The position numbers and the translations under genes are program-made. DNA of 64,000 nucleotides, taken from positions 1-64,000 of the forward strand of contig JAFDZF010000023.1 in assembly GCA_018267055.1 (NCBI GenBank). Reading direction: 5' to 3'. Shown here in pieces: positions 1 through 64,000 of the stretch. The number at the start of each line of letters is the position of its first letter. The first letter of the stretch is position 1. This stretch comes from Bacteroidota bacterium. Lineage in GTDB: Bacteria > Bacteroidota > Bacteroidia > Flavobacteriales_F > PHOS-HE28. The notes under the pieces were generated by a model. The model had not been told where the DNA came from. It saw only the letters and a list, made by a program, of their open reading frames with translations, and did no database searches.

Positions 1-342
1 AAGAAGGTGGGGGCCCTCATCGTGAAGGAGGGCATGATCATCAGCGACGGCTACAACGGCACGCCCACGGGGTTCCCCAACGATTGCGAGGATGAACAGG
101 GGATCACCCTCTGGTACGTGCTCCATGCGGAGGCCAATGCGATCATGAAGGTGGCCCGCAGCACCAACAACGCCCGCGCGGCCACGCTCTACCTCACCCA
201 CTCCCCCTGCAAGGAGTGCAGCAAGCTCATCCTGCAGGCCGGCATCAAGCGCCTGGTCTACCTGGACGCCTACAAGGACACCGCCGGCCTGGACCTGCTG
301 GAGAAAGGCGGCGTGCTCATCCACCGGATCAAGGAACAGTGA
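1..342 (+). CDS. Deoxycytidylate (dCMP) deaminase, 5' end outside the window
   Basis: Zinc-dependent deaminase that converts dCMP to dUMP, the precursor for dTMP synthesis, in the cytoplasm. The visible 113 residues hold both metal-site motifs of the cytidine/deoxycytidylate deaminase fold: HAEANAI (zinc His and catalytic Glu) and SPCKECSK (two zinc Cys). The preceding GYNGTPTGFPN stretch is the usual substrate-side loop of dCMP deaminases. The reading frame is open back to base 1, so the N-terminus (about 30 residues by family length) is missing because of the window edge, not truncation. The stop codon shares a base with the start of the S41 protease gene (TGATG), so the two are probably translationally coupled. 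Family assignment is firm; a close relative such as a ComE-type deaminase is the only realistic alternative. Confidence 0.9.
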   Translation, partial: KKVGALIVKEGMIISDGYNGTPTGFPNDCEDEQGITLWYVLHAEANAIMKVARSTNNARAATLYLTHSPCKECSKLILQAGIKRLVYLDAYKDTAGLDLLEKGGVLIHRIKEQ

Positions 343-1958
343 TGGCCTCCCCCCAGCGCTCCATCGCCGTGCTGCTGCCCCTCTTCCTGGGGGTGGCGCT
401 GGCCGCGGGCTACCTCATCGGCACGCGCTTCGGCACGCCCGCGCCCGCAGCGGAAGGGATCTTCGGCTTCCGGCGGGCCACACCGGGCGACAAGCTGGAG
501 CAGGTGCTCGACCTGATCGACCGGCAGTACGTGGACACCGTGCAGGAGGACAAGCTGGTGGACGAGGTGCTGCAGAACATGCTCCAGCAGCTGGACCCGC
601 ACAGCTACTACATCAGCGCGGCCGACCTGCAGGCGGCCCAGGAGCCGCTGGAGGGCAGCTTCATGGGCATCGGGGTGGAGTTCGCCATCCAGCGCGACAC
701 CATCGTGGTGATCAGCCCCGTGGAAGGCGGTCCGAGCGAGGCGCTCGGCATCCGCGCGGGCGACCGCATCGTGAGCGCCGACGGCAAGAAGCTCGCCGGC
801 GTGGGCATCGGCAACGAGGACGTGACCAAGGCCCTGCGCGGCCCCGAGGGCAGCAAGGTCACCGTGGGCATCGCCCGCCATGGGGCCAAGCCCTTCGAGG
901 TCACCATCGAGCGCGGCGCCATCCCCATCAACAGTGTGGCCGCGGCCCTGCTCGACCCCGACGGCACGGGCTACATCAAACTGTCCCGCTTCGCCCGCAC
1001 CACGCACGATGAGTTCGTGAAGGCCGCCAAAAGCCTGAAGGACCAGGGCATGCAGCGCCTGGTGCTCGACCTACGCGGCAATGGCGGCGGCTACCTCAAC
1101 GCGGCCATCGGCGTCTGCGACGAGCTGCTGCCCCGCGGGCGCGGCATCGTGTACACCCAGGGCCGGGCCTCCCCGCGCAAGGACTACACCGCCGACGGGG
1201 GCGGCCTGCTCACCGACATGCCCATGGCGGTGCTGATCGACGAGGGATCGGCCTCGGCCAGCGAGATCGTCGCCGGCGCCCTGCAGGACAATGACCGCGC
1301 GGTGATCGTGGGCCGGCGCTCCTTCGGCAAAGGCCTCGTCCAGGAGCACATCGAGCTGCCCGACCACAGCGCCGTGCGCATCACCACCGCCCGCTACTAC
1401 ACCCCCAGCGGCCGCAGCATCCAGCGCCCCTATGGCTCGGGCATCGATTACAACGACGACCTGGAAGCCCGCTACGACCACGGCGAGCTGCTGAACGCGG
1501 ACAGCATCCACCTGGACACCACCCACGTGTACACCACCCTGGGCGGCCGCACCGTCTTCGGCGGCGGGGGCATCATGCCCGACCTGTTCGTCCCTGCCGA
1601 CACCGCGGAACGCTCGGCCTACCTCACCGAGCTCTTCTTCTCCGGCGCGCTCAACCGGTTCGCCTTCGACGTGGCCGACCGCCAGCGCGAACGGCTGCAG
1701 CGGTACGGCTCCGCGGCGGCCTTCCACCGCGACTACACCGTGACCCCGGAGCAGCTGCAGGCGCTCACCGCCACCGCGGCCAAGGAAGGCGTGACCTACG
1801 ATGCGGCCGGCCTGGAGCGCTCACGCGGCCTGATCGTGGACCGCCTGAAGGCCGGCATCGCCCGCAACATCTGGAAGGACGCGGGCTACTACCAGGTGCT
1901 GCTGGCCTCCGACCCCATCTACCGCAAGGCCCACGACCGCCTGCTCGGGCGGCCTTGA
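342..1958 (+). CDS. S41 family C-terminal processing peptidase with PDZ domain
   Basis: Serine protease of the Tsp/CtpA family, anchored to or exported across the inner membrane, degrading or trimming periplasmic proteins from their C-termini. The 538-residue protein starts with a hydrophobic segment (about residues 6-26), followed by an N-terminal helical region, a PDZ domain (about 100-190) and the S41 catalytic domain. The GSASASEIVAGAL motif carries the catalytic Ser (residue 305) and the FGKG motif the catalytic Lys (residue 330); the 25-residue spacing matches the Ser/Lys dyad of Tsp. I chose the ATG at 342 because it overlaps the upstream stop and gives a proper signal/anchor; the open frame extends upstream to 216 but that part is out-of-frame dCMP deaminase sequence. 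Length is usual for Bacteroidota CtpA homologues. Confidence 0.93.
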   Translation: MASPQRSIAVLLPLFLGVALAAGYLIGTRFGTPAPAAEGIFGFRRATPGDKLEQVLDLIDRQYVDTVQEDKLVDEVLQNMLQQLDPHSYYISAADLQAAQEPLEGSFMGIGVEFAIQRDTIVVISPVEGGPSEALGIRAGDRIVSADGKKLAGVGIGNEDVTKALRGPEGSKVTVGIARHGAKPFEVTIERGAIPINSVAAALLDPDGTGYIKLSRFARTTHDEFVKAAKSLKDQGMQRLVLDLRGNGGGYLNAAIGVCDELLPRGRGIVYTQGRASPRKDYTADGGGLLTDMPMAVLIDEGSASASEIVAGALQDNDRAVIVGRRSFGKGLVQEHIELPDHSAVRITTARYYTPSGRSIQRPYGSGIDYNDDLEARYDHGELLNADSIHLDTTHVYTTLGGRTVFGGGGIMPDLFVPADTAERSAYLTELFFSGALNRFAFDVADRQRERLQRYGSAAAFHRDYTVTPEQLQALTATAAKEGVTYDAAGLERSRGLIVDRLKAGIARNIWKDAGYYQVLLASDPIYRKAHDRLLGRP

Positions 1959-1970
1959 AGGGCAAAAGAA

Positions 1971-1990
1971 AAGGGGCCTCGCGGCCCCTT
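1971..1990 (-). terminator. Intrinsic terminator of the small lipoprotein gene (convergent gap)
   Basis: An 8-bp perfect stem (AAGGGGCC / GGCCCCTT) with a 4-base loop lies between the convergent S41 protease and lipoprotein genes. On the minus strand it is followed by TTTTCTTTT, giving the U-rich tail of a rho-independent terminator. On the plus strand the stem is followed by only a short T-containing stretch, so it may serve the protease weakly as well. Confidence 0.75.
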
Positions 1991-2011
1991 GTTCTCGTCG
2001 TATCGGATGGC

Positions 2012-2293
2012 TTAGTGGGCGGCCTTCTTGGCAGCGTCCACAGCTTTGTCAGCGGCCTGCTTGGTGGCGTCAACAGCGCCCTCCACAGTGGTCTTCACCG
2101 TGTCCATGGCAGCCTTCGCAGCGGAATCCGCAGCGGCTTGGGCGGCCTTGGCATCAGCCTCGATCTTTTCCATCGCTTTGGCAGCGCTGTCCTGAGCGGC
2201 CTTCGCTTTGGCAGCCGCCTCTTCTGCCGTGTTGCCGCCGCAGGCGACAACGAGAGCTGCCACCGTAGCGAGCAGCGCGAACTTCCTGATCAT
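2012..2293 (-). CDS. Small alanine-rich lipoprotein, predicted helical
   Basis: 93-residue protein beginning MIRKFALLATVAALVVACGG, a textbook lipoprotein signal with the lipobox LVVAC and Cys18 as lipidation site. The mature part is almost entirely Ala, Lys, Asp, Glu and Thr with heptad-like spacing (repeats of the type AAxDSAAKAM), so it should form a long amphipathic helix or coiled coil. It resembles Lpp-like or late-embryogenesis-like Ala/Lys helical proteins only in composition; I cannot assign a family. The ATG at 2293 was chosen over an in-frame upstream one at 2326 because it starts directly at the signal peptide and lies 30 bases downstream of a strong promoter. It is monocistronic, with its own terminator at 1971-1990. 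Function unknown; an envelope spacer or stress role would be guesswork. Confidence 0.75.
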   Translation of the reverse strand: MIRKFALLATVAALVVACGGNTAEEAAAKAKAAQDSAAKAMEKIEADAKAAQAAADSAAKAAMDTVKTTVEGAVDATKQAADKAVDAAKKAAH

Positions 2294-2323
2294 CTCCGTG
2301 TTGTTGTTTGGTGAAAGTGGCGG

Positions 2324-2352
2324 CAAATGTATACGGAATTCCCATTCGTCAA
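2324..2352 (-). promoter_or_regulatory. Promoter of the small lipoprotein gene
   Basis: On the minus strand there is TACATTTG (2324-2331), an exact match to the Bacteroidota -7 consensus TAnnTTTG, with TTGAC (2348-2352) about 18 bases upstream as the -33 element. One of the few sites in the window where both elements are visible. Confidence 0.7.
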
Positions 2353-2422
2353 GTCCCCAACGGCTTGAACCCGACTACCTTGCACCCCTGCTGACCGACC
2401 AACTCTTCGATCCCCACGACCA

Positions 2423-3031
<609 letters not shown>

Positions 3032-3047
3032 GACCTACCCCCTGTGG

Positions 3048-3090
3048 AGAAGGGCGGCGCTGGGACACCCGGGCCGCCCTTCTACTTTTG
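3048..3090 (+). terminator. Terminator after the superoxide dismutase gene
   Basis: An 11-bp perfect stem (AGAAGGGCGGC at 3048-3058 pairing with GCCGCCCTTCT at 3073-3083) is followed by ACTTTTG. The T-run is short, but the stem is long and GC-rich. The tail overlaps a possible -7 element for the next gene. Confidence 0.7.
3083..3090 (+). promoter_or_regulatory. Possible -7 element of the TM2 gene, overlapping the terminator tail
   Basis: TACTTTTG matches TAnnTTTG exactly and ends 4 bases before the ATG at 3095. Transcription from it would give an almost leaderless mRNA. It may also be simply the U-tract of the preceding terminator. Confidence 0.35.
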
Positions 3091-3094
3091 GGCG

Positions 3095-3484
3095 ATGCTG
3101 CGCACCTGGGCCCTCGCTGTCGTGCTGCTGGCGGCCATGCTGCGGCCGGCGCTGGCAGCGGGTCCCTACCGGCAGGGGACCATCGATGCGGCGGAACTGC
3201 GCCAGGCGGCCGCGATGCTGCCCGCCGAGGAAGGCAAGGAGCCTCAGCGCCTGGTGGCGGCGGCCCTGGCGCTCACCCTGGGCCCCTTCGGCGCGCACCG
3301 GTTGTACCTGGGCACGGGGGTGAAGGTGCCCATCGCCTACGGCCTGACCTTCGGCGGCTTCGGCGTGCTGGCCGTGATCGACCTGGCGCACATCCTGCTC
3401 ACCAAGGACCTGGCGCCGTACCGCGACAACCGGAACGTGTTCATGTGGGCACAGCCCCGCAGCGGGACCGCTACTCCACCGTGA
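3095..3484 (+). CDS. TM2 domain membrane protein
   Basis: 129-residue protein with an N-terminal hydrophobic signal or anchor (residues 3-22), then a TM2 domain: two hydrophobic helices (about 50-70 and 77-98) separated by the conserved GPFGAHRLYLG turn. TM2 proteins are small, widespread bacterial membrane proteins of no settled function. The ATG at 3095 is preferred over the upstream frame extension because that extension is terminator sequence. The 3' end overlaps the convergent glmS gene by 14 bases. Confidence 0.8.
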   Translation: MLRTWALAVVLLAAMLRPALAAGPYRQGTIDAAELRQAAAMLPAEEGKEPQRLVAAALALTLGPFGAHRLYLGTGVKVPIAYGLTFGGFGVLAVIDLAHILLTKDLAPYRDNRNVFMWAQPRSGTATPP

Positions 3485-5315
3485 CGCTCTTCGCCAGGTT
3501 GCGCGGCTGGTCCACGTTGCGGCCCAGCATCACGGCGATGTGGTAGCTGATGAGCTGCATCGGCACCACCGACAGCAGCGGCACCAGGGCGTCCGGCGTC
3601 TCGGGGATGGCGATGGCGTGGTCGGCCAGGCCCTTCACCACGGTATCGCCCTCGGTCACGATGGCGATCACCTTGCCCTTGCGGGCCTTCACCTCCTGGA
3701 TGTTGCTCACCACCTTTTCATAGCTCGCGCCCTTGGTGGCGATCACGAACACGGGCATCTCCTCGTCGATGAGGGCGATGGGGCCGTGCTTCATCTCGGC
3801 GGCGGGGTAACCCTCCGCGTGGATGTAGCTGATCTCCTTCAGCTTCAGCGCCCCCTCCAGGGCCACCGGGAACGTATAGCCGCGGCCGAGGTACAGCGCG
3901 TTGGTGGCGTTCTTGTAGATGTCGGCGATGTACTTGATCTGCGCCTCGTTCTTCAGCACCTGCTCCACCTTGCTGGGGATGGCGTCCAGCTCGTTCAGCA
4001 GGCGGTGGAAGCGGCTGCCGCTGATGGTGCCCTTCTTGTGGCCCACCATCAGGGCCATCAAGGTGAGCACCGTCACCTGCGCGGTGAAGGCCTTGGTGCT
4101 GGCCACCCCGATCTCCGGCCCGGCGTGGGTATAGGAGCCGGCGTGGGTCACGCGCGGGATGCTGCTGCCCACCACGTTGCAGATGCCGATGATGGTGGCG
4201 CCGCGGCCCTTGGCCAGCTCGATCGCCGCCAGGGTATCGGCCGTCTCGCCGCTCTGGCTGATGGCGATGACGATGTCGTCCTCGTGGATGATGGGGTTGC
4301 GGTAGCGGAACTCGCTGGCGTACTCCACCTCCACGGGGATGCGCGCCAGCTCCTCGAAGAGGTACTCGCCCACCAGGCCGGCATGCCAGCTGGTGCCGCA
4401 GCCCAGGATGAGGATGCGCTTGGCGTTGACGAACTTCTGCTCGTAGTCCTTGATGCCCCCGAGCACCACCTCGCCCTGCGCCAGGTTGAGGCGGCCGCGC
4501 ATCGAATCGCGGATGCTGCGCGGTTGCTCGTGGATCTCCTTCAGCATGAAGTGGTCGTAGCCGCCCTTCTCCAGCGTCTCCAGGTGCATTTCCAGCGCCT
4601 GGATGAACGGGGTCTTCTCCTGGTTCTTGACGTTGCGGATCTTCAGCCCCTTCGTGCGGTCGATGATGGCGATCTCGCCGTCCTCCATGTACACCACGTT
4701 CTTCGTGTGCTCCACGATGGGCGTGGCATCGCTGGCCAGGTAGTGCTCGCCATGCTCACCGATGCCGATCACCAGCGGGCTGCTCTTGCGGGCGGCCACC
4801 AGCATCCCGGGCGACTTGCGGTCGATCACGGCGATGGCGTAGGCGCCCACCACGTTCTCCAGGGCCAGCCGCACGGCCTCGGGCAGGTCCACCTCCTCCG
4901 AGCGCTGGATGTCCTCGATCAGGTTCACCAGCACCTCGGTGTCCGTCTCGCTGCGGAAGGTGTGCCCGCGACTGCGCAGCTCCTCCTTCAGCGGGGCGTA
5001 GTTCTCGATGATCCCGTTGTGGATGAGCGCCAGGTCGCCGCTGGTGCTCACATGCGGGTGCGCGTTCACATCGTTGGGCGCGCCGTGGGTGGCCCAGCGC
5101 GTGTGGCCGATGCCCACGTTGCCGCTGCGGTCCACATCGCGCATGTGCGCCTCCAGGTCGCTCACCTTGCCCTGGCACTTGTGGATGCGCAGGCCCTGGC
5201 TGCCGATCAGCGCCACCCCCGCGCTGTCGTAGCCGCGGTATTCCAGGCGCTTCAACCCATTGATCAGCAGGGGATAGGCGTCCTTGTCGCCCACATAGCC
5301 AACGATACCGCACAT
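3471..5315 (-). CDS. glmS: Glutamine--fructose-6-phosphate aminotransferase (isomerizing)
   Basis: Makes glucosamine-6-phosphate from fructose-6-phosphate and glutamine, the first step to UDP-GlcNAc for peptidoglycan and lipopolysaccharide. The 614 residues start MCGIVGYVG, where Cys2 is the N-terminal nucleophile of the class II glutaminase domain (residues 1-220). Two SIS sugar-isomerase domains follow (about 290-430 and 460-600), with the CGTSWHAG and SQSGETADT motifs, and the protein ends in the family-typical C-terminal tail DQPRNLAKSVTVE. The gene is 38 bases downstream of the DUF4270 gene on the same strand, so it is probably the last gene of a three-gene unit. I saw no glmS ribozyme-like leader in the short gap. 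Confidence 0.97.
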   Translation of the reverse strand: MCGIVGYVGDKDAYPLLINGLKRLEYRGYDSAGVALIGSQGLRIHKCQGKVSDLEAHMRDVDRSGNVGIGHTRWATHGAPNDVNAHPHVSTSGDLALIHNGIIENYAPLKEELRSRGHTFRSETDTEVLVNLIEDIQRSEEVDLPEAVRLALENVVGAYAIAVIDRKSPGMLVAARKSSPLVIGIGEHGEHYLASDATPIVEHTKNVVYMEDGEIAIIDRTKGLKIRNVKNQEKTPFIQALEMHLETLEKGGYDHFMLKEIHEQPRSIRDSMRGRLNLAQGEVVLGGIKDYEQKFVNAKRILILGCGTSWHAGLVGEYLFEELARIPVEVEYASEFRYRNPIIHEDDIVIAISQSGETADTLAAIELAKGRGATIIGICNVVGSSIPRVTHAGSYTHAGPEIGVASTKAFTAQVTVLTLMALMVGHKKGTISGSRFHRLLNELDAIPSKVEQVLKNEAQIKYIADIYKNATNALYLGRGYTFPVALEGALKLKEISYIHAEGYPAAEMKHGPIALIDEEMPVFVIATKGASYEKVVSNIQEVKARKGKVIAIVTEGDTVVKGLADHAIAIPETPDALVPLLSVVPMQLISYHIAVMLGRNVDQPRNLAKSVTVE

Positions 5316-5353
5316 GCTCTAGCGCGCCGAAGCCCGACGCAGGCGTTGGGGGA

Positions 5354-6694
5354 TCAGTAGGTGGTGAAAGTAAGCAGCAGCTTCATCGGTGCCGTCGCAT
5401 GTGCCGGGCCGGCCAAGGTGGCCCGGTTCACCGAGATGCCGCTGTTACCGGGAACGAGCGCAAGGCCCGTGTTCGCATAGGTCCCGTTGATCACCCCCTG
5501 CACCCAGCGGGTCAGGTTGAACCGGTATTCCTGCTTCGTGGCATCGAACACGCCCCCCACGTTGCCCTGCCCCGAGATCTGGTCGGGCACCAGCAGTTCC
5601 TCCCCATTGTCGCCCTTGCGGAAGACGAAGAGCTGTGCCGGCGGCACGTAGGACGGGTAGTACGGCTCCGAGATCGGCACCACCAGGATCGCCTGCGCGA
5701 TGGCCTTCAGCGAGGTGCCCGCATAGCGGTCCAGGTAGGGGAACCGCAGCTCGGAGCGCATGCCGCCCAGCGCCTGCACATAGATCTCCTGCTGCCCCAG
5801 GCTGCTGTCGGCCAGGGCATCGGGCACGCCGGGGGTGGGGGCCGCCGCATGATCGAACGTGCCGGTGGAATAGCGCACGCTGCTGTTGCCGATCACGAGA
5901 TCGGTGTGCGTGGTGGTGTTATCGTCGTGGTAGTACAGGGTCAGCTTCGAGGCCCCGTTCAGCAGGTTGAACCGCCAGACGCCGGCGTCCTCCACGGCCT
6001 GCGGGCCGTTGTTCGGGGCGATGTACAGCCCCTTGAAGTAGTTGAGGAAGGCCGTATTGTCCGCCAGCTCGGGCCCGCCCCAGTGGCTCAGCAGCTCATT
6101 GCCCAGGTCCAGGCTCAGCGGGATCCGCAATTGGGCCGCCAGCGAGTCCCCGCCGATGACGGGCCCTTCGTAGGGCTGCGGGGTGAAGCTGCGGGGAGCG
6201 TCCTTCACCAGGTCATTGGCCTGCACCACGGGGATGCGGTCGTTCTGGTAGACCGAATCCGCGGACAGGGACTCGTCCAGCCGGCGCACGGTGATGACCT
6301 GGGGGTCCAGGTCGCCATAGACCGGGTCCACATTGTGGAAGGCCAGGGAGAGGATCAGCGAATCGCACACCCAGGCCCCGGCGGGGCCGATGTTGTTCGC
6401 GCCCAGGCGCACCTGGGTCACGATGCCGGCGCTCACCGGGCCGAAACGCTCGTCCAGGTAGCTGCCCAACACGTTCAGGCTCAGGGCGCTGGTGCGGACC
6501 GAGGCGGTGTCGGTGGGCCAGGCGACGATGGCGGTGGTGTCCACCTGCCGCAGCCCTAACGTGTCGGCCGGGTCCAGGATGTCCAGGCCCAGTTCATCCT
6601 CCGGCTTCTTGCAGCTTTCCGTAGCGAACAGCCCGAAAAGCAGCACGGCCCCGAGGACGGGCCGTGCGAACGGTGGGACAGGATGTGGCTTCAA
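5354..6694 (-). CDS. DUF4270 family lipoprotein
   Basis: 446-residue secreted protein with a hydrophobic N-terminus ending in LFATESCKK, the relaxed lipobox style common in Bacteroidota, followed by the DUF4270 signature region ELGLDIL, then VRTSALSLNVLGSYLDERFG. The rest is predicted mostly beta. DUF4270 proteins are common in Bacteroidota next to a short glycogen/starch synthase and glmS, as here; their role is unknown, with an envelope location likely. I place the start at a TTG at 6694, five bases after the upstream stop, because it gives a compact signal peptide; an in-frame ATG at 6742 would overlap the upstream gene by 44 bases and add a polar leader. The rare start is an inference. 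Confidence 0.85.
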   Translation of the reverse strand: MKPHPVPPFARPVLGAVLLFGLFATESCKKPEDELGLDILDPADTLGLRQVDTTAIVAWPTDTASVRTSALSLNVLGSYLDERFGPVSAGIVTQVRLGANNIGPAGAWVCDSLILSLAFHNVDPVYGDLDPQVITVRRLDESLSADSVYQNDRIPVVQANDLVKDAPRSFTPQPYEGPVIGGDSLAAQLRIPLSLDLGNELLSHWGGPELADNTAFLNYFKGLYIAPNNGPQAVEDAGVWRFNLLNGASKLTLYYHDDNTTTHTDLVIGNSSVRYSTGTFDHAAAPTPGVPDALADSSLGQQEIYVQALGGMRSELRFPYLDRYAGTSLKAIAQAILVVPISEPYYPSYVPPAQLFVFRKGDNGEELLVPDQISGQGNVGGVFDATKQEYRFNLTRWVQGVINGTYANTGLALVPGNSGISVNRATLAGPAHATAPMKLLLTFTTY

Positions 6695-6698
6695 GGGA

Positions 6699-7520
6699 TC
6701 AGACGAGCGCTTCCTCCAACACACCGTGGTAGAAATCCGCATGTGCGTTAACGCGCTCCTCCTCGCCGGCGTATGCGAGCACCGGCTTTTCGCTGGCCTT
6801 GATGGCGTTCTCCATCGTCCGGCTCAGCTTCGGGCTGCCCTTCACCACGCCATCGCTCAGGTGCATGGCGAACTTGTAGAGGTCGTCCGTGGTGGGCTTG
6901 GTCAGGCCCTTCAGCAGGTCCTTGCTGAAGCCCTCCATCGCCAGCTTCTTCGCCATGTCCTTGTCCAGCGCTTCCGGCTTCTCGTCGTACACGCTGAACA
7001 CCAGCTTGGCGTCCTCGAAATGCGGGTCGTCGTTGAAGAAGTGCTTGACGTACAGGGGGATGAAGGCGGTCATCCAGCCGTGGCAGTGGATGATGTCGGG
7101 GCGCCAGCCGAGCTTGCGCACGGTCTCCAGCACGCCGCGGCAGAAGAAGAGGGCCCGCTCGTCGTTGTCGGGGAAGAACTCCTCGGTGGCGCTCACCGTG
7201 GTGGCCTTGCGCTTGAAGTACTCCTCGTTGTCGATGAAGTACACCTGCATGCGGGCGCTGGGCACGCTGGCCACCTTGATCAGCAGGGCATGGTCCGTAT
7301 CGTTGATGATCAGGTTCATGCCGCTGAGGCGGATCACCTCGTGCAGCTGGTGGCGGCGCTCGTTGATGTTGCCGAACTTGGGCATGAACACCCGGATCTC
7401 GTTGCCGCGTTCGAGGATGCCTTGCGGCAACTGACGGGCGGCCTTCGCCATTTCAGAGCCATCCGTGAAGGGGTGGATGGACTGGGAAATGGTGAGGACC
7501 TTCGCGTTCTTCAGGCTCAT
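6699..7520 (-). CDS. Glycogen/starch synthase-like protein (GT5 N-terminal domain only)
   Basis: 273-residue cytoplasmic protein matching only the N-terminal Rossmann domain of GT5 glycogen/starch synthases: VLTISQSIHPF, the RVFMPKFG strand, DIIHCHGWMTAFIP and KLVFSVYDE. The C-terminal nucleotide-sugar-binding GT-B domain is absent, and the KTGGL-type motif near the N-terminus is replaced by TDGSEMAKAAR. This short form is a known Bacteroidota pattern always found near DUF4270 and glmS, so it is not a local truncation. Without the ADP-glucose-binding half it is unlikely to be a normal glycogen synthase; a regulatory or sugar-sensing role is possible. First gene of the unit running through DUF4270 to glmS. 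Confidence 0.85.
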   Translation of the reverse strand: MSLKNAKVLTISQSIHPFTDGSEMAKAARQLPQGILERGNEIRVFMPKFGNINERRHQLHEVIRLSGMNLIINDTDHALLIKVASVPSARMQVYFIDNEEYFKRKATTVSATEEFFPDNDERALFFCRGVLETVRKLGWRPDIIHCHGWMTAFIPLYVKHFFNDDPHFEDAKLVFSVYDEKPEALDKDMAKKLAMEGFSKDLLKGLTKPTTDDLYKFAMHLSDGVVKGSPKLSRTMENAIKASEKPVLAYAGEEERVNAHADFYHGVLEEALV

Positions 7521-7546
7521 CGGGGATCAAGGGGGAATTGGGGGTA

Positions 7547-7577
7547 CAAAAGTATAGACATTTCCGGCCATCTTCAA
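7547..7577 (-). promoter_or_regulatory. Promoter of the GT5-like/DUF4270/glmS unit
   Basis: On the minus strand TACTTTTG (7547-7554) matches the TAnnTTTG -7 element, with TTG (7575-7577) 20 bases upstream, the expected -33 spacing. The leader to the ATG at 7520 is about 25 bases. The divergent panC promoter shares this gap; TAGTTTGG (7587-7594) is a weaker candidate for it. Confidence 0.7.
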
Positions 7578-7613
7578 CCGAAGGCGTAGTTTGGGCGCCT
7601 TCCACCAGGCCCC

Positions 7614-8459
7614 TTGGACGTGCTCATTTCCCCACCGGACGCGGCCTCCTGGTCGGCCCAGCAGCGGCGTTCGGGGCGCCGCATCGGCTTCGTGCCCACC
7701 ATGGGGGCCCTGCACGAAGGGCACCTGGCCCTGGTGGCCGCTGCACGCGAACAGTGCGATGCCGTGGCGGCCAGCATCTTCGTCAACCCCCTGCAGTTCA
7801 ATAATCCGGAGGACCTGGCCCGCTACCCCCGGCAGCTGGACCAGGACCTGCCCCTGCTGGAGGCGGCCGGCTGCGACCTGGTCTTCACCCCGGAGGCCCA
7901 GGGCATCTATGCCGACTTCACCCCGCGGCGGTACGAGCTGGGCGCCCTGGACACGGTCCTGGAAGGGGCGTCCCGGCCCGGCCATTTCCAAGGGATGATC
8001 AACGTGGTGGAGCGCCTGTTCCATTACGTGCGGCCCGATCGGGCCTTCTTCGGCGAGAAGGACCGGCAGCAGCTGGCCGTGGTGCGCCACGTGGCCGCGC
8101 AGCAGCGGTGGCCGGTGACGGTCATCGGCCGCCCCACGTTGCGCGCGCCGGACGGCCTGGCCCTCAGCTCGCGCAACCAACGGCTATCGCCCGCGGAACG
8201 TACCCGGGCCACGGTGCTCCACAAGGCGCTCCAGGCGGTGGCCGGCCAGGCCTTCCGGGCCCCGGTGGATGAGGCCCGCGAAGCCGGGCTGCGGGCCCTG
8301 GCGGAAGAGCCCGCCGTGCAGCTGGACTACCTGTCGATCGCCCACCCCGACACGCTACAGCCGCTGCGGGACTGGGACGGGCTGGACGAGGCCGTGGCCC
8401 TGATCGCCGCGCAGGTGGGCCCGGTGCGGCTGATCGACAACATCACCCTGCGCCGATAA
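7614..8459 (+). CDS. panC: Pantothenate synthetase
   Basis: ATP-dependent condensation of pantoate with beta-alanine to pantothenate, the coenzyme A precursor. The 281-residue protein carries the signature PTMGALHEGH (residues 28-37, containing the HxGH-type nucleotide site), FVNPLQF, RPDRAFFGEKDRQQL and LALSSRNQRL. The frame opens with TTG at 7614; a GTG two codons later is equally possible, and there is no suitable ATG. It leads a tightly packed plus-strand run panC-panD-flippase-like-rfaE2-radA, and its partner panD makes the beta-alanine it uses. Confidence 0.96.
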   Translation: MDVLISPPDAASWSAQQRRSGRRIGFVPTMGALHEGHLALVAAAREQCDAVAASIFVNPLQFNNPEDLARYPRQLDQDLPLLEAAGCDLVFTPEAQGIYADFTPRRYELGALDTVLEGASRPGHFQGMINVVERLFHYVRPDRAFFGEKDRQQLAVVRHVAAQQRWPVTVIGRPTLRAPDGLALSSRNQRLSPAERTRATVLHKALQAVAGQAFRAPVDEAREAGLRALAEEPAVQLDYLSIAHPDTLQPLRDWDGLDEAVALIAAQVGPVRLIDNITLRR

Positions 8460-8503
8460 CTTCGCGCCCCGTTCCGCGCCGAGCGCGGTCCATCCCGACG
8501 ACC

Positions 8504-8857
8504 ATGACCATCGAAGTGCTCCGCACGAAGATCCACCGCATCACCGTCACCGAGGCGAACGTGGACTACATCGGCAGCATCACCCTGGACCTCGACCTGG
8601 TGGAGGCCAGCGGCCTGGTGGAGGGCGAGAAGGTGCAGGTGTTGAACGTGAACAACGGCAACCGCCTGGAGACCTACGTGATCCTGGGCGGACGGGGCAC
8701 CGGCGAAGTGTGCCTCAACGGCCCGGCCGCGCTGCGCGCCAGCGTGGGCGATGTGGTGATCGTGGCGTCCTACGCGCAGGTGACGCTGGAGGAGGCGAAG
8801 ACCTTCCGCCCCACCATCATCTTCCCCGACGAGCGCACGAACAAGCTGAAGAAGTGA
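8504..8857 (+). CDS. panD: Aspartate 1-decarboxylase proenzyme
   Basis: Pyruvoyl enzyme that decarboxylates aspartate to beta-alanine for pantothenate synthesis. The 117-residue proenzyme shows the self-cleavage site YIGS, where cleavage between Gly24 and Ser25 would create the pyruvoyl group, and the conserved segments KIHRITVTEANVDYIGSITL and VNNGNRLETYVI. Length is typical (about 115-130). It follows panC by 44 bases and its stop overlaps the next gene's GTG (GTGA), so the three are probably co-transcribed. Confidence 0.96.
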   Translation: MTIEVLRTKIHRITVTEANVDYIGSITLDLDLVEASGLVEGEKVQVLNVNNGNRLETYVILGGRGTGEVCLNGPAALRASVGDVVIVASYAQVTLEEAKTFRPTIIFPDERTNKLKK

Positions 8858-9873
8858 AGAGCACGCTGATCGGCGTGGCGAAGATCGCGGTGCCCCTGGG
8901 CATCGGGGTCTATATCATCTACAGCCAGTACACGGGCCTTTCCGCGCAGGAGCGCGACGAGCTGTTCGCCTCCCTCCGCGCGGCCGACATGCGCTGGGTG
9001 CTGCTGGCGCTGGTGGTGGGCGTGGGTTCGCACATGAGCCGGGCCTGGCGCTGGCGCTACTTGCTGGAGCCCCTGGGGCATCGCCCGCGCTTCTGGGACT
9101 GCTACAACGCGGTGATGATCGGCTACTTCATGAACCTCTTCCTGCCGCGGGCGGGCGAGGCCAGCCGCGCCGCTTCGCTCTACCGCACCGGACGGGTGCC
9201 CTTCGAGCAGGGCTTCGGCACCATCCTGGCCGAGCGCGCCGTGGACCTGCTCATGCTGCTGGGCATCGCGGGCCTCACGGTGCTGATGCAGCTGGACAAG
9301 CTGGACCTCTTCCAGGCCCGTATCACCGCCTTCCGCGCGGGGCAGGGCCAGCAGGCCGGGGGCGGGTTCCCCTGGGGCACCATCGTGCTGGTGGCCCTCG
9401 CCGTGGGCCTCCTTGCCGGCACGTACCTCGTGCTCACCCGGCCGGCGCTGCGCGCCCGCCTCATGGACCTCGTGCGCGGGCTGCTGCAAGGCATGCAGGC
9501 GGTGTTCCGCACGCGGCGCAAGGGGGCGTTCGTGCTGCATACCCTCCTGATCTGGGGCTGCTACGTGCTCATGTTCCACCTCGGCTTCCTGGCCGTGCCG
9601 GGCATGGACACGGTACCCTTCGCGGGCATCCTCGCGGGCTTCGTCGCGGGCACCATCGGCATCGCGCTCGTGCAGGGCGGCATCGGCGTGTACCCGGCGT
9701 TCGTGGCGCTCATCGTCAGCATCTACATGCCCGTGCCCGCCACCGGCGAGTTCACGCGGCCCGACGCGCTGGCCCTGGGCTGGCTGCTCTGGCTGGCCCA
9801 GACGGTGCTGCTCATCGTCCTGGGAGGCCTGTCGCTACTTTTGGTCGCGGTGCGGAAGCGCACCACGACATGA
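8854..9873 (+). CDS. Lysylphosphatidylglycerol synthase TM-region family protein (UPF0104, flippase-like)
   Basis: 339-residue polytopic inner-membrane protein with about seven to eight hydrophobic helices. The family signature is visible: SHMSRAWRWRYLL, GYFMNLFLPRAGEASRA and GGIGVYPAFVAL. This is the membrane part of MprF-like proteins without the aminoacyl-transferase domain; free-standing members are thought to move or scramble lipids, but substrate is unknown. Start is a GTG overlapping the panD stop; the longer open frame beginning at 8710 is panD read out of frame. A homologue lies in this pan/radA neighbourhood in many Bacteroidota. Confidence 0.85.
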   Translation: MKSTLIGVAKIAVPLGIGVYIIYSQYTGLSAQERDELFASLRAADMRWVLLALVVGVGSHMSRAWRWRYLLEPLGHRPRFWDCYNAVMIGYFMNLFLPRAGEASRAASLYRTGRVPFEQGFGTILAERAVDLLMLLGIAGLTVLMQLDKLDLFQARITAFRAGQGQQAGGGFPWGTIVLVALAVGLLAGTYLVLTRPALRARLMDLVRGLLQGMQAVFRTRRKGAFVLHTLLIWGCYVLMFHLGFLAVPGMDTVPFAGILAGFVAGTIGIALVQGGIGVYPAFVALIVSIYMPVPATGEFTRPDALALGWLLWLAQTVLLIVLGGLSLLLVAVRKRTTT

Positions 9874-10364
9874 GCGCACCCGCCCCCCTTCCTTCCCGCA
9901 TCCTGGACCTCGTGACCGTGCAACGCATGGTGCACACCTGGCGCCTGAAAAGCGACCGCATCGTGTTCACCAATGGCGTGTTCGACATCCTGCACCGGGG
10001 CCATGTGACCTACCTGCAGGAAGCCGCGGCCCTGGGCGACCGCCTCATCATCGGCCTCAACAGCGATGCCTCGGTGAAGCGCCTGGGCAAGGGCGACGAC
10101 CGACCGCTGAACGACCAGGACAGCCGCGCCACCGTGCTCGCCGCGCTGCGCTGCGTGGACGCCATCGTCGTGTTCGACCAGGACACACCGATGGAACTGG
10201 TCCAGGTGATCGGTCCGGACGTGCTGGTGAAGGGCGGCGACTGGGCCCCCGAGAAGATCGTGGGCGCGGAATACGTGAAGGGCTACGGCGGCGACGTGCG
10301 CTCGCTCCCCCTGGTGGACGGGTTCAGCACCACGAACCTCGTGGAGAGGATCCGCCGTGGCTAA
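9870..10364 (+). CDS. rfaE2: D-glycero-beta-D-manno-heptose 1-phosphate adenylyltransferase
   Basis: Transfers AMP from ATP to heptose-1-phosphate to give ADP-heptose for lipopolysaccharide inner core. The 164 residues form a single cytidylyltransferase-like domain with the nucleotide motif HRGH (residues 42-45) in TNGVFDILHRGHV, plus GLNSDASVKRLGKG, DRPLN and the C-terminal GFSTTNLVERIR. It is the stand-alone C-terminal half of bifunctional HldE; the kinase half (RfaE1) is not in this window. Its ATG overlaps the upstream stop (ATGA), and its own 3' end overlaps radA by 8 bases. Confidence 0.93.
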   Translation: MSAPAPLPSRILDLVTVQRMVHTWRLKSDRIVFTNGVFDILHRGHVTYLQEAAALGDRLIIGLNSDASVKRLGKGDDRPLNDQDSRATVLAALRCVDAIVVFDQDTPMELVQVIGPDVLVKGGDWAPEKIVGAEYVKGYGGDVRSLPLVDGFSTTNLVERIRRG

Positions 10365-11742
10365 GGTCCGCTCCCAGTTCGTCTGCCAGAACTGCGGCGC
10401 CGCCTACTCCCAATGGCTGGGGCAATGCAGCGCCTGCAAGGAATGGAACACCCTGGTGGAGGAGGTGCGCGACCGCGTGGAGGAGCGCCGCGGCACACCG
10501 GCCATCACGAAGAACCGCAACCCGCAGGCCATCGCCCTCGCGGACATCGCCACCCAGGACGGCCCCCGGATCCCCCTGAGCGACCGCGAGCTGGCCCGCG
10601 TGCTGGGCGGCGGCATCGTGCCTGGCAGCATCGTGCTCATCGGCGGCGAGCCGGGCATCGGCAAGAGCACCCTGCTGCTGCAGACCGCGCTGCGCAATCC
10701 CCACCTCAAGACCCTCTACGTCTCCGGGGAGGAGAGCGAGCACCAGGTGAAGATGCGGGCGGAGCGGCTGCAGGCCGGCGGCTTGGGGAACGGGGCCGCG
10801 GACGGATCCTCGTGCTTCGTCCTGACCGAGACGAACACCCAGAACATCTTCAAGCAGATCCAGGCGCTGCAACCCACGCTGGTGGTGATCGACAGCGTGC
10901 AGACGCTGCACACCGCCGCACTGGACGCCAGCCCCGGCAGCGTGGGCCAGGTGCGCGAATGCACCAGCGAGCTCATGCGCTTCGCGAAGACGACGGACAT
11001 CCCCTTCGTGCTCATCGGCCACATCACCAAGGACGGCTTCATCGCCGGGCCGAAGGTGCTCGAGCACATGGTGGACTGCGTGCTCCAGTTCGAGGGCGAC
11101 CGCGACCATGCCTACCGCCTGCTGCGCCCGCTGAAGAACCGCTTCGGCAGCACCAACGAGCTGGGCATCTATGAGATGCAGGGCAGCGGCCTGGTCGAGG
11201 TGGAGGACCCCAGCCAGGTGCTTCTCGGCCGGCGCGACGACCGCCCCAGCGGCGTGGTGGTGGCCGCCACCATGGAAGGCATGCGTCCCCTGCTGATCGA
11301 GGTGCAGGCCTTGGTGAGCAGCGCGGTGTACGGCACGCCCCAGCGCAGCTCCACCGGCTTCGACCTGCGGCGCATGAACATGCTGCTGGCGGTGATGGAG
11401 AAGCGCTGCGGCTTCCGCCTGGGACAGAAGGACGTGTTCCTCAACCTGGCCGGCGGCTTCCGCGTGGAGGAGCCCGCGATCGACCTGGCCGTGGTGTGCG
11501 CCGTGCTCAGCAGCAACGCCGACATCGCCGTGCCCATGGACACCTGCTTCTGCGGCGAAGTGGGCCTCACCGGCGAGATCCGCCCCGTGACGCGCACCGA
11601 GCAGCGCATCGCCGAAGCGGCCAAGCTGGGCTTCGGGCGCATCTTCGTGCCGAAGGGCACCAAGGGCATCCCCCGGCAGGACACGATCGAGGTGGTGCAG
11701 GTGGGCCGGGTGGACGAAGTGCTGGGGCAGCTGTTCGGCTAG
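10357..11742 (+). CDS. radA: DNA repair protein RadA (Sms)
   Basis: ATP-driven branch-migration helicase acting with RecA in recombinational repair. Domains over 461 residues: N-terminal C4 zinc finger (Cys10, Cys13, Cys24, Cys27), RecA-like ATPase with Walker A GGEPGIGKST (96-105), the RadA-specific KNRFG motif (260-264) in LKNRFGSTNELG, and a C-terminal Lon-protease-like domain (about 285-461) that lacks a protease role in this family. Start is GTG at 10357 within the end of rfaE2; it gives the canonical zinc-finger N-terminus. Last gene of the plus-strand run, convergent with the next gene at 6 bases distance. Confidence 0.97.
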   Translation: MAKVRSQFVCQNCGAAYSQWLGQCSACKEWNTLVEEVRDRVEERRGTPAITKNRNPQAIALADIATQDGPRIPLSDRELARVLGGGIVPGSIVLIGGEPGIGKSTLLLQTALRNPHLKTLYVSGEESEHQVKMRAERLQAGGLGNGAADGSSCFVLTETNTQNIFKQIQALQPTLVVIDSVQTLHTAALDASPGSVGQVRECTSELMRFAKTTDIPFVLIGHITKDGFIAGPKVLEHMVDCVLQFEGDRDHAYRLLRPLKNRFGSTNELGIYEMQGSGLVEVEDPSQVLLGRRDDRPSGVVVAATMEGMRPLLIEVQALVSSAVYGTPQRSSTGFDLRRMNMLLAVMEKRCGFRLGQKDVFLNLAGGFRVEEPAIDLAVVCAVLSSNADIAVPMDTCFCGEVGLTGEIRPVTRTEQRIAEAAKLGFGRIFVPKGTKGIPRQDTIEVVQVGRVDEVLGQLFG

Positions 11743-11748
11743 GCCGCG

Positions 11749-13053
11749 CTACCGGAGCACCGTCACCGTGCCGTGCTGCTCACCCTCCTCGCCCTCGCGC
11801 GAGGTGTAGGCCAGGGTCCAGTAGTAGACCCCTTCCGGCACCAGGCTGCCGCCGAAGCTGCGCCCGCTCCACCCGAAATCGAAGGACGCGGAGGAGAACA
11901 CCTCCTGCCCCCAACGGTTGAACACGGAAAGCGCGATGCGCTGCACCCCCCGCATGGCGATGGGCGTGAAGACCGCGTTCGGGCCGTCGCCATTGGGCGT
12001 GAACACGTTCGGCAGCGCGATGTGCACACCGCAGTCGCTATAGCGCACGCGGAGCGAGTCCGTGGTGCTGCAGCGGCCGTTGGACACCTCCACCCGGTAC
12101 AGGCCGCTGTCCTGCGCGGTGAAAAGGGCCTCGGTGGAGCCGTCCTGCCAGCGGTAGGCGGTGGCATTGGCCGTGGTGGCGTCCAGCACGATCGGCGTGC
12201 CCGGGCAGGTGGTGGTGTCGGGGCCCAGCTCCACCACGGGGAAGGGCTGCACGTCCACGTCGATGGAGACGGTGTAGGTGCAGAAAGGCGACAGGGTGAT
12301 CTCGTCCAGGGCGAAGTCGTTGCCGTCCTCGGCCGTGTTCTGGTTGGTGATGCACAGCTGCACGCTGGTGCTGGCGCCCGAGTTCCACGTCACGTGGAAC
12401 TCCTGCCAGTCGCACGTGGTGCCGGAGGCGGTGAACGGGGTGCCCAGCAGCACGCCATCGATGGTGAACTGCAGCACGGCCGGGTTGCTGGGAGTGACCG
12501 AGGAGAGCCAGGTGGAGAAGGCGTAATCGGTATTGGGCGTCACCGGCACCGTCTGGCACCAGATGGTGGCCCCGGCGGTGGCCGCCCCGTTCACCACCAG
12601 CATGTTGCCCGAGCCGCTGTGGTCGTTGCAGGGCGAGAAGTTGTTGTGCACGTTCTGCGCGTTCGTGGTCACGGCATAGGTGCCTTCCGCCGAGAGCAGG
12701 CCCCAGGTGCCGCCGGTGCCGGGCACATAGTCGCTGGTGAACCCGGCCGCACCTTCGGAGAAATCCCCGTTGACCACGGCGTTCTCGAGCAGCACATCGG
12801 TCTGCACCGTGCACGTGTAGGTGCCGGTCTCGCTCACCGCCCGGAGGTTGAACGGCGAGCCATTGTCCCAGAGATAGCTCATGAAGCCGGGGCCCGGGGT
12901 GATCAGCAGCGTCTCGCCCGCGCAGAGCGTGGTGTCATTGCCCAGAGTGGGCGGGTTGTTGCATTGGCCACGCGCTTCGGTGGCGCCGATCAGGATGGAC
13001 AGGAGGAAGGACCAGCCGCCGATGGAGCGGGGAAGAAGGGGATAAGTGGACAT
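11749..13053 (-). CDS. Secreted surface protein with T9SS type B (gliding-associated, CHU_C) C-terminal domain
   Basis: 434-residue protein with a signal peptide (hydrophobic stretch GGWSFLLSILIG, cleavage near ARGQC). Two Ig/PKD-like segments begin with the (L)GxDTTLC-type motif, at about residues 30-75 and 245-320. Between them lies a beta-sandwich region of carbohydrate-binding or MAM-like character containing FALDEITLSPFC. The last 85 residues are the CHU_C/T9SS type B sorting domain: PNVFTPNGDG, then SVFNRWGQEVF and GVYYWTLAY. Such proteins are exported by the type IX system and placed on the surface or released. The ATG at 13053 is the closest to the signal peptide; further in-frame ATGs at 13074 and 13080 exist. 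Ligand unknown. Confidence 0.82.
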   Translation of the reverse strand: MSTYPLLPRSIGGWSFLLSILIGATEARGQCNNPPTLGNDTTLCAGETLLITPGPGFMSYLWDNGSPFNLRAVSETGTYTCTVQTDVLLENAVVNGDFSEGAAGFTSDYVPGTGGTWGLLSAEGTYAVTTNAQNVHNNFSPCNDHSGSGNMLVVNGAATAGATIWCQTVPVTPNTDYAFSTWLSSVTPSNPAVLQFTIDGVLLGTPFTASGTTCDWQEFHVTWNSGASTSVQLCITNQNTAEDGNDFALDEITLSPFCTYTVSIDVDVQPFPVVELGPDTTTCPGTPIVLDATTANATAYRWQDGSTEALFTAQDSGLYRVEVSNGRCSTTDSLRVRYSDCGVHIALPNVFTPNGDGPNAVFTPIAMRGVQRIALSVFNRWGQEVFSSASFDFGWSGRSFGGSLVPEGVYYWTLAYTSREGEEGEQHGTVTVLR

Positions 13054-13217
13054 CTTGGTGATAATGACGTGCATAGGCATGTTCCGGTGCCTGCGTACAG
13101 GCAACGTGGGCCCTGGAGCGAGGAGCGGCAACCCACGCTGCGAAGATGGCCGACTCCGCCGTCCGGTCAAAGGAATGAAGCGGGGCCTACGGGCATTCCC
13201 ACCGAACAGCGCTCTTA

Positions 13218-13239
13218 ATTAGTATGCATGCATACCAAT
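13218..13239. promoter_or_regulatory. Palindromic candidate operator in front of the 13268 gene
   Basis: A perfect 14-bp palindrome GTATGCATGCATAC (13222-13235) extends to a 22-bp imperfect palindrome (13218-13239) with one mismatched pair. It abuts the -7 element at 13239-13246, so a bound regulator would cover the spacer and -33 region. AT-rich against a GC-rich background. Confidence 0.5.
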
Positions 13240-13246
13240 ACCTTTG
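13239..13246 (+). promoter_or_regulatory. -7 element of the 13268 gene
   Basis: TACCTTTG, exact match to TAnnTTTG, 21 bases before the proposed GTG start. Directly next to the palindrome at 13218-13239. Confidence 0.6.
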
Positions 13247-13267
13247 TACCCAAGAACATCGCGACCC

Positions 13268-13672
13268 GTGCGAACGCTGATCGAAACCCGCCTGGCCACC
13301 CTGGAACGCATCGCACCGGACCTCCTGGAGGTCCGCTACAAGCCCGACCGGAAGCTCGACACGGCCGGCCTGCGCGAGGTGATGGACGAACGGCAGCGCC
13401 TGTGCCCCGAGGGCCCTTACCGGGTGCTGGCCGTGTTCCCGCCCGAGTACGATTTCGACCTCGGCGTGCTGATGGAGGACCACTACCGCGGCCGCGGGCT
13501 GGAGAACTGTACCGCGGCCCTGGCCATCGCCGCGCAGAGCACCATGATGGAGCGCATGGTGGACCTGTACTACGCGTATTTCCCGCAGCGGATGAAGGTG
13601 GGCGTGTTCGTGGAGGAGAAGGAGGCCCGGGCGTGGCTGCGCGCCGCCACCGTCCAGCCCGCGCTGAACTGA
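13268..13672 (+). CDS. Small protein of unknown function
   Basis: 134-residue cytoplasmic protein without signal peptide or membrane segment. An N-terminal half of mixed alpha/beta type (YRVLAVFPPEYDFDL) is followed by a helical part and a C-terminal strand-helix (MKVGVFVEEKEARAWL). This order resembles small SpoIIAA/STAS-like Bacteroidota proteins, but no signature makes the family safe. Start is taken as GTG at 13268; the frame extends to a TTG at 13244, but that lies inside the -7 element. The gene has its own promoter with a palindrome across it, so it is probably a regulated single-gene unit, convergent with the OmpA-family gene. Confidence 0.65.
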   Translation: MRTLIETRLATLERIAPDLLEVRYKPDRKLDTAGLREVMDERQRLCPEGPYRVLAVFPPEYDFDLGVLMEDHYRGRGLENCTAALAIAAQSTMMERMVDLYYAYFPQRMKVGVFVEEKEARAWLRAATVQPALN

Positions 13673-13678
13673 ACCGGT

Positions 13679-14641
13679 CTATTTCTCCGGGCCGTCCTGC
13701 ACCAGCTCATAGAGCTGCCGGAGGTCGGGCGCCAGGATCACCTCGATGCGGCGGTTCTTCGACTTGTCGTTCGGGTCGGCCGGCAGGTATTCCCCGCGTC
13801 CGGCGGCGGTCACCCGCACAGGGTCCAGCTTCGAGCTTTCCTGCAGGATGCGCACCACGCTCGTCGCGCGCAGCACGCTGAGGTCCCAATTGTCCTTGTA
13901 GGCCGCGCCGGGCAGCACCTTGTCGGTGTCGGTGTGGCCTTCCACGGTGATGTTCAGGTCCTTCTCGTTCTCCACGGCCTTGGCCAGGCTGCTCAAGGCC
14001 TCGCGCCCCTTGGCGTCCACCACGGTGCTGCCGCTGGGGAAGAGCAGCTTGTTCTCCAGGCTCACATAGATCTGCCCGTTCTTCTGGGTCACGGTGAGGC
14101 CCTTGCCCTCGAAGCCGGTGAGCGCCTTGCTCACGCGGTCCTTCAGCGCCTTCATGGCGGCGTCCTTGCGGGCCAGCTCCGCCTGCAGCTCGGCCAGTTT
14201 CGCCTCGCGGTCGGCCAGGGAGCGGCCCAGGCCGTTGAGCGAATCCTCCCGCCCTTGCAGCTTCAGGCGCGTGGCCTCCAGGTCGGTGAGCAGCTTGCGG
14301 TTCTCACTGCGGTCGCCGGCCATCAGGGCATTGTACTTGTCCAGCAGCTCGTTGTTCAGGGCGTTGATCTTGTCGTACTGCCCGTTCATCGTGCGCAGGC
14401 TGGTGCCCAGGGTGAGCGTGTCACGCTCCAGGCGGCCGTTGCGGCTGGTGAGGTCCTCCAGCTTCGTCTGCTGCTCCTTCATGGTGGCCTCGGCCTGCTG
14501 GGCCTTGGCCAGCGCGCCGCTCTCGCTCTCCTGCATGCTCTTGTAGCGGGCATTGAGCTCCTCGTACTTGCGGGCAGGCACGCACGCGGTGAACAATGCG
14601 ATGGGGAGGATGAGCGGGAGCGACCGGCGCAAAGGGGTCAT
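13679..14641 (-). CDS. OmpA family lipoprotein with coiled-coil region
   Basis: 320-residue outer-membrane lipoprotein that probably ties the membrane to peptidoglycan. The signal ends in the lipobox LFTAC. Residues about 25-175 are a long coiled coil (heptads through LNARYKSMQES to KALKDRVSKAL). Residues about 195-305 are the OmpA/MotB peptidoglycan-binding domain with the conserved TVEGHTDTD and SVLRATSVVRIL, and NRRIEVIL near the end. There is no N-terminal beta barrel, so it is of the lipoprotein-plus-coiled-coil type, not classical OmpA. A one-mismatch -7 element (CACCTTTG on the minus strand, near 14669-14676) lies upstream. Confidence 0.88.
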   Translation of the reverse strand: MTPLRRSLPLILPIALFTACVPARKYEELNARYKSMQESESGALAKAQQAEATMKEQQTKLEDLTSRNGRLERDTLTLGTSLRTMNGQYDKINALNNELLDKYNALMAGDRSENRKLLTDLEATRLKLQGREDSLNGLGRSLADREAKLAELQAELARKDAAMKALKDRVSKALTGFEGKGLTVTQKNGQIYVSLENKLLFPSGSTVVDAKGREALSSLAKAVENEKDLNITVEGHTDTDKVLPGAAYKDNWDLSVLRATSVVRILQESSKLDPVRVTAAGRGEYLPADPNDKSKNRRIEVILAPDLRQLYELVQDGPEK

Positions 14642-14708
14642 GATGGGCGTAACTTTCCTGTGTGACGCCCAAAGGTGCCGTCGGTCAGCGGCCGGAGCGG
14701 TGGCGGGG

Positions 14709-14716
14709 TAACTTTT
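14709..14716 (+). promoter_or_regulatory. Candidate -7 element of the 14744 gene
   Basis: TAACTTTT, seven of eight positions of TAnnTTTG with the six fixed positions missing only the final G, 27 bases before the ATG at 14744. Confidence 0.35.
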
Positions 14717-14743
14717 TTATGAACAGCACGTTCCCTTATCGCC

Positions 14744-15475
14744 ATGGAGACCCTGGGCTGGAGCGGACCTTCGGATGAGGCCATCCTGCTGGCCGCGCTG
14801 GACGAGGAGCTGGAGCAATACCGGCTGCTGGCCTACCTGCAGCGCGTGGACGCGGACTACCTCGCGCACAAGCTGTATCCCCGGCTGGACGAGCTGCGCA
14901 CCCGCGTGGCGCAACTGCGCACGCTGCAGGCGCGGAGCGATGAGCTGCTGGGCCGCCTTCCCCGCGAGGTGATCGGGCTGGACCTGCGGCACGGGGAGCT
15001 GGTGCGCGCCCAGGCCGCCATGGACGAGCGCCTGCGCGCCATCGAAGCGTCCCTGACCTTCGCCATGCCCCGGCTCCAGCAGGCGCTGGAGCGTGGCTGG
15101 GGGCTGCGGGAGGAACTGAGCGGGCGCATCCACTGCACCCCGGTGGGCCTGCTGCCGCTCTCCACGCGTGAAGGCTACCTGCTGCTGCGCCAGGGCGATG
15201 AAGCGGTGGTGTACGACTACACGCTGCCGCTGCTGCGCGATACCGATGCGGACGCGCAGTACCACAGCGTGCGCACACGCTACGTATGCACCTGCACCGT
15301 CGGCCTGGGGCATACCTACGAGCACATCAAGGCGGAGCTGGTACGTGGCCCCTGGCGATCGTCCAATCCGGCCACGTTCGTGTTCGAGTCGGACATACGC
15401 CTGCCGCGCATCGAGACCTTCATGCCGCTGGCGAAGCAGCTGGTGTACGAGCTGATCGGTCACAGCGCGGCCTGA
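14744..15475 (+). CDS. Unknown protein with N-terminal coiled coil
   Basis: 243-residue cytoplasmic protein that I do not recognise. Residues 10-125 are helical and charge-rich (for example LDEELEQYRLLAYLQRV and ARSDELLGRLPREV), suggesting a coiled coil or helical hairpin. Residues 130-243 look like a small alpha/beta or beta domain (GYLLLRQGDEAVVYDYTL, then TATFVFESDIRLP-like strands). There is no signal peptide or membrane segment. Its last 16 bases overlap the convergent solute-binding-protein gene. It stands alone behind its own weak promoter, so context gives no function. Confidence 0.6.
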   Translation: METLGWSGPSDEAILLAALDEELEQYRLLAYLQRVDADYLAHKLYPRLDELRTRVAQLRTLQARSDELLGRLPREVIGLDLRHGELVRAQAAMDERLRAIEASLTFAMPRLQQALERGWGLREELSGRIHCTPVGLLPLSTREGYLLLRQGDEAVVYDYTLPLLRDTDADAQYHSVRTRYVCTCTVGLGHTYEHIKAELVRGPWRSSNPATFVFESDIRLPRIETFMPLAKQLVYELIGHSAA

Positions 15476-17181
15476 CCCTTCGCGCGGTCGAACCACACGG
15501 CGCTGAGGTCGAAGTACTCGATCGCGTTCACCGGCAGGTCGCGCACCCAGGGCTGCAGCAGCATATTGAGCCGCTGGTGGTACAGCGGCACCACCGGGAT
15601 GTCGCTCATCGCCACCCGCTCGGCCATCGCCAGGTGGCGCAGCCGCCCCTTCTCGTCCATGATGCGCCGGGAGGCGTTGAAGAGGGAATCGAACACGGGG
15701 TTGGCGTAGCGGGTGTTGTTCAGCGAGGCCGGCAGCGCGGTGTCGGTCACGGCGTTCTTGCCATAGAGCAGGGCGAGGAAGTTCTCCGGATCGGGATGGT
15801 CGGCGATCCAGCCCTCGCGCCAGAAGAGCGCGCTGCCCGACTCGATGCGCTCATAATGCTGCTTGGCCGGAAGCACGCTGATGCTCACCGCCAGGTGGAG
15901 CTCCCGTTGGAGCATGTTCTGCACCTCCGCCGCCACGCGCACGTAGCCGAAGCCGTCGTTGTTCAACTGCAGCTGGAGGCGGGGGAAGCCCCGCCCGTCG
16001 GGGTAGCCGGCCGCGGCGAGCAGGCGGCGGGCGCTGTCGGGGTCGAAGGGGATACCGGGCACCAACGCATAGGGATAACCCACCAGCCCGGGCGCCACGA
16101 TGCCGTGGTCGGCCTTCACCGCGAGCCCTTGCAGCACGCTGTCCACCAGCGCCCGCCGGTCGATGGCCATGGCCACCGCGCGCCGCACCCGCACGTCGTT
16201 GAAGGGCGGCTTCAACGCATTGAAGCCGAAGAACTGCACGGCCAGCGCGGGCACGGAAAGCACCTGGAACCGCGGCCGGCCGGTGTCGCGGTCCACCGAG
16301 TCCGCGAGCAGCGCTACCCGCGACAGCGACGGTTCCAGCACCATGCTCAGCCGCCCCTGGAGGAACTGCTCGATCTCCTGGTCCTTGTCTTGCACGAAGG
16401 TCACGCGCATCCCGTCCAGGTAGGGCAGTTGCCGGCCGTCGGCATCGTGGTCCCAGTAATGCGCGTTCCGTTCCAGCACCATGGCCTCCCCGGGCCGCGC
16501 CAGCTTCAGGCTGAACGGGCCGGTGCCGATGGCATGCTGCATCAGGTCGTTGCCGTAGGCGGCCACCAGCTCCGCGGGGTAGATCCAGCAGCCTGAATGC
16601 GCGATGACCTGCAGGAAGTTCGGCGAAGGATGCGTGAGCGTAAGGCGGATGGTCCGGTCGTCCAGCGCTTCCACGCCGCTCACGCCCACCCCTTGCTCGC
16701 CGGGGTCGCGGCCATAGCAGGCATTGGCCCCTTCCACCAGGTCCTGGAAGAGCCAGAACACCTGGTCGCCGGTGCCGCGCTGGCAGATGGCGTTGAAGCA
16801 GCGCACCACGTCCTCGGCGGTGACGGCGCGGCCCTGGCCGTCGGGGAACGCCGGGTCGTCGTGGAACCGCACGCCCTCGCGCAGGTGGAAGGTGTAGCGC
16901 CGGCCGGTGGGATCCACCTCCCAGCGGTCGGCCAGGCAGGGACGGATGGTGAGGTCGTGCGGATCGAACCACACCAGCCCCTGGTAGATCTGCGAGGCGA
17001 TGCGGAAGGCCGACGCCTGCGTCATCGTGAGCGGGAAGATGCTGCGCAGCACCTCCGTCTCATTCAGGTTGAACACACCGCCGTACCGGCTGCCCCCTGT
17101 GGGCGAAGAGGCCGGTCCCGTGCCGCAGGAAATGCAGGCCCATAGGGCCGCGGCGGCAATGGTGGAGAGGCCGTGGCGCAT
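15460..17181 (-). CDS. ABC transporter solute-binding lipoprotein, family 5 (peptide/nickel type)
   Basis: 573-residue lipoprotein (lipobox in ALWACISC) of the OppA/DppA fold. Family features: YGGVFNLNETEVLRSIFP at the N-terminus, IYQGLVWFDPHDLTIRPCLA, the signature region WEVDPTGRRYTFHLREGVRFHDD, and VRVRRAVAMAIDRRALV. These proteins capture peptides, nickel complexes or similar solutes and deliver them to an ABC permease. No permease or ATPase gene is near, so it is an orphan binding protein whose transporter must be elsewhere. The ligand cannot be read from sequence. The 3' end overlaps the convergent unknown gene. Confidence 0.9.
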   Translation of the reverse strand: MRHGLSTIAAAALWACISCGTGPASSPTGGSRYGGVFNLNETEVLRSIFPLTMTQASAFRIASQIYQGLVWFDPHDLTIRPCLADRWEVDPTGRRYTFHLREGVRFHDDPAFPDGQGRAVTAEDVVRCFNAICQRGTGDQVFWLFQDLVEGANACYGRDPGEQGVGVSGVEALDDRTIRLTLTHPSPNFLQVIAHSGCWIYPAELVAAYGNDLMQHAIGTGPFSLKLARPGEAMVLERNAHYWDHDADGRQLPYLDGMRVTFVQDKDQEIEQFLQGRLSMVLEPSLSRVALLADSVDRDTGRPRFQVLSVPALAVQFFGFNALKPPFNDVRVRRAVAMAIDRRALVDSVLQGLAVKADHGIVAPGLVGYPYALVPGIPFDPDSARRLLAAAGYPDGRGFPRLQLQLNNDGFGYVRVAAEVQNMLQRELHLAVSISVLPAKQHYERIESGSALFWREGWIADHPDPENFLALLYGKNAVTDTALPASLNNTRYANPVFDSLFNASRRIMDEKGRLRHLAMAERVAMSDIPVVPLYHQRLNMLLQPWVRDLPVNAIEYFDLSAVWFDRAKGQAAL

Positions 17182-17191
17182 GCGGTGCGAT

Positions 17192-17199
17192 CAAAAATA
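17192..17199 (-). promoter_or_regulatory. -7 element of the solute-binding protein gene
   Basis: TATTTTTG on the minus strand, an exact TAnnTTTG match, ends 10 bases from the ATG at 17181, giving a very short leader. Confidence 0.55.
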
Positions 17200-17291
17200 T
17201 CCGCGCCCGTCCGCGGGCGGAGGCGATGCGGAGCGCATTACCAACAGACCCTTCTTGATGGGCGGCATCCGCCACGGCGCGGGGTTCGGGA

Positions 17292-17299
17292 TAATTTTC
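17292..17299 (+). promoter_or_regulatory. Candidate -7 element of the large outer-membrane protein gene
   Basis: TAATTTTC, one mismatch to TAnnTTTG, 27 bases before the proposed GTG at 17327. Confidence 0.35.
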
Positions 17300-17326
17300 A
17301 AGCCTGCGCCGCGTACCCCTTCTCCG

Positions 17327-20300
17327 GTGTCCCCTCTCCTGAACGCCCCTTCCCTGCTCGTTCACCGGATCCCTTGGTGCACCCTGGCGCTGGTGTGCGC
17401 CTGCGGGGCGGTGAAGGGCCAGGGCTCCGACAACCGGGTGACCCGGCGCCTGGTGCTCGACCGCGATACGGTGCGCGTGGACAGCCTGAGCATCGTTCCC
17501 GGCTCCTTCACGCTTTGGCGCGACAGCGTGCCGGTGGACACGGCGGCCTACGTGCTGGACCCCTTCCACGCCTGGATCGTCCGCCGCCCCGGCGCACCGG
17601 CCGACACCCTCACCGCCCGCTACCGGGCGCTGCCCCTGCTGCTGGCCGGGCCCTTCCGCCACAAGGACCCCGCGGCGTTGCAGCGGCCCTCCGGCGACCG
17701 CAACGATCCGTTCAAATACGTGCCCGGCAAGCTGGACCAGGACCTCATCGGCATCAGCGGGCTGAGCAAGAGCGGCAGCATCTCGCGCGGGATCCTCTTC
17801 GGCAACAACCAGGACCTCTCGGTCAACAGCGCGCTCAACCTCGAGCTCAACGGCAAGCTCACCGACCGCATCAGCGTGATGGCCTCCGTCACCGACAACA
17901 ACATCCCCATCCAGGCCGGCGGCAACACGGCGGAGCTGCAGGATTTCGACCAGGTGTTCATCAAGCTCTTTGACGACCGGCAGGAGCTGATGGCGGGCGA
18001 CTTCGTGCTGCAACGGCCGAAGAGCTGGTTCCTCACCTATTTCAAGAAGACGAAGGGGCTGAGCTACGCCACCAAGCTCGGGCAGGACAAAGGCGTGCAC
18101 GGGTCCCTGGGGGTGAGCGCCGCCATCAGCAAGGGCTCCTTCTCCCGCAACCAGATCCAGGGCATTGAAGGGGTGCAGGGGCCGTACCGGCTCACCGCCA
18201 CCGATGGCGGCACCTTCATCATCGTGCTCTCCGGCACCGAGCGGGTCTATGTCGACGGCCAGCTGCTCACCCGCGGCCTGGAGAACGACTACGTGATCGA
18301 CTACAACACCGCGGAGCTCACCTTCACCGCCAAGCGGCTCATCACGAAGGACCGGCGCATCGTGGTGGAGTTCCAGTACTCGGACAAGAACTACGCGCGC
18401 TCGCTGGTGCGCCTGGCGAACGAGCTCGACCTGGGCGCCACCACGCTGCACGTCGACCTCTACAGCGAGCAGGACCACAAGGGCCAGCCGCTGCAGCAGA
18501 GCCTCACGGACACCGAGCGGCAGGCCTTGGCCGATGCGGGCGACGACCCGCTCGCGGCCGTGGTGCCCGGCGCGGACAGCGTGGCCTTCTCCGCGGACGA
18601 AGTGCTCTACGCCCGCATCGACTCGCTCGGTTATTCACCGGTGTACCGCTACAGCACCAATGCCGACAGCGCACGCTACCGGGTCTCGTTCAGCAACGTG
18701 GGCGATGGGAAGGGCGACTACGTGCAGCAGCAGTTCACCCCGAACGGGCGCGTGTTCCGGTGGATGGCGCCGGACACGGTGGGCGGGAACATCGTGCACC
18801 GCGGGACCTATGCGCCGGTGCGGGCACTGGTGCCGCCGCGGGCGCAGCGCGTGATCGAGGTGGGGGCCGAGCACCGCTTTTCCGCACGGACCAAGGCCTG
18901 GGGGCAGGTGGCCTTCAGCGACTACGACCGCAACACCTTCAGTTCCCTCGACGAGGCCGATGACAAGGGCCTCGCCGTGCGGGCGGGCATGAGCCATGCG
19001 ATCCCCTTGAGCCGGGCCGACACCACCCTGCGGCTGGTGGTGGGCACCGACAATGAATGGCGCGGCCGGCACTTCAGCGTGGTGGAGCGCTACCGCCCGG
19101 TGGAGTTCGAGCGCAACTGGAACCTGCCCACCGGCCAGAGCACCGCGGCCGTCACCATCCAGGACGGCGACCAGGTGCTGGCGAGCGCCAACATCGGGCT
19201 GCTGGCGGGGAAGCGCGGGCAGGCCACGCTCTCCTCCTCCCTGCTGCACATCGCGGACCGGTACGACGGCTACCGGCAGGCCCTGCAGGGCGACCTGCGC
19301 CTGGGCAAGCACGACATCACGGTGGACGGCAGCTTCCTCACCACCTCGACCGGGACGGTCACGAGCGATTTCCTCCGCCACAAGGCGCGCATCGCGCGGC
19401 GCATGAAGTGGATCACCGTGGGCCTGCGCGACGAGCACGAGCGCAACCGCTTCCGCAGCGATACCCTGCAGGCGCTGATCGCGGGGAGCTACCAGTTCTA
19501 CGATTGGGAGGCCTTCGTGCAGAGCCCCGACTCGGCGAAGGCGCGATTCCGGCTGGGCGGCGGCCAGCGGTACGACCAGGCCTTCCGCGCGGGGGCGCTG
19601 GTGCCGGTGACCGAGGCCACCACCTACAACGCCAGCCTCGACCTGGGCGGCCGCAAGGTGCGCAAGCTCTCCACCACCTTCACCTACCGCCGGCTCCGCA
19701 TCGTGGACAGCACCCTCACCGTCCAGCGCCCGGAGGACACCTACCTGGCGCGCGTGGACCACGGGCACAGCGCCTGGAAGGGCGCCCTCACCTGGGACGT
19801 GTTCTACGAGTTCGGCAGCGGGCTGGAGCAGCGGCGGGAGTTCATCTACGTGCAGGTGCCGGCCGGCCAGGGCGTGTACGTGTGGAACGATTACAACGGC
19901 AATGGCGTGAAGGAGCTCAACGAGTTCGAGCTGGCCAGCTTCGGCTATGAGGCCGACTACATCCGGGTGTTCGTGCAGACGAACGAGTACGTGCGCACCT
20001 TCAGCAACCAGCTGAGCGCCTCCACGGAGCTGCGGCCCGGCGCCGTGTGGGCCGACGCGAAGGGGATCCGCCGGTTCCTGGGGAAATGGAGCGACGTGGC
20101 CAGCTACCGCACCGACCGCCGCACCGGCAACGACGACCTGGGCAGCGCCTTCAACCCCTTCCTCGTGGACCCGCTGGACACCGCACTGATCGCCTTCTCC
20201 AGCTCCTCGCGCAACACGGTGTACTACGACCGGAGCGGCCGCAAATGGAGCGTCGACCATACCTACCAAAGCGACCGCAACAAAAGCCTCCTCCTGAACG

Positions 20301-20842
20301 GCTTCGAGTCACGCCTGCGCGAGACGAACATCGTGCACCTGCGCTGGAACACCACCCCCCGGTGGACCCTGGAGATCGAGGGCGAGTCGGGCCGCTCCGT
20401 GAACAACAGCGACCTGCTCTCGGGCCGCACCTACGCCATCGACCAGCGCGCGGGCAAGCCCAAGCTCACCTGGCAGCCGGGCACCAGCGTGCGGGCCCTG
20501 GTGCAGTTCAAGTACACCGAGAAGCGCAACCGCATGGAGCTGGGCGGCGAACAGGCCGACATCAAGGACCTGGGCGCGGAGTTCCGCTACAACACGGCCG
20601 GAAAGGGCTCCATCCAGGTGAACGCGAACCTGGTGGACATCACCTACAACGGCGTGGTGGACTCCTCCCTGGGCACGGAGATGCTCGCAGGCCTGAAACC
20701 CGGCACCAACGTGACGTGGAGCGTGGGCGTCCAGCGCCGCCTGAGCGACCACCTGCAGGTGGACCTCACCTATAACGGGCGGCGCAGCGAAGGCGTACCC
20801 GTGGTGCACGTGGGCGGCGCGCAGGTCCGCGCGTTCTTCTGA
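17327..20842 (+). CDS. Large outer-membrane protein with SprA-like repeat motifs
   Basis: 1171-residue exported protein. A signal peptide covers about residues 1-30 (CTLALVCACGAVKGQG). The body is beta-rich with the motif set seen in SprA-type outer-membrane proteins of Bacteroidota: LTDRISVMASVTDNNIPIQ, GDFVLQRPKSWFL, GIEGVQGPYRLT, GTERVYVDGQLLTRG and NDYVIDYNTAELTFTA. A DYNGNGVKELNEFE segment (about 855-870) looks like a calcium or turn motif. The last residue is Phe (VRAFF), as in outer-membrane barrels. SprA, the T9SS translocon, is about 2400 residues, so this is a shorter relative, not SprA itself; whether it is a channel is inference. The long upstream frame (from 17000) is antisense to the previous gene; GTG 17327 gives the signal peptide. 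Confidence 0.75.
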   Translation: MSPLLNAPSLLVHRIPWCTLALVCACGAVKGQGSDNRVTRRLVLDRDTVRVDSLSIVPGSFTLWRDSVPVDTAAYVLDPFHAWIVRRPGAPADTLTARYRALPLLLAGPFRHKDPAALQRPSGDRNDPFKYVPGKLDQDLIGISGLSKSGSISRGILFGNNQDLSVNSALNLELNGKLTDRISVMASVTDNNIPIQAGGNTAELQDFDQVFIKLFDDRQELMAGDFVLQRPKSWFLTYFKKTKGLSYATKLGQDKGVHGSLGVSAAISKGSFSRNQIQGIEGVQGPYRLTATDGGTFIIVLSGTERVYVDGQLLTRGLENDYVIDYNTAELTFTAKRLITKDRRIVVEFQYSDKNYARSLVRLANELDLGATTLHVDLYSEQDHKGQPLQQSLTDTERQALADAGDDPLAAVVPGADSVAFSADEVLYARIDSLGYSPVYRYSTNADSARYRVSFSNVGDGKGDYVQQQFTPNGRVFRWMAPDTVGGNIVHRGTYAPVRALVPPRAQRVIEVGAEHRFSARTKAWGQVAFSDYDRNTFSSLDEADDKGLAVRAGMSHAIPLSRADTTLRLVVGTDNEWRGRHFSVVERYRPVEFERNWNLPTGQSTAAVTIQDGDQVLASANIGLLAGKRGQATLSSSLLHIADRYDGYRQALQGDLRLGKHDITVDGSFLTTSTGTVTSDFLRHKARIARRMKWITVGLRDEHERNRFRSDTLQALIAGSYQFYDWEAFVQSPDSAKARFRLGGGQRYDQAFRAGALVPVTEATTYNASLDLGGRKVRKLSTTFTYRRLRIVDSTLTVQRPEDTYLARVDHGHSAWKGALTWDVFYEFGSGLEQRREFIYVQVPAGQGVYVWNDYNGNGVKELNEFELASFGYEADYIRVFVQTNEYVRTFSNQLSASTELRPGAVWADAKGIRRFLGKWSDVASYRTDRRTGNDDLGSAFNPFLVDPLDTALIAFSSSSRNTVYYDRSGRKWSVDHTYQSDRNKSLLLNGFESRLRETNIVHLRWNTTPRWTLEIEGESGRSVNNSDLLSGRTYAIDQRAGKPKLTWQPGTSVRALVQFKYTEKRNRMELGGEQADIKDLGAEFRYNTAGKGSIQVNANLVDITYNGVVDSSLGTEMLAGLKPGTNVTWSVGVQRRLSDHLQVDLTYNGRRSEGVPVVHVGGAQVRAFF

Positions 20843-20844
20843 GC

Positions 20845-21759
20845 CTACTTCAGGTCGAAGGTGGCCTTGCCCACGCTGGTGCCCGCCTCGTAGATCTGCA
20901 CGATGTACTGGCCGCCGTTGAGCTTGCCCGTGGCGGTCCAGAACATGCACACGTCCACCGGCTGGTTCTGGTAGTTCACCTCGCGCTTCGCGCTGAACTC
21001 GCCTTCCACCCCCTCGTACTTGAAGCGGTTGTCGCTCTCCGTGGCGGGCAGCACCGACCCATCGGGCCCGATGATGCGCATGTAGAGCGTCTTGTTGCCC
21101 GGCATGGTGGTGCGGTTCTCCCCGAGGGTGAAGCAGCACTTGATCATCTCGGCCTTGCTCGCGCGCTCGGTCTCCACCTGCTTGCCGCTGTTGCGCAGGA
21201 AGAGCGCACCGGCGGAGATGGTGGTGGTGGAGAGCACCGAGCCTTTCGCGATCAGCGCCTGCTGCTCGGCGGACTGGGCCTCCAGCGCCTGCTTCTGCCC
21301 GGTGACCTCGCCCAGTTGCTGCTTGGTGGCCACGTTCTCCGCCTGGAGCGCCTGGTTCACCTGGTTCAGCGAGTCGATGGTGACCACATAGCCCTGCATG
21401 ATCTTCCGCAGCGTCTCGGCCTCCTTGCGCACCTTGAACAGGTCGGTCTTGCCGCGCTGCACCTGGTCCATCAGGCCCTTGATCTTCTCTTTCTGCGCCT
21501 CGATCTCGGTGCGGAGCTGCTCATTGTCGGTGCTGAGCGTATCGTACTGCACCAGCATGTCCTCCAGCAGCTTCGTCACGTTCTCCTTCTCGCTGCTCAC
21601 CTGCGTGAGCTGGGTCTGGGTGGTCTGCGCCTGATCGCTCTTCTGGGACCAGAGGTAGAGCAGCACCACGTTGCTGATGAGCAGGAGCACCACCAGCACG
21701 AGCAGGACGGTGTTCGATCGGTTCTTGCGGGGTTCCGGGGTGGGGTTCGACTGGTCCAT
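20845..21759 (-). CDS. Single-pass membrane protein with coiled coil, unknown function
   Basis: 304 residues: short cytoplasmic N-terminus rich in Pro/Arg, one transmembrane helix (about 17-36, NTVLLVLVVLLLISNVVLLYL), a long coiled coil (about 40-165) and a C-terminal beta domain (about 175-304) with TLYMRIIGPDGSVL and a GGQYIVQIYEAG edge. The C-terminal part should lie in the periplasm. I recognise the architecture as conserved in Bacteroidota but know of no function. It is convergent with the large outer-membrane protein gene, with 2 bases between the stops, and divergent from comF. Confidence 0.75.
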   Translation of the reverse strand: MDQSNPTPEPRKNRSNTVLLVLVVLLLISNVVLLYLWSQKSDQAQTTQTQLTQVSSEKENVTKLLEDMLVQYDTLSTDNEQLRTEIEAQKEKIKGLMDQVQRGKTDLFKVRKEAETLRKIMQGYVVTIDSLNQVNQALQAENVATKQQLGEVTGQKQALEAQSAEQQALIAKGSVLSTTTISAGALFLRNSGKQVETERASKAEMIKCCFTLGENRTTMPGNKTLYMRIIGPDGSVLPATESDNRFKYEGVEGEFSAKREVNYQNQPVDVCMFWTATGKLNGGQYIVQIYEAGTSVGKATFDLK

Positions 21760-21791
21760 GGAGAACGCCTTGGAGGTTGTGTATCAAAACA

Positions 21792-21799
21792 CGAAATTA
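21792..21799 (-). promoter_or_regulatory. -7 element of the coiled-coil membrane protein gene
   Basis: TAATTTCG on the minus strand matches the TAnnTTCG variant that recurs in this window; the leader to the ATG at 21759 is 32 bases. Confidence 0.45.
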
Positions 21800-21852
21800 T
21801 CTGCGCTTGTTCGCGCCATTGCTGGGCAATGGCGCACTTTTCAACACCACGG

Positions 21853-22551
21853 ATGGGACAGCCGCGCAACAACCCCTTCCAGGCCCTGCTCGGGCTGTTC
21901 ATGCCCCGGCGCTGCTCCGCCTGCGACCAGGCGCTGATGGCCTTCGAGCGGAGCATCTGCACGGCCTGCCTCGCGGACCTGCCCCGCACCCGCTTCCACG
22001 ACGACCCCGCCAACCCGGTGGAGCGCATCTTCCACGGCCGCGTACGGCTCGAGGCGGCCAGCGCCTTCCTGCGGTTCGAGCGCGGCGGCCTCGTGCAGCA
22101 CATGCTCCACCGCCTGAAGTACCGCGGCGATGCCGAGGTGGGGCTGGAGCTGGGCCGGCGGATGGCCGAGGACGCGATGCACAGCCCGCGGTTCGCGCAG
22201 GTTAATGCCGCGCTGGCGGTGCCGCTGCACCGCCGCAAGGAGCGGCAACGGGGCTACAACCAGAGCCAGCTGCTGGTGGACGGCCTGCGCGAGGTGTGGC
22301 CGCTGCACGACCTGGGCCGCGGGCTGCTGCGGACGGTGCGCACCTCCACCCAGACGAAGCGGGGCCGTACCGACCGCTGGGACAACGTGAAAGCAGCCTT
22401 CGAGGTCACCGGCGGCGAGCGCCTCCGCGACGCGCACGTGCTGCTGGTGGACGACGTGGTGACCACCGGCGCCACCCTGGAAGGCTGCGCCCGCGTGCTA
22501 CAGGAGGTGCCCGGCGTGCGGGTGAGCGTGCTCACCTGTGCGTGCGCGTGA
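21853..22551 (+). CDS. ComF family phosphoribosyltransferase-like protein
   Basis: 232-residue cytoplasmic protein with the ComF layout: N-terminal zinc-finger-like region (FMPRRCSACDQ and CTACLAD, four Cys), the AVPLHRRKERQRGYNQSQLL stretch, and a C-terminal phosphoribosyltransferase fold with the PRPP-binding loop VLLVDDVVTTGATL. ComF members assist DNA uptake or recombination, but many homologues are uncharacterised. The ATG at 21853 fits the family N-terminus; an in-frame ATG at 21829 would add eight residues. No plus-strand promoter match was found upstream. Confidence 0.88.
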   Translation: MGQPRNNPFQALLGLFMPRRCSACDQALMAFERSICTACLADLPRTRFHDDPANPVERIFHGRVRLEAASAFLRFERGGLVQHMLHRLKYRGDAEVGLELGRRMAEDAMHSPRFAQVNAALAVPLHRRKERQRGYNQSQLLVDGLREVWPLHDLGRGLLRTVRTSTQTKRGRTDRWDNVKAAFEVTGGERLRDAHVLLVDDVVTTGATLEGCARVLQEVPGVRVSVLTCACA

Positions 22552-22557
22552 GGCCGG

Positions 22558-22565
22558 TATCTTCG
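22558..22565 (+). promoter_or_regulatory. -7 element of the fRMsr/Ig-like lipoprotein unit
   Basis: TATCTTCG, the TAnnTTCG variant, 7 bases after the comF stop and 29 bases before the ATG at 22595. Confidence 0.4.
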
Positions 22566-22594
22566 TGGCCGACCGGCGCGGCGCGCGGAACACC

Positions 22595-23083
22595 ATGACC
22601 ACCACCTTGGACCTTCCGGCGACCACCGACCGCGTCGCCCTGTACACCAGCCTCGTTCCACAGGTGGGGGAACTGCTGCACGACGAACGCGACGTGGTGG
22701 CCGCGATGGCCAACCTCAGCGCCGCTGTGAAGCAGGCTTTCGGCTGGCATTGGGTGGGCTTCTACCGCGTGATGGGCGCCGAGCTGGTGCTGGGCCCGTT
22801 CCAGGGGCCGGTGGCATGCAACCGCATCGGCCACGGCCGGGGCGTGTGCGGCACGGCCTGGGCCGAGGAGCGCGTGCTCATCGTGCCGGACGTGGAGAAG
22901 TTCCCCGGGCACATCGCCTGCAGCCCCTTGAGCCGGAGCGAGATCGTGGTGCCCATCCGCGCACGCGACGGCCGCATCGCCGCGGTGCTGGACATCGACA
23001 GCACCACGGCCGATGATTTCTCCGAGGTGGACGCCCACGGCCTGGGCCGCCTGTGCATCCTCCTGGAACCGCTGTTCGAATGA
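22595..23083 (+). CDS. msrC: Free methionine-(R)-sulfoxide reductase (GAF domain)
   Basis: Reduces free methionine-R-sulfoxide, an oxidative-damage product, in the cytoplasm. The 162-residue protein is a single GAF domain with the fRMsr signature: GPFQGPVACNRI, GRGVCGTAW and FPGHIACSPLSRSEIVVPI. The three Cys (75, 85, 109) keep the spacing of the E. coli enzyme's Cys84, Cys94 and Cys118. Start ATG 22595 gives the family N-terminus; the open frame continues upstream into comF. Its stop overlaps the next gene's ATG (ATGA), so the two are coupled. Confidence 0.9.
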   Translation: MTTTLDLPATTDRVALYTSLVPQVGELLHDERDVVAAMANLSAAVKQAFGWHWVGFYRVMGAELVLGPFQGPVACNRIGHGRGVCGTAWAEERVLIVPDVEKFPGHIACSPLSRSEIVVPIRARDGRIAAVLDIDSTTADDFSEVDAHGLGRLCILLEPLFE

Positions 23084-24672
23084 AGGGTCCGCTGGGGGCC
23101 GCCCTCCTGGCCGCGGTGCTGGCCTCCTGCGCCCAGGTGCGCGAGCCGCAGGGCGGGCCCAAGGACACCGCTGCGCCGCGATTGCTGGCCGCGGAACCGG
23201 CCAACGGAAGCACGGGCTTCGCCTCCGAGCGCATCGTGCTCCATTTCGACGAGCGCATCAAGCTGGACCGGGTGCGCGACCGCCTGCTGATCTCGCCACC
23301 GCTGGCGGCGCCTCCGGAGGTCGCCATCAGCCGCGGGTCCGACGTGATCATCCGCCTGAAGGCACCGCTCGCCCCCAACACCACCTACACCTTCAACATC
23401 GGGGAAGCGGTGCTCGACCTGAGCGAGGGGAACGTGGCCGCGGGCCTGACGTACGTGGTATCGACGGGCACCTACCTGGACAGCCTCGCCGTGCATGGCC
23501 GGGCCGTGGACGCCGCCTCCAGCGCCCCCGCGGCCGGGGTGTTCGTGCTGCTCCACGATACGGCGGACACGGCGGGCGTGGTCCGCGGCATGCCGGCCTA
23601 TTTCACGCGCACCGATGCGCAGGGAAGGTTCACCCTGTCGCACCTCCGCCCTGGCCGCTTCCGCATCACTGCGCTCCGCGACCAGAACGCCGACTTCCGC
23701 TACGACCTGCCGAACGAGGACATCGCTTTCGACGCGCGCCTCGTGGACACGGCCGATACCCTTGCCTGGCGCCTTTTCCTCTTCCGTCCGCTGGCCGCCG
23801 AGCAACAGGTGCTCGAAGCGCGCGTGCTGCCGGACCGCGGCTGGCGGATCGTGTTCGCGCGGCCTTCGCCGAACGCCGCCCTGCACGCGCTGGACCGCGA
23901 AGGCGGCATGCTCCAGTGGTGGCCCCGCTGGAACACCGCACGGGACACGGCCGTGTTCTGGCCCTCCGACACCACGCTGCTGGCCGACCAGCGCTTCGCC
24001 ATCAGCGAGGCCGGCCGGGTGCTGGATACGCTCACCTACCGGATCGCCCAGCGGATGCCCTTCAACCTGACCGCCCAGGTGGCCACCGATGCGGTGGACA
24101 AGCGCCAGCACCTGCTCACTTCGCGGCCCCTGGCAAGCCTCCACCCGGAGCGGATGCACCTGCGCACCGATACCGTGGACAGGCCTTTCACCGCCGAGAT
24201 CGACACGGTCGACCGGCGCGTGGTGCGCCTGTCACCCCCCCTGGCGCTGGGGGAAAGCGCCACGCTGGAGCTGCTGCCCAAGGCGCTCATGGACACGTAT
24301 GGGGGGACCAACGACACCCTGCGGCTGACGCTCGGCAGCGCCGCTGCCACGGCGTTCGGCGACCTGCGCCTGCGCGTGAGGACCGACAGCACCACCACGC
24401 TCCCCGGCCCCTTCGTGGTGCAGCTGCTGGGGGCACAGGGCGACCCGGTGCGGGAGGAGCGCATCGCCGCACTTCCCCATACCAGCGAATGGCGGCTCCT
24501 GGCGCCAGGGGCCTATACCCTGCGGCTGATCGAGGACCGCAACGGCGACGGGCGCTGGACCACCGGCTCCTTCACGGCCGGCATCCAGCCGGAGCGCACC
24601 TATGTCCATACGGAGCCCGTGACGGTACGGGCCAAGTGGGACATCGAGGTAGAGTGGGTCATCACCCCTTGA
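23080..24672 (+). CDS. Lipoprotein with N-terminal Ig-like (Big_5) domain
   Basis: 530-residue exported lipoprotein: signal ending in AVLASC, then QGGPKDTAAPRLLAAEP, the hallmark start of Bacteroidota Ig-like domain lipoproteins (SbsA/Big_5 Ig-like, about residues 35-130 with the IVLHFDERIKLD strand). A carboxypeptidase-regulatory-like fold follows (about 145-235: GVFVLLHDT, FRITALRDQN), and a C-terminal beta domain ends in YTLRLIEDRNGDGRWTTG. Family members are envelope proteins of unknown role. It is translationally coupled to the methionine sulfoxide reductase gene, though a functional link is not obvious. Confidence 0.82.
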   Translation: MKGPLGAALLAAVLASCAQVREPQGGPKDTAAPRLLAAEPANGSTGFASERIVLHFDERIKLDRVRDRLLISPPLAAPPEVAISRGSDVIIRLKAPLAPNTTYTFNIGEAVLDLSEGNVAAGLTYVVSTGTYLDSLAVHGRAVDAASSAPAAGVFVLLHDTADTAGVVRGMPAYFTRTDAQGRFTLSHLRPGRFRITALRDQNADFRYDLPNEDIAFDARLVDTADTLAWRLFLFRPLAAEQQVLEARVLPDRGWRIVFARPSPNAALHALDREGGMLQWWPRWNTARDTAVFWPSDTTLLADQRFAISEAGRVLDTLTYRIAQRMPFNLTAQVATDAVDKRQHLLTSRPLASLHPERMHLRTDTVDRPFTAEIDTVDRRVVRLSPPLALGESATLELLPKALMDTYGGTNDTLRLTLGSAAATAFGDLRLRVRTDSTTTLPGPFVVQLLGAQGDPVREERIAALPHTSEWRLLAPGAYTLRLIEDRNGDGRWTTGSFTAGIQPERTYVHTEPVTVRAKWDIEVEWVITP

Positions 24673-24932
24673 CCGACGTTCGTCGAGGGACATCCGGCTG
24701 ACGGTCAGGCCGATCGATCTTCATTTTCGCACGTAGGAATCCACGGCCGCCAGCCGCTCCCAGGGGCCCGTTGCAGCCTTCAGCCTGGGGTAAGGGATCC
24801 GATCCTGCCGAGCACGATCCCAAGAATATTTTCTTCTCCAGCCAACTGTTGATAACTTTCATCGTCATAAATTCGGCATTCGTCGAAAACAACCTTTCGC
24901 CAGGCCTACCGTAAGAAGGCGCTCTTGAACCC
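24673..24932. other. Intergenic region upstream of the giant adhesin gene
   Basis: 260 bases without a gene, noticeably more AT-rich from about 24810 onward. TAAATTCG (24868-24875) fits the TAnnTTCG -7 variant and TTG at 24849-24851 sits 16 bases upstream, shorter than usual; TAACTTTC (24853-24860) is a second candidate. No clear hairpin terminator was seen after the 24672 stop. Confidence 0.45.
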
Positions 24933-27900
24933 ATGCTTTCGGTGCCCTTTGTCCGCTCTCTCCGTGTACTGACCGGCCTGGTCCTGTTGGGCGCAACGAG
25001 CGTCCAGGGCCAGTCGACGCTGTTGAGCGACCGAGGCAAGGAGTTCTGGGTCGGCTTCATGCTCAATAGCAACGGCGGGCAGGAGCTCCGCCTGAAGATC
25101 GCCTCCCTGGGCGGCACCACCGGCACGGTGACGATGCCGCTGACGGGATGGAGCGTGCCCTTCACCGTACCGGCCAACAGCGTGGCCACGGTGGTGGTGC
25201 CGAACACCGCGGAGAACACGGGCTCGGAGGTGGTCCGCAACCTGGGCGTCCACATCACCACGCTGGACAGCGTGACGGTGACGGCGATGAACTACCAGAC
25301 GCAGACCTCCGACGCGGCGCAGATCCTGCCGGTGCCGTCGCTGGGGACCAGCTACCGCACCGATGCATACTCCGGCCTTCCCGGCTGGGGCGACATCTTC
25401 CGCAGCGAGATGCTCATCGTGGCCACCGCCGATGGCACGGAGGTCAATGTCATCCCCAGCGTGCCCACCGTAGGGGGGCATCCGGCGGGGGTGCCCTTCA
25501 CCGTGCTGCTGAACGCGGGGCAGACCTACCAGATCCAAGCGGCGGCATCGTCGCAGGACCTGACGGGCACGCGCGTGGTCGGCACCGCCCAAAGCGGTCC
25601 TTGCCGCCCGTTCGCGGTGTTCGGGGGCAGCAGCTGCGCGCAGATCCCCTTGGGCTGCATGGCCTGCGACCATGTGTACGAGCAGATGACCCCGGTGAAC
25701 ACCTGGGGCACGGCTTTCCATACGGTGCCGCTGGACGGTCCGTCGGTGTATGCCTGGCGCGTGATGGCCGACCAGAACGGCACCATGGTGTCGGTGAACA
25801 GCGGTGCGCCCTTCCTGCTGAACGCGGGGCAGACCTACCAGGAAACGGGCGTATCCCAGGCCGTCTGCATCACCGCGAACAAGCCGGTGAGCGTGGTGGA
25901 GATGATGGAGGGGATGAACTGCGGCGGGGTCGGCGATCCGGCCACCGTTCAGTTGATACCCGATGACCGGCTGAGCCGGAAAGCGATGTTCGAGACGCTG
26001 CATTCCGCGCTCACGATCAACCACCACCTGAGCGTGGTGACGCCCACCGCCGCCATCGGCCAGATGGTCCTGGACGGGGTGGCGATGAACGCCGCGCTGT
26101 TCCAGCCCTATGCCGCATGCGCCGGCTTCTCCTATGCCAAGCTGCCCCTAGCGCCGGGCACGCACAAGCTGTCCTCGAACACGGGCTTCCTGGCCTACAC
26201 GTACGGCACGGCCCAGGGGGAAGGGTACATGTGCAGCGTGGCCGGCGTGTCCATCCCCGCACCGCCCACGGACACGTTGATCTGCAGCGGCGATCCGCTG
26301 ACGCTGAGCCCTCCGGTGACGCTGGTGAACGCCGTGTGGACCGCCGCCAGCGCGCCCTCGACCATCCTGAGCACCTCGTCCAGCTACACCTTCACCCCCG
26401 ACCACAACGACATCTACCGGGTGGACGGCGAGCTGCCGGTGAGCGGCTGCCCCAAGCATTATGAGTTCCAGGTGGGGCTGCCCGTGCAGCCGCACCTGCT
26501 CCTCAACGTCAACGGGTCGTCCACCGCCACCGTCTGCCAGTACGCCCCTGCGCAGCTCGGCAGCGGCGCCGGCCTGGACCCGGCCTGGTTCGACCTGCAC
26601 TGGAGCCCGGCCGCCCAGGTGAGCGATCCGGCCAGCCCGAACCCCATCGCCTACCCCACGGCCACCACCTGGTTCAAGCTTTCCGTGACGAGCCCCATCG
26701 GCTGCGGGTCCGCGGTGGACAGCGTGCTGGTGACGGTGACCCCGAACAACCTGTACGCGGTACATGCCTCCACGACGGACGATGCCATCTGCGCGGGCAA
26801 CAGCACCACGCTGCAGGCGCTGGCCGAGCGCGTGTTCCGCTCCGACGCGTTCGACCCCGGCCTGGCCTCCTGGTGGGCCCAGGTGCAGGGCGGCGTACCG
26901 GCCGCCACCTGCGGCTCGGTCAGCGGGAACGCCTTGTACTTCAATGGGGCCGGGACGCGCAGCGCCACCACCACGCCCATGGACCTCTCGATGGGCGGCC
27001 GCGTGCATTTCGCCCTGAAGATCGCCGCCGGCGCGGCGCCCTGTGACGATGCGGAACCCGGCGAGGACGTGCGCCTCGAGTACAGTCTGAACGGCAGCTC
27101 GTGGGTCCCCCTCAACACCTTCAACGAGGCGATGTACCCGGCCTTCACCGTGGTCCACGTGACGATACCGGCCCTCGGGCCCACGGGCACGAACGCCCAG
27201 CTTCGCTGGCGCCAGCTGGCGAATTCCGGGGCGGGCCAGGACAACTGGTGCCTCGACAACGTGCTGATCGCCCGCTACGACAATACGGGGCTCGGGATGG
27301 CCTGGACGCCGGCCGCCACGGTGGGCACCCCCGCGAGCGCCAATACCACCGCAACGCCCACCGCCGACCAGTGGTACCACATCACCGCTACGACCCCGGG
27401 CGGCTGCAGCTACGCCGACACCACGCTCATCACCGTGGCCCCCGCTTTCAGCATCGTGCCCATCAATGACACCACACGCTGCGGCGTCGCCGGCACCCAG
27501 CTGCAGGCCGCGGTGACCTCGGGCACGGGCATCGCATGGTCGTGGGCGCCGAACGACGGCTCCCTGAGCAACACCGCGGTGGGGGCCCCGGTGGCGACAC
27601 CGGCCACTACCACCACCTACACGGTGACCGCGACCAACGCCATCGGCTGCACGGACACGGAGGACGTGAGCGTGCGCGTGAGCCGGCTCACGGGGCTCTC
27701 CGTTTCCGCGAACGACCTCACCCTGTGCCAGGGCGAACAGGCACAGCTGAACGCCACCATCACCGCCTCCGGTCCCAATACCGTATCGTGGTCACCGGCC
27801 GCCGGCCTGAACGATCCCACCTCCCCCACGCCGATCGCGACGCCGACGGCGACCACGAACTACGTCTGCACCGTCACCGACAGCGGGAGCGGATGCTTCC

Positions 27901-29927
27901 TCACCGGCAACGTATCGCTGAGCGTCAACACCGCCTATGCGGCGCACGCCTCCAACGACACCACGGTATGCACGGCGCTGGGCCTCCAGCTGCACGTGCA
28001 GCACAACGTGCCGGCCCCCTACCAGATCGCCTGGACGCCCGCGGCCAACCTGAACGCGGCCAACATCGCGGACCCGAGCATCCTGGTGGACGCTTCCGCG
28101 ACCTACCGTGTGCGGATCACCGACGCGAACGGCTGCAGCGTGCAGGATTCCGCGGTGATCTCCGTGGCCTTCGACAACCTGATCACGCCGGTGAACGTGA
28201 GCTCATGCGCGGGACAGGGGCTGGTGCTGAACGCCGGCTTCCCCGGGTCCACCTACGACTGGTCCACGAACGAGCACACGCAGACCATCACCGTGACGGA
28301 GCCGGGGTCGTACACGGCGACGATGACCGACATCCAGCAGTGCCAGGCGATCATGACATTCATCGTCGCCTTCGATCCGCTGCCCTCGATCGACCTGGGG
28401 CCCGACCTCGCGCTCTGCGGGGTGAACACATACGTGCTGGACGCGAACAACCCCGGCAACGACGTGCACTGGAACACCGGACCGCACACGCAGCAGCTCA
28501 CGGTGACCAGCACCGGCACCTATAGCGCGGTGGTGACCACACCGCAAGGCTGCCAGAGCTCCGATGCGATCCACATCGCGCTGGACCCGCTGCCCGTGAA
28601 CACGCTGCAGAACGTGACCGCCTGTGTGAGCACGCCGCCCGTACTGAACGCCGCCAACCCGGGCAGCACCTACGACTGGAACACGCACGAGACCACGCAA
28701 TCGATCGTGCCGGCGGCCAGCGGCGCCTATTCGGTGACGGTGACCACTGCGGCCCATTGCTCGGCCACCTTCAGCGCCCAGGTGACGCTGATGCCGGAGA
28801 TCCACGTGGACCTCGGGCCGGACACGACGCTCTGCGCCGGACAGCCGCTGGTGCTCGATGCGGGCAACGCGGGGAACGCCTTCGACTGGAGCACGTCCGC
28901 CCACACGCAGACCATCCCCGTCGGCAGCAGCGGCACGTACAGCGTGCAGGTGACCAACGGCTACTGCACGGGGAACGATGCGGTGCTGGTCACCTTCGAT
29001 CCCTTGCCCACCGATGTGCTCAGCGACGTCACGTCATGCATCGACCAGCCGGTGATGCTGGATGCCGGCAACCCCGAATCGAGCTTCCACTGGAGCAACG
29101 ACTCCACCACGGCCGGCATCGAGGTGGCGACGGGCGGGCTGTACACGGTGACCATCACGAACGCGCACGATTGCAGCGCGACCTATGATGCGCTGGTGAC
29201 CTTCGTGGACTATCCGGTGGTCGAGCTCGGTCCCGACACGTCCTTGTGCGACGGGGAGGTCCTGGTGCTGGACGCCGGCAACCCCGGTGCCACCTATGCC
29301 TGGAGCAACGGGCCTGCCACCCGCACGATCGATGTGACCGAGGCCGGCACCTACACCGTGAGCGTGGACAATGGCTATTGCGTGAGCACGGACACGCGCC
29401 TGGTGCACTTCGATCCCGTGCCCGGACGCCTGGGCGATCATCAGCTGCACACCTGCTTCGACGAGCGGCCCACCCTGGCGCTGGACGCCGGCAATCCCGG
29501 CTGCCTGTACCTGTGGAACACCGGCGAGCACACGCAGGCCATCGAGGTGGGCACCTACGGCACCTATACGGTGCGCATCACGAACGGCTTCGACTGTTCC
29601 ACTGTGGACAGCGTCATCGTGCACGAGTTCTGCCCCCCGAGCCTCTTCATCCCGAACACCTTCACGCCCAACGGCGACGGCCTGAACGACGTGTGGACCC
29701 CGGTGGGCCGCAACCTGGCGCAGTTCGAGCTCTTCGTGTTCGACCGCTGGGGTGGCATCGCCTTCCACACCACCGACCCGGACAAAGGCTGGGACGGCAC
29801 CATCGATGGCAAGCCCGCGCCGAACGACACGTATGCCTGGCGGATGATCTACCGCTTCGTGGAGAAGAGCGACGGCGGGCTGGGCTTCGAGCACAAGGAG
29901 CTCGGCCACGTGCAGATCATGCGCTGA
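24933..29927 (+). CDS. Giant modular surface adhesin with IgGFc-like, reelin-like, Ig-like repeats and T9SS type B domain
   Basis: 1664-residue secreted protein. Signal peptide about 1-27 (GLVLLGATSVQGQ). Residues about 30-430 resemble the IgGFc-binding-protein N-terminal domain (GKEFWVGFMLN, EVNVIPSVP, VAVTAMNY-type strands, Cys-rich). About 635-787 looks like a reelin subrepeat (LYFNGAGTRSATT, VRLEYSLNGSSWVPL, DNWCLDNVLI). About 790-1085 holds four long Ig/PKD-like units, and about 1083-1570 seven shorter ones. The end (1571-1664) is the T9SS type B sorting domain (FIPNTFTPNGDGLNDVW, then FDRWGGIAFHT). Exported by T9SS; likely adhesion or matrix role. The gene stands alone with an AT-richer upstream region. 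Domain names other than the sorting domain are pattern recognition, not searches. Confidence 0.85.
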   Translation: MLSVPFVRSLRVLTGLVLLGATSVQGQSTLLSDRGKEFWVGFMLNSNGGQELRLKIASLGGTTGTVTMPLTGWSVPFTVPANSVATVVVPNTAENTGSEVVRNLGVHITTLDSVTVTAMNYQTQTSDAAQILPVPSLGTSYRTDAYSGLPGWGDIFRSEMLIVATADGTEVNVIPSVPTVGGHPAGVPFTVLLNAGQTYQIQAAASSQDLTGTRVVGTAQSGPCRPFAVFGGSSCAQIPLGCMACDHVYEQMTPVNTWGTAFHTVPLDGPSVYAWRVMADQNGTMVSVNSGAPFLLNAGQTYQETGVSQAVCITANKPVSVVEMMEGMNCGGVGDPATVQLIPDDRLSRKAMFETLHSALTINHHLSVVTPTAAIGQMVLDGVAMNAALFQPYAACAGFSYAKLPLAPGTHKLSSNTGFLAYTYGTAQGEGYMCSVAGVSIPAPPTDTLICSGDPLTLSPPVTLVNAVWTAASAPSTILSTSSSYTFTPDHNDIYRVDGELPVSGCPKHYEFQVGLPVQPHLLLNVNGSSTATVCQYAPAQLGSGAGLDPAWFDLHWSPAAQVSDPASPNPIAYPTATTWFKLSVTSPIGCGSAVDSVLVTVTPNNLYAVHASTTDDAICAGNSTTLQALAERVFRSDAFDPGLASWWAQVQGGVPAATCGSVSGNALYFNGAGTRSATTTPMDLSMGGRVHFALKIAAGAAPCDDAEPGEDVRLEYSLNGSSWVPLNTFNEAMYPAFTVVHVTIPALGPTGTNAQLRWRQLANSGAGQDNWCLDNVLIARYDNTGLGMAWTPAATVGTPASANTTATPTADQWYHITATTPGGCSYADTTLITVAPAFSIVPINDTTRCGVAGTQLQAAVTSGTGIAWSWAPNDGSLSNTAVGAPVATPATTTTYTVTATNAIGCTDTEDVSVRVSRLTGLSVSANDLTLCQGEQAQLNATITASGPNTVSWSPAAGLNDPTSPTPIATPTATTNYVCTVTDSGSGCFLTGNVSLSVNTAYAAHASNDTTVCTALGLQLHVQHNVPAPYQIAWTPAANLNAANIADPSILVDASATYRVRITDANGCSVQDSAVISVAFDNLITPVNVSSCAGQGLVLNAGFPGSTYDWSTNEHTQTITVTEPGSYTATMTDIQQCQAIMTFIVAFDPLPSIDLGPDLALCGVNTYVLDANNPGNDVHWNTGPHTQQLTVTSTGTYSAVVTTPQGCQSSDAIHIALDPLPVNTLQNVTACVSTPPVLNAANPGSTYDWNTHETTQSIVPAASGAYSVTVTTAAHCSATFSAQVTLMPEIHVDLGPDTTLCAGQPLVLDAGNAGNAFDWSTSAHTQTIPVGSSGTYSVQVTNGYCTGNDAVLVTFDPLPTDVLSDVTSCIDQPVMLDAGNPESSFHWSNDSTTAGIEVATGGLYTVTITNAHDCSATYDALVTFVDYPVVELGPDTSLCDGEVLVLDAGNPGATYAWSNGPATRTIDVTEAGTYTVSVDNGYCVSTDTRLVHFDPVPGRLGDHQLHTCFDERPTLALDAGNPGCLYLWNTGEHTQAIEVGTYGTYTVRITNGFDCSTVDSVIVHEFCPPSLFIPNTFTPNGDGLNDVWTPVGRNLAQFELFVFDRWGGIAFHTTDPDKGWDGTIDGKPAPNDTYAWRMIYRFVEKSDGGLGFEHKELGHVQIMR
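28175..29640 (+). repeat. Seven tandem Ig-like coding repeats of two alternating types
   Basis: Seven units of about 69 codons each share a core of (V)LDAGNPG, then a Trp-Ser/Asn-Thr motif, HTQ(T/A)I, GTYTV and a Cys. Units 2, 4 and 6 open with an LGPD-x3-LC motif; units 1, 3, 5 and 7 open with an NV/DV-x2-C or related motif. So the true period is a pair of about 138 codons. Divergence between units is high, so this is an old protein-level repeat, not a DNA-identical array. Confidence 0.8.
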
Positions 29928-29932
29928 CCGCG

Positions 29933-30712
29933 CTAGAGGACCAGCCGGAAATCATCCGCGTCCAGGCCCGCCGGGAACTTCGCGCGGAACTCCTCCTGCA
30001 TCGCCCGGTCGAGCCGCACGGTGGCCACCTCTTCCTTTCCCGCGTCGAGCGCCCGCACCGGCTGGCCCTTGGGGTCGAGCACGACCGAATCGCCCGTGTA
30101 GTGCAGGCCGGCGCCGTCCATGCCCACACGGTTCACGCCCACCACATAGGCCTGGTTCTCGATGGCCCGCGCGATGAGCAGCTGGCTCCAGGGGTACCGC
30201 CGCACCTCGGGCCAGCAGGCCACGTAGAGGATGGCATCATAGTCGCCGCGGGAGCGCGCGAAGACCGGGAAGCGCAGGTCGTAGCACACCTGCAGGAGCA
30301 GGCGCCACCCGTGCAGCTCCACGATGACGCGCTCCGTGCCGGGCGCGTAGTGCCGCTGCTCCTCGGCCATGCGGAAGAGGTGCCGCTTGTCGTAGTGCGT
30401 CACCGATCCATCGGGCCGCACGAACAGGCCGCGGTTATGGGACCGGCCTTGCTCGGTGATGATGACGCTGCCGTACAGCACCGCCCCGGTGGCCTTCGCC
30501 TGCGCACGCATCCAGGCGAGCGTGGGACCGTCCATGGGCTCCGCCAGCCGGTCGCTCTTCATGCTGAAGCCGGTGGTGAACATCTCCGGCAGCACGATCA
30601 GGTCGGTGGTGCCAGCGAGCGGCCCGAGCTTCTCCGTGAACATCGCGCGGTTGGCGGTGGCATCCTCCCAGTGGAGCATGCTTTGCACCAGGGTCACCCT
30701 CAGATCAGGCAT
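29933..30712 (-). CDS. Nitrilase-family omega-amidase (YafV-like)
   Basis: 259-residue cytoplasmic carbon-nitrogen hydrolase. The Glu-Lys-Cys triad is visible: Glu43 in LIVLPEMFTTGF, Lys109 in YDKRHLF and Cys143 in LLQVCYDLRFPVF, the last pattern being characteristic of the YafV/omega-amidase branch. This enzyme hydrolyses alpha-ketoglutaramate and alpha-keto-gamma-methylthiobutyramide-type omega-amides. It lies downstream of, and overlaps by 13 bases, the methionine aminotransferase gene, which makes the keto-acid product in the same salvage route; that pairing strengthens the call. Confidence 0.92.
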   Translation of the reverse strand: MPDLRVTLVQSMLHWEDATANRAMFTEKLGPLAGTTDLIVLPEMFTTGFSMKSDRLAEPMDGPTLAWMRAQAKATGAVLYGSVIITEQGRSHNRGLFVRPDGSVTHYDKRHLFRMAEEQRHYAPGTERVIVELHGWRLLLQVCYDLRFPVFARSRGDYDAILYVACWPEVRRYPWSQLLIARAIENQAYVVGVNRVGMDGAGLHYTGDSVVLDPKGQPVRALDAGKEEVATVRLDRAMQEEFRAKFPAGLDADDFRLVL

Positions 30713-31839
30713 AGTTTCTCGATGGCTTGGTCCAATGTCGCATCGCTTTTCGCGAAGCAGAAGCGCAGCAGCCGCTGGCCCGGCGGTGGATCGTGGTAGA
30801 ACGGCGAAAGGGGGATGGCGGCCACGCCGAACTCCCGCGTGATGCGCTGGGCGAAGGCGAGGTCGGGCTCGTCGCTGATCGCGCTGTAGTCCGCCAGCAG
30901 GAAATAGCTGCCTTCGCAGGCGAGGGGCGTGAAGCGTGAGGCGCTCAGGCCCTCCAGGAACCGGTCGCGCTTCCGCTCATAGAACGATGGCACGGCCGCG
31001 TAATGCGCCGCATCGTCCAGGTAGGCCGCCAGCGCATGCTGGACGGGCGTGTTCACGCTGAAGACCGTGAACTGGTGCACCTTCCGGAACTCGGCCATCA
31101 GCTCCCGCGGGGCCAGCACGTAGCCCATCTTCCAGCCCGTGGCGTGGAAGACCTTGCCGAAGCTGAAGACCACGAAGGCGCGCTCACGCAGCTCCGGGTA
31201 GCGGACCACCGAGGCGTGGGCCTCGTTCCCGAAGACCAGGTGCTCGTACACCTCATCGCTGAGCAGGAGGATGTCCGTGCCGCGCAGCATCGCCGCGATC
31301 CGCTGCATGTCCGCCTCGCGCAGGATGGTGCCCGCGGGGTTGTGCGGCGTATTGATCATCAGCATCCGCGTGCGCGGGGTGATCGCCGCGGCGACCGCGG
31401 CGGCATCGAAGCGCATGTCGGGCCCCAGCCGCACGTGCACGGGGATGCCGCCGAACAGCGCTACGGTGGGCGCATAACAGTCGTACGCCGGGTCGACGAT
31501 GATCACCTCGTCGCCTGGGCGCACGGTGGCGCCCACGGCGGTGAAGATGGCCTGCGTCCCCCCGGCCGTGACGGTGACCTCCGTGTCCGGATCATAGCCG
31601 ATGCCATAGAGCCGCTGCACCTTCGCCGCAATGGCCGTCCGCAGCGCCGGCACGCCCGGCATCGGGGCGTACTGGTTGTGGCCCGCGCCCATGGCGGCAT
31701 GCACGAGCGCGGCCAGCCGCTCGTCGATGGGGAAGTCCGGGAAACCCTGGCCGAGGTTGATGGCGCCATGCTCCTGCGCCAGCTTGCTCATCACCGCGAA
31801 GATGGTGGTGCCGACGCGGGGGAGCTTGCTTTGGAACAT
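30700..31839 (-). CDS. Methionine aminotransferase (YbdL/KAT III-like), PLP-dependent
   Basis: 379-residue class I/II aminotransferase closely resembling E. coli YbdL: SKLPRVGTTIF at the start, INLGQGFPDF, NQYAPMPGVPALR, VTVTAGGTQAIF, MLINTPHNPAG-type strand, LLLSDEVYEHLVF and the PLP-lysine region FSFGKVFHATGWKMGY. It converts methionine (and some aromatic amino acids) with keto acids, in methionine salvage. I start at ATG 31839 by alignment with YbdL; an in-frame ATG at 31863 is also possible and would be nearly leaderless from the promoter at 31870-31877. It overlaps the omega-amidase gene, forming a two-gene operon. Confidence 0.93.
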   Translation of the reverse strand: MFQSKLPRVGTTIFAVMSKLAQEHGAINLGQGFPDFPIDERLAALVHAAMGAGHNQYAPMPGVPALRTAIAAKVQRLYGIGYDPDTEVTVTAGGTQAIFTAVGATVRPGDEVIIVDPAYDCYAPTVALFGGIPVHVRLGPDMRFDAAAVAAAITPRTRMLMINTPHNPAGTILREADMQRIAAMLRGTDILLLSDEVYEHLVFGNEAHASVVRYPELRERAFVVFSFGKVFHATGWKMGYVLAPRELMAEFRKVHQFTVFSVNTPVQHALAAYLDDAAHYAAVPSFYERKRDRFLEGLSASRFTPLACEGSYFLLADYSAISDEPDLAFAQRITREFGVAAIPLSPFYHDPPPGQRLLRFCFAKSDATLDQAIEKLCLI

Positions 31840-31869
31840 CGACGGAGCCGACGTTGGGGCCATTGGTCG

Positions 31870-31877
31870 CGAAGCTA
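31870..31877 (-). promoter_or_regulatory. -7 element of the aminotransferase/omega-amidase operon
   Basis: TAGCTTCG on the minus strand (TAnnTTCG variant). It forms an exact inverted repeat with the plus-strand element at 31911-31918. Confidence 0.5.
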
Positions 31878-31910
31878 ACCGACGGCCCACCAAGCATCAC
31901 CAAAGAAGCA

Positions 31911-31918
31911 TAGCTTCG
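31911..31918 (+). promoter_or_regulatory. -7 element of the 31930 gene
   Basis: TAGCTTCG on the plus strand, 11 bases before the ATG at 31930; mirror image of the element at 31870-31877, 33 bases apart. Confidence 0.5.
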
Positions 31919-31929
31919 GCCTACAGGAA

Positions 31930-32409
31930 ATGAGACCTCTTCCGGTCCTGGCCCTTCTCCTAAGCCTGGTAGCTCCTATCGCACTTGCTGCGCAAGGGGC
32001 CTCGGACCAATGCGACCCCACGCAACTGAAGGCCATCTTCAAGCGTAGCCTGAAGGTCGCTGATGAACGTCTCGGGCAGGCGTATCAGCTGATCGCGGAG
32101 AACACCGCTTCGAGCCAGCACCATGAGAAGCTGCGCTCGACCCATCCGGTGGAGTGCACGCAGGCGGATCACTGGCCATCCACGTGGGTGGACAGTGAAT
32201 TCGCGACGGTCGCTGCCCGGGATAATGTGGAGCATGGGGATCGGTCCTGCTTCCTGTCACGTCCACTGTTCAGCCAGGAGGGCACCGACTGTGTGGTCGT
32301 TCTTTCGATCCACCAGGGTGAATGGGGCGGTTGGACCGGATACCTGCACTTCAAGCGAAGAGGCGGGAAGTGGAAGCACGTGCGGACCTCCGTCGTGTCG
32401 GTCTCCTAG
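31930..32409 (+). CDS. Small secreted protein of unknown function
   Basis: 159-residue protein with a clear signal peptide (residues 1-22, LLLSLVAPIALAAQG, cleavage after AQG or ALAA). The mature part has five Cys (CDPTQLKAIFKRSL, ECTQADHW, SCFLSRP, DCVVVLSI) that could make disulfides, and a C-terminal beta stretch (GWTGYLHFKRRGGKWKHV). I do not recognise the family. Base composition is slightly lower in GC than neighbours (38 of 60 at 32101-32160). Single gene, divergent from the aminotransferase operon and convergent with sdhB at 7 bases. Confidence 0.65.
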   Translation: MRPLPVLALLLSLVAPIALAAQGASDQCDPTQLKAIFKRSLKVADERLGQAYQLIAENTASSQHHEKLRSTHPVECTQADHWPSTWVDSEFATVAARDNVEHGDRSCFLSRPLFSQEGTDCVVVLSIHQGEWGGWTGYLHFKRRGGKWKHVRTSVVSVS

Positions 32410-32416
32410 GGAGACG

Positions 32417-33175
32417 TCACTCCTTCGTCAGCGTCGCCGTCAGGTACTCGCGGTTCAGCCGCGCGATGTGCTCCAGGCTGATGTTCTTGGGGCACTCCAC
32501 CTCGCAGGCGCCGGTGTTGCTGCAGTTGCCGAAGCCTTCCTTGTCCATCTGCTCCACCATGGCCAGCGCGCGGCGCTTGCTCTCGGGCTTGCCTTGGGGC
32601 AGCAGCGCGAGCTGCGACACTTTCGCGGCGACGAAGAGCATGGCCGAGCCATTGGGGCAGGTGGCCACGCAAGCGCCGCAGCCGATGCAGGTGGCGGCGT
32701 CGAAGGCCTTGTCGGCATCGTCCTTGGGGATGGGCAGCGCATTGCCGTCCACCAGGTTGCCGCTGGTGTTCACGCTCACGAAGCCGCCGGCGGCCTGGAT
32801 GCGGTCGAAGGCCGCGCGGTCGACGGCCAGGTCCTTGATCACCGGGAAGGCCGTGCTGCGCCAGGGCTCCACGTAGATGGTATCGCCGTCCTTGAAGCGG
32901 CGCATGTGCAGCTGGCAGGTGGTGATGCCGCGGCCCGGGCCATGCGCCTCGCCGTTGATGAAGAGGCTGCACATGCCGCAGATGCCTTCGCGGCAGTCGT
33001 GATCGAAGGCGATCGGGTCCTCGCCCTTGCGCACGAGGTCATCATTGAGCACATCGAGCATCTCCAGGAAGCTCATGTCCTCCGACACATCGCTCACGGG
33101 ATAGTCCACGATGCGGCCCTTGTCGTTCGGGCCGCCCTGGCGCCACACCTTCAATGTCAGCTTCATGTTGCCCAT
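32417..33175 (-). CDS. sdhB: Succinate dehydrogenase/fumarate reductase iron-sulfur subunit
   Basis: 252-residue electron-transfer subunit of complex II at the inner face of the membrane. It carries the three cluster motifs: CREGICGMC with a further Cys for [2Fe-2S], then [12 protein letters not shown] and [12 protein letters not shown] for the [4Fe-4S] and [3Fe-4S] clusters. Start ATG 33175 overlaps the sdhA stop (TGATG); an alternative ATG lies at 33166. The long frame continuing upstream to 34798 is sdhA read in the wrong frame. Last gene of sdhCAB. Confidence 0.96.
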
Positions 33176-35178
33176 CACTTGTAGCTCCGTTGCGTCAGTT
33201 TCACTTCGTCGAAGGTGAGCGGCTCCTTGTGCAGCTCGACCTCGCCGGCCTTCCCTTTCCACTCCCAGGCCGCCACGTAGGCGAAGTGGGCGTCGTCTCG
33301 CATGGCCTCGCCGTCGGGCGTCTGGTACTCCTCGCGGAAGTGCCCGCCGCAGCTCTCGTTGCGGTGCAGCGCGTCCATGCACATCAGTTCGCCCAGTTCG
33401 AGGAAGTCGGCCACACGGCCGGCCTTCTCCAGCTCCTGGTTGAACCCGTCGGCCTTGCCCGGCACGCGCACGTCCTTCCAGAACTCCTCGCGGATCCGCC
33501 GGATCTCCTGGATGGCCTCCTTCAGGCCCTCCGCATTGCGCGCCATGCCGCACTTGTCCCACATCACCTTGCCCAGTGCGCGGTGGAAATCGTCCACCGG
33601 CTTGGTGCCTTTGTTGTTCAGGAAGTGGCTGATGCGGTCCTTCACCTCCTTCTCCGCGGACTCGAACTCGGGGCGCTTGGTGTCGATCGGCCCGGTGCGG
33701 ATGTCGTCCGCGAGGTAATCGCCCACGGTATAGGGGATCACGAAGTAGCCGTCCGCGAGGCCTTGCATCAGGGCGGAGGCGCCCAGGCGGTTGGCGCCAT
33801 GGTCGCTGAAGTTCGCTTCGCCCAGCGCGAAGAGCCCAGGTACCGTGGTCTGCAGGTCGTAGTCCACCCACAGGCCGCCCATGGTGTAGTGCACGGCAGG
33901 GTAGATCTTCATCGCGTGGTCGTACGGGTTCTCGCCGACGATGTTCTCGTACATGTCGAAGAGGTTGCCGTACTTCTCGCTCACCACGGCGCGGCCCAGC
34001 TCGGTGATCTTCTCCTTGGTCGGGCCGTCGATCTTCTGGATGTTGGCCTGCTGTTTCCCGTAGCGCTCGATGGCGGCGCCGAAATCCAGGTACACGGCCT
34101 CGCCGGTCCTGTTCACGCCGAAGCCCGCGTCGCAGCGCTCCTTCGCGGCGCGGCTGGCCACGTCGCGCGGCACCAGGTTGCCGAAGGCGGGATAGCGGCG
34201 CTCGAGGTAGTAGTCGCGGTCCTCCTCGGCGATGTCGCTGCCTTTCTTCCTGCCCTCCCGGATGGCCTTCGCGTCCTCCAGGTTCTTGGGTACCCAGATG
34301 CGGCCGTCGTTGCGGAGCGATTCGCTCATCAGCGTCAGCTTGCTCTGGTGGTGGCCGCTCACCGGGATGCAGGTGGGGTGGATCTGCGTGTAGCAGGGGT
34401 TGCCGAAGAAGGCCCCGCGCTTGTGCGCCTTCCAGGCGGCGGTGACATTGCTGCCCATGGCGTTGGTGCTCAGGAAGAACACATTGCCATAGCCGCCCGT
34501 GCACAGCAGCACCGCGTGCGCGCCATGCCGCTCGATGGCGCCGGTGATCAGGTTGCGGGCGATGATGCCGCGCGCCTTGCCGTCCACGATCACCACATCG
34601 AGCATCTCGTGGCGGTCGTACATCTGCACGGCCCCCTTGCCCACCTGGCGCATCAGCGCGCTGTAGGCGCCGAGCAGCAGCTGCTGCCCGGTCTGCCCGC
34701 GGGCGTAGAACGTGCGGCTCACCTGCACGCCGCCGAACGAGCGGTTGTCGAGCAGCCCGCCGTAGTCGCGGGCGAAGGGCACGCCCTGCGCCACGCACTG
34801 GTCGATGATGTTGGCGCTCACCTCCGCCAGGCGGTACACGTTGGCCTCCCGCGCGCGGTAGTCGCCGCCCTTCACCGTGTCATAGAACAGGCGGTACGTG
34901 CTGTCACCGTCGTTCATGTAGTTCTTCGCGGCGTTGATCCCGCCCTGTGCGGCGATGCTGTGCGCGCGGCGGGCGCTGTCCTGGAAGCAGAAGGCCTTCA
35001 CGTTGTAGCCCATCTCCGCCAGCGAGGCGGCGGCCGCACCGCCGGCGAGGCCCGTGCCCACCACGATCACGTCGATGCGGCGCTTGTTCGCGGGCGCCAC
35101 GATGCGGATGTGGCCTTTGTGGTCGGTCCACTTCCGGTCGATGGGGCCGGGAGGGATCTTGCTGTCAAGCTTGGTCAT
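33175..35178 (-). CDS. sdhA: Succinate dehydrogenase/fumarate reductase flavoprotein subunit
   Basis: 667-residue catalytic subunit with covalently bound FAD. Motifs: FAD-binding [19 protein letters not shown], the [15 protein letters not shown] region with the FAD-linking His, the substrate-site [11 protein letters not shown] segment, and [19 protein letters not shown]. This is the long Bacteroidota/epsilon-type (class with five-helix single cytochrome subunit). ATG 35178 gives the family N-terminus; the frame runs on to 35739 through sdhC in another frame. It follows sdhC by 23 bases. Confidence 0.96.
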
Positions 35179-35201
35179 GGAGGGAAGGTCTGGCGTGCGG
35201 C

Positions 35202-35885
35202 CTACTTGATCCAGTTCAAGTGGATGCTGATGGGCATGAGGGCGAAAAGCGCCGGAACGATGATGCTGAAGGCCGTGCCGCACATGGCGATGAGGCCGTT
35301 GTAGCGGCTGTGGTTGATGCCCAGCGATTGGAACGCGCTCTTGAAGCCGTGCAGCAGGTGCCAGAAGAGGCTGAAGCAGCCCAGCACGTAGATGATCACC
35401 GCCGCGGGCGATCGGAAGGTCTGCTGCATCACGGCGAAGAGGTTCTCGCGGCCGGCGGCGTCCACGCCGTAGCCCTCGATGCCCGTGAAGCGCGTCTTCA
35501 CCCAGAAGTGCCAGAGGTGGAGGACCAGGAAGAGCAGGATCAGCGTGCCCAGGAAGCCCATGCTCGCACTGTACCAGCTGCGGTTGGCCCCGCCCTTCTC
35601 CATGGCGTACTTCACCGGGCGCGCAGCACGGTTCTGCGACCACAGCATCAGGCCGTCCACCACGTGGGCGATCAGGCCCAGGAACAGCACGATCTCCATC
35701 GTGCGGATGAGCAGGTTGGTGCCGAAGAAGTGCGCCCACTCGTTGAAGGTGACCCCGCCGTCATTGAAGAAGATCATCCCGTTCACCGTGGCGTGCACCA
35801 CGAGGAAGCTGATAAGGAAAAGGCCCGTGAGGGCCATCCAGAACTTCTTAGCGAGCGAGGAACCGAAGAGCCCTTGTCGTGCCAT
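35202..35885 (-). CDS. sdhC: Succinate dehydrogenase cytochrome b subunit (five-helix type)
   Basis: 227-residue membrane anchor of complex II with five hydrophobic helices (first at about 14-34, then 55-85, 105-127, 158-178 and 200-222). His residues in the helices ([38 protein letters not shown]) can ligate haem b and handle quinone. It is the fused single-subunit form, so no sdhD is expected and none is present. ATG 35885 gives [21 protein letters not shown], the typical Bacteroidota start. First gene of the operon. Confidence 0.94.
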
Positions 35886-35926
35886 GCTGATCCATTGGGG
35901 GCGCGAAGGCGCGCCGCTTTCGCCGG

Positions 35927-35934
35927 CGAATTTA
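35927..35934 (-). promoter_or_regulatory. -7 element of the sdhCAB operon
   Basis: TAAATTCG on the minus strand (TAnnTTCG variant), 41 bases from the sdhC ATG. Confidence 0.5.
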
Positions 35935-36034
35935 CGGGCCGGGCGATCGCCGGACGATCCGGCCGGGCCAAGGCGGCTATTTGGAATGGTTCTGATCGGG
36001 CGCGGCCAGGTCCCGGGCCTGGCGATCGAAGGGC

Positions 36035-36460
36035 CTACGTCTGCGGGTAGGTCTTCGCCACCAACGCGATGGAGCGCTGGAGCAGGGCCTTGAGCGCGTC
36101 CAGGTCGATGTCCGCCAGCCGCTTGACATAGAGGCAGGCCTTGGTGCTCTTGCACCGGCCGAGCCGGGCCAGCAGCTTGGGGTCGAGCGCGCCGGGCATG
36201 AAGTAGATCACCAGGTCCGGCTTCCGGGGGCTGAAGCCGACGAGGAAGGCATCGCCTTCGCGGCCGCTGGCATACCGATAGTGGTAGCTGCCATAGCCGA
36301 TCATGGTCGGCCCCCACATGCGCGGCTGCTCGCCGGTGAGCTCCTGCATCAGCCGCATCAGCACGCGGCAGTCGTCACGGACGGCCTCGCTCGCCTGCCC
36401 GTCCACGAAGGCATCGACACTGGCGGCGGTCGCGCGGGTCTTGTTGGGCTTGGCGGGCAT
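36035..36460 (-). CDS. DUF1801 domain protein (YdhG-like)
   Basis: 141-residue cytoplasmic protein. The DUF1801 pattern is visible: an N-terminal DAFVDGQAS region, RDDCRVLMRLMQELTGEQP, WGPTMIGYGSYHYRYASGREGDAFLVGFSP and DLVIYFMPG, ending in LADIDLDALKALLQRSI. Members are small proteins of a distinct alpha/beta fold with no agreed function. ATG 36460 is right for the family; the frame extends far upstream opposite the aminopeptidase gene. Divergent from that gene, without a clear promoter of its own. Confidence 0.88.
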   Translation of the reverse strand: MPAKPNKTRATAASVDAFVDGQASEAVRDDCRVLMRLMQELTGEQPRMWGPTMIGYGSYHYRYASGREGDAFLVGFSPRKPDLVIYFMPGALDPKLLARLGRCKSTKACLYVKRLADIDLDALKALLQRSIALVAKTYPQT

Positions 36461-36513
36461 GGAAGCAAGATAGGGAGGCGCCTTGCGAACGGACGGACCA
36501 CCCCGGCCTCCCG

Positions 36514-36521
36514 TACCTTCG
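36514..36521 (+). promoter_or_regulatory. -7 element of the aminopeptidase P gene
   Basis: TACCTTCG (TAnnTTCG variant), 17 bases before the ATG at 36539. Confidence 0.45.
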
Positions 36522-36538
36522 CTCCTCATCCCCCGGTC

Positions 36539-37849
36539 ATGCGTTACACCCCGCTCTCCGCCGCCACCTACCGCGAGCACCGCGCCCGCTTCCGCCAGCA
36601 CATGGACAAAGGCGGCCTCGCCGTGTTCCACAGCAACGACGTGATGCCCACCAGCGCCGATGGCACCATGCCGTTCAAGCAGGCCTCGGACATCTTCCAC
36701 CTGAGCGGCATCGATCAGGAGGAGACCGTCCTGCTGCTGTTCCCCGACGCGACGGACCCGAAGGACCGCGAGATCCTCTTCGTACGCGAGACCAGCGAGC
36801 TGATCGCCATCTGGGAGGGCGCCAAGTTCACGCAGAAGGAAGCGAGCGCGCTGAGCGGCATCGCCACCGTGCTGTGGACGAGCGCCTATGAAGCGACCAT
36901 CAAGCGGCTGGTGCCGCAATGCGAGCTGCTGTACCTGAACAGCAACGAGCACCTGCGCCAAAGCAACGAGGTGGAGACGCGTGAGGAGCGCAAGAACAAG
37001 GAGCTCCGCGCGCAGTATCCCCTGCACGGCGTGAAGCGCAGCGCACCGATCATGCACCGCATCCGCAGCCGCAAGACGCAGGAGGAGGTGGAGCAGATCC
37101 AGCGCGCCATCGCCATCACCGGCAAGGCCTTCGAGCGGGTGTGCGGCTTCGTGGAGCCCGGCGTGAAGGAGTACGCCATCGAGGCGGAGATCATCCACGA
37201 GTTCATCCGCCACGGCTCACGCGGGCACGCCTACACCCCCATCATCGCCAGCGGGTACAATGCCTGCGTGCTGCATTACGTGACCAACGACCAGGTGTGC
37301 CAGGACGGCGACGTGGTGCTGATGGATTTCGGCTGCGAATACGGCGGCTACGCCAGCGACCTCACCCGGTCCATCCCGGTGAACGGCCGTTTCACCAAGC
37401 GCCAACGTGCGGTGTACAATGCGGTGCTGCGCGTGAAGAACGCGGCCACCCAGCTGCTGCGCCCGGGCACCCTCCTCGCCGAGTACCACCGGGAAGTGGG
37501 GCGGATCATGGAAAGCGAGCTGATCGGCCTGGGGCTGCTGGACAAGCACGACGTGGCGAAGCAAGACCCCGAGCGGCCGCTCTACAAGAAGTACTTCATG
37601 CACGGCACCAGCCACTTCCTGGGCCTGGACGTGCACGACGTGGGCCTGTGGAACGAGATGATCCAGCCGGACATGGTGTTCACCGTGGAGCCCGGCATCT
37701 ACATCCGCGAGGAGAAGCTCGGCATCCGCCTGGAGAACAACATCCTGGTGACCCGCGACGCCCCGATCGACCTGTTCGCGGACATCCCGGTGGAGGCGGA
37801 AGCGGTGGAGGCGCTGATGGCGCGGTCCCGGAAGAAGGCCCTGGCCTAG
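36539..37849 (+). CDS. Xaa-Pro aminopeptidase (aminopeptidase P, M24B)
   Basis: 436-residue metallopeptidase that removes N-terminal residues preceding proline. N-terminal AMP_N domain (residues 1-130, with VFHSNDVMPTSADG and FHLSGIDQEETVLLL), then the pita-bread catalytic domain. Metal ligands are visible in MDFGCEYGGYASDLTRS (two Asp), GTSHFLGLDVHD (His), VFTVEPGIYI (Glu) and GIRLENNILV (Glu). No signal peptide, so cytoplasmic. Length matches the family (about 430-470). Single gene with its own promoter. Confidence 0.95.
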   Translation: MRYTPLSAATYREHRARFRQHMDKGGLAVFHSNDVMPTSADGTMPFKQASDIFHLSGIDQEETVLLLFPDATDPKDREILFVRETSELIAIWEGAKFTQKEASALSGIATVLWTSAYEATIKRLVPQCELLYLNSNEHLRQSNEVETREERKNKELRAQYPLHGVKRSAPIMHRIRSRKTQEEVEQIQRAIAITGKAFERVCGFVEPGVKEYAIEAEIIHEFIRHGSRGHAYTPIIASGYNACVLHYVTNDQVCQDGDVVLMDFGCEYGGYASDLTRSIPVNGRFTKRQRAVYNAVLRVKNAATQLLRPGTLLAEYHREVGRIMESELIGLGLLDKHDVAKQDPERPLYKKYFMHGTSHFLGLDVHDVGLWNEMIQPDMVFTVEPGIYIREEKLGIRLENNILVTRDAPIDLFADIPVEAEAVEALMARSRKKALA

Positions 37850-37936
37850 CGCGGGCGCGCCCCGGGCAAGCGTTCACCCGGCCCCGGCAGCGGATCGGCC
37901 GCATATTGCCCACCTTGCGGACCCACCGCATCGGCC

Positions 37937-38479
37937 ATGAGCGAATGGACACCGCCCGTACGACCGCCTGAGCCACCCTCTCCACTCAGCGATCCCCCGG
38001 AGATCCTTCGGCTGGTCGGCTTCGCGCTGCTGATCATCGGCTTCCTCTTCAAGCTGCTGCACTGGCCCTGGGTGCCCTACTTCCTGGCCGTCGCCTGGCT
38101 GGTCACCCTGGCCGCCATGGTCTGGCGCTTCGCCCAGCGCAAGGCCATCGTGCCGAAGGCCATCGCCCGCGACCTCTTCACCCTCGCGCTCGTCTCCCTG
38201 CTCGTCATGCACCTGCTCCATCTGCCGGGCCGGGGGATCCCGATGGTCCTCCTGATCATCGGCCTGATCGGTTCGGTCCGGCTCGACCGCGACCGCTACA
38301 TGCCGCGGAGCGGGGAACAGGGCGCGCGCGGGACCTGGCTGTTCTATGCGGGCCTCGTGCTGGTCGTCATCGGGACCTTGTTCCGGATCCAGCATTGGCC
38401 CTATGGTACCATCCTGCTGATCGCCGGCCTGGTGCTGGGGGCCGCCGGATGGTTCTCCGCTCCACGCTCAAGGGATTGA
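37937..38479 (+). CDS. Membrane protein with triplicated GldL-like helix motif
   Basis: 180-residue inner-membrane protein with a Pro-rich cytoplasmic N-terminus (1-22) and about five hydrophobic segments. The motif of a hydrophobic run, then LF(K/R)-x2-HWP-x-G/V and another hydrophobic run occurs at about 30-60 (GFLFKLLHWPW), about 135-170 (GTLFRIQHWPYG) and, degenerate, about 83-115 (VMHLLHLPGRG). This is the pattern of the GldL N-terminal transmembrane domain of the gliding/T9SS motor, but the long cytoplasmic GldL part is missing. No motor genes are adjacent. Function unknown. Confidence 0.65.
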   Translation: MSEWTPPVRPPEPPSPLSDPPEILRLVGFALLIIGFLFKLLHWPWVPYFLAVAWLVTLAAMVWRFAQRKAIVPKAIARDLFTLALVSLLVMHLLHLPGRGIPMVLLIIGLIGSVRLDRDRYMPRSGEQGARGTWLFYAGLVLVVIGTLFRIQHWPYGTILLIAGLVLGAAGWFSAPRSRD

Positions 38480-38485
38480 ACGCCA

Positions 38486-38513
38486 GAGGCCCCGGATCTT
38501 CACCCGGGGCCTC
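38486..38513 (+). terminator. Strong hairpin after the GldL-like gene
   Basis: 10-bp perfect stem (GAGGCCCCGG / CCGGGGCCTC) with an 8-base loop, 6 bases after the stop codon. No T-run follows, so it may be a terminator of the non-U-tract kind or an mRNA 3'-end stabiliser. Confidence 0.5.
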
Positions 38514-38678
38514 GCACATTCCACCGAACCAAAACCGGAACTTTCCTGCGAAGGCTTGTTGACATACAAGGGCCATCGCACCACCAAATTACCCCGGGCG
38601 GCCTGGGACGACCGGTGAGGAACAGGGAGCGGACCCGGACAGGTCAGCAACGGCAGGAAAAGGCGGGAAGGAGAACGC

Positions 38679-38840
38679 TCAAGCGGCCGGGACGACCGTA
38701 TAGCGGACCTCGACCACCTCGATGGCGGTGGTGTCCACGACCACTACATGGGACAAGGCGCCTTCGGCGTCGGGCATGAAGGCCGTGACCACCAAGGTCA
38801 TCCCCTGGTAGGCCGGCATGGGGCTGGAACTGGAACGCAT
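38679..38840 (-). CDS. Tiny ORF (53 residues) coupled to the 38840 gene
   Basis: ATG at 38840 overlaps the upstream stop as TGATG, the coupling form seen elsewhere in this window. The product begins MRSSSSPMPAYQGMTLVVTA and is beta-rich and acidic in its middle (DTTAIEVVEVRYTVV), with codon use like real genes (G/C in most third positions). No signal peptide. It is too short to assign; the coupling and composition are the reasons to keep it. Confidence 0.4.
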   Translation of the reverse strand: MRSSSSPMPAYQGMTLVVTAFMPDAEGALSHVVVVDTTAIEVVEVRYTVVPAA

Positions 38841-39100
38841 CAGCCGGCCTTCTTCAGCTGGATGGGCCGAACGGTGGAGGTCTCGCCGTCCAGGACCATG
38901 AGGATCAGGTCGTCGCCATGGACGTCGGTCAGGCGCACCCGCGTAACGGGCCCTTTGATCTCGCCGGTCTTCAGGATGTGGCCCTGGGCATCGCAGATGT
39001 CGAAGAGGGCATCCTCCGAGCCGGGTTCATAATCGAACATGAGCAGCCGTTCGATCTGGTCGACACGGATGCGAAGTTCATGGGTCTGGTTGGGGCGCAT
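38840..39100 (-). CDS. Small protein of unknown function (86 residues)
   Basis: Product starts MRPNQTHELRIRVDQIERLL and looks folded and soluble: alternating strands (LMFDYEP, ALFDICDAQGHILKTGEIKG, TRVRLTDVHGDDLILMVLDG) end in a basic tail. The predicted all-beta pattern resembles a single Ig-like or T9SS-type beta module without a signal, but I cannot name it. An in-frame ATG at 39118 is a possible alternative start. No promoter was recognised. It is followed by a coupled 53-codon ORF. Confidence 0.5.
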   Translation of the reverse strand: MRPNQTHELRIRVDQIERLLMFDYEPGSEDALFDICDAQGHILKTGEIKGPVTRVRLTDVHGDDLILMVLDGETSTVRPIQLKKAG

Positions 39101-39410
39101 GACGGGGTCGTGGCCCATCGATACGCACCCGGCCGGACAAGGTTGCATGGACGCGGCAGGCCCCGGCCCACACGAGCCAGGACTTGGCCCGCAGGCGGCG
39201 GGGTCAGTTGCCTTGGTCGTTGAAGATCCAGAACGGAGCGGAGCCCGTGCTGAAGGTGTAGTGGCGTTCCATCGCGACAAGGGGTTGTTCGTGCAACGCC
39301 AAACTATCCGCCCACCATCCGTTGGGAAAGGGACGAACGAGCAACGGCGCCCCGGCCCCGATCAGCGGTCGGACGGCCCGGGCGGGCCACAGGCGTGTAC
39401 TTTCGCTCAC
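39101..39410. other. Intergenic region upstream of the LytTR regulator
   Basis: 310 bases between divergent genes. A 68-codon minus-strand ORF with a GTG start (39204-39410) is present; its C-terminal part (MERHYTFSTGSAPFWIFN) is protein-like, but its start lies within the divergent regulator's promoter and there is no other support, so I do not call it. Otherwise only the -7 element at 39398-39405 was seen. Confidence 0.4.
39398..39405 (+). promoter_or_regulatory. -7 element of the LytTR/histidine kinase cluster
   Basis: TACTTTCG (TAnnTTCG variant), only 5 bases before the ATG at 39411; a transcript from it would be practically leaderless. Confidence 0.45.
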
Positions 39411-40193
39411 ATGCCCGCACCCCGGTTACGCGCGCTGTTGGTCGATGACGAGGAGCTCGCGCGGGAGAACCTGCGGTTCATGCTGGAGGATGGCTGCCCC
39501 GAGGTGGAGGTGGTGGATACCGCCGACGGGCCGGAACGGGCCCGCCAGCGCATCGGCGCGCTGGACCCCGACCTGGTGTTCCTGGACATCCGCATGCCCA
39601 GCGGCACCGAGGGGCTCGACCTGCTGGAAGGCTTCCGCGATGCGCGCTTCATGGTGATCTTCGTCACCGCCTTCAAGGACCATGCGGTGCAGGCCTTCCA
39701 TGCCAACGCCGTGGACTACATCCTGAAGCCCATCGACCCGGACGAGCTGCGGGGGGCGGTGATGAAGGCGATGAAACGGTGGGCGCTGATGGCCGGCGCC
39801 CGCGACGAAGGCCGCCGTTACCGGGAAGGCCTGAACGAGGCGGTGCGGACCATCAAGGCGCACGAGGCCACCCCGCGCCTGGCGGTGGACCACGCCAAGG
39901 GCTTCAAGCTCTTCGACCCGCGGAGCATCATGCACCTGGCCGCCGACGGCAACCGCACCCGGCTGCACTTCACCGACGGCTCGGCCTACCTGGACGCGCG
40001 CACGCTGAAAGTGTACGAGGACATGCTGGACCCGCTCCAGTTCATCCGGGTGCACCGCTCGCACGTGGTGAACATCGAGCAGCTGAAGGAATACCTGCGG
40101 GACGACGGCCACTGGGCGGTGATGCGCGACGGCGCCCGCATCCCCATCGCGCGCGAGCGCCTGCAGCAGTTCCTCGACGCGGTCCGTCCCTGA
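39411..40193 (+). CDS. LytTR-family response regulator (first of two)
   Basis: 260-residue DNA-binding response regulator. Receiver domain 5-125: acidic pocket Asp12/Asp13, phospho-acceptor Asp59 in VFLDIRMP, conserved Thr in FVTAF and Lys in LKPID. A linker (about 128-155) leads to a LytTR DNA-binding domain (about 158-258) with GFKLFDPRSIMHLAADGN, FIRVHRSHVVNIEQLKEYL and IPIARERLQQFL. The start is ATG 39411, just after a -7 element. It is a clear paralogue of the next gene. In this regulator class the partner kinase is of LytS/His_kinase type, which is exactly what follows downstream. Confidence 0.93.
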   Translation: MPAPRLRALLVDDEELARENLRFMLEDGCPEVEVVDTADGPERARQRIGALDPDLVFLDIRMPSGTEGLDLLEGFRDARFMVIFVTAFKDHAVQAFHANAVDYILKPIDPDELRGAVMKAMKRWALMAGARDEGRRYREGLNEAVRTIKAHEATPRLAVDHAKGFKLFDPRSIMHLAADGNRTRLHFTDGSAYLDARTLKVYEDMLDPLQFIRVHRSHVVNIEQLKEYLRDDGHWAVMRDGARIPIARERLQQFLDAVRP

Positions 40194-40282
40194 CCCTGTT
40201 CCCGTTCGTTCGCCCGGGAACGCCGCCCGCTCGCTGGAACGCACCGTCCATGGGTCCGCGCGGATCACGTGGGACGTTCCGT

Positions 40283-40290
40283 TACTTTTC
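40283..40290 (+). promoter_or_regulatory. Candidate -7 element of the second LytTR regulator
   Basis: TACTTTTC, one mismatch to TAnnTTTG, 19 bases before the ATG at 40310; it would let this regulator be expressed separately from the first. Confidence 0.4.
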
Positions 40291-40309
40291 CATCCTACCC
40301 CTTGTCGCC

Positions 40310-41068
40310 ATGGCCTTACGAGCACTGATCGTCGATGACGAAGCGGATGCGCGGGACAACCTGCGCCTGATGTTGGAAGAGCACTGCCCCGAGGTGACGG
40401 TGGTGGCCCAGGCCGCCAGCGCCAAGGAAGCGCGCAAGCTCATCGAGGCCGAGCGGCCCGAAGCGCTCTTCCTGGACATCAAGATGCCGGGCGAGGACGG
40501 CTTCTCCCTGCTGCGCTCCATCGCCGACCAGGAGCTGCCGGTGGTGTTCACCACCGCCTACGACGAATACGCCCTCCAGGCCTTCAAGGAGAACGCCCTC
40601 GATTACCTGGAGAAGCCCATCGACCCCGAGGAGCTGAAGCGCGCGGTGCGGAAGCTCATGCGCACGGTGGCCGACCCGGCGGCCGCGCAACAGCACACCA
40701 GCGCCCTGGAGGCCCTGATGAACGACCCGGCCTCGCCGCTGAGCACCCGCGTGGCCGTGCCGAGCCGCGACGGGCTGGTGCTGCTGAAGCACGAGGACAT
40801 CCTCTATATGGAGGCCAGCGACAGCTACACCACGGTGTTCACGCGCGATGGCAAACGCACCATCAGCAGCAAGCACATCCGCGTGTTCGAGACCAACCTC
40901 GACCCGAAGAAGTTCTTCCGCGTGCACAAGTCCTACATCATCAATCTGGAGCACCTGAAAGGCTTCAGCCGCAGCGAAGGCAACATGGCGGTGCTCGACA
41001 CCGGCGCGCTGATCCCCGTGAGCCGGCGGCGCCTGCCGGACTTCCTGGCGATGATCAACACCTTCTGA
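40310..41068 (+). CDS. LytTR-family response regulator (second of two)
   Basis: 252-residue paralogue of the preceding regulator. Receiver: Asp9/Asp10, phospho-acceptor Asp56 in LFLDIKMP, Thr in VFTTAYDEYAL and Lys in LEKPIDPEE. The LytTR domain (about 150-250) shows DGLVLLKHEDILYMEASDSY, FFRVHKSYIINLEHLKGF and IPVSRRRLPDFL. It sits 116 bases after the first regulator and its stop directly abuts the kinase start, so it is the more likely cognate regulator of that kinase. The LytTR half is nearer to the common consensus than that of the first copy. Confidence 0.94.
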   Translation: MALRALIVDDEADARDNLRLMLEEHCPEVTVVAQAASAKEARKLIEAERPEALFLDIKMPGEDGFSLLRSIADQELPVVFTTAYDEYALQAFKENALDYLEKPIDPEELKRAVRKLMRTVADPAAAQQHTSALEALMNDPASPLSTRVAVPSRDGLVLLKHEDILYMEASDSYTTVFTRDGKRTISSKHIRVFETNLDPKKFFRVHKSYIINLEHLKGFSRSEGNMAVLDTGALIPVSRRRLPDFLAMINTF

Positions 41069-44000
41069 ATGGGGGGAACGGCAGGGACCGGAAGGAAGGC
41101 CTGGGGACCGATGCTCCGCTTCGGGGCATGGCTGGCCGCCCTCCTGCTCCTGTCCGCCGGAGGCCGGGCCCAGCAGTACGGCTTCACCCAGTTCACCCCG
41201 CGGGAAGGACTCGCTCAAAGCCAGGTGCGCTGCATGGCCCAGGATGCGCAGGGCTACCTCTGGTTCGGCACCCTGGGCGGCGCCAGCCGCTTCGATGGGA
41301 AGAACTTCACCAACTACGCCCTGCAGGAAGGCCTGCCCGATGCGCAGGTGAACGCGATGCTGGCCGGGCGCGACGGCACGTTCTGGATGGCCTGCGGCAC
41401 CGCATTGGTGGCGTTCGACGGGCGGCGGATGCGGCACGTGCCCCTGCCCGGGCGGGGCAAGGACCAGCGGATCGTGGCCCTGAGCGAGGACGACCGGGGC
41501 ACCGTGTTCATCGGGACCGAAGGCGCCGGCGTGTTCCGCTCGGTCGGCGGCCGCATCGAGCCCCTGCCCGGTTTTCCACTGGACTCCGCTTTGAGCCTGC
41601 GCACCCTGCTCGCCCTGCCGGACGGCGGGCTGCTGGTGGGCCTGCGCAACGGACTGCTCGAATGGCGCGACAACGCCTGCACCCCCGTGGCCGCGCTCAA
41701 GGGCATGTACGTCAGCGCCCTCACCATGGGCCGCGATGGCACCAAGTGGGTGGGGACGCTCGGCTACGGCCTGATCGGGCTGGGGCCCAACGGGGCGGTG
41801 CAGACCTATGAAGAGGCCAACGGCCTCCTGCAGGAGAACATCCGCACCCTGCTGGTGGACGCGCGGGGCCGGCTGTGGATCGGCACCAAGGTGGGCGTGA
41901 ACCTATTGGAGGGCGGGCGCCTGCGGGCGCTCACCGTGCACCAGGGCATGCCGAACGACAACGTCTGGTGCCTGCTGCAGGACAATGAGGGAAGCATCTG
42001 GATCGGCACCGACGGGGCGGGGGCCCTGCGCTATGCCGGCGACCGCTTCGTGACCTACACCACGGCCGACGGCCTGTGCAGCGAGCAGGTGATGTGCGCG
42101 GTGAGCGATGCCCGCGGCGACATCTGGCTGGGCACCTACGGCAGCGGCGTGTGCCGCATGGACGCCATGGCGATGATCTCCACCGCGGACGGCCTGCCGA
42201 ACAACACCGTGTGGTGCGGCCTGACCGACACGGACAGCTCGCTCTGGTTCGGCACCAGCGATGGGCTCTGCCGGATCGTCAAGGGGCACGTGATGCCGCT
42301 GGACAGTGCGCACCGGCTCACCGACATCCGCGTGCTGTCGCTGCTGCGCCCCAGCGACGGCCGGCTATGGTGCGGGACGCGCGAGGGCCTGTTCATCATC
42401 GCGAAGGACGGGACCGTGGAACGCATCACGCGCATCGGCCAGGTGACCGTGCGGGGGGTGCGCAACATCCGCGAGACCGCGGACGGGGCCATCTGGTTGG
42501 CCGACGACCTGGGCGTGGTGCGGATGCAAGGCGGCCAGGCCCAGCGCTACACCACCGCCGACGGGCTCTGCGACAACACCGTGTTCTGCCTGCGGGAGGA
42601 CACCAAGGGCCGGCTGTGGATCGGCACCTCGAACGGCCTCTCCCACTACGACCGGGGGCGGTTCACCACGGCCCGCCTCGGGCAGGACTTCGGATCCAAC
42701 TACGTGTGCCTGCTGTTGAACGATGCGCAGGGCACCCTGTGGGCGGGCACCAACAACGGGCTTTTCCACTTCGACCCGGACAGCCTGCTCGCCCAGGGCA
42801 CCGTCATCGACCACATCACCCTGGACGATGGCCTGCGCGGGACCGAATGCAACCTCAACTCCGGCTTCGCCGACCGGCGCGGCCGCCTCTTTTTCGGCAC
42901 CAACGCGGGGTTCGTGATGCACGACCCGGCCCGCACGCCCCAGGCGCGGGAGATACCCCCCGTCACCTACATCACCGGGCTGCGGAGCTTCCTGCAGCCT
43001 TCCGACTGGAAGGGGCTCAGCGACAGCCTGGACCGCGTGACCGGCCTGCCCGTGGGCCTGCACGTGGTGTACCGGAAGAACCACCTGACCTTCGACTACA
43101 CGGCCGTGGCCCTGGCCGATGGGGACCGGGTACGCTTCCGGTACCGCCTGATCGGCTTCGATCCCGACTGGCTGCCGGCCACCGAGGCCCGGTTCGCCAG
43201 CTACTCCAACCTGCCCCAAGGCGACTACACCTTCGAGGTGTGCGCCTCGGACCAGGCCGGCGCCTGGGGGCCCACCGCGCGGTTCGGCTTCCGGATCACC
43301 CCGCCGTTCTGGCTGCGCTGGTGGTTCTTCCTGGGCTGTACGGTGCTCCTGGCGGGCCTGGCCTATGGGGTGATGCGGTACCGGCACATCCGGCGCCTGC
43401 GCCGCGAGAAGACGCGCCAGCTGATGCTGCGCTCGCGCATGCTCCAGCTGGAGCAGCAGGCGCTGAACGCCAACATGAACCGCCACTTCATCTTCAATGC
43501 GCTGAACAGCATCCAGTACTACATCAACCGCCAGGACCGGAGCGCGGCCAACAAGTACCTCACCAGCTTCGCCAAGCTCATCCGCAAGAACCTGGACGCC
43601 AGCCAGACCGACACCACCAGCCTGGCCGAGGAGCTGTCGCGCCTGGACCTTTACCTGCTGCTGGAGCACATGCGTTTCAAGGACAAGTTCCGGTACGGCA
43701 TCACCGTGGACGCCAGCATCGATACCACGGCCATCGAAATCCCTGCGATGATGCTGCAGCCCTATGTGGAGAACAGCATCTGGCACGGCATCCTGCCCAT
43801 GGACCATCCCGGGTCGGTCACCATCACCGTGGAGCGGGGCGAAGAGGGCCGCGCCCGCGTGAGCATCGTGGACGACGGCATCGGGATCGAGCGCAGCCAG
43901 GCCCTGAAGAACGGGGCCGAGGGCGACCACATCTCCCGGGGCATCGAGATCACCAAGGGCCGGGCGGACGTGCTGCGCAAGCTGGACCTCACGGATATCC

Positions 44001-44146
44001 GCATCACCGGCCCGGAGCAGCTCGGGGACGCCCAAGCCCCCCGGGGGACCCGGGTCGTCATCGATCTCCCTTCCAAGAACGGTCAGGGAAAAGGGCACCT
44101 GGATTTGCGGATCGGGGAAGAACGACTTACATTTGATAGCCCATGA
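41069..44146 (+). CDS. Two-component propeller sensor histidine kinase (LytS/His_kinase type)
   Basis: 1025-residue membrane sensor. Signal or anchor in residues 15-36 (an ATG at 41111 would start directly there). Periplasmic part: about 13 propeller blades of the type LW(I/F)GTxxGL between residues 30 and 640, fitting two seven-bladed Reg_prop propellers, then a Y_Y_Y domain (about 690-740). A transmembrane helix lies at about 749-770. Cytoplasmic part: His_kinase domain with phospho-acceptor His806 in NANMNRHFIFNALNSIQYY, and an HATPase (MMLQPYVENSIWHG near 893, VDDGIGIERS near 934). It probably senses a carbohydrate-related or envelope signal and phosphorylates the LytTR regulator(s) upstream. 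Its end overlaps the next gene as ATGA. Confidence 0.95.
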   Translation: MGGTAGTGRKAWGPMLRFGAWLAALLLLSAGGRAQQYGFTQFTPREGLAQSQVRCMAQDAQGYLWFGTLGGASRFDGKNFTNYALQEGLPDAQVNAMLAGRDGTFWMACGTALVAFDGRRMRHVPLPGRGKDQRIVALSEDDRGTVFIGTEGAGVFRSVGGRIEPLPGFPLDSALSLRTLLALPDGGLLVGLRNGLLEWRDNACTPVAALKGMYVSALTMGRDGTKWVGTLGYGLIGLGPNGAVQTYEEANGLLQENIRTLLVDARGRLWIGTKVGVNLLEGGRLRALTVHQGMPNDNVWCLLQDNEGSIWIGTDGAGALRYAGDRFVTYTTADGLCSEQVMCAVSDARGDIWLGTYGSGVCRMDAMAMISTADGLPNNTVWCGLTDTDSSLWFGTSDGLCRIVKGHVMPLDSAHRLTDIRVLSLLRPSDGRLWCGTREGLFIIAKDGTVERITRIGQVTVRGVRNIRETADGAIWLADDLGVVRMQGGQAQRYTTADGLCDNTVFCLREDTKGRLWIGTSNGLSHYDRGRFTTARLGQDFGSNYVCLLLNDAQGTLWAGTNNGLFHFDPDSLLAQGTVIDHITLDDGLRGTECNLNSGFADRRGRLFFGTNAGFVMHDPARTPQAREIPPVTYITGLRSFLQPSDWKGLSDSLDRVTGLPVGLHVVYRKNHLTFDYTAVALADGDRVRFRYRLIGFDPDWLPATEARFASYSNLPQGDYTFEVCASDQAGAWGPTARFGFRITPPFWLRWWFFLGCTVLLAGLAYGVMRYRHIRRLRREKTRQLMLRSRMLQLEQQALNANMNRHFIFNALNSIQYYINRQDRSAANKYLTSFAKLIRKNLDASQTDTTSLAEELSRLDLYLLLEHMRFKDKFRYGITVDASIDTTAIEIPAMMLQPYVENSIWHGILPMDHPGSVTITVERGEEGRARVSIVDDGIGIERSQALKNGAEGDHISRGIEITKGRADVLRKLDLTDIRITGPEQLGDAQAPRGTRVVIDLPSKNGQGKGHLDLRIGEERLTFDSP
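44128..44135 (+). promoter_or_regulatory. -7 element inside the kinase 3' end, for the tiny lipoprotein gene
   Basis: TACATTTG, exact TAnnTTTG match, 7 bases before the ATG at 44143. It could drive the lipoprotein gene independently of the kinase, with almost no leader. Confidence 0.5.
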
Positions 44147-44403
44147 GGACCGCCCGTCCATCCGCCTTCTGGAAAAGCGCCGCGTTCTGCGCCCTTTTCG
44201 CCCTGCTCGCCACGGGCTGTGCGAAAGAGGAGCTGGTGGCGCCCGTAGGCCCTGATAGCGGTGCGCAGGTGAAATCCGGCGGCGGCAGCTGCGGGGACAC
44301 CGGCACCGGTACGGTGGGCAATTCCGGTCCCAAGGCCACCGGCATCTCCGATGACGGGAACGACCAGGGCGACAACGAGAAGAGCCGCAAGAAGCCGCGC
44401 TGA
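44143..44403 (+). CDS. Tiny lipoprotein coupled to the histidine kinase
   Basis: 86-residue lipoprotein: basic start, hydrophobic core FWKSAAFCALFALLATGC with lipobox LATGC (Cys27). The mature 60 residues are low-complexity and hydrophilic: GGGSCGDTGTGTVGNSG followed by ISDDGNDQGDNE and a basic tail SRKKPR. No family is recognised. Expression is tied to the kinase by an ATGA overlap, with a possible private promoter as well, and a strong terminator follows. It could be a small accessory or ligand-type partner of the sensor, or simply a surface peptide; this is inference from position only. Confidence 0.7.
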   Translation: MRTARPSAFWKSAAFCALFALLATGCAKEELVAPVGPDSGAQVKSGGGSCGDTGTGTVGNSGPKATGISDDGNDQGDNEKSRKKPR

Positions 44404-44427
44404 GCCGCTTCGGTGACGAACGGATGG

Positions 44428-44452
44428 GCCCGGTACCGACCGGGCTTTTTTC
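44428..44452 (+). terminator. Intrinsic terminator closing the two-component cluster
   Basis: GCCCGG-TACCGA-CCGGGC stem-loop (6-bp stem) followed by seven T residues, 24 bases after the lipoprotein stop. The clearest rho-independent terminator in the window. Confidence 0.9.
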
Positions 44453-44577
44453 TTGCCGTTCCCGTTCCTCCATCCTGCATCGCCGTTCCCCGTACCGCGG
44501 GGAGCCCGCCGGACGCTTCGGTCTAGCTTTCAATATCACCGGGACGGGCCGGACCGTTCCGCAATGCACGACCGACG

Positions 44578-46167
44578 ATGGCCAACAGTCCGCAGGACCA
44601 TGTGCACCGCCTCATCCGCTCGATGACGCGGCCCGAGAAGCGCTATTTCAAGGTCTACACCTCGCGCCATCTTCTCGGCGGCCAGAGCAACCACCACCGG
44701 CTGTTCGATGCGATCGCCGCGATGGACGTGTACGACGAGGAGCTGCTGCACCGGAAGTTCACCGGGCAGGCCTTCATGCACCGCTTCTCCATCACCAAGC
44801 GGCGGCTGTACGAGGCCATCCTGCAGAGCCTCGACGCCTTCCACGCGGAGAGCTCGGTGGACGCCCGGCTGCGCCGGTCGCTGCACCAGGTGGAGCTGCT
44901 GTACGAGCGCGCGCTCTACGCCGACGCGGAGAAGATGCTGCGCAGCGTGCGGGCGCTGGCGCGTGAGCACGACAAGCAGGCCGCCCTGCTCGAAGTGGCG
45001 GAGTGGCAGCGCAAGGTGATGGAGCGGAGCAACTATTCGGGCGTGGGGATGGCCGAGCTGGAGGAGCTGGCCCGCAGCACCGCGGAGGTCCAGGCCGAGT
45101 GGAACGAGACCGATGCCCTCTGGCACCTGAAGAGCCGGTGCTTCCTGCTGCTGTACCGCAACGGGCAGGTGCGCGACGACGCCGCGCTGGAGGAAGTGAA
45201 GGCCCTGCTGGGCCACCCCTTGCTGGCCGAGGGGGCCGTGCTGCGCACGGCCAAGGCGCGGTTCCTCCACCACCACGTGCGATCGGCGCTGGCCTTCGCC
45301 CTGAACGACCTGCCGGAGTGCGAACGCCACCTGGCGGAGAGCGCGGCCCTGCTCGAGCAGGAGCAGGCGCACTTCAAGGACGAGCCCAACCTGCTGCTCG
45401 GCGTGATGAGCAACCAGGTGACGGTGCGCATGCGGCTGGGCCGCTACACCGAGGCGATGGAGGGGCTGCGGGAGTTCCGCCGGCTGCCGCTGATGATGCC
45501 GGAGGCCCCCTCGCCGGACCTGGGGATGAAGCTTTTCATCATGGGCTCGAGCCTGGAGCTGATGGTGCTCTGCCGCATGGGCGACTTCGGCAAGGCCCTG
45601 GAGAAGCTGCCCGCGCTGGAGGAGGGCATGGCCCTGTACGGCGAGCGCCTGAGCGTGATCCGGCGTGCCGGGCTCTGGTTCCAGGCGGCCTACGCCTGCT
45701 TCGGCGCGGGGCAGGCCGACAAGGCGCTGCGCTGGTGCCACCGGCTGCTGAACGAGAACGGCATCGATGAGCACGCCGAGGTGCACGCGATGGGCCGCAT
45801 GCTGAACCTGATGGTGCTGGTGGAGCTGAACAAGCGCGACCTGCTGCCCTATGCGCTGCGCAATACCGAGCGCTTCCTGCGCTCGCGCGACCGCACGTTC
45901 CGCTTCGAGAGCGCCCTGCTGGCCTATGTGCACGAGCACCTGCGCGCCCTGCGCCCCGCGGAACAGGGCCAGGCGCGGGCGCGGCTGCGCGATGAGCTGG
46001 AGCTGCTGTCCAAGGACCCGTTCGAGGCCACGGTGTTCGACCATTTCGACCCGCTGGCGTGGGCCGAGGGCAAGGTGAGCGGGCTGCCGTTCGCGAAGGT
46101 GGTGCGGGCCCGGGCGGCCGAGGCGGCCGCGCGCACCAAGGGGTCCAAGGCCCAGCGGGCGGCCTGA
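44578..46167 (+). CDS. Unknown cytoplasmic helical-repeat (TPR-like) protein
   Basis: 529 residues, no signal or membrane segment. The N-terminal 90 residues (RLIRSMTRPEKRYFKVYTS, then FSITKRRLYEAILQSLDAFH) are reminiscent of a DNA- or RNA-binding helical domain. The rest is a series of helix pairs with TPR-like spacing (LYERALYADAEKMLRSVRAL, LNDLPECERHLAES, GRYTEAMEGLREFR, RLLNENGIDEHAEV). The family seems restricted to Bacteroidota in my recollection, but I cannot name it. It stands between the terminator at 44428-44452 and the nuo promoter, so it is probably monocistronic. Confidence 0.65.
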   Translation: MANSPQDHVHRLIRSMTRPEKRYFKVYTSRHLLGGQSNHHRLFDAIAAMDVYDEELLHRKFTGQAFMHRFSITKRRLYEAILQSLDAFHAESSVDARLRRSLHQVELLYERALYADAEKMLRSVRALAREHDKQAALLEVAEWQRKVMERSNYSGVGMAELEELARSTAEVQAEWNETDALWHLKSRCFLLLYRNGQVRDDAALEEVKALLGHPLLAEGAVLRTAKARFLHHHVRSALAFALNDLPECERHLAESAALLEQEQAHFKDEPNLLLGVMSNQVTVRMRLGRYTEAMEGLREFRRLPLMMPEAPSPDLGMKLFIMGSSLELMVLCRMGDFGKALEKLPALEEGMALYGERLSVIRRAGLWFQAAYACFGAGQADKALRWCHRLLNENGIDEHAEVHAMGRMLNLMVLVELNKRDLLPYALRNTERFLRSRDRTFRFESALLAYVHEHLRALRPAEQGQARARLRDELELLSKDPFEATVFDHFDPLAWAEGKVSGLPFAKVVRARAAEAAARTKGSKAQRAA

Positions 46168-46187
46168 GCGGCCGGGCGCCGCTGCGT

Positions 46188-46195
46188 TACCTTTG
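46188..46195 (+). promoter_or_regulatory. -7 element of the nuoABCD genes
   Basis: TACCTTTG, exact match to TAnnTTTG, 41 bases before the nuoA ATG. Confidence 0.6.
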
Positions 46196-46236
46196 CGCAG
46201 CCGGCCGTGGGACCGTAGGTTCGCGGTCGTTCCCGC

Positions 46237-46599
46237 ATGAGCACCCCGCACGACTACCTGCCCATCGTTGTACAGACCCTGATCGCGCTGGGCTTCGTGG
46301 GCGTGGCCCTGGGAGCCGCGGCCTGGCTGGGCCCCAAGCGGCATGGGAAGCACAAGGACGAGAGCTTCGAGTGCGGCATCGAGCAGCAGGGCAATGCGCG
46401 CACCCCCTTCTCGGTGAAGTACTTCCTCATCGCCATCCTGTTCGTGCTGTTCGACGTGGAGGTGATCTTCCTCTACCCGTGGGCGGTGAACTTCAAGCAA
46501 TTGGGCCTGGTGGGCTTCGTGGAGATGGTGCTGTTCATCTTCTTCGTGCTCGCGGGCTTCTACTACGTGATCAAGAAAGGTGCGCTGAAGTGGGAATGA
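46237..46599 (+). CDS. nuoA: NADH-quinone oxidoreductase subunit A
   Basis: 120-residue membrane subunit of respiratory complex I at the junction of the peripheral and membrane arms. Three helices (about 8-30, 60-85, 90-112) with the conserved loop [13 protein letters not shown] and the motif [13 protein letters not shown]. Length is typical. First gene of nuoABCD, 7 bases before nuoB. Confidence 0.96.
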
Positions 46600-46606
46600 C
46601 GCGAGC

Positions 46607-47182
46607 ATGAGCGAAAAGACCATCATCCCCGGTACGGAGCGCGGCAAGCCCACCATCGTGGCGCCGCCGGAAGGACACACGGGCTCCGGCTTCTTCGCCA
46701 CCACGGTGGAGCAGGCCATCGGCCTGGCACGCAAGAACAGCCTCTGGCCGCTGCCCTTCGCCACGAGCTGCTGCGGCATCGAGTTCATGAGCACCATGAG
46801 CGCCCACTACGACCTGAGCCGCTTCGGCATGGAGCGTCTCAGCTTCAGCCCGCGGCAGAGCGATCTGCTGATGGTGATGGGCACCATCGCCAAGAAGATG
46901 GCGCCGGTGCTGCGCGAGGTGTACACCCAGATGGCCGAGCCCAAGTGGGTGCTGAGCATGGGGGCCTGCGCGAGCAGCGGAGGCATCTTCGACAGCTACA
47001 GCGTGCTGCAGGGCATCGACCGGGTGATCCCCGTGGACGTATACATCCCCGGCTGCCCGCCGCGGCCCGAGCAGGTGATCGACGGCATCCTGAAGATCCA
47101 GGAGCTGGCCGCCAACGAGAGCCTGCGCCGGCGCTACAGCAAGGAATACGAGGACCTGCTCACCAAGTACAAGATCGACTGA
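46607..47182 (+). CDS. nuoB: NADH-quinone oxidoreductase subunit B
   Basis: 191-residue peripheral-arm subunit holding the terminal [4Fe-4S] cluster N2. Its Cys ligands are visible: tandem Cys in SCCGIEFM, Cys in GACASSGG and Cys in [10 protein letters not shown]. The N-terminal extension (about 30 residues) is in the normal range. One base separates it from the nuoC start. Confidence 0.97.
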
Positions 47183-47183
47183 C

Positions 47184-47696
47184 GTGCCCGCCTTCGCCAT
47201 CAAAGCCGACCGCGACCAGCTGGTGACCGACCGGCTGACGGCCGCCTTCGGCGCCGACCTGCTGTCGCACGAGCGGCTCTACGACGTGATGTGCTTCACC
47301 GTGGTGAAGGAACGCGTGCATGAGCTGCTGGCCTTCCTGAAGAACGAGCTGGACTTCGGCTTCCTCACCTCGATCTGCGGCATGCACCACCCGGGCGAGG
47401 CGCTGGAGCTGGGCCTGGTGTACCACCTGCACAGCATGCACAACGGCCACCGCATCCGGGTGAAGACCTACATGGCGTTGAAGGACCCACAGGTGCCCAC
47501 GGCGACCGACCTCTGGGCCGGGGCGAACTGGATGGAGCGCGAGGCGTGGGACTTCTTCGGGATCAAGGCCGTGGGCCATCCCAACCTGAAACGGATCCTG
47601 AACATGGAGGACTTCCCGGCCTTCCCGATGCGGAAGGACTACCCACTGGAGGACCCCACGCGGCAGGACAAGAACGATAGCATGTTCGGGCGATGA
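47184..47696 (+). CDS. nuoC: NADH-quinone oxidoreductase subunit C
   Basis: 170-residue 30-kDa-type subunit of the complex I connecting part. Signature: DLWAGANWMEREAWDFFGI, then HPNLKRILNMEDF and FPMRKDYPLE. It is separate from nuoD, not fused as in E. coli NuoCD. Start is GTG 47184. It overlaps nuoD by 4 bases (ATGA). Confidence 0.95.
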   Translation: MPAFAIKADRDQLVTDRLTAAFGADLLSHERLYDVMCFTVVKERVHELLAFLKNELDFGFLTSICGMHHPGEALELGLVYHLHSMHNGHRIRVKTYMALKDPQVPTATDLWAGANWMEREAWDFFGIKAVGHPNLKRILNMEDFPAFPMRKDYPLEDPTRQDKNDSMFGR

Positions 47697-48928
47697 GCGA
47701 AGGGACGAAACCGGACTACTGGCAGCGCGACGTGGTGGACGCGGGCGGGCTCAACGAGCTCACCACGCTGAACCTGGGCCCCACGCACCCCGCCACGCAC
47801 GGCATCTTCCAGAACGTGCTGACGCTGGACGGCGAGATCATCGTGAGCGCCGAACAGACGATCGGGTACATCCACCGGGCCTTCGAGAAGATCGCGGAGC
47901 GGCGGCCGTTCTACCAGATCACCACGCTCACCGACCGGATGAACTACTGCAGTGCCCCCATCAACAACATGGGCTGGCACATGACGGTGGAGAAGCTCTG
48001 CGGCATCGAGCTGCCCAAGCGCGTGGAGTACATGCGGGTGATCGTGATGGAGCTGGCCCGCATCGCGGACCACATCATCTGCAACACCATCATCGGCCAG
48101 GACGCGGGGGCCACCACGCCCTTCCTGTACGTGTACCAGTGGCGCGAGAAGATCTACGAGGTGTACGAGGAGGTCTGCGGGGCGCGGCTGACCACGAACA
48201 TGGGCCGCATCGGCGGGTTCGAGCGCAACTTCTCGGACCTGGCCTGGCAGCGGATCCGCGCCATCCTGAAGGAGTTCCCGCCCGTGCTGAAGGAGTTCGA
48301 GAAGCTGCTGGTGCGCAACCGCATCTTCATGGACCGCACCATCAACTGCGGCCCCTTCCCGGCCGACCGGGCGTTGCAGTACGGCTGCACAGGCCCCAAC
48401 CTGCGGGCCAGCGGGGTGGACTATGACGTGCGCGTGGCCGACCCCTACAGTTCCTACAGCGACTTCGACTTCCTTGTGCCGGTGGGGCAGAACGGCGATG
48501 TGTACGACCGCTTCATGGTGCGCCAGCAGGAGATGTGGGAGAGCCTGAGCATCATCCGCCAGGCGATGGAGAAGCTGGACAAGATGGCCGACAAGACCAC
48601 CTTCCGCGCGGACGTGCCCGACTGGGTGCTGCCCCCCAAGGAGGAGGTGTACAACCAGATGGAGGCGCTCATCTACCACTTCAAGATCGTGATGGGCGAG
48701 ACCGAGGTGCCGCGCGGGGAGGTGTACCACTGCGTGGAAGGCGGCAACGGCGAGCTGGGCTTCTACCTGGTGAGCGACGGTGGCCGCACCCCCTTCCGCC
48801 TGCACCTGCGCCGGCCCTGCTTCATCTACTACCAGGCGTTCCCCGAGATCGCCAAGGGCGGCCTGCTCAGCGATGCCATCCTCACGATGAGCAGCATGAA
48901 CGTGATCGCGGGCGAGCTGGACGCCTAG
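47693..48928 (+). CDS. nuoD: NADH-quinone oxidoreductase subunit D
   Basis: 411-residue 49-kDa subunit forming the quinone-binding pocket with NuoB. Motifs: NLGPTHPATHGIFQNVLTLDGE, GYIHRAFEKIAE, NYCSAPINNMGW, and the C-terminal FRLHLRRPCF followed by SDAILTMSSMNVIAGELD. Full length. Unusually the operon ends here: the next gene is an MFS transporter, so nuoE to nuoN must be elsewhere in the genome or absent. Confidence 0.97.
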   Translation: MSEGTKPDYWQRDVVDAGGLNELTTLNLGPTHPATHGIFQNVLTLDGEIIVSAEQTIGYIHRAFEKIAERRPFYQITTLTDRMNYCSAPINNMGWHMTVEKLCGIELPKRVEYMRVIVMELARIADHIICNTIIGQDAGATTPFLYVYQWREKIYEVYEEVCGARLTTNMGRIGGFERNFSDLAWQRIRAILKEFPPVLKEFEKLLVRNRIFMDRTINCGPFPADRALQYGCTGPNLRASGVDYDVRVADPYSSYSDFDFLVPVGQNGDVYDRFMVRQQEMWESLSIIRQAMEKLDKMADKTTFRADVPDWVLPPKEEVYNQMEALIYHFKIVMGETEVPRGEVYHCVEGGNGELGFYLVSDGGRTPFRLHLRRPCFIYYQAFPEIAKGGLLSDAILTMSSMNVIAGELDA

Positions 48929-49042
48929 GTCGTCCTTCCGCGCGTCCATACGGGCATGCCGCCCGGGGGCCCTGCTATGATCGGCGGACCTGTCCCGGCC
49001 CGGCGATCGAAGCATTTCCGACCGACCTTCGTCCGCCTTCCC

Positions 49043-50308
49043 ATGACCCCTGAAGCCCCGGCCGCCAAGGCCCCCTTGTTCTCCCGTTACCAGGTCTTCC
49101 TGATCGTGGTGCTGGCCTTCATCCAGTTCACCGTCATCCTGGACTTCATGGTGATGGCCCCCCTGGGCGCCATCCTGATGCCGGTGCTGAAGATCACGCC
49201 GGGGCAGTTCAGCCACGTGGTCTCGGGCTACGCCTTCGCGGCGGGCATCTCCGGCCTGCTGGCGGCGGGCTTCGCGGACAAGTACGACCGCAAGAAGCTG
49301 CTGCTTTTCTTCTACACGGGCTTCATCGCCGCCACCTTGTTCTGCGGCCTGGCCCCCACGTACGAACTGCTGCTGGCGGCGCGCATCCTCACCGGGGTGT
49401 TCGGCGGCGTCATCGGCTCGGTGGGCATGGCCATCGTCACCGACAGCTTCCCGCTGGAGAAGCGCGGACGGGTGATGGGCTTCATCCAGATGGCCTTCGC
49501 CGCCAGCCAGGTGCTGGGCATCCCGGTGGGCCTGTACCTGGCGCATTTCTGGGACTGGCACGCGCCTTTCCTGCTGATCGTGGGCGTGGGCGTGGTGGCC
49601 GGCCTGGTGATGTGGCGGTACATGCGGCCGGTGGCCGAACACCTGCACCTGCACCACGACACCGACCCGGTGAAGCACCTGGTGAGCGTAGCGGGCAATC
49701 CGCGCCATTGGGTGCCGTTCCTGGGCGTGGTGCTGCTGGCCACGGGCGGGTTCATGATGATGCCCTTCTCCACGGCCTTCCAGGTGAACAACCTGCTGAT
49801 CCCCGAAGCCAAGCTGCCGCTGGTGTTCATGATCGTGGGGGCCTTCTCCTTCATCACCTTCCCCCTGGTGGGCAAGCTCAGCGACAACGTGGGCAAGCTC
49901 CCCACCTTCATCTTCGGATCGGTGCTGGCCATCGCGATCACCATCTACTACAGCCACCTGGGCCCCACCCCGCTCTGGCTGGTGATCATGCTGAGCACCA
50001 TCATGTTCGCGGGCATCTCCTCGCGCATGGTCTCCTCCTCGGCGCTGATGAGCGCGGTGCCCGAGCTGCGCGACCGCGGCGCGTTCATGTCCATCACCTC
50101 CTCCGTGCAGCAGATCTCCGGCGGGATCGCCGCCTGGATGGCCGGATTGATCGTGGTGCAGCCCGATGCAGGGCCGCTGCTCCACTACGATACGCTGGCC
50201 TACGTCTGCAGCGCCACCATGGTCATCTGCGTGGTGCTGATCTGGCTGGTGGACCGCCAGGTGAAGCGCCACCAGTCGACCGCCCAGGCCATGCGCCAGG
50301 CGGCCTGA
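49043..50308 (+). CDS. MFS transporter (DHA1-like drug/solute exporter)
   Basis: 421-residue inner-membrane transporter with twelve predicted helices. The signature loop 2-3 motif is GFADKYDRKKLLL (G-x3-D-R/K-x-G/R-R/K type), and helix 5 contains the antiporter-like GIPVGLYLA pattern. Residues VILDFMVMAPLGAILMP in helix 1 and the general layout suggest the DHA1 exporter group (AraJ-like). Substrate unknown. Start ATG 49043 follows a 114-base gap after nuoD; an upstream in-frame extension to 48956 is unlikely to be coding. Convergent with lhr. Confidence 0.9.
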   Translation: MTPEAPAAKAPLFSRYQVFLIVVLAFIQFTVILDFMVMAPLGAILMPVLKITPGQFSHVVSGYAFAAGISGLLAAGFADKYDRKKLLLFFYTGFIAATLFCGLAPTYELLLAARILTGVFGGVIGSVGMAIVTDSFPLEKRGRVMGFIQMAFAASQVLGIPVGLYLAHFWDWHAPFLLIVGVGVVAGLVMWRYMRPVAEHLHLHHDTDPVKHLVSVAGNPRHWVPFLGVVLLATGGFMMMPFSTAFQVNNLLIPEAKLPLVFMIVGAFSFITFPLVGKLSDNVGKLPTFIFGSVLAIAITIYYSHLGPTPLWLVIMLSTIMFAGISSRMVSSSALMSAVPELRDRGAFMSITSSVQQISGGIAAWMAGLIVVQPDAGPLLHYDTLAYVCSATMVICVVLIWLVDRQVKRHQSTAQAMRQAA

Positions 50309-50329
50309 CCGCCCGACGCCAAAGCGGCA

Positions 50330-53300
50330 TCAGCCGATGCCTTTGCCATAGAACGCCCGCAGGCGCTCCGGTATCGGGCGGCGCATGCGGGCGGCCAGGC
50401 GGTCGGCCTCCCGGTGGGCGTCCAGGTCCTGCCGCGGCCGCTCCAGCCAGCGGAGCGACTCCCCGTCGTGCACGGCGATGGGGACGCCCTCGCGGTAGAG
50501 CAGGCGGTCGTTCGTGCGCGCGGGCACGCGCTCGCCGGAGGTGATCACGCCAGTGAGGTTGAGCGGATCGGCCGCGGAAAGCACCACCAGGCCGGCGTCG
50601 CCTTCGGTGCGCGGCGGGGCCGACGCCGCGTTCTGCTGCGCGCGGAGCAGCGGGATCGCCGTGGGCAGGGCGAACTGCTCGCCCCAGACACCGCTGACGA
50701 AGCGTCCTCCGCGCAGTTCCCCGCGGTCCTCCAGGCGGCGCAGCACCTTCAGCAGGTCGCGCCAGGGTGGTGCGCAGCGCTCACGCTGCACCAGCTTGCG
50801 GAAGAGAACGCCGTAGCGCAGGAGCAGGATGCGGGCGACCCGTTCGATCCGGTCCTGGGAAGACCCTTCCGCCGGGGAGCGCTCATCGAAGAGCCACCAG
50901 CGGCCCGCCTGCTCCAGGTTGAAGGGCAGGGCGCTGCTGCGCCGTGAACGGCTCTCTTTCAATGCCGCCCGCCGGGCCGTGGGGACCAGCAGGGCCCGCA
51001 GGCCGGTGAAGCCATCGGCGCTGACGCGCCCCTTGGCCACCAGCTCGGCCAGGCCGTTCTCCACCTGCGAGGGGAGCAGGTTGCAGGCCTTCACCAGGTC
51101 GTGATAGAAGAGCGCGCCGCGCTGTTGCAGCTGCTCCAGCACCCGTTCCGCATCGCGGCTCAGCATCCGTTCCGTGGCCGCTTCACCGTTCGTGCCATCG
51201 CCCATGCCCAGGAGCAGCGGCAGGTCTTCGCGCAGGCAGAGGCTGATGGGCGAGGTGCGCAACGAGGCCGGGGCGTTGGCCTCGCCGGCATAGGGGGTGA
51301 GCTTGCCCCAGGCGATGCGCCCGCTGAAGCAGAGCTGGTCCATCCACTCGGGCGCGTAGTTCGCCAGGCGGGCGGGCAGGATCTCGCTTTCCCAGGCAAG
51401 GGCGGGGGCCTCACAGCCTTGGAGCTTCGCGACCACATCGCACAGGGCCTCTGGGCCTTCGGCGTGCACCTCGCCGGCCAGCCCGTGCCACGTGAAGAGG
51501 AAACGCATGAACGCGGCGGGCGATACGGGCTCCACCTCCTTCCGCAGCTTCTGTAGCGTGTAGCGGTGGATGCGGGCCAGGAGCCGGCGCTCGCACCATT
51601 GCTCGCCCTCGATGTCGGGGTCGTAATAGCCGCGGAAAAGCATGCCGTCCGCTTCCAGCCGCAGCAGGGCCTGCTCCACCTCGCTCGCCGGCAGGCCGAA
51701 CCGCGCCGACAGGTCGGGTAGCGTGGCCGGACCTTCCACCTCCATGCGGCCGCGGAGGAGGTCGGTGAGCGCTCCGTCCACAGGATGGACGTTCCGCAAG
51801 GCTTCCGGCACGGCGGGCGGGGGCACGCTGGCCATGGCCGGATATACGGCCTGCAGCTGCGGCCACCGTTCCAGGGCGCACCAGAGCGACAGGCCATCGG
51901 CGGGGAGCGACGCCTTGACCGCCCGCCCCTGGCGCTGCAGCTGGTCGAAGAGCGGCCCCCAGCCCTGGGCCGCACCCTCCGTGGCCGTGAGCAGGCCCAC
52001 CTGCACCAGCACGTCGTAGAGCTCGTCCGCATCGGCGGCCTGGGGCCAGGCTTCCTCCCGCACCAGGCGCACGGCGGCGCCATCGAGGCGGCCCAGGTCT
52101 CGGGCGGTCTCGGGATCGAGGGCGTGGCGCACCCGGATGGCGCGGGTGCGGCGTTCCTCCAGGGGCGCGGGGTCCAGGAAGGCGTATGGCCGCGCGTTGA
52201 TGATCTCGTGGCTGAAGGGTGAGGGCTCCCGCAGGTCGCGGGCGATCAGCTCCACCTCCTTGTTCGTGATGCGCGTGATGATCGCTTCCAGCCCCTCGAT
52301 GTCCATGGCCTCGTACAGGCAATCGTGGATGGTCTGGTGCACCAGCGGATGGTCGGGCACCTCGCGCTCGCCCACGATGTTCTCCAGGCAGGCCAGCTGG
52401 TCGGGGAAGACGAGGGCCACCAGGTCCTCGCTCTGCATGCGTTGCAACTGGGGCGGCACCCGCTTGTCGAACCAGCGGCGCTGGACGGCCAAGGCACGGG
52501 TGCTGTTCCAGCGCCAGCGGGTGCCGAACATCGGCGCGTCGAGCAGGGCCTGCACGAGCACCTCGCGGACGGTGTTGGGGTGGAGGTACTTCCACACGTC
52601 GTCCAGGGCGAAGCTGTGCGTGCTGCCGAGGGAGAGGATGATGGCGTCCTCGGTGGCGGCGGCCTGCAGCTCGAAATTGAAGTTGCGGCAGAAGCGCTTC
52701 CGCAGGGCCAGGCCCCAGCCGCGGTTCAGGCACGCGCCGAACGGGGCGTGGATCACCACGTGCATGTCGCCGGCCTCGTCGAAGAAGCGCTCCATCACCA
52801 GGCGGTCGCGCGTGGGCATGGCGCCCAGGGCCGTGCGCGCGGCGCACAGGTAGTCGAGCACCTGGTCCGCGGCGACCTCCCCCGCCTTCACCTCCTCCAC
52901 GAGCCACCGGAAGGCCGGGGCCTTCCAGCGCTCCAGTGCTTCAGCACCATCGCCGAGGTCGTCGGGAACGGGCCCCAGCCGCTGGTCCACTTCCTCCCGC
53001 AGGCGCGAAACAGCCTCGCTCAGCTCCTTGGTGCGGCCGGGCGCCTCGCCCAGCCAGAACGGCAGCGAGGGGGCCTGCCCCTCGGCGTCCACCACGCGCA
53101 CCTTGCTCTCGCTGACGCCGAGGATGCGCCAGGTGTTGTTGCCGAGCTGGAAGATGTCGCCCTCCAGGCTCTCGATGGCGAAATCCTCGTTGAGCGAGCC
53201 CACGACCACGTTCTCCGGCTCGGCCACCACGTCGTAGTCGAACAGGTCGGGGATGGCCCCCCCGTTGAGGATGGCGTTCTGGCGGGCGCCCTTCTTGGGC

Positions 53301-54766
53301 CGCAGTCGGCCAGTGATGACGTCGCGGTGGAGGTTGGCCCCGCGCTTGCCGCGGCGGGTGGTGAAACCGTCGGCGAGCATCTTCACCACCTCGTTGAAGG
53401 TGGCGCGGTCGAGCGCACGGAACGGATAGGCGCCGAGCATCAGGCCGAAGAGCTCGTCCTCGCTGATGCCGTCGCCGCTGGCGTCGTCCGCGCAGGACAC
53501 CTCCGCCACGATCTGCTGGCAGAGGATGTCGATGGGCCGCTCGGGCATGATGATGTGGTCGAGGTCCCCATGGCGGATGGCATCGAACATGGCCACGCTC
53601 TCCACCAGCTCGTCCCGCGAGAGGGGGAACACCCGGCCCTTGGGCAACCCGCCCACGTGGTGGCCGCTGCGGCCCACGCGCTGGAGGAAGGCGGCGATGC
53701 TGAAGGTGTTCCCGATCTGGCACACCAGGTCCACGTCGCCGATGTCGATGCCCAGCTCGAGGGAAGCGGTGGCCACCAGGGCCTTGTAGCGGCCTTCCTT
53801 CAAGTTGCATTCCGCGGCGAAACGCTCCTCGCGCGCCATGCTGCCATGGTGGGCGCCCACGGCCTCGGGGCCCAGCCGCTCGCGCAGGTTGAAGGCGAGG
53901 CGCTCGCACATGCGGCGCTGGTTCACGAAGATGAGCGTGGTCCGGTGCTGCTGGATGAGCTGCACGAGCTTCTCGTACACCTCGCCCCAGACCTCGTTGG
54001 CCATCACCGCGCCCAGGGGGCTTTGCGGCAGCTCGATGGCGAGGTCCATGGCGCGCTTGTGGCCGGTGTCGACGATCACGCAATCCGGCGTGCCATCGGC
54101 CCGGAGGTGCTTGTTGCCCACGAGGAAGCGCGCCACCAGCTCCACGGGGCGCTGCGTGGCGCTGAGGCCCACGCGCACGGCGGGCTTGCGCAGCAGGTGG
54201 TCGAGCCGCTCCAGCGAGAGGCTTAGGTGCGAGCCGCGCTTGTCGCCGATCATGGCGTGCACCTCGTCCACGATCACCGTGCGGACGGAAGCGAGCATGC
54301 GGCGGCCGCCAGCGCTGGTGAGCAGCACGTAGAGCGATTCCGGCGTGGTCACCAGGATGTGCGGGGGCTTCTCCCGCATGCTGGTGCGCTCCTGCTGGGT
54401 GGTGTCGCCCGTGCGCACCATCACGCGGATCTCGCGCTGGGGCAGGTCCTGTTCCTTCAGCACCTCGCGGATGCCGCGCAACGGGCCCTGCAGGTTCTTC
54501 TCGATGTCGTTGCTGAGGGCCTTGAGCGGGGAGATGTAGAGCACGCTGGTGCGGTCCTCCAGGCGGCCGTCGAGGCTTTCACGCACCAGCTCGTCGATGG
54601 CCCAGAGGAAGGCGGTGAGGGTCTTGCCGCTGCCGGTGGGCGCGGCCACCAGCACGTTCTTGCCGGCCGCGATGGCCGGCCAGGCCTGCTGCTGCACCGG
54701 GGTGGCGCCCGGGAAGGAACGTTCGAACCAGGTGCGGACGGCGGGATGGAAGTCGTGGAGCGGCAT
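50330..54766 (-). CDS. lhr: Lhr-type ATP-dependent helicase, full length
   Basis: 1478-residue superfamily 2 helicase. Residues 1-880 form the Lhr core: Walker A APTGSGKT (42-49), DEVH box in VIVDEVHAMIGDKRGSHLS, the SATQRPVELVA motif III, second RecA domain with VATASLELGIDIGDVDLV and QRVGRSGHHVGG, then winged-helix and Lhr-specific domains. The C-terminal ~600 residues are the Lhr-CTD seen in long Lhr; in E. coli that region is reported to carry uracil-DNA glycosylase activity. Related to DNA repair and resection. ATG 54766 is chosen by similarity to Lhr N-termini; TTG at 54790 also opens the frame. Convergent with the MFS gene, divergent from ileS. Confidence 0.94.
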   Translation of the reverse strand: MPLHDFHPAVRTWFERSFPGATPVQQQAWPAIAAGKNVLVAAPTGSGKTLTAFLWAIDELVRESLDGRLEDRTSVLYISPLKALSNDIEKNLQGPLRGIREVLKEQDLPQREIRVMVRTGDTTQQERTSMREKPPHILVTTPESLYVLLTSAGGRRMLASVRTVIVDEVHAMIGDKRGSHLSLSLERLDHLLRKPAVRVGLSATQRPVELVARFLVGNKHLRADGTPDCVIVDTGHKRAMDLAIELPQSPLGAVMANEVWGEVYEKLVQLIQQHRTTLIFVNQRRMCERLAFNLRERLGPEAVGAHHGSMAREERFAAECNLKEGRYKALVATASLELGIDIGDVDLVCQIGNTFSIAAFLQRVGRSGHHVGGLPKGRVFPLSRDELVESVAMFDAIRHGDLDHIIMPERPIDILCQQIVAEVSCADDASGDGISEDELFGLMLGAYPFRALDRATFNEVVKMLADGFTTRRGKRGANLHRDVITGRLRPKKGARQNAILNGGAIPDLFDYDVVAEPENVVVGSLNEDFAIESLEGDIFQLGNNTWRILGVSESKVRVVDAEGQAPSLPFWLGEAPGRTKELSEAVSRLREEVDQRLGPVPDDLGDGAEALERWKAPAFRWLVEEVKAGEVAADQVLDYLCAARTALGAMPTRDRLVMERFFDEAGDMHVVIHAPFGACLNRGWGLALRKRFCRNFNFELQAAATEDAIILSLGSTHSFALDDVWKYLHPNTVREVLVQALLDAPMFGTRWRWNSTRALAVQRRWFDKRVPPQLQRMQSEDLVALVFPDQLACLENIVGEREVPDHPLVHQTIHDCLYEAMDIEGLEAIITRITNKEVELIARDLREPSPFSHEIINARPYAFLDPAPLEERRTRAIRVRHALDPETARDLGRLDGAAVRLVREEAWPQAADADELYDVLVQVGLLTATEGAAQGWGPLFDQLQRQGRAVKASLPADGLSLWCALERWPQLQAVYPAMASVPPPAVPEALRNVHPVDGALTDLLRGRMEVEGPATLPDLSARFGLPASEVEQALLRLEADGMLFRGYYDPDIEGEQWCERRLLARIHRYTLQKLRKEVEPVSPAAFMRFLFTWHGLAGEVHAEGPEALCDVVAKLQGCEAPALAWESEILPARLANYAPEWMDQLCFSGRIAWGKLTPYAGEANAPASLRTSPISLCLREDLPLLLGMGDGTNGEAATERMLSRDAERVLEQLQQRGALFYHDLVKACNLLPSQVENGLAELVAKGRVSADGFTGLRALLVPTARRAALKESRSRRSSALPFNLEQAGRWWLFDERSPAEGSSQDRIERVARILLLRYGVLFRKLVQRERCAPPWRDLLKVLRRLEDRGELRGGRFVSGVWGEQFALPTAIPLLRAQQNAASAPPRTEGDAGLVVLSAADPLNLTGVITSGERVPARTNDRLLYREGVPIAVHDGESLRWLERPRQDLDAHREADRLAARMRRPIPERLRAFYGKGIG

Positions 54767-54854
54767 CGGGAGCGACAGGAATTCCGGCAAAGCGTTGCCT
54801 ACAAGATAGGGGCCGGGGTGCGGCCCTGCCGAACCGGCATGGAACGGGCCCGGC

Positions 54855-54862
54855 TATCTTTG
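54855..54862 (+). promoter_or_regulatory. -7 element of the ileS gene
   Basis: TATCTTTG, exact TAnnTTTG match, 20 bases before the ileS ATG at 54883. Confidence 0.6.
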
Positions 54863-54882
54863 CGCGCCTTTTCAAAGCCGCG

Positions 54883-57800
54883 ATGGACAAGCGTTTCCCG
54901 CAATATGAGGAACTCGACCTGCCCCGGGTCGCCCAGGAGGTCTTGACGCAATGGAAAGCCGAGGACACCTTCGGCCGAAGCCTGGAGCTGCGCAAGGACG
55001 CCCCGCCGTTCGTGTTCTACGAGGGCCCCCCCAGCGCCAACGGCCTGCCGGGCATCCACCACGTGATGGCGCGGACCATCAAGGACATCTTCTGCCGCTA
55101 TCGGACCCAGCAAGGCCACCGCGTGGACCGCAAGGCCGGCTGGGACACCCACGGGCTGCCCATCGAGCTGGGGGTGGAGAAGGAGCTGGGCATCACCAAG
55201 GAGGACATCGGGAAGAAGATCTCGGTGGAGGACTACAACGCCGCCTGCAAGAAGGCGGTGATGCGCTACACCGATGTGTGGAACGACCTCACCGAGCGCA
55301 TCGGCTTCTGGCTCGACCTGGAGCACCCGTACATCACCTACAGGACCAAGTACATCGAGAGCGTCTGGCACCTGCTGAAGCAGCTGTACGACCAGGACCT
55401 GCTGTACAAGGGCTACACCATCCAGCCGTATTCGCCCGCGGCGGGCACCGGCCTCAGCTCGCATGAACTGAACCAGCCCGGCACCTACAAGCCCGTGAAG
55501 GACACCACGGTGGTGGCGCAGTTCCTGGTGAAGCGCGATGCGGGCAGCGAATTCCTGTTCGCGGACGCGTTCGGTGAGGTGTTCATCCTCGCCTGGACGA
55601 CCACGCCCTGGACACTGCCCAGCAATACCGCGCTCACCGTGGGCCCGAAGCTGGAATATGTGCGCGTGAGGACCTTCAACCCCTACACGCACGCCCCCAT
55701 CACCGTGGTGCTGGCCAAGGCGCGGCTGTCGGCCTACTTCCCGGAGAAGACCCGGGCCGAGGGGGACGCGGCCTTCGCGGCATACAAGAAGGACGGGAAG
55801 AACATCCCCTGGGCGCTGCTGGACGGCGGGTTCTACGGCCACCAGCTGGAAGGCGTGCGCTATGAGCAGCTGCTGCCCTATGCGCAGCCGGAGGGCGGCG
55901 GCGACGCCTTCAAGGTGATCGGCGGGGATTTCGTGACCACCGAGGACGGCACGGGCGTGGTGCACACGGCGCCGAGCTTCGGCGCGGACGACCAGCGCGT
56001 GGCGCGGCAGCACGACATCGGCTCGCTGACGCTGGTGGACCTGCAGGGCCGCTTCACGCAGCAGATGGGCGAGTTCGCGGGCAAGTACGTGAAGAACGAG
56101 TACTACCCCGCCGGGCAGGCGCCGGAAAAGAGCGTGGACGTGGAGCTGAGCATCCTGCTGAAGGAGATGGGCCGCGCCTTCAAGGTGGAGAAGTACGAGC
56201 ACAACTACCCGCACTGCTGGCGCACGGACAAACCGGTGCTCTACTACCCGCTGGACAGCTGGTTCGTGCGCGTCACGGCGAAGAAGGACCGGCTGATCGC
56301 CCTGAACCAGACCATCAACTGGAAACCGGAGAGCACGGGCACCGGCCGCTTCGGCAACTGGCTGGAGAACCTGCAGGACTGGAACCTGAGCCGCAGCCGC
56401 TACTGGGGCATCCCATTGCCCATCTGGCGGACCGCCGACGGGGACGAGGAGCTGTGCATCGGCTCGCTGGCGCAGCTGAAGGCGGAGATCGCCCGCGCGG
56501 TGAAGGCCGGCGTGATGGCCGCCGACCCCTACGCCGCGTTCGACCCGGCGGACATGAGCGACGCCAACTACGACGCGGTGGACCTGCACCGGCCCTATGT
56601 GGACGATATCACGCTGGTGAGCCCCAACGGCAAGCCGATGACGCGCGAAACGGACCTCATCGACGTGTGGTTCGACAGCGGCGCGATGCCCTACGCCCAG
56701 TGGCACTACCCCTTCGAGAACAAGGCCGTCTTCGCCGAGACCTTCCCCGCCGCCTTCATCGCCGAGGGTGTGGACCAGACGCGCGGCTGGTTCTACACCC
56801 TGCACGCCATCGCCACGCTCACACAGGACAACGTGGCCTACCGCACCGTGGTGAGCAACGGCCTGGTGTTGGACAAGCACGGCCAAAAGATGAGCAAGCG
56901 GCTGGGCAACGCGGTGGACCCGTTCAAGACGCTGGACCAGTACGGCGCCGATGCCGTGCGCTGGTACATGATCAGCAATGCCTCGCCGTGGGACAACCTG
57001 AAGTTCGACGCCGAGGGCATCACCGAGGTGCAGCGGAAGTTCTTCCGCGCACTGCACAACACCTATGGCTTCTTCGCGCTCTATGCGAACATCGACGGGT
57101 TCACCGGCGGGGCGCCCGACGTGCCGCTGGCGCAGCGGACGGAGATGGACCGCTGGGTGCTCTCGCGGCTCAACAGCCTGATCGTCGGGGTGGAGGAGGC
57201 CTATGGCGCCTATGAGCCCACGCAGGCGGCCCGCGCCATCCAGGACTTCGTGGTGGAGGACCTCAGCAACTGGTACGTGCGCCTCAACCGCCGCCGCTTC
57301 TGGAAAGGCGAGCAGGGCCCGGACAAGAACGCGGCCTTCCAGACCCTGCACCGGTGCCTGGAGGTGGTGGCCATGCTGAGCGCACCGATCGCGCCCTTCT
57401 ACAGCGACCGGCTCTACCGCGACCTACGGGGGAGCAGCGTGCACCTGAGCGACTGGCCCGCCGCCGACCGCGCGGTGATCGACAGCGAGCTGGAGCAACG
57501 GACGGCCCTGGCGCAACGGCTCACCTCGCTGGTGCTCTCGATCCGCAAGAAGGAAGGGCACCGGGTGCGGCAGCCGCTGCGCCGGATGCTGGTGCCCGTG
57601 ACCGATGCGGGGATGCGCGCGCGGCTGGAAGCGGTGCGCGACCTGGTGCTGAGCGAGGTGAACGTGAAGGACCTGGAGGTGCTCGACGCGGCGGAAGGCC
57701 GCCTCACCAAGCGGATCAAGCCCGACTTCAAGAAACTGGGCGCGCGGATGGGGAAGCTGATGAAGAGCGTGGCCGCCGCCGTGAACGGCTTCGACCAGGC

Positions 57801-58263
57801 GCGGATCGCCGAGCTGGAGCAGGCCGGGCGCCTCACCCTGACCGTGGAAGGCCAGGAGGTGGAGCTGCTGCGCGACGACGTGGAGATCAGCGCGGAGAAC
57901 GTGCCCGGGCTGAGCGTGGCCAGCGATGGGACGCTCACCGTGGCGCTGGACATCACCCTGGACGAGGCCCTGCTCCAGGAAGGCATCGCCCGCGAGCTGG
58001 TGAGCCGCATCCAGACCCTCCGCAAGGAGACCGGGCTGGAGGTGACCGACCGGATCGACCTGCACATCCAGCGGAACGGGGATGCGGGCTTCGAGCGGGC
58101 GGTGCAGGCCTTCGCCCCCCATATCCTGGCCGAAACGCTGGCGATAACTCCTGAGAACCAGCTACTTGTATCCGAGCTGAAGGATCCGGCCGGAAGGGTC
58201 CACCGCGTGGAGATCGAGGGCACGGCCGGATGCGCGCTGGCCCTAGGCCGATCGGGCGATTGA
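54883..58263 (+). CDS. ileS: Isoleucyl-tRNA synthetase (large, eukaryote-like type)
   Basis: 1126-residue class I aminoacyl-tRNA synthetase. The HIGH-type motif is altered: residues 54-60 read GLPGIHH within GPPSANGLPGIHHVMARTIK, a form usual in Bacteroidota IleRS. Other features: the WDTHGLPIE strand, the CP1 editing domain (about 190-400), the WFDSGAMPYAQWHYP region, KMSKR at 669-673 and a long C-terminal domain (about 720-1126). Length (over 1100) and motifs place it in the longer, eukaryote-like (type 2) group; such enzymes are often less sensitive to mupirocin, an inference here. First of the ileS-dksA-lspA block. Confidence 0.96.
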   Translation: MDKRFPQYEELDLPRVAQEVLTQWKAEDTFGRSLELRKDAPPFVFYEGPPSANGLPGIHHVMARTIKDIFCRYRTQQGHRVDRKAGWDTHGLPIELGVEKELGITKEDIGKKISVEDYNAACKKAVMRYTDVWNDLTERIGFWLDLEHPYITYRTKYIESVWHLLKQLYDQDLLYKGYTIQPYSPAAGTGLSSHELNQPGTYKPVKDTTVVAQFLVKRDAGSEFLFADAFGEVFILAWTTTPWTLPSNTALTVGPKLEYVRVRTFNPYTHAPITVVLAKARLSAYFPEKTRAEGDAAFAAYKKDGKNIPWALLDGGFYGHQLEGVRYEQLLPYAQPEGGGDAFKVIGGDFVTTEDGTGVVHTAPSFGADDQRVARQHDIGSLTLVDLQGRFTQQMGEFAGKYVKNEYYPAGQAPEKSVDVELSILLKEMGRAFKVEKYEHNYPHCWRTDKPVLYYPLDSWFVRVTAKKDRLIALNQTINWKPESTGTGRFGNWLENLQDWNLSRSRYWGIPLPIWRTADGDEELCIGSLAQLKAEIARAVKAGVMAADPYAAFDPADMSDANYDAVDLHRPYVDDITLVSPNGKPMTRETDLIDVWFDSGAMPYAQWHYPFENKAVFAETFPAAFIAEGVDQTRGWFYTLHAIATLTQDNVAYRTVVSNGLVLDKHGQKMSKRLGNAVDPFKTLDQYGADAVRWYMISNASPWDNLKFDAEGITEVQRKFFRALHNTYGFFALYANIDGFTGGAPDVPLAQRTEMDRWVLSRLNSLIVGVEEAYGAYEPTQAARAIQDFVVEDLSNWYVRLNRRRFWKGEQGPDKNAAFQTLHRCLEVVAMLSAPIAPFYSDRLYRDLRGSSVHLSDWPAADRAVIDSELEQRTALAQRLTSLVLSIRKKEGHRVRQPLRRMLVPVTDAGMRARLEAVRDLVLSEVNVKDLEVLDAAEGRLTKRIKPDFKKLGARMGKLMKSVAAAVNGFDQARIAELEQAGRLTLTVEGQEVELLRDDVEISAENVPGLSVASDGTLTVALDITLDEALLQEGIARELVSRIQTLRKETGLEVTDRIDLHIQRNGDAGFERAVQAFAPHILAETLAITPENQLLVSELKDPAGRVHRVEIEGTAGCALALGRSGD

Positions 58264-58277
58264 GGCGCTGGAAGGCC

Positions 58278-58285
58278 TATATTTG
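58278..58285 (+). promoter_or_regulatory. -7 element of the DksA-family/lspA genes
   Basis: TATATTTG, exact TAnnTTTG match, 26 bases before the ATG at 58312. Confidence 0.6.
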
Positions 58286-58311
58286 CGGATCAATTTCAAA
58301 AGGGTCGCGCC

Positions 58312-59202
58312 ATGGCCAAGAAAAAGACCGCATCCAAAGCGTCGAAGCCGGCGAAGAAGGCAGCCGCCAAAAAGCCGGTGAAGAAGGCGGCTCCTCCCAA
58401 GAAAGCCGCCCCGAAAAAAGCCGTGGCCAAAAAACCCGCGAAAGCCAAGCCCGCGCCGAAAAAAGCGGCCAAACCCGCCAAGAAGGCCGTGAAGGCCGCG
58501 CCGAAGAAAGCGGCGAAGCCGGCCCCGAAGAAGCCGGTGGCCAAGAAGGCCGCGCCCGCTCCGAAGAAAGCCCCCGCCAAACCGGCCCCGAAGCCCGTGG
58601 CGGCCAAGGCCCCGGCGAAGCCCGTCCGCCCGGCGCCGGCTCCCGCACCGAAACCCGTCGTGGCCAAGCCCGTGGTGGCCACCAAACAATCCGTAGCGAA
58701 AGCTCCCGTGAAGAAGGAACCCGAACAAAAAGCACCCGCCAAGCCGCTGGTGACGCAGACCTCCGCTCCCAACATCCCCAAGGCCACGCCGATGGTGAAG
58801 AAACAGGTGAGCACCCTGGAGGCCGGCAACAAGGACCGCTACTCCGACAGCGAGCTGGAGGAGTTCAAGGCCATCATCAACGCCAAGCTGGAAGAGGCCC
58901 GCAAGGACTACGACCTGCTGAAGCAGACGCTGGCCAACACCGACAACAACGGCACGGAGGACACGAGCCCCTCGTTCAAGATGATCGAGGACGGCAGCGA
59001 GACCCTGAGCCGCGAGGAGACCGCGCAACTGGCCGGCCGCCAGGAGAAGTTCATCAAGCACCTGGAGGACGCGCTGCTGCGGATCCGCAACAAGACCTAC
59101 GGCATCTGCCGCGTCACCGGCAAGCTGATCAGCAAGGAACGGCTGCGCTTGGTGCCCCACGCTACGCTGAGCATCGAGGCCAAGCAGCAGATGAGCAACT
59201 GA
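58312..59202 (+). CDS. TraR/DksA-family protein with long histone-H1-like basic tail
   Basis: 296 residues. Residues 1-165 are a low-complexity Lys/Ala/Pro tail with repeats such as KKAAPKKAVAKKPAK, resembling histone H1-like tails (Hc1, AlgP). Residues about 175-296 are a DksA/TraR domain: coiled-coil hairpin (ELEEFKAIINAKLEEARKDY to ETLSREETAQLAGRQEKF) and the C-terminal finger region YGICRVTGKLISKERLRLVPHATLSIEAK. Only one of the four zinc Cys remains, as I recall for Bacteroidota members. The domain should act at the RNA polymerase secondary channel; the tail should bind DNA or RNA. Linked to ileS and lspA, a conserved order in Bacteroidota. Confidence 0.88.
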   Translation: MAKKKTASKASKPAKKAAAKKPVKKAAPPKKAAPKKAVAKKPAKAKPAPKKAAKPAKKAVKAAPKKAAKPAPKKPVAKKAAPAPKKAPAKPAPKPVAAKAPAKPVRPAPAPAPKPVVAKPVVATKQSVAKAPVKKEPEQKAPAKPLVTQTSAPNIPKATPMVKKQVSTLEAGNKDRYSDSELEEFKAIINAKLEEARKDYDLLKQTLANTDNNGTEDTSPSFKMIEDGSETLSREETAQLAGRQEKFIKHLEDALLRIRNKTYGICRVTGKLISKERLRLVPHATLSIEAKQQMSN

Positions 59203-59233
59203 GGCGTTCACCCGCCTCGCTGCTGTTCCGGTC

Positions 59234-59926
59234 TTGAAGCGCGCGATCCTCGTCACGCTCCTGGTCCTGGTGGCCGACCAGGCCCTGAAGGTCTGGGTGA
59301 AGCTCACCTTCTTCCTGGGCGATTCGCGGCCGCTGTTCGGTGAAGGCTCCCGCTGGGCCTACCTGCAGTTCGTGGAGAACAAGGGCATGGCGTTCGGCCT
59401 GGAGTTCGGCGGCGAGGCCGGCAAGCTGACGCTCACCCTGTTCCGCATCGTAGCGGTCATCGGCATCGGCTACATCCTCTGGCGCATGGTGAAGACCCAG
59501 CGCGGGAACTGGTTGGTGCTGAGCCTCTCCCTGATCTTCGCCGGCGCGCTGGGCAACATCATCGACAGCACGTTCTACGGCCTGCTCTTCAGCGCCAGCA
59601 CCCCGTTCCAAAAGGCCGTCCTGCTCCCCGCGGAGGGCGGCTACGCCCCGCTGCTGCACGGCGCGGTGGTGGACATGTTCTATTTCCCGCTCCTGCACGG
59701 CCGCTTCCCGGCCTGGATGCCGTTCTGGGGCGGCGAGGAGTACGAGTTCTTCCGGCCGGTGTTCAACATCGCCGATGCGGCCATCAGCGTGGGCGTGGTG
59801 ATGCTGATCCTGGTGCAGCGGAAGGCCACCGGGGCCGTTGTGGCGGCCCCATTGCCCTTGGACGGCCCCCCGACAGCGGCCAACTCATCGGAACACGTGC
59901 CCGAAGGCACCACATCCCGACCCTGA
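59234..59926 (+). CDS. lspA: Lipoprotein signal peptidase (signal peptidase II)
   Basis: 230-residue inner-membrane aspartic peptidase that cleaves signal peptides of lipidated prolipoproteins (several are encoded in this window). Four helices. The catalytic aspartates are Asp111 in GALGNIIDSTFYG and Asp181 in VFNIADAAISVG; VENKGMAFGL is the other conserved motif. It is longer than the usual 160-170 residues because of an insertion after Asp111 (about 120-165) and a Pro/Ala-rich C-terminal tail. Start is a TTG at 59234; no better ATG exists. Confidence 0.94.
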   Translation: MKRAILVTLLVLVADQALKVWVKLTFFLGDSRPLFGEGSRWAYLQFVENKGMAFGLEFGGEAGKLTLTLFRIVAVIGIGYILWRMVKTQRGNWLVLSLSLIFAGALGNIIDSTFYGLLFSASTPFQKAVLLPAEGGYAPLLHGAVVDMFYFPLLHGRFPAWMPFWGGEEYEFFRPVFNIADAAISVGVVMLILVQRKATGAVVAAPLPLDGPPTAANSSEHVPEGTTSRP

Positions 59927-59938
59927 CACCGAGCATTC

Positions 59939-61048
59939 ATGGGGGATCGTCCTATAGCCGCCCCCCCTCCTGCCCCACTGGGTGGCCACATGGTCGCCCT
60001 GGACGGCATGCGCGGGATGGCGGTGCTGTTGGTGATCCTCTCTCATTCCTACAACGCAGGACCGCTCGCTCACTGGGCCGATCTGGGCTGGATCGGGGTA
60101 GACCTCTTCTTCGTGCTCTCCGGCTTCTTGATCAGTGGCATTCTCCTGGATACGCGCGGGCAAAAGGGCTATTTCAAACGTTTCATCATACGGCGAGCGC
60201 TGCGCATATTCCCCCTGTACTACCTCACGCTTGCGACGATATTCCTGCTTGAGGCCTTACACCCCGTACCTGCGGTCCGGGGCCTCACCGAGCACCAGGC
60301 CTGGTTCTGGTCCTATATGCCCAATCTGTTCTTCGCCTTCCATGGGTGGGCATCGATGGGCAAGGCGCTGAACCATTTTTGGTCGCTTGCCATCGAAGAG
60401 CAGTTCTATCTCGCATGGCCATGGGTGATCGCCTTCGCGGGAGAGCGATGGCTGGTCCGCTTCATCCTGGCGGGCATCGGCTTCAGCATCCTCCTACGCT
60501 TCATCCATCCGGTATCCCCGTTCTCCTATGCGTTCACGCTAGCGCGTTTGGACGGGCTGTTGGCCGGTGCATTGCTCGCTTGGGGCCTGCGCCGTCGTTC
60601 GGCGTGGGTGGCGCGTTACGCCCCGATCGCTTTCATGCTGGGCATCGTGCTGATCATCTCGGCCGCATTGGCCGGGCGGGCCCTTTTCCGTGATCCGCAC
60701 ATGATGCGTTGGGGGGTGAGCGGGGCCACATTGCTGTTCGCCGGGCTTGTGGGGCTCACGGTGAAGGGTGGAGGCTTCGACCGCTTCTTCCGCATGAAGC
60801 CGTTATGTTGGCTGGGACGCTATTCGTACGGCCTGTATGTGATCCATTGGCCGCTTTATGTCCTTCTGTTCCTTCCCTTATGGTCCAGCCTGAACGCCCA
60901 AGGATGGGATCCCCATACGGCTTGGACATTGACCGCGCTCCTCTATTCACTCTTGCTCCTGGCGTTGGCCATGGCAAGCTATGAGTGGATGGAAAAGAGG
61001 TTCCTGGCCCTGAAGGATAGGATCGCGCCGTACGACCGGCCTGCTTGA
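59939..61048 (+). CDS. Acyltransferase-3 family membrane protein (OafA-like)
   Basis: 369-residue polytopic protein with about ten helices. The family signatures are present: LDGMRGMAVLLVILSHSYN (with the conserved His), WIGVDLFFVLSGFLISG, RRALRIFPLYYL and NHFWSLAIEEQFYL. Such enzymes O-acetylate or otherwise acylate surface glycans, lipopolysaccharide or peptidoglycan, using a periplasmic-facing acyl donor. Codon use and GC are clearly different from lspA upstream, with many T- and A-ending codons, so it may be acquired. 12 bases after lspA, but probably not originally part of that operon. Confidence 0.88.
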   Translation: MGDRPIAAPPPAPLGGHMVALDGMRGMAVLLVILSHSYNAGPLAHWADLGWIGVDLFFVLSGFLISGILLDTRGQKGYFKRFIIRRALRIFPLYYLTLATIFLLEALHPVPAVRGLTEHQAWFWSYMPNLFFAFHGWASMGKALNHFWSLAIEEQFYLAWPWVIAFAGERWLVRFILAGIGFSILLRFIHPVSPFSYAFTLARLDGLLAGALLAWGLRRRSAWVARYAPIAFMLGIVLIISAALAGRALFRDPHMMRWGVSGATLLFAGLVGLTVKGGGFDRFFRMKPLCWLGRYSYGLYVIHWPLYVLLFLPLWSSLNAQGWDPHTAWTLTALLYSLLLLALAMASYEWMEKRFLALKDRIAPYDRPA

Positions 61049-61169
61049 GAGATCCAACGCACGCCAGTAGGATGGGAGTTCTTCCGGCCCGTGGGGTCGC
61101 TCGATCCTTGCGATCGATCGGCATCCATCGGATGGTCCTATGGCTTAATCTCGTGGCCGTACCACCTTC

Positions 61170-62813
61170 ATGGCAATGACGACCACCGATATCTTGAAGG
61201 AACGGCCTGCTCCTGCCATGAGAGAGCCTCCGCTCATCCGTTGGTCCATCAACTTGGTGCTGGCGCTGCCGGTGGTCCTTCTCTATATCGCCCACTATGC
61301 CGGAACACGTCCGGGCATGGTCGCCCTGGGCTTCATCCAGTATGACCAAGCCTACTATATGGCCAACGCTCGGGAACTGGTGGAGCATGAGAGCCTTGGT
61401 CCCGCCTATCCACTTCCCTTTTCAGCCGACTACGATAACAAGGCGATCTACTTCCAACCCCAGGTGTGGGTGCTCGGACAGCTCTGGCGCATCATGGACA
61501 TCGATCCCGCTGTGTTGCTGATCCTTTTCGGTGCGACGTTCTGCCTGCTGGCGATCGACATGTTCCGCCGAGTGTTCGACGCTTTCATTCCACAGGCGGG
61601 ACGATGGAGGGTACCGGGGCAGTTGGCCTTTATCTGGGGAGGAGGGCTCCTTTGTGCTGCAAGCATCTTTTCCCATGGTATCCATGGCACTACGGTACGA
61701 GCGCGTCTGGAGAGCATGTATGCGCTTGATCCGGGGGATGGATGGTGGTTCCTCAATCTGGGCCGTAACCTGATCCTCCCGTTCGAGGCATACTATCATT
61801 ATCTGTTCTTCGCCGTGCTCCTTCTTCTTCTCCGACAGCGCTACATGGCGGCGCTTCCGGTACTGGCTCTATTGGCCTTCTCGCACCCGTTCACGGGCAT
61901 GGCGGCATTGCTCGTCATACTTGCTTGGGCGATGCTGGAGCAATGGTACATACGCGCCTCCGCGATGCCTTGGTGGTTCATCCCGGCGATGATCGCGGTA
62001 CTTGTCCCGGTCGGCCTGTACTATGGGGTCTGGATGGTGCGCGATAGTGAGCATCGCATCCTGATGCAACAGTGGACCCTCGAGTGGCTTGTGCAGGCTA
62101 AAAGCTTCATTCCGGCTTATTCCCTTGTGGGGCTGATGGCCCTGCTCCGCCTTCGTACTCCGTCGCGCACCCTGACCTTCCTGCGTTCTCCGCACCAGCG
62201 GCTATTGGTGATCTGGGCGGTGCTGAACTTCGCTTTCGAGAACCATGAGTTCGCAGTGACCCCGCATCAGCCAGCGCATTTCACACGCGGTTATACGTGG
62301 TCGGCGCTCTTTCTCATCGGCGCACCTGCGGTGTTCGAGATCCTGGCTGGCCGGTGGAAGCGCGGGCCTTCTTCATTGCGCCCCCTGATCGTAAGCGGAG
62401 CGATGCTCCTTCTTCTGTCCGACAACGTGCTTTGGTTCTATGGTAATGCACGTCTGCAGTATCGCATGGAACGAGGGCTCCATGCATCTCGGGACCAATT
62501 GGACGTATTGGATGAGTTGAACCGTTCTTCCGCCGATCGCTCCATTCTCCTTTGCAAGGACCCCTTGTTGGCCTATTTCGCCACCGTGTACACCTCGTTC
62601 CGGCCTTACCATTCGCACATGTACAATACCCCCTGGTTCAAGGAACGATCCGTTCATGCCGAGCACTTCTTCCATGGGGCCGTGACCGACCCCCTTCTGC
62701 AAGGCAGGCTTATTGTGGTGGGTGAGCGTGATAGCCTGCCGTTCGCATCGCTTGGGCGAGCTCGTCCGCTCTATGAGAATGCCTCATACCGCATCTGGGC
62801 GGTGAACGAATGA
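61170..62813 (+). CDS. Polytopic membrane protein, GT-C-like
   Basis: 547 residues with about ten to eleven predicted helices. A large extracytoplasmic first loop carries QYDQAYYMANARELVEH, an acidic aromatic stretch of the kind found in GT-C glycosyltransferases, and a soluble C-terminal region (about 455-547) with ILLCKDPLLAYF. I would call it a GT-C-type glycosyltransferase or related glycan protein, but no family signature is definite. GC is low (30 of 60 bases at 62401-62460). It follows the acyltransferase gene by 121 bases; both may belong to a surface-glycan function. No plus-strand promoter match in the gap. Confidence 0.6.
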   Translation: MAMTTTDILKERPAPAMREPPLIRWSINLVLALPVVLLYIAHYAGTRPGMVALGFIQYDQAYYMANARELVEHESLGPAYPLPFSADYDNKAIYFQPQVWVLGQLWRIMDIDPAVLLILFGATFCLLAIDMFRRVFDAFIPQAGRWRVPGQLAFIWGGGLLCAASIFSHGIHGTTVRARLESMYALDPGDGWWFLNLGRNLILPFEAYYHYLFFAVLLLLLRQRYMAALPVLALLAFSHPFTGMAALLVILAWAMLEQWYIRASAMPWWFIPAMIAVLVPVGLYYGVWMVRDSEHRILMQQWTLEWLVQAKSFIPAYSLVGLMALLRLRTPSRTLTFLRSPHQRLLVIWAVLNFAFENHEFAVTPHQPAHFTRGYTWSALFLIGAPAVFEILAGRWKRGPSSLRPLIVSGAMLLLLSDNVLWFYGNARLQYRMERGLHASRDQLDVLDELNRSSADRSILLCKDPLLAYFATVYTSFRPYHSHMYNTPWFKERSVHAEHFFHGAVTDPLLQGRLIVVGERDSLPFASLGRARPLYENASYRIWAVNE

Positions 62814-62819
62814 CGCCGC

Positions 62820-63848
62820 TCAGGCCATCGCCTTTCTCACAGCCAACAGCCCCTTCTGCACCAGCAGCTCCGCGATCTGCACGGCGTTCGTCGCCGCTCC
62901 TTTCCGGAGGTTGTCGGACACGATCCACAGGTTGAGCGTGCGCGGCTGCGTCTCGTCGCGGCGCAGGCGGCCCACGAACACATCGTCCTTGCCGTTGGCG
63001 AGCAGCGGCATGGGGTACACGTCATTGGCCGGATCGTCGGCAAGGGCGATCCCCGGAGCGGCGGCCAGCAAGCGGCGCAGCTCGTCCAGGTCGAAGTCGC
63101 GGGCGAACTCCACGTTCACCGATTCGCTGTGGCCGCCGGTGACCGGCACCCGCACGGCCGTGGCCGTCACGCGGATCGCCGGGTCGAGGATCTTCTTCGT
63201 CTCGTTCACCAGCTTCATCTCCTCCTTCGTGTAGCCGTTCTCGGTGAACGCGTCGCAACGCGGCAGCACGTTGCGGTCGATGGTGTACGGGTACGCCTTC
63301 TCGCCCTCCACGCCGTTGCGCTCGTTCTCCAGCTGCTGCACGGCCTTCACACCGGTGCCGGTGACGCTCTGATAGGTGCTCACGATCACGCGCTCCACCC
63401 CATAGGCCTTGTGCAGCGGGGCCAGGGCCACCACCATCTGGATGGTGCTGCAGTTGGGGTTGGCGATGATGCGCCCGGCGGCGGTGGCCAGGTCGTCCGC
63501 GTTCAGCACGTGGCCGTTGACCTCCGGCACGACGAGCTTCTTGTCGGCCTGCATGCGCCAGGCGCTGCTGTTGTCGATCACCGTGGTGCCCACCTCGGCG
63601 AACCGCGGGGCCCATTCCAGGGAAGTGCTGCCGCCCGCGGAGAACAGGGCGATGTCGGGCCGCTGGCGAACGGCCTCCTCCATGCCGATCACCGGCACGT
63701 CCTTGCCCTTGAAGCGGACCGTGGCCTTACCGGCGCTGCGCTCGCTCGCCACAGCGAGCAATGTTTCCACCGGGAACCGGCGCTCTTCGAGCACCTTCAG
63801 CATGACCCCACCGACCAGACCGGTGGCTCCGACGACCGCGACCTTCAT
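62820..63848 (-). CDS. asd: Aspartate-semialdehyde dehydrogenase
   Basis: 342-residue NADPH-dependent enzyme that reduces aspartyl phosphate to aspartate semialdehyde for lysine/diaminopimelate, threonine and methionine synthesis. Nucleotide motif VAVVGATGLVGG (residues 3-14), catalytic Cys in IANPNCSTIQM, SAGGSTS in the phosphate site, and the acid/base His in TGGHSESV. Length is typical. GC and codon use return to the general level here. Convergent with the low-GC gene (6 bases between stops). Confidence 0.96.
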   Translation of the reverse strand: MKVAVVGATGLVGGVMLKVLEERRFPVETLLAVASERSAGKATVRFKGKDVPVIGMEEAVRQRPDIALFSAGGSTSLEWAPRFAEVGTTVIDNSSAWRMQADKKLVVPEVNGHVLNADDLATAAGRIIANPNCSTIQMVVALAPLHKAYGVERVIVSTYQSVTGTGVKAVQQLENERNGVEGEKAYPYTIDRNVLPRCDAFTENGYTKEEMKLVNETKKILDPAIRVTATAVRVPVTGGHSESVNVEFARDFDLDELRRLLAAAPGIALADDPANDVYPMPLLANGKDDVFVGRLRRDETQPRTLNLWIVSDNLRKGAATNAVQIAELLVQKGLLAVRKAMA

Positions 63849-63850
63849 GA

Positions 63851-63870
63851 TGTTACCGGTCTGTTACCGG
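63851..63870. repeat. Tandem direct repeat in the asd leader
   Basis: TGTTACCGG occurs at 63851-63859 and again at 63862-63870, an 11-bp period (one helical turn), between the asd ATG and its -7 element. Possible operator site. Confidence 0.4.
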
Positions 63871-63875
63871 CGGCG

Positions 63876-63883
63876 CGAAACTA
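63876..63883 (-). promoter_or_regulatory. -7 element of asd
   Basis: TAGTTTCG on the minus strand (TAnnTTCG variant), 27 bases from the asd ATG. It abuts, with one base between, the divergent element at 63885-63892. Confidence 0.45.
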
Positions 63884-63884
63884 C

Positions 63885-63892
63885 TACCTTTC
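63885..63892 (+). promoter_or_regulatory. Candidate -7 element of the 63909 gene
   Basis: TACCTTTC, one mismatch to TAnnTTTG, 16 bases before the ATG at 63909. Confidence 0.35.
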
Positions 63893-63908
63893 CTTACCTA
63901 CGGACCCC

Positions 63909-64000
63909 ATGGACAGGGCCTTTCTTCGCATCCTGACGCTTGCCGGTGCCTGTTCCTCGGGGACATTCCTCCATGCCCAGTTCACGGACGACTTCAGCGA
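63909..64000 (+). CDS. Start of a secreted protein (3' end outside the window)
   Basis: Only 30 residues are visible: MDRAFLRILTLAGACSSG and then a signal cleavage region THAQ-type ending in AQFTDDFS. A signal peptide followed by QFTDDFSD/E-like sequence is common at the N-terminus of Bacteroidota T9SS-exported surface proteins (for instance lamin-tail-type proteins), but the visible part is too short to name it. Divergent from asd. Confidence 0.6.
   Translation, partial: MDRAFLRILTLAGACSSGTFLHAQFTDDFS

Follow-up and report, generated by a model that had tools for sequence, protein, structure and literature searches.

A small lipoprotein gene paired with a propeller histidine kinase gene in a LytTR two-component cassette of Bacteroidota

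The window analyzed here, a 64,000-nucleotide stretch of a Bacteroidota contig, contains a cassette of four plus-strand genes in the order RR1-RR2-HK-LP. These genes encode two LytTR response regulators (RR1 and RR2), a propeller histidine kinase (HK), and a small lipoprotein (LP). The initial annotation had proposed this cassette, and its open reading frames and Pfam domains confirmed it as real. The features are as follows (promoter consensus elements as reported in PMC7366714 for the -33 element and in PMC9723704 and PMC7366714 for the -7 box).

39411-40193, plus strand: RR1, LytTR response regulator of 260 aa (Response_reg and LytTR domains)
40310-41068, plus strand: RR2, LytTR response regulator of 252 aa (Response_reg and LytTR domains)
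41069-44146, plus strand: HK, LytS-type sensor histidine kinase (Reg_prop, Y_Y_Y, and His_kinase domains; alternative start ATG at 41111)
44104-44107, plus strand: -33 promoter element TTTG of LP, within the HK gene
44128-44135, plus strand: -7 promoter box TACATTTG of LP, within the HK gene
44143-44403, plus strand: LP, 86 aa (signal peptide, 44143-44217; lipid Cys26 at 44218, followed by C-A-K-E-E counted from the cysteine)
44344-44400, plus strand: conserved acidic/basic C-terminal motif ISDDGNDQGDNEKSRKKPR of LP
44426-44451, plus strand: intrinsic terminator

The terminator, a 9-pair hairpin followed by a T run, closes the cassette as had been proposed, and the HK TGA (44144-44146) does overlap the LP ATG in the window. 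No known RNA element reached the gathering score within 38000-45500. Three neighboring genes were recorded: a plus-strand gene for a 180-aa protein matching the GldL N-terminal domain (37937-38479; PF22827); a minus-strand gene just upstream of the regulators for an 85-aa protein (38840-39097), which is conserved at 60 to 83% identity within the genus and matched no family in a Pfam search; and a plus-strand gene after LP for a 529-aa protein (44578-46167) with a weak match to NCBIfam NF058569 (154 bits versus a cut-off of 550).

HK matched the His_kinase catalytic domain (PF06580; 65.4 bits versus a cut-off of 25.2) and scored 22.5 for HATPase_c, under the cut-off of 26.4; the LytTR domains beside it scored 57.2 bits in RR1 and 71.2 bits in RR2 (cut-off, 22.6). 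A multitransmembrane sensor is typical of LytS-type kinases. Pfam matched no such sensor family in HK, the sensor of which consists of Reg_prop and Y_Y_Y domains. By eye, the protein has a signal peptide and one transmembrane segment, a layout that places the sensor in the periplasm. This sensor matches solved sensor-kinase chains, the best being 4a2l (E value, 2.8e-56), which we take to be the periplasmic sensor of a hybrid two-component system from Bacteroides. The propeller also weakly matches the PorZ model NF052228 (68.6 bits versus a cut-off of 260), which probably reflects a shared propeller and not a PorZ protein.

The two regulators had been read as a tandem duplication. A recent duplication was rejected, since they are 42% identical and fall into two clades, each extending into other families. 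In the regulator tree, the partners of RR1 in other families are the outer or sole upstream regulators (SH-aLRT, 100), and those of RR2 are the inner ones (SH-aLRT, 94). Because each groups with separate regulators of other families, the pair is older than the genus and, judged from their sequences, RR1 and RR2 are old paralogues. RR2 occurs in each of the 39 genus loci whose contig shows its position, and RR1 was seen in 13 genus loci. Three loci (L180, L182, and L184; L and G numbers denote loci and genomes, respectively) have a second LytTR regulator directly after LP, giving the order RR, HK, LP, RR, and this downstream regulator clusters with the downstream regulators of distant HKs.

The window LP has a signal peptide and a lipobox (LLATGC) with its cysteine. 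The lipid cysteine is invariant in alignments of 30 genus LPs (30/30 rows) and of a mixed set (21/21 rows), and lipidation is predicted. Across the 30 aligned genus sequences, a K at +3 and a proline are also seen, the linker varies in both length and sequence, and the C terminus reads I-x-DDG-x-D-x-x-D-x-E with a mostly basic end. The body of the protein had been described as of low complexity; that description does not hold for the C-terminal SDDGxD stretch, which is conserved across the genus rather than merely of low complexity. The tail motif varies by family (ISDDGDD, ITDPNxDxD, GGDDNEDDDD, or pure D/E runs) and is repeated in some LPs (L182, L272, and L329), including the Asp-rich tails ITDKDGDDGDGDGD (L182) and VDPDDDEDFDEDE (L272). 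These sequences point to a common build in which a lipid anchor is followed by a variable linker that looks disordered and then by a short acidic motif at the C terminus. Pfam and NCBIfam searches assigned the window LP to no family, and other LPs gave nothing more than weak matches below curated NCBIfam cut-offs or scattered Pfam matches. Two close pairs were informative for dN/dS, with values of approximately 0.29 (L101/L104) and 0.11 (L079/L088); of the remaining pairs, one was near-identical and three were saturated.

Surface lipoproteins of Capnocytophaga are reported to carry the export signal C-X-K-(D/E)2-X (PMC5080379). The window LP begins C-A-K-E-E-L, with K at +3 and then two acidic residues, and this fit suggests a location at the cell surface; the strict form, C-x-K-(D/E)2, was found in 26/30 genus, 17/67 f19, and 6/18 near class LPs and is thus in the minority outside the genus (f5, f19, and f33 are families of the class outside the window's genus). 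Since the strict signal is patchy and a C-x-K-E start also occurs in unrelated lipoproteins, the N terminus is best regarded as an address tag that is not specific to LP.

The initial annotation had described HK and LP as coupled. The LP start ranges from -4 to +82 nt relative to the HK stop, and LP has its own conserved promoter, which in the genus takes the form TTG-N20-TANNTTTG at the 3' end of the HK gene, with a near-leaderless start. Translational coupling was rejected on two grounds, the lack of a conserved overlap and the presence of a promoter ahead of LP. Of the 45 genus loci, 44 have an exact TANNTTTG box between -120 and +130 nt relative to the HK stop; from HK coding sequence, 0.0025 boxes per 250 nt would be expected. 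The TTG stands exactly 20 nt upstream of the box in 42 of 43 distinct genus sequences, the first ATG stands 6 to 7 nt past it in 28 of these 43, and the chosen start codons of all 30 genus LPs fall 4 to 23 nt past it. The combination of TANNTTTG with TTTG at -33 is reported as the primary promoter of these bacteria, in which leaderless mRNAs are rare (about 3.7% and 5.5%) (PMC7366714, PMC9723704). As the window box lies within the HK gene, part of the coding sequence for the HK tail LTFDSP doubles as promoter. Within -120 to +160 nt, the box was found in 64/69 f19 loci and 12/20 near class loci; the comparison sets gave 9/38 for distant HKs and 0/6 for paralogues.

An LP search of 98 genomes, the window's included, found the protein in 32, all of the window's genus. 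With HK as the query, an orthologue was identified in 45 of 45 genus genomes, each with LP directly behind it; 44 of these LPs were counted by motif, and that of G027 was found by profile and then read in L244. An HK search of 395 genomes of the class gave 87 with a match at 1e-48, and we fetched 60 non-genus loci, comprising 21 with the closest HKs (near class; 20 evaluable) and 39 with more distant HKs (38 evaluable). An automated rule placed a small lipoprotein behind 44 of the 45 genus HKs, none of the 38 distant class HKs, many of which have a LytTR regulator directly downstream instead, and none of 6 genus paralogues, these being the HKs fetched of 12 listed at 1e-40. L089 in the genus, where the rule failed on the lipobox, and L185 in the class were counted as LP bearing by eye. 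Eighteen of the 20 closest non-genus HKs carry a small lipoprotein (17 by the rule and L185), and the two that do not (L186 and L187) both belong to f33. HKs of eight loci near the LP-bearing clade (L205, L206, L208-L211, L213, and L215) have a regulator upstream and no lipoprotein behind.

Across the class, a small lipoprotein lies behind the HK orthologue in 134 of 150 evaluable loci (genus, 45/45; near class, 18/20; f19, 67/69; f5, 3/3; further f33 loci, 1/13) and behind none of 44 other propeller HKs. Of the 16 misses, 14 fall in family f33; outside it, LP is adjacent in 133 of 135 loci. Three loci at contig ends (L190, L202, and L263) were left out as not evaluable, and L355, a repeat of G398, was not counted twice. 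We take the window cassette to be one instance of an envelope two-component module that is widespread in the class. At an E value of 1e-58, a phylum sample of 395 genomes gave HK matches in same-class genomes only and none outside the class. In an HK tree of 80 rows built by a quick method, the distribution of LP needs two changes, a number as low as which was reached in 0 of 500 shuffles, and the LP carriers fall inside a clade with an SH-aLRT of 94. The initial annotation had held that the pairing would fall if LP occurred mostly in unrelated contexts or if relatives of HK never carried it; this test was run and did not refute the pairing.

When an LP profile was run over the 395 class genomes, long matches came from G326, G104, and G260, in each of which LP lies behind a related HK and the next gene is different. 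Weak profile matches elsewhere (L238, L239, L242, L243, and L245) were set aside as unrelated lipoproteins whose resemblance lay in the lipobox region or in an acidic body of low complexity, and L240 most likely duplicates, at a contig end, the LP of G036. The 529-aa next gene, considered as a constant third member in the class, was rejected because a homologue occurs in only some loci (36/45 genus, 36/70 f19, 1/21 near class, and 0/13 f33 loci; some contigs are short).

Family f19 carries HK at 1e-55 in 83 of 120 genomes. We read 74 of these 83 loci (70 new, of which 69 were evaluable, and 4 earlier), and the 9 genomes not fetched were counted in the profile test only. Tails of the ITDPNxDxD kind are carried by many of the f19 LPs. 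Run over the same 120 genomes, a profile built from 37 f19 LPs gave a small-ORF match in 81 of the 83 HK-bearing genomes and in none of the 37 without HK, a co-occurrence for which Fisher p-values overstate the certainty because related genomes are not independent samples. Six genomes without HK (G759, G777, G793, G805, G816, and G833) had partial matches in larger ORFs only, which were dropped before the count. The two HK-bearing genomes missed by the profile were G229, in which LP was read directly at the locus, and G775, which is 59% complete. In G792, LP is unlinked from HK and still retained, flanked by what are presumably oxygenase-like and uvrC-like genes.

Loci of f5 and f33 were assessed by eye. 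All three additional f5 loci carry LP, with a tail like KEVSDGDEESDDDE. HK occurs in 15 of 46 f33 genomes, and LP is adjacent to it only in G874. Ten f33 genomes have a similar lipoprotein, its tail resembling IIGGDDNEDDDD, at another position, namely, 9 with HK and G885 (72% complete), in which HK was not detected; all 10 of these unlinked genes have an ATG 6 nt past TANNTTTG. Profile searches and locus reading found no LP in the remaining five HK-bearing genomes (G883, G884, G311, G898, and G899).

The sensors were compared along the same division. Of the 27 sequences in the LP-bearing clade, counting L186 and L187, 26 have W382 and one has Y there, versus W382 in 2 of 36 other sequences. 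At like kinase identity below 0.55, the propellers of LP-bearing HKs are modestly more alike than those of other HKs; at 0.55 to 0.65, they are not more alike. This comparison lends weak support to LP as an accessory of HK, short of demonstrating contact.

The adjacency could in principle reflect an independent small lipoprotein gene that sits behind HK through conserved gene order, and within the genus the gene order around the locus is indeed conserved. We consider this very unlikely, as HK and LP remain together while the next gene changes, and are jointly absent in f19, and as LP is kept when unlinked (G792 and nine HK-bearing f33 genomes). Pairing, joint absence, and retention therefore argue for a functional bond between the two. 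A bond of another kind, which retains a real but clearly smaller share of our confidence than the reading preferred below, would make LP an output of the system: the LytTR regulator would switch a surface lipoprotein whose acidic tail alters surface charge or binds cations, and the LP gene would remain beside its regulator. LP has its own promoter, and LytS/LytTR systems are described as controlling membrane-protein genes such as btsT (PMC10653868). However, no shared operator was seen by eye upstream of the LP promoter in the genus, where the conserved columns fit HK codons (a V-x-I-x-L-P stretch), and f19 genomes without HK also lack LP, a rule that an output gene need not obey.

LP might instead be the precursor of a secreted signal peptide, with its tail cleaved and then perceived by the propeller HK in the manner of peptide quorum sensing, which LytTR regulators are known to serve. 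The conserved ends and variable linker of LP would suit a precursor, and a review of two-component quorum sensing often uses the word LytTR (PMC8895600). No protease or exporter gene is constant beside HK-LP within the loci as read, though, and the tail motif is conserved within families, not strain variable. HK is moreover of the LytS type (PF06580), which we take not to be AgrC-like; overall, the proposal seems improbable. We regard as equally improbable a role as a Ca2+/Mg2+-binding coreceptor that reports divalent cations at the surface to HK, for which Asp-rich tails in many families, with repeats in L182 and L272, can be cited and against which stand tails that are short and end in Lys/Arg (RKKPR and KKKK). 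Slightly less unlikely than these two, and still unlikely, is that LP serves as a sacrificial reporter in envelope surveillance throughout the class, a short, disordered, surface-tagged lipoprotein made from a constitutive near-leaderless mRNA. Working lipoprotein export would then remove it from the periplasm, and export failure would let its acidic tail dock on the propeller and fire the LytTR regulator.

The reading that we prefer, at a confidence just short of even, is an envelope module of LytTR regulator(s), a propeller HK, and a dedicated accessory LP that would touch the sensor and set kinase output. The conserved pairing across several families suggests an undescribed envelope-sensing partner protein. 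From the periplasmic sensor of HK, the envelope location of LP, and its build of anchor, linker, and repeated acidic motif, we infer an accessory lipoprotein or tethered ligand. LP would be expressed from the primary-type promoter and, once lipidated, transferred to the outer membrane; its C-terminal peptide may then contact the propeller sensor directly or via a bound cation or envelope component, and its state or location would set the output of HK to the LytTR regulator. The repeated tail motif in L182, L272, and L329 is as would be expected of a functional unit; its variation from family to family leaves no obvious single binding site. Family f33 counts against an accessory lipoprotein, as 14 of its 15 HK-bearing genomes have no adjacent LP, 5 have none found, and G885 has LP with no detected HK. 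Should LP be the ligand or reporter, a large group of propeller kinases would gain a candidate signal, and outer-membrane monitoring in these bacteria could be approached directly by genetics. To our knowledge, the known accessory lipoproteins of sensor kinases (QseG and NlpE) come from Pseudomonadota, and a full-text literature search turned up no such lipoprotein described for the propeller kinases of this class.

By analogy with these systems, we infer that LP may act on HK as QseG does on QseE or NlpE on CpxA. QseG is described as an outer-membrane lipoprotein whose C-terminal part binds and activates the kinase QseE, and in that case the conserved qseEGF gene order went with a direct activator (PMC12691602). 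The QseG-QseE-QseF system of Pseudomonadota resembles the present one in having a lipoprotein gene constantly beside the sensor-kinase gene (PMC12691602). The likeness is drawn from published descriptions. QseG is reported to have an inner-leaflet anchor and a C-terminal domain (PMC12691602), whereas LP is short and disordered-looking, and its kinase has a propeller sensor and LytTR regulators. In the NlpE-CpxA system of Escherichia coli, too, a sensor kinase receives information about the envelope from one lipoprotein (PMC6538781); unlike NlpE, LP is tiny and adjoins its kinase gene in conserved order, and its reporter role is putative. The hybrid two-component systems of Bacteroides share the same propeller sensor by sequence (4a2l), but HK is a LytS-type kinase with separate LytTR regulators and a lipoprotein partner behind it. 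Finally, LytS/LytTR systems such as BtsS/BtsR likewise combine a His_kinase domain (PF06580) with a LytTR regulator; BtsS is described as a 7-transmembrane receptor (PMC10653868), whose place in HK is taken by a periplasmic propeller.
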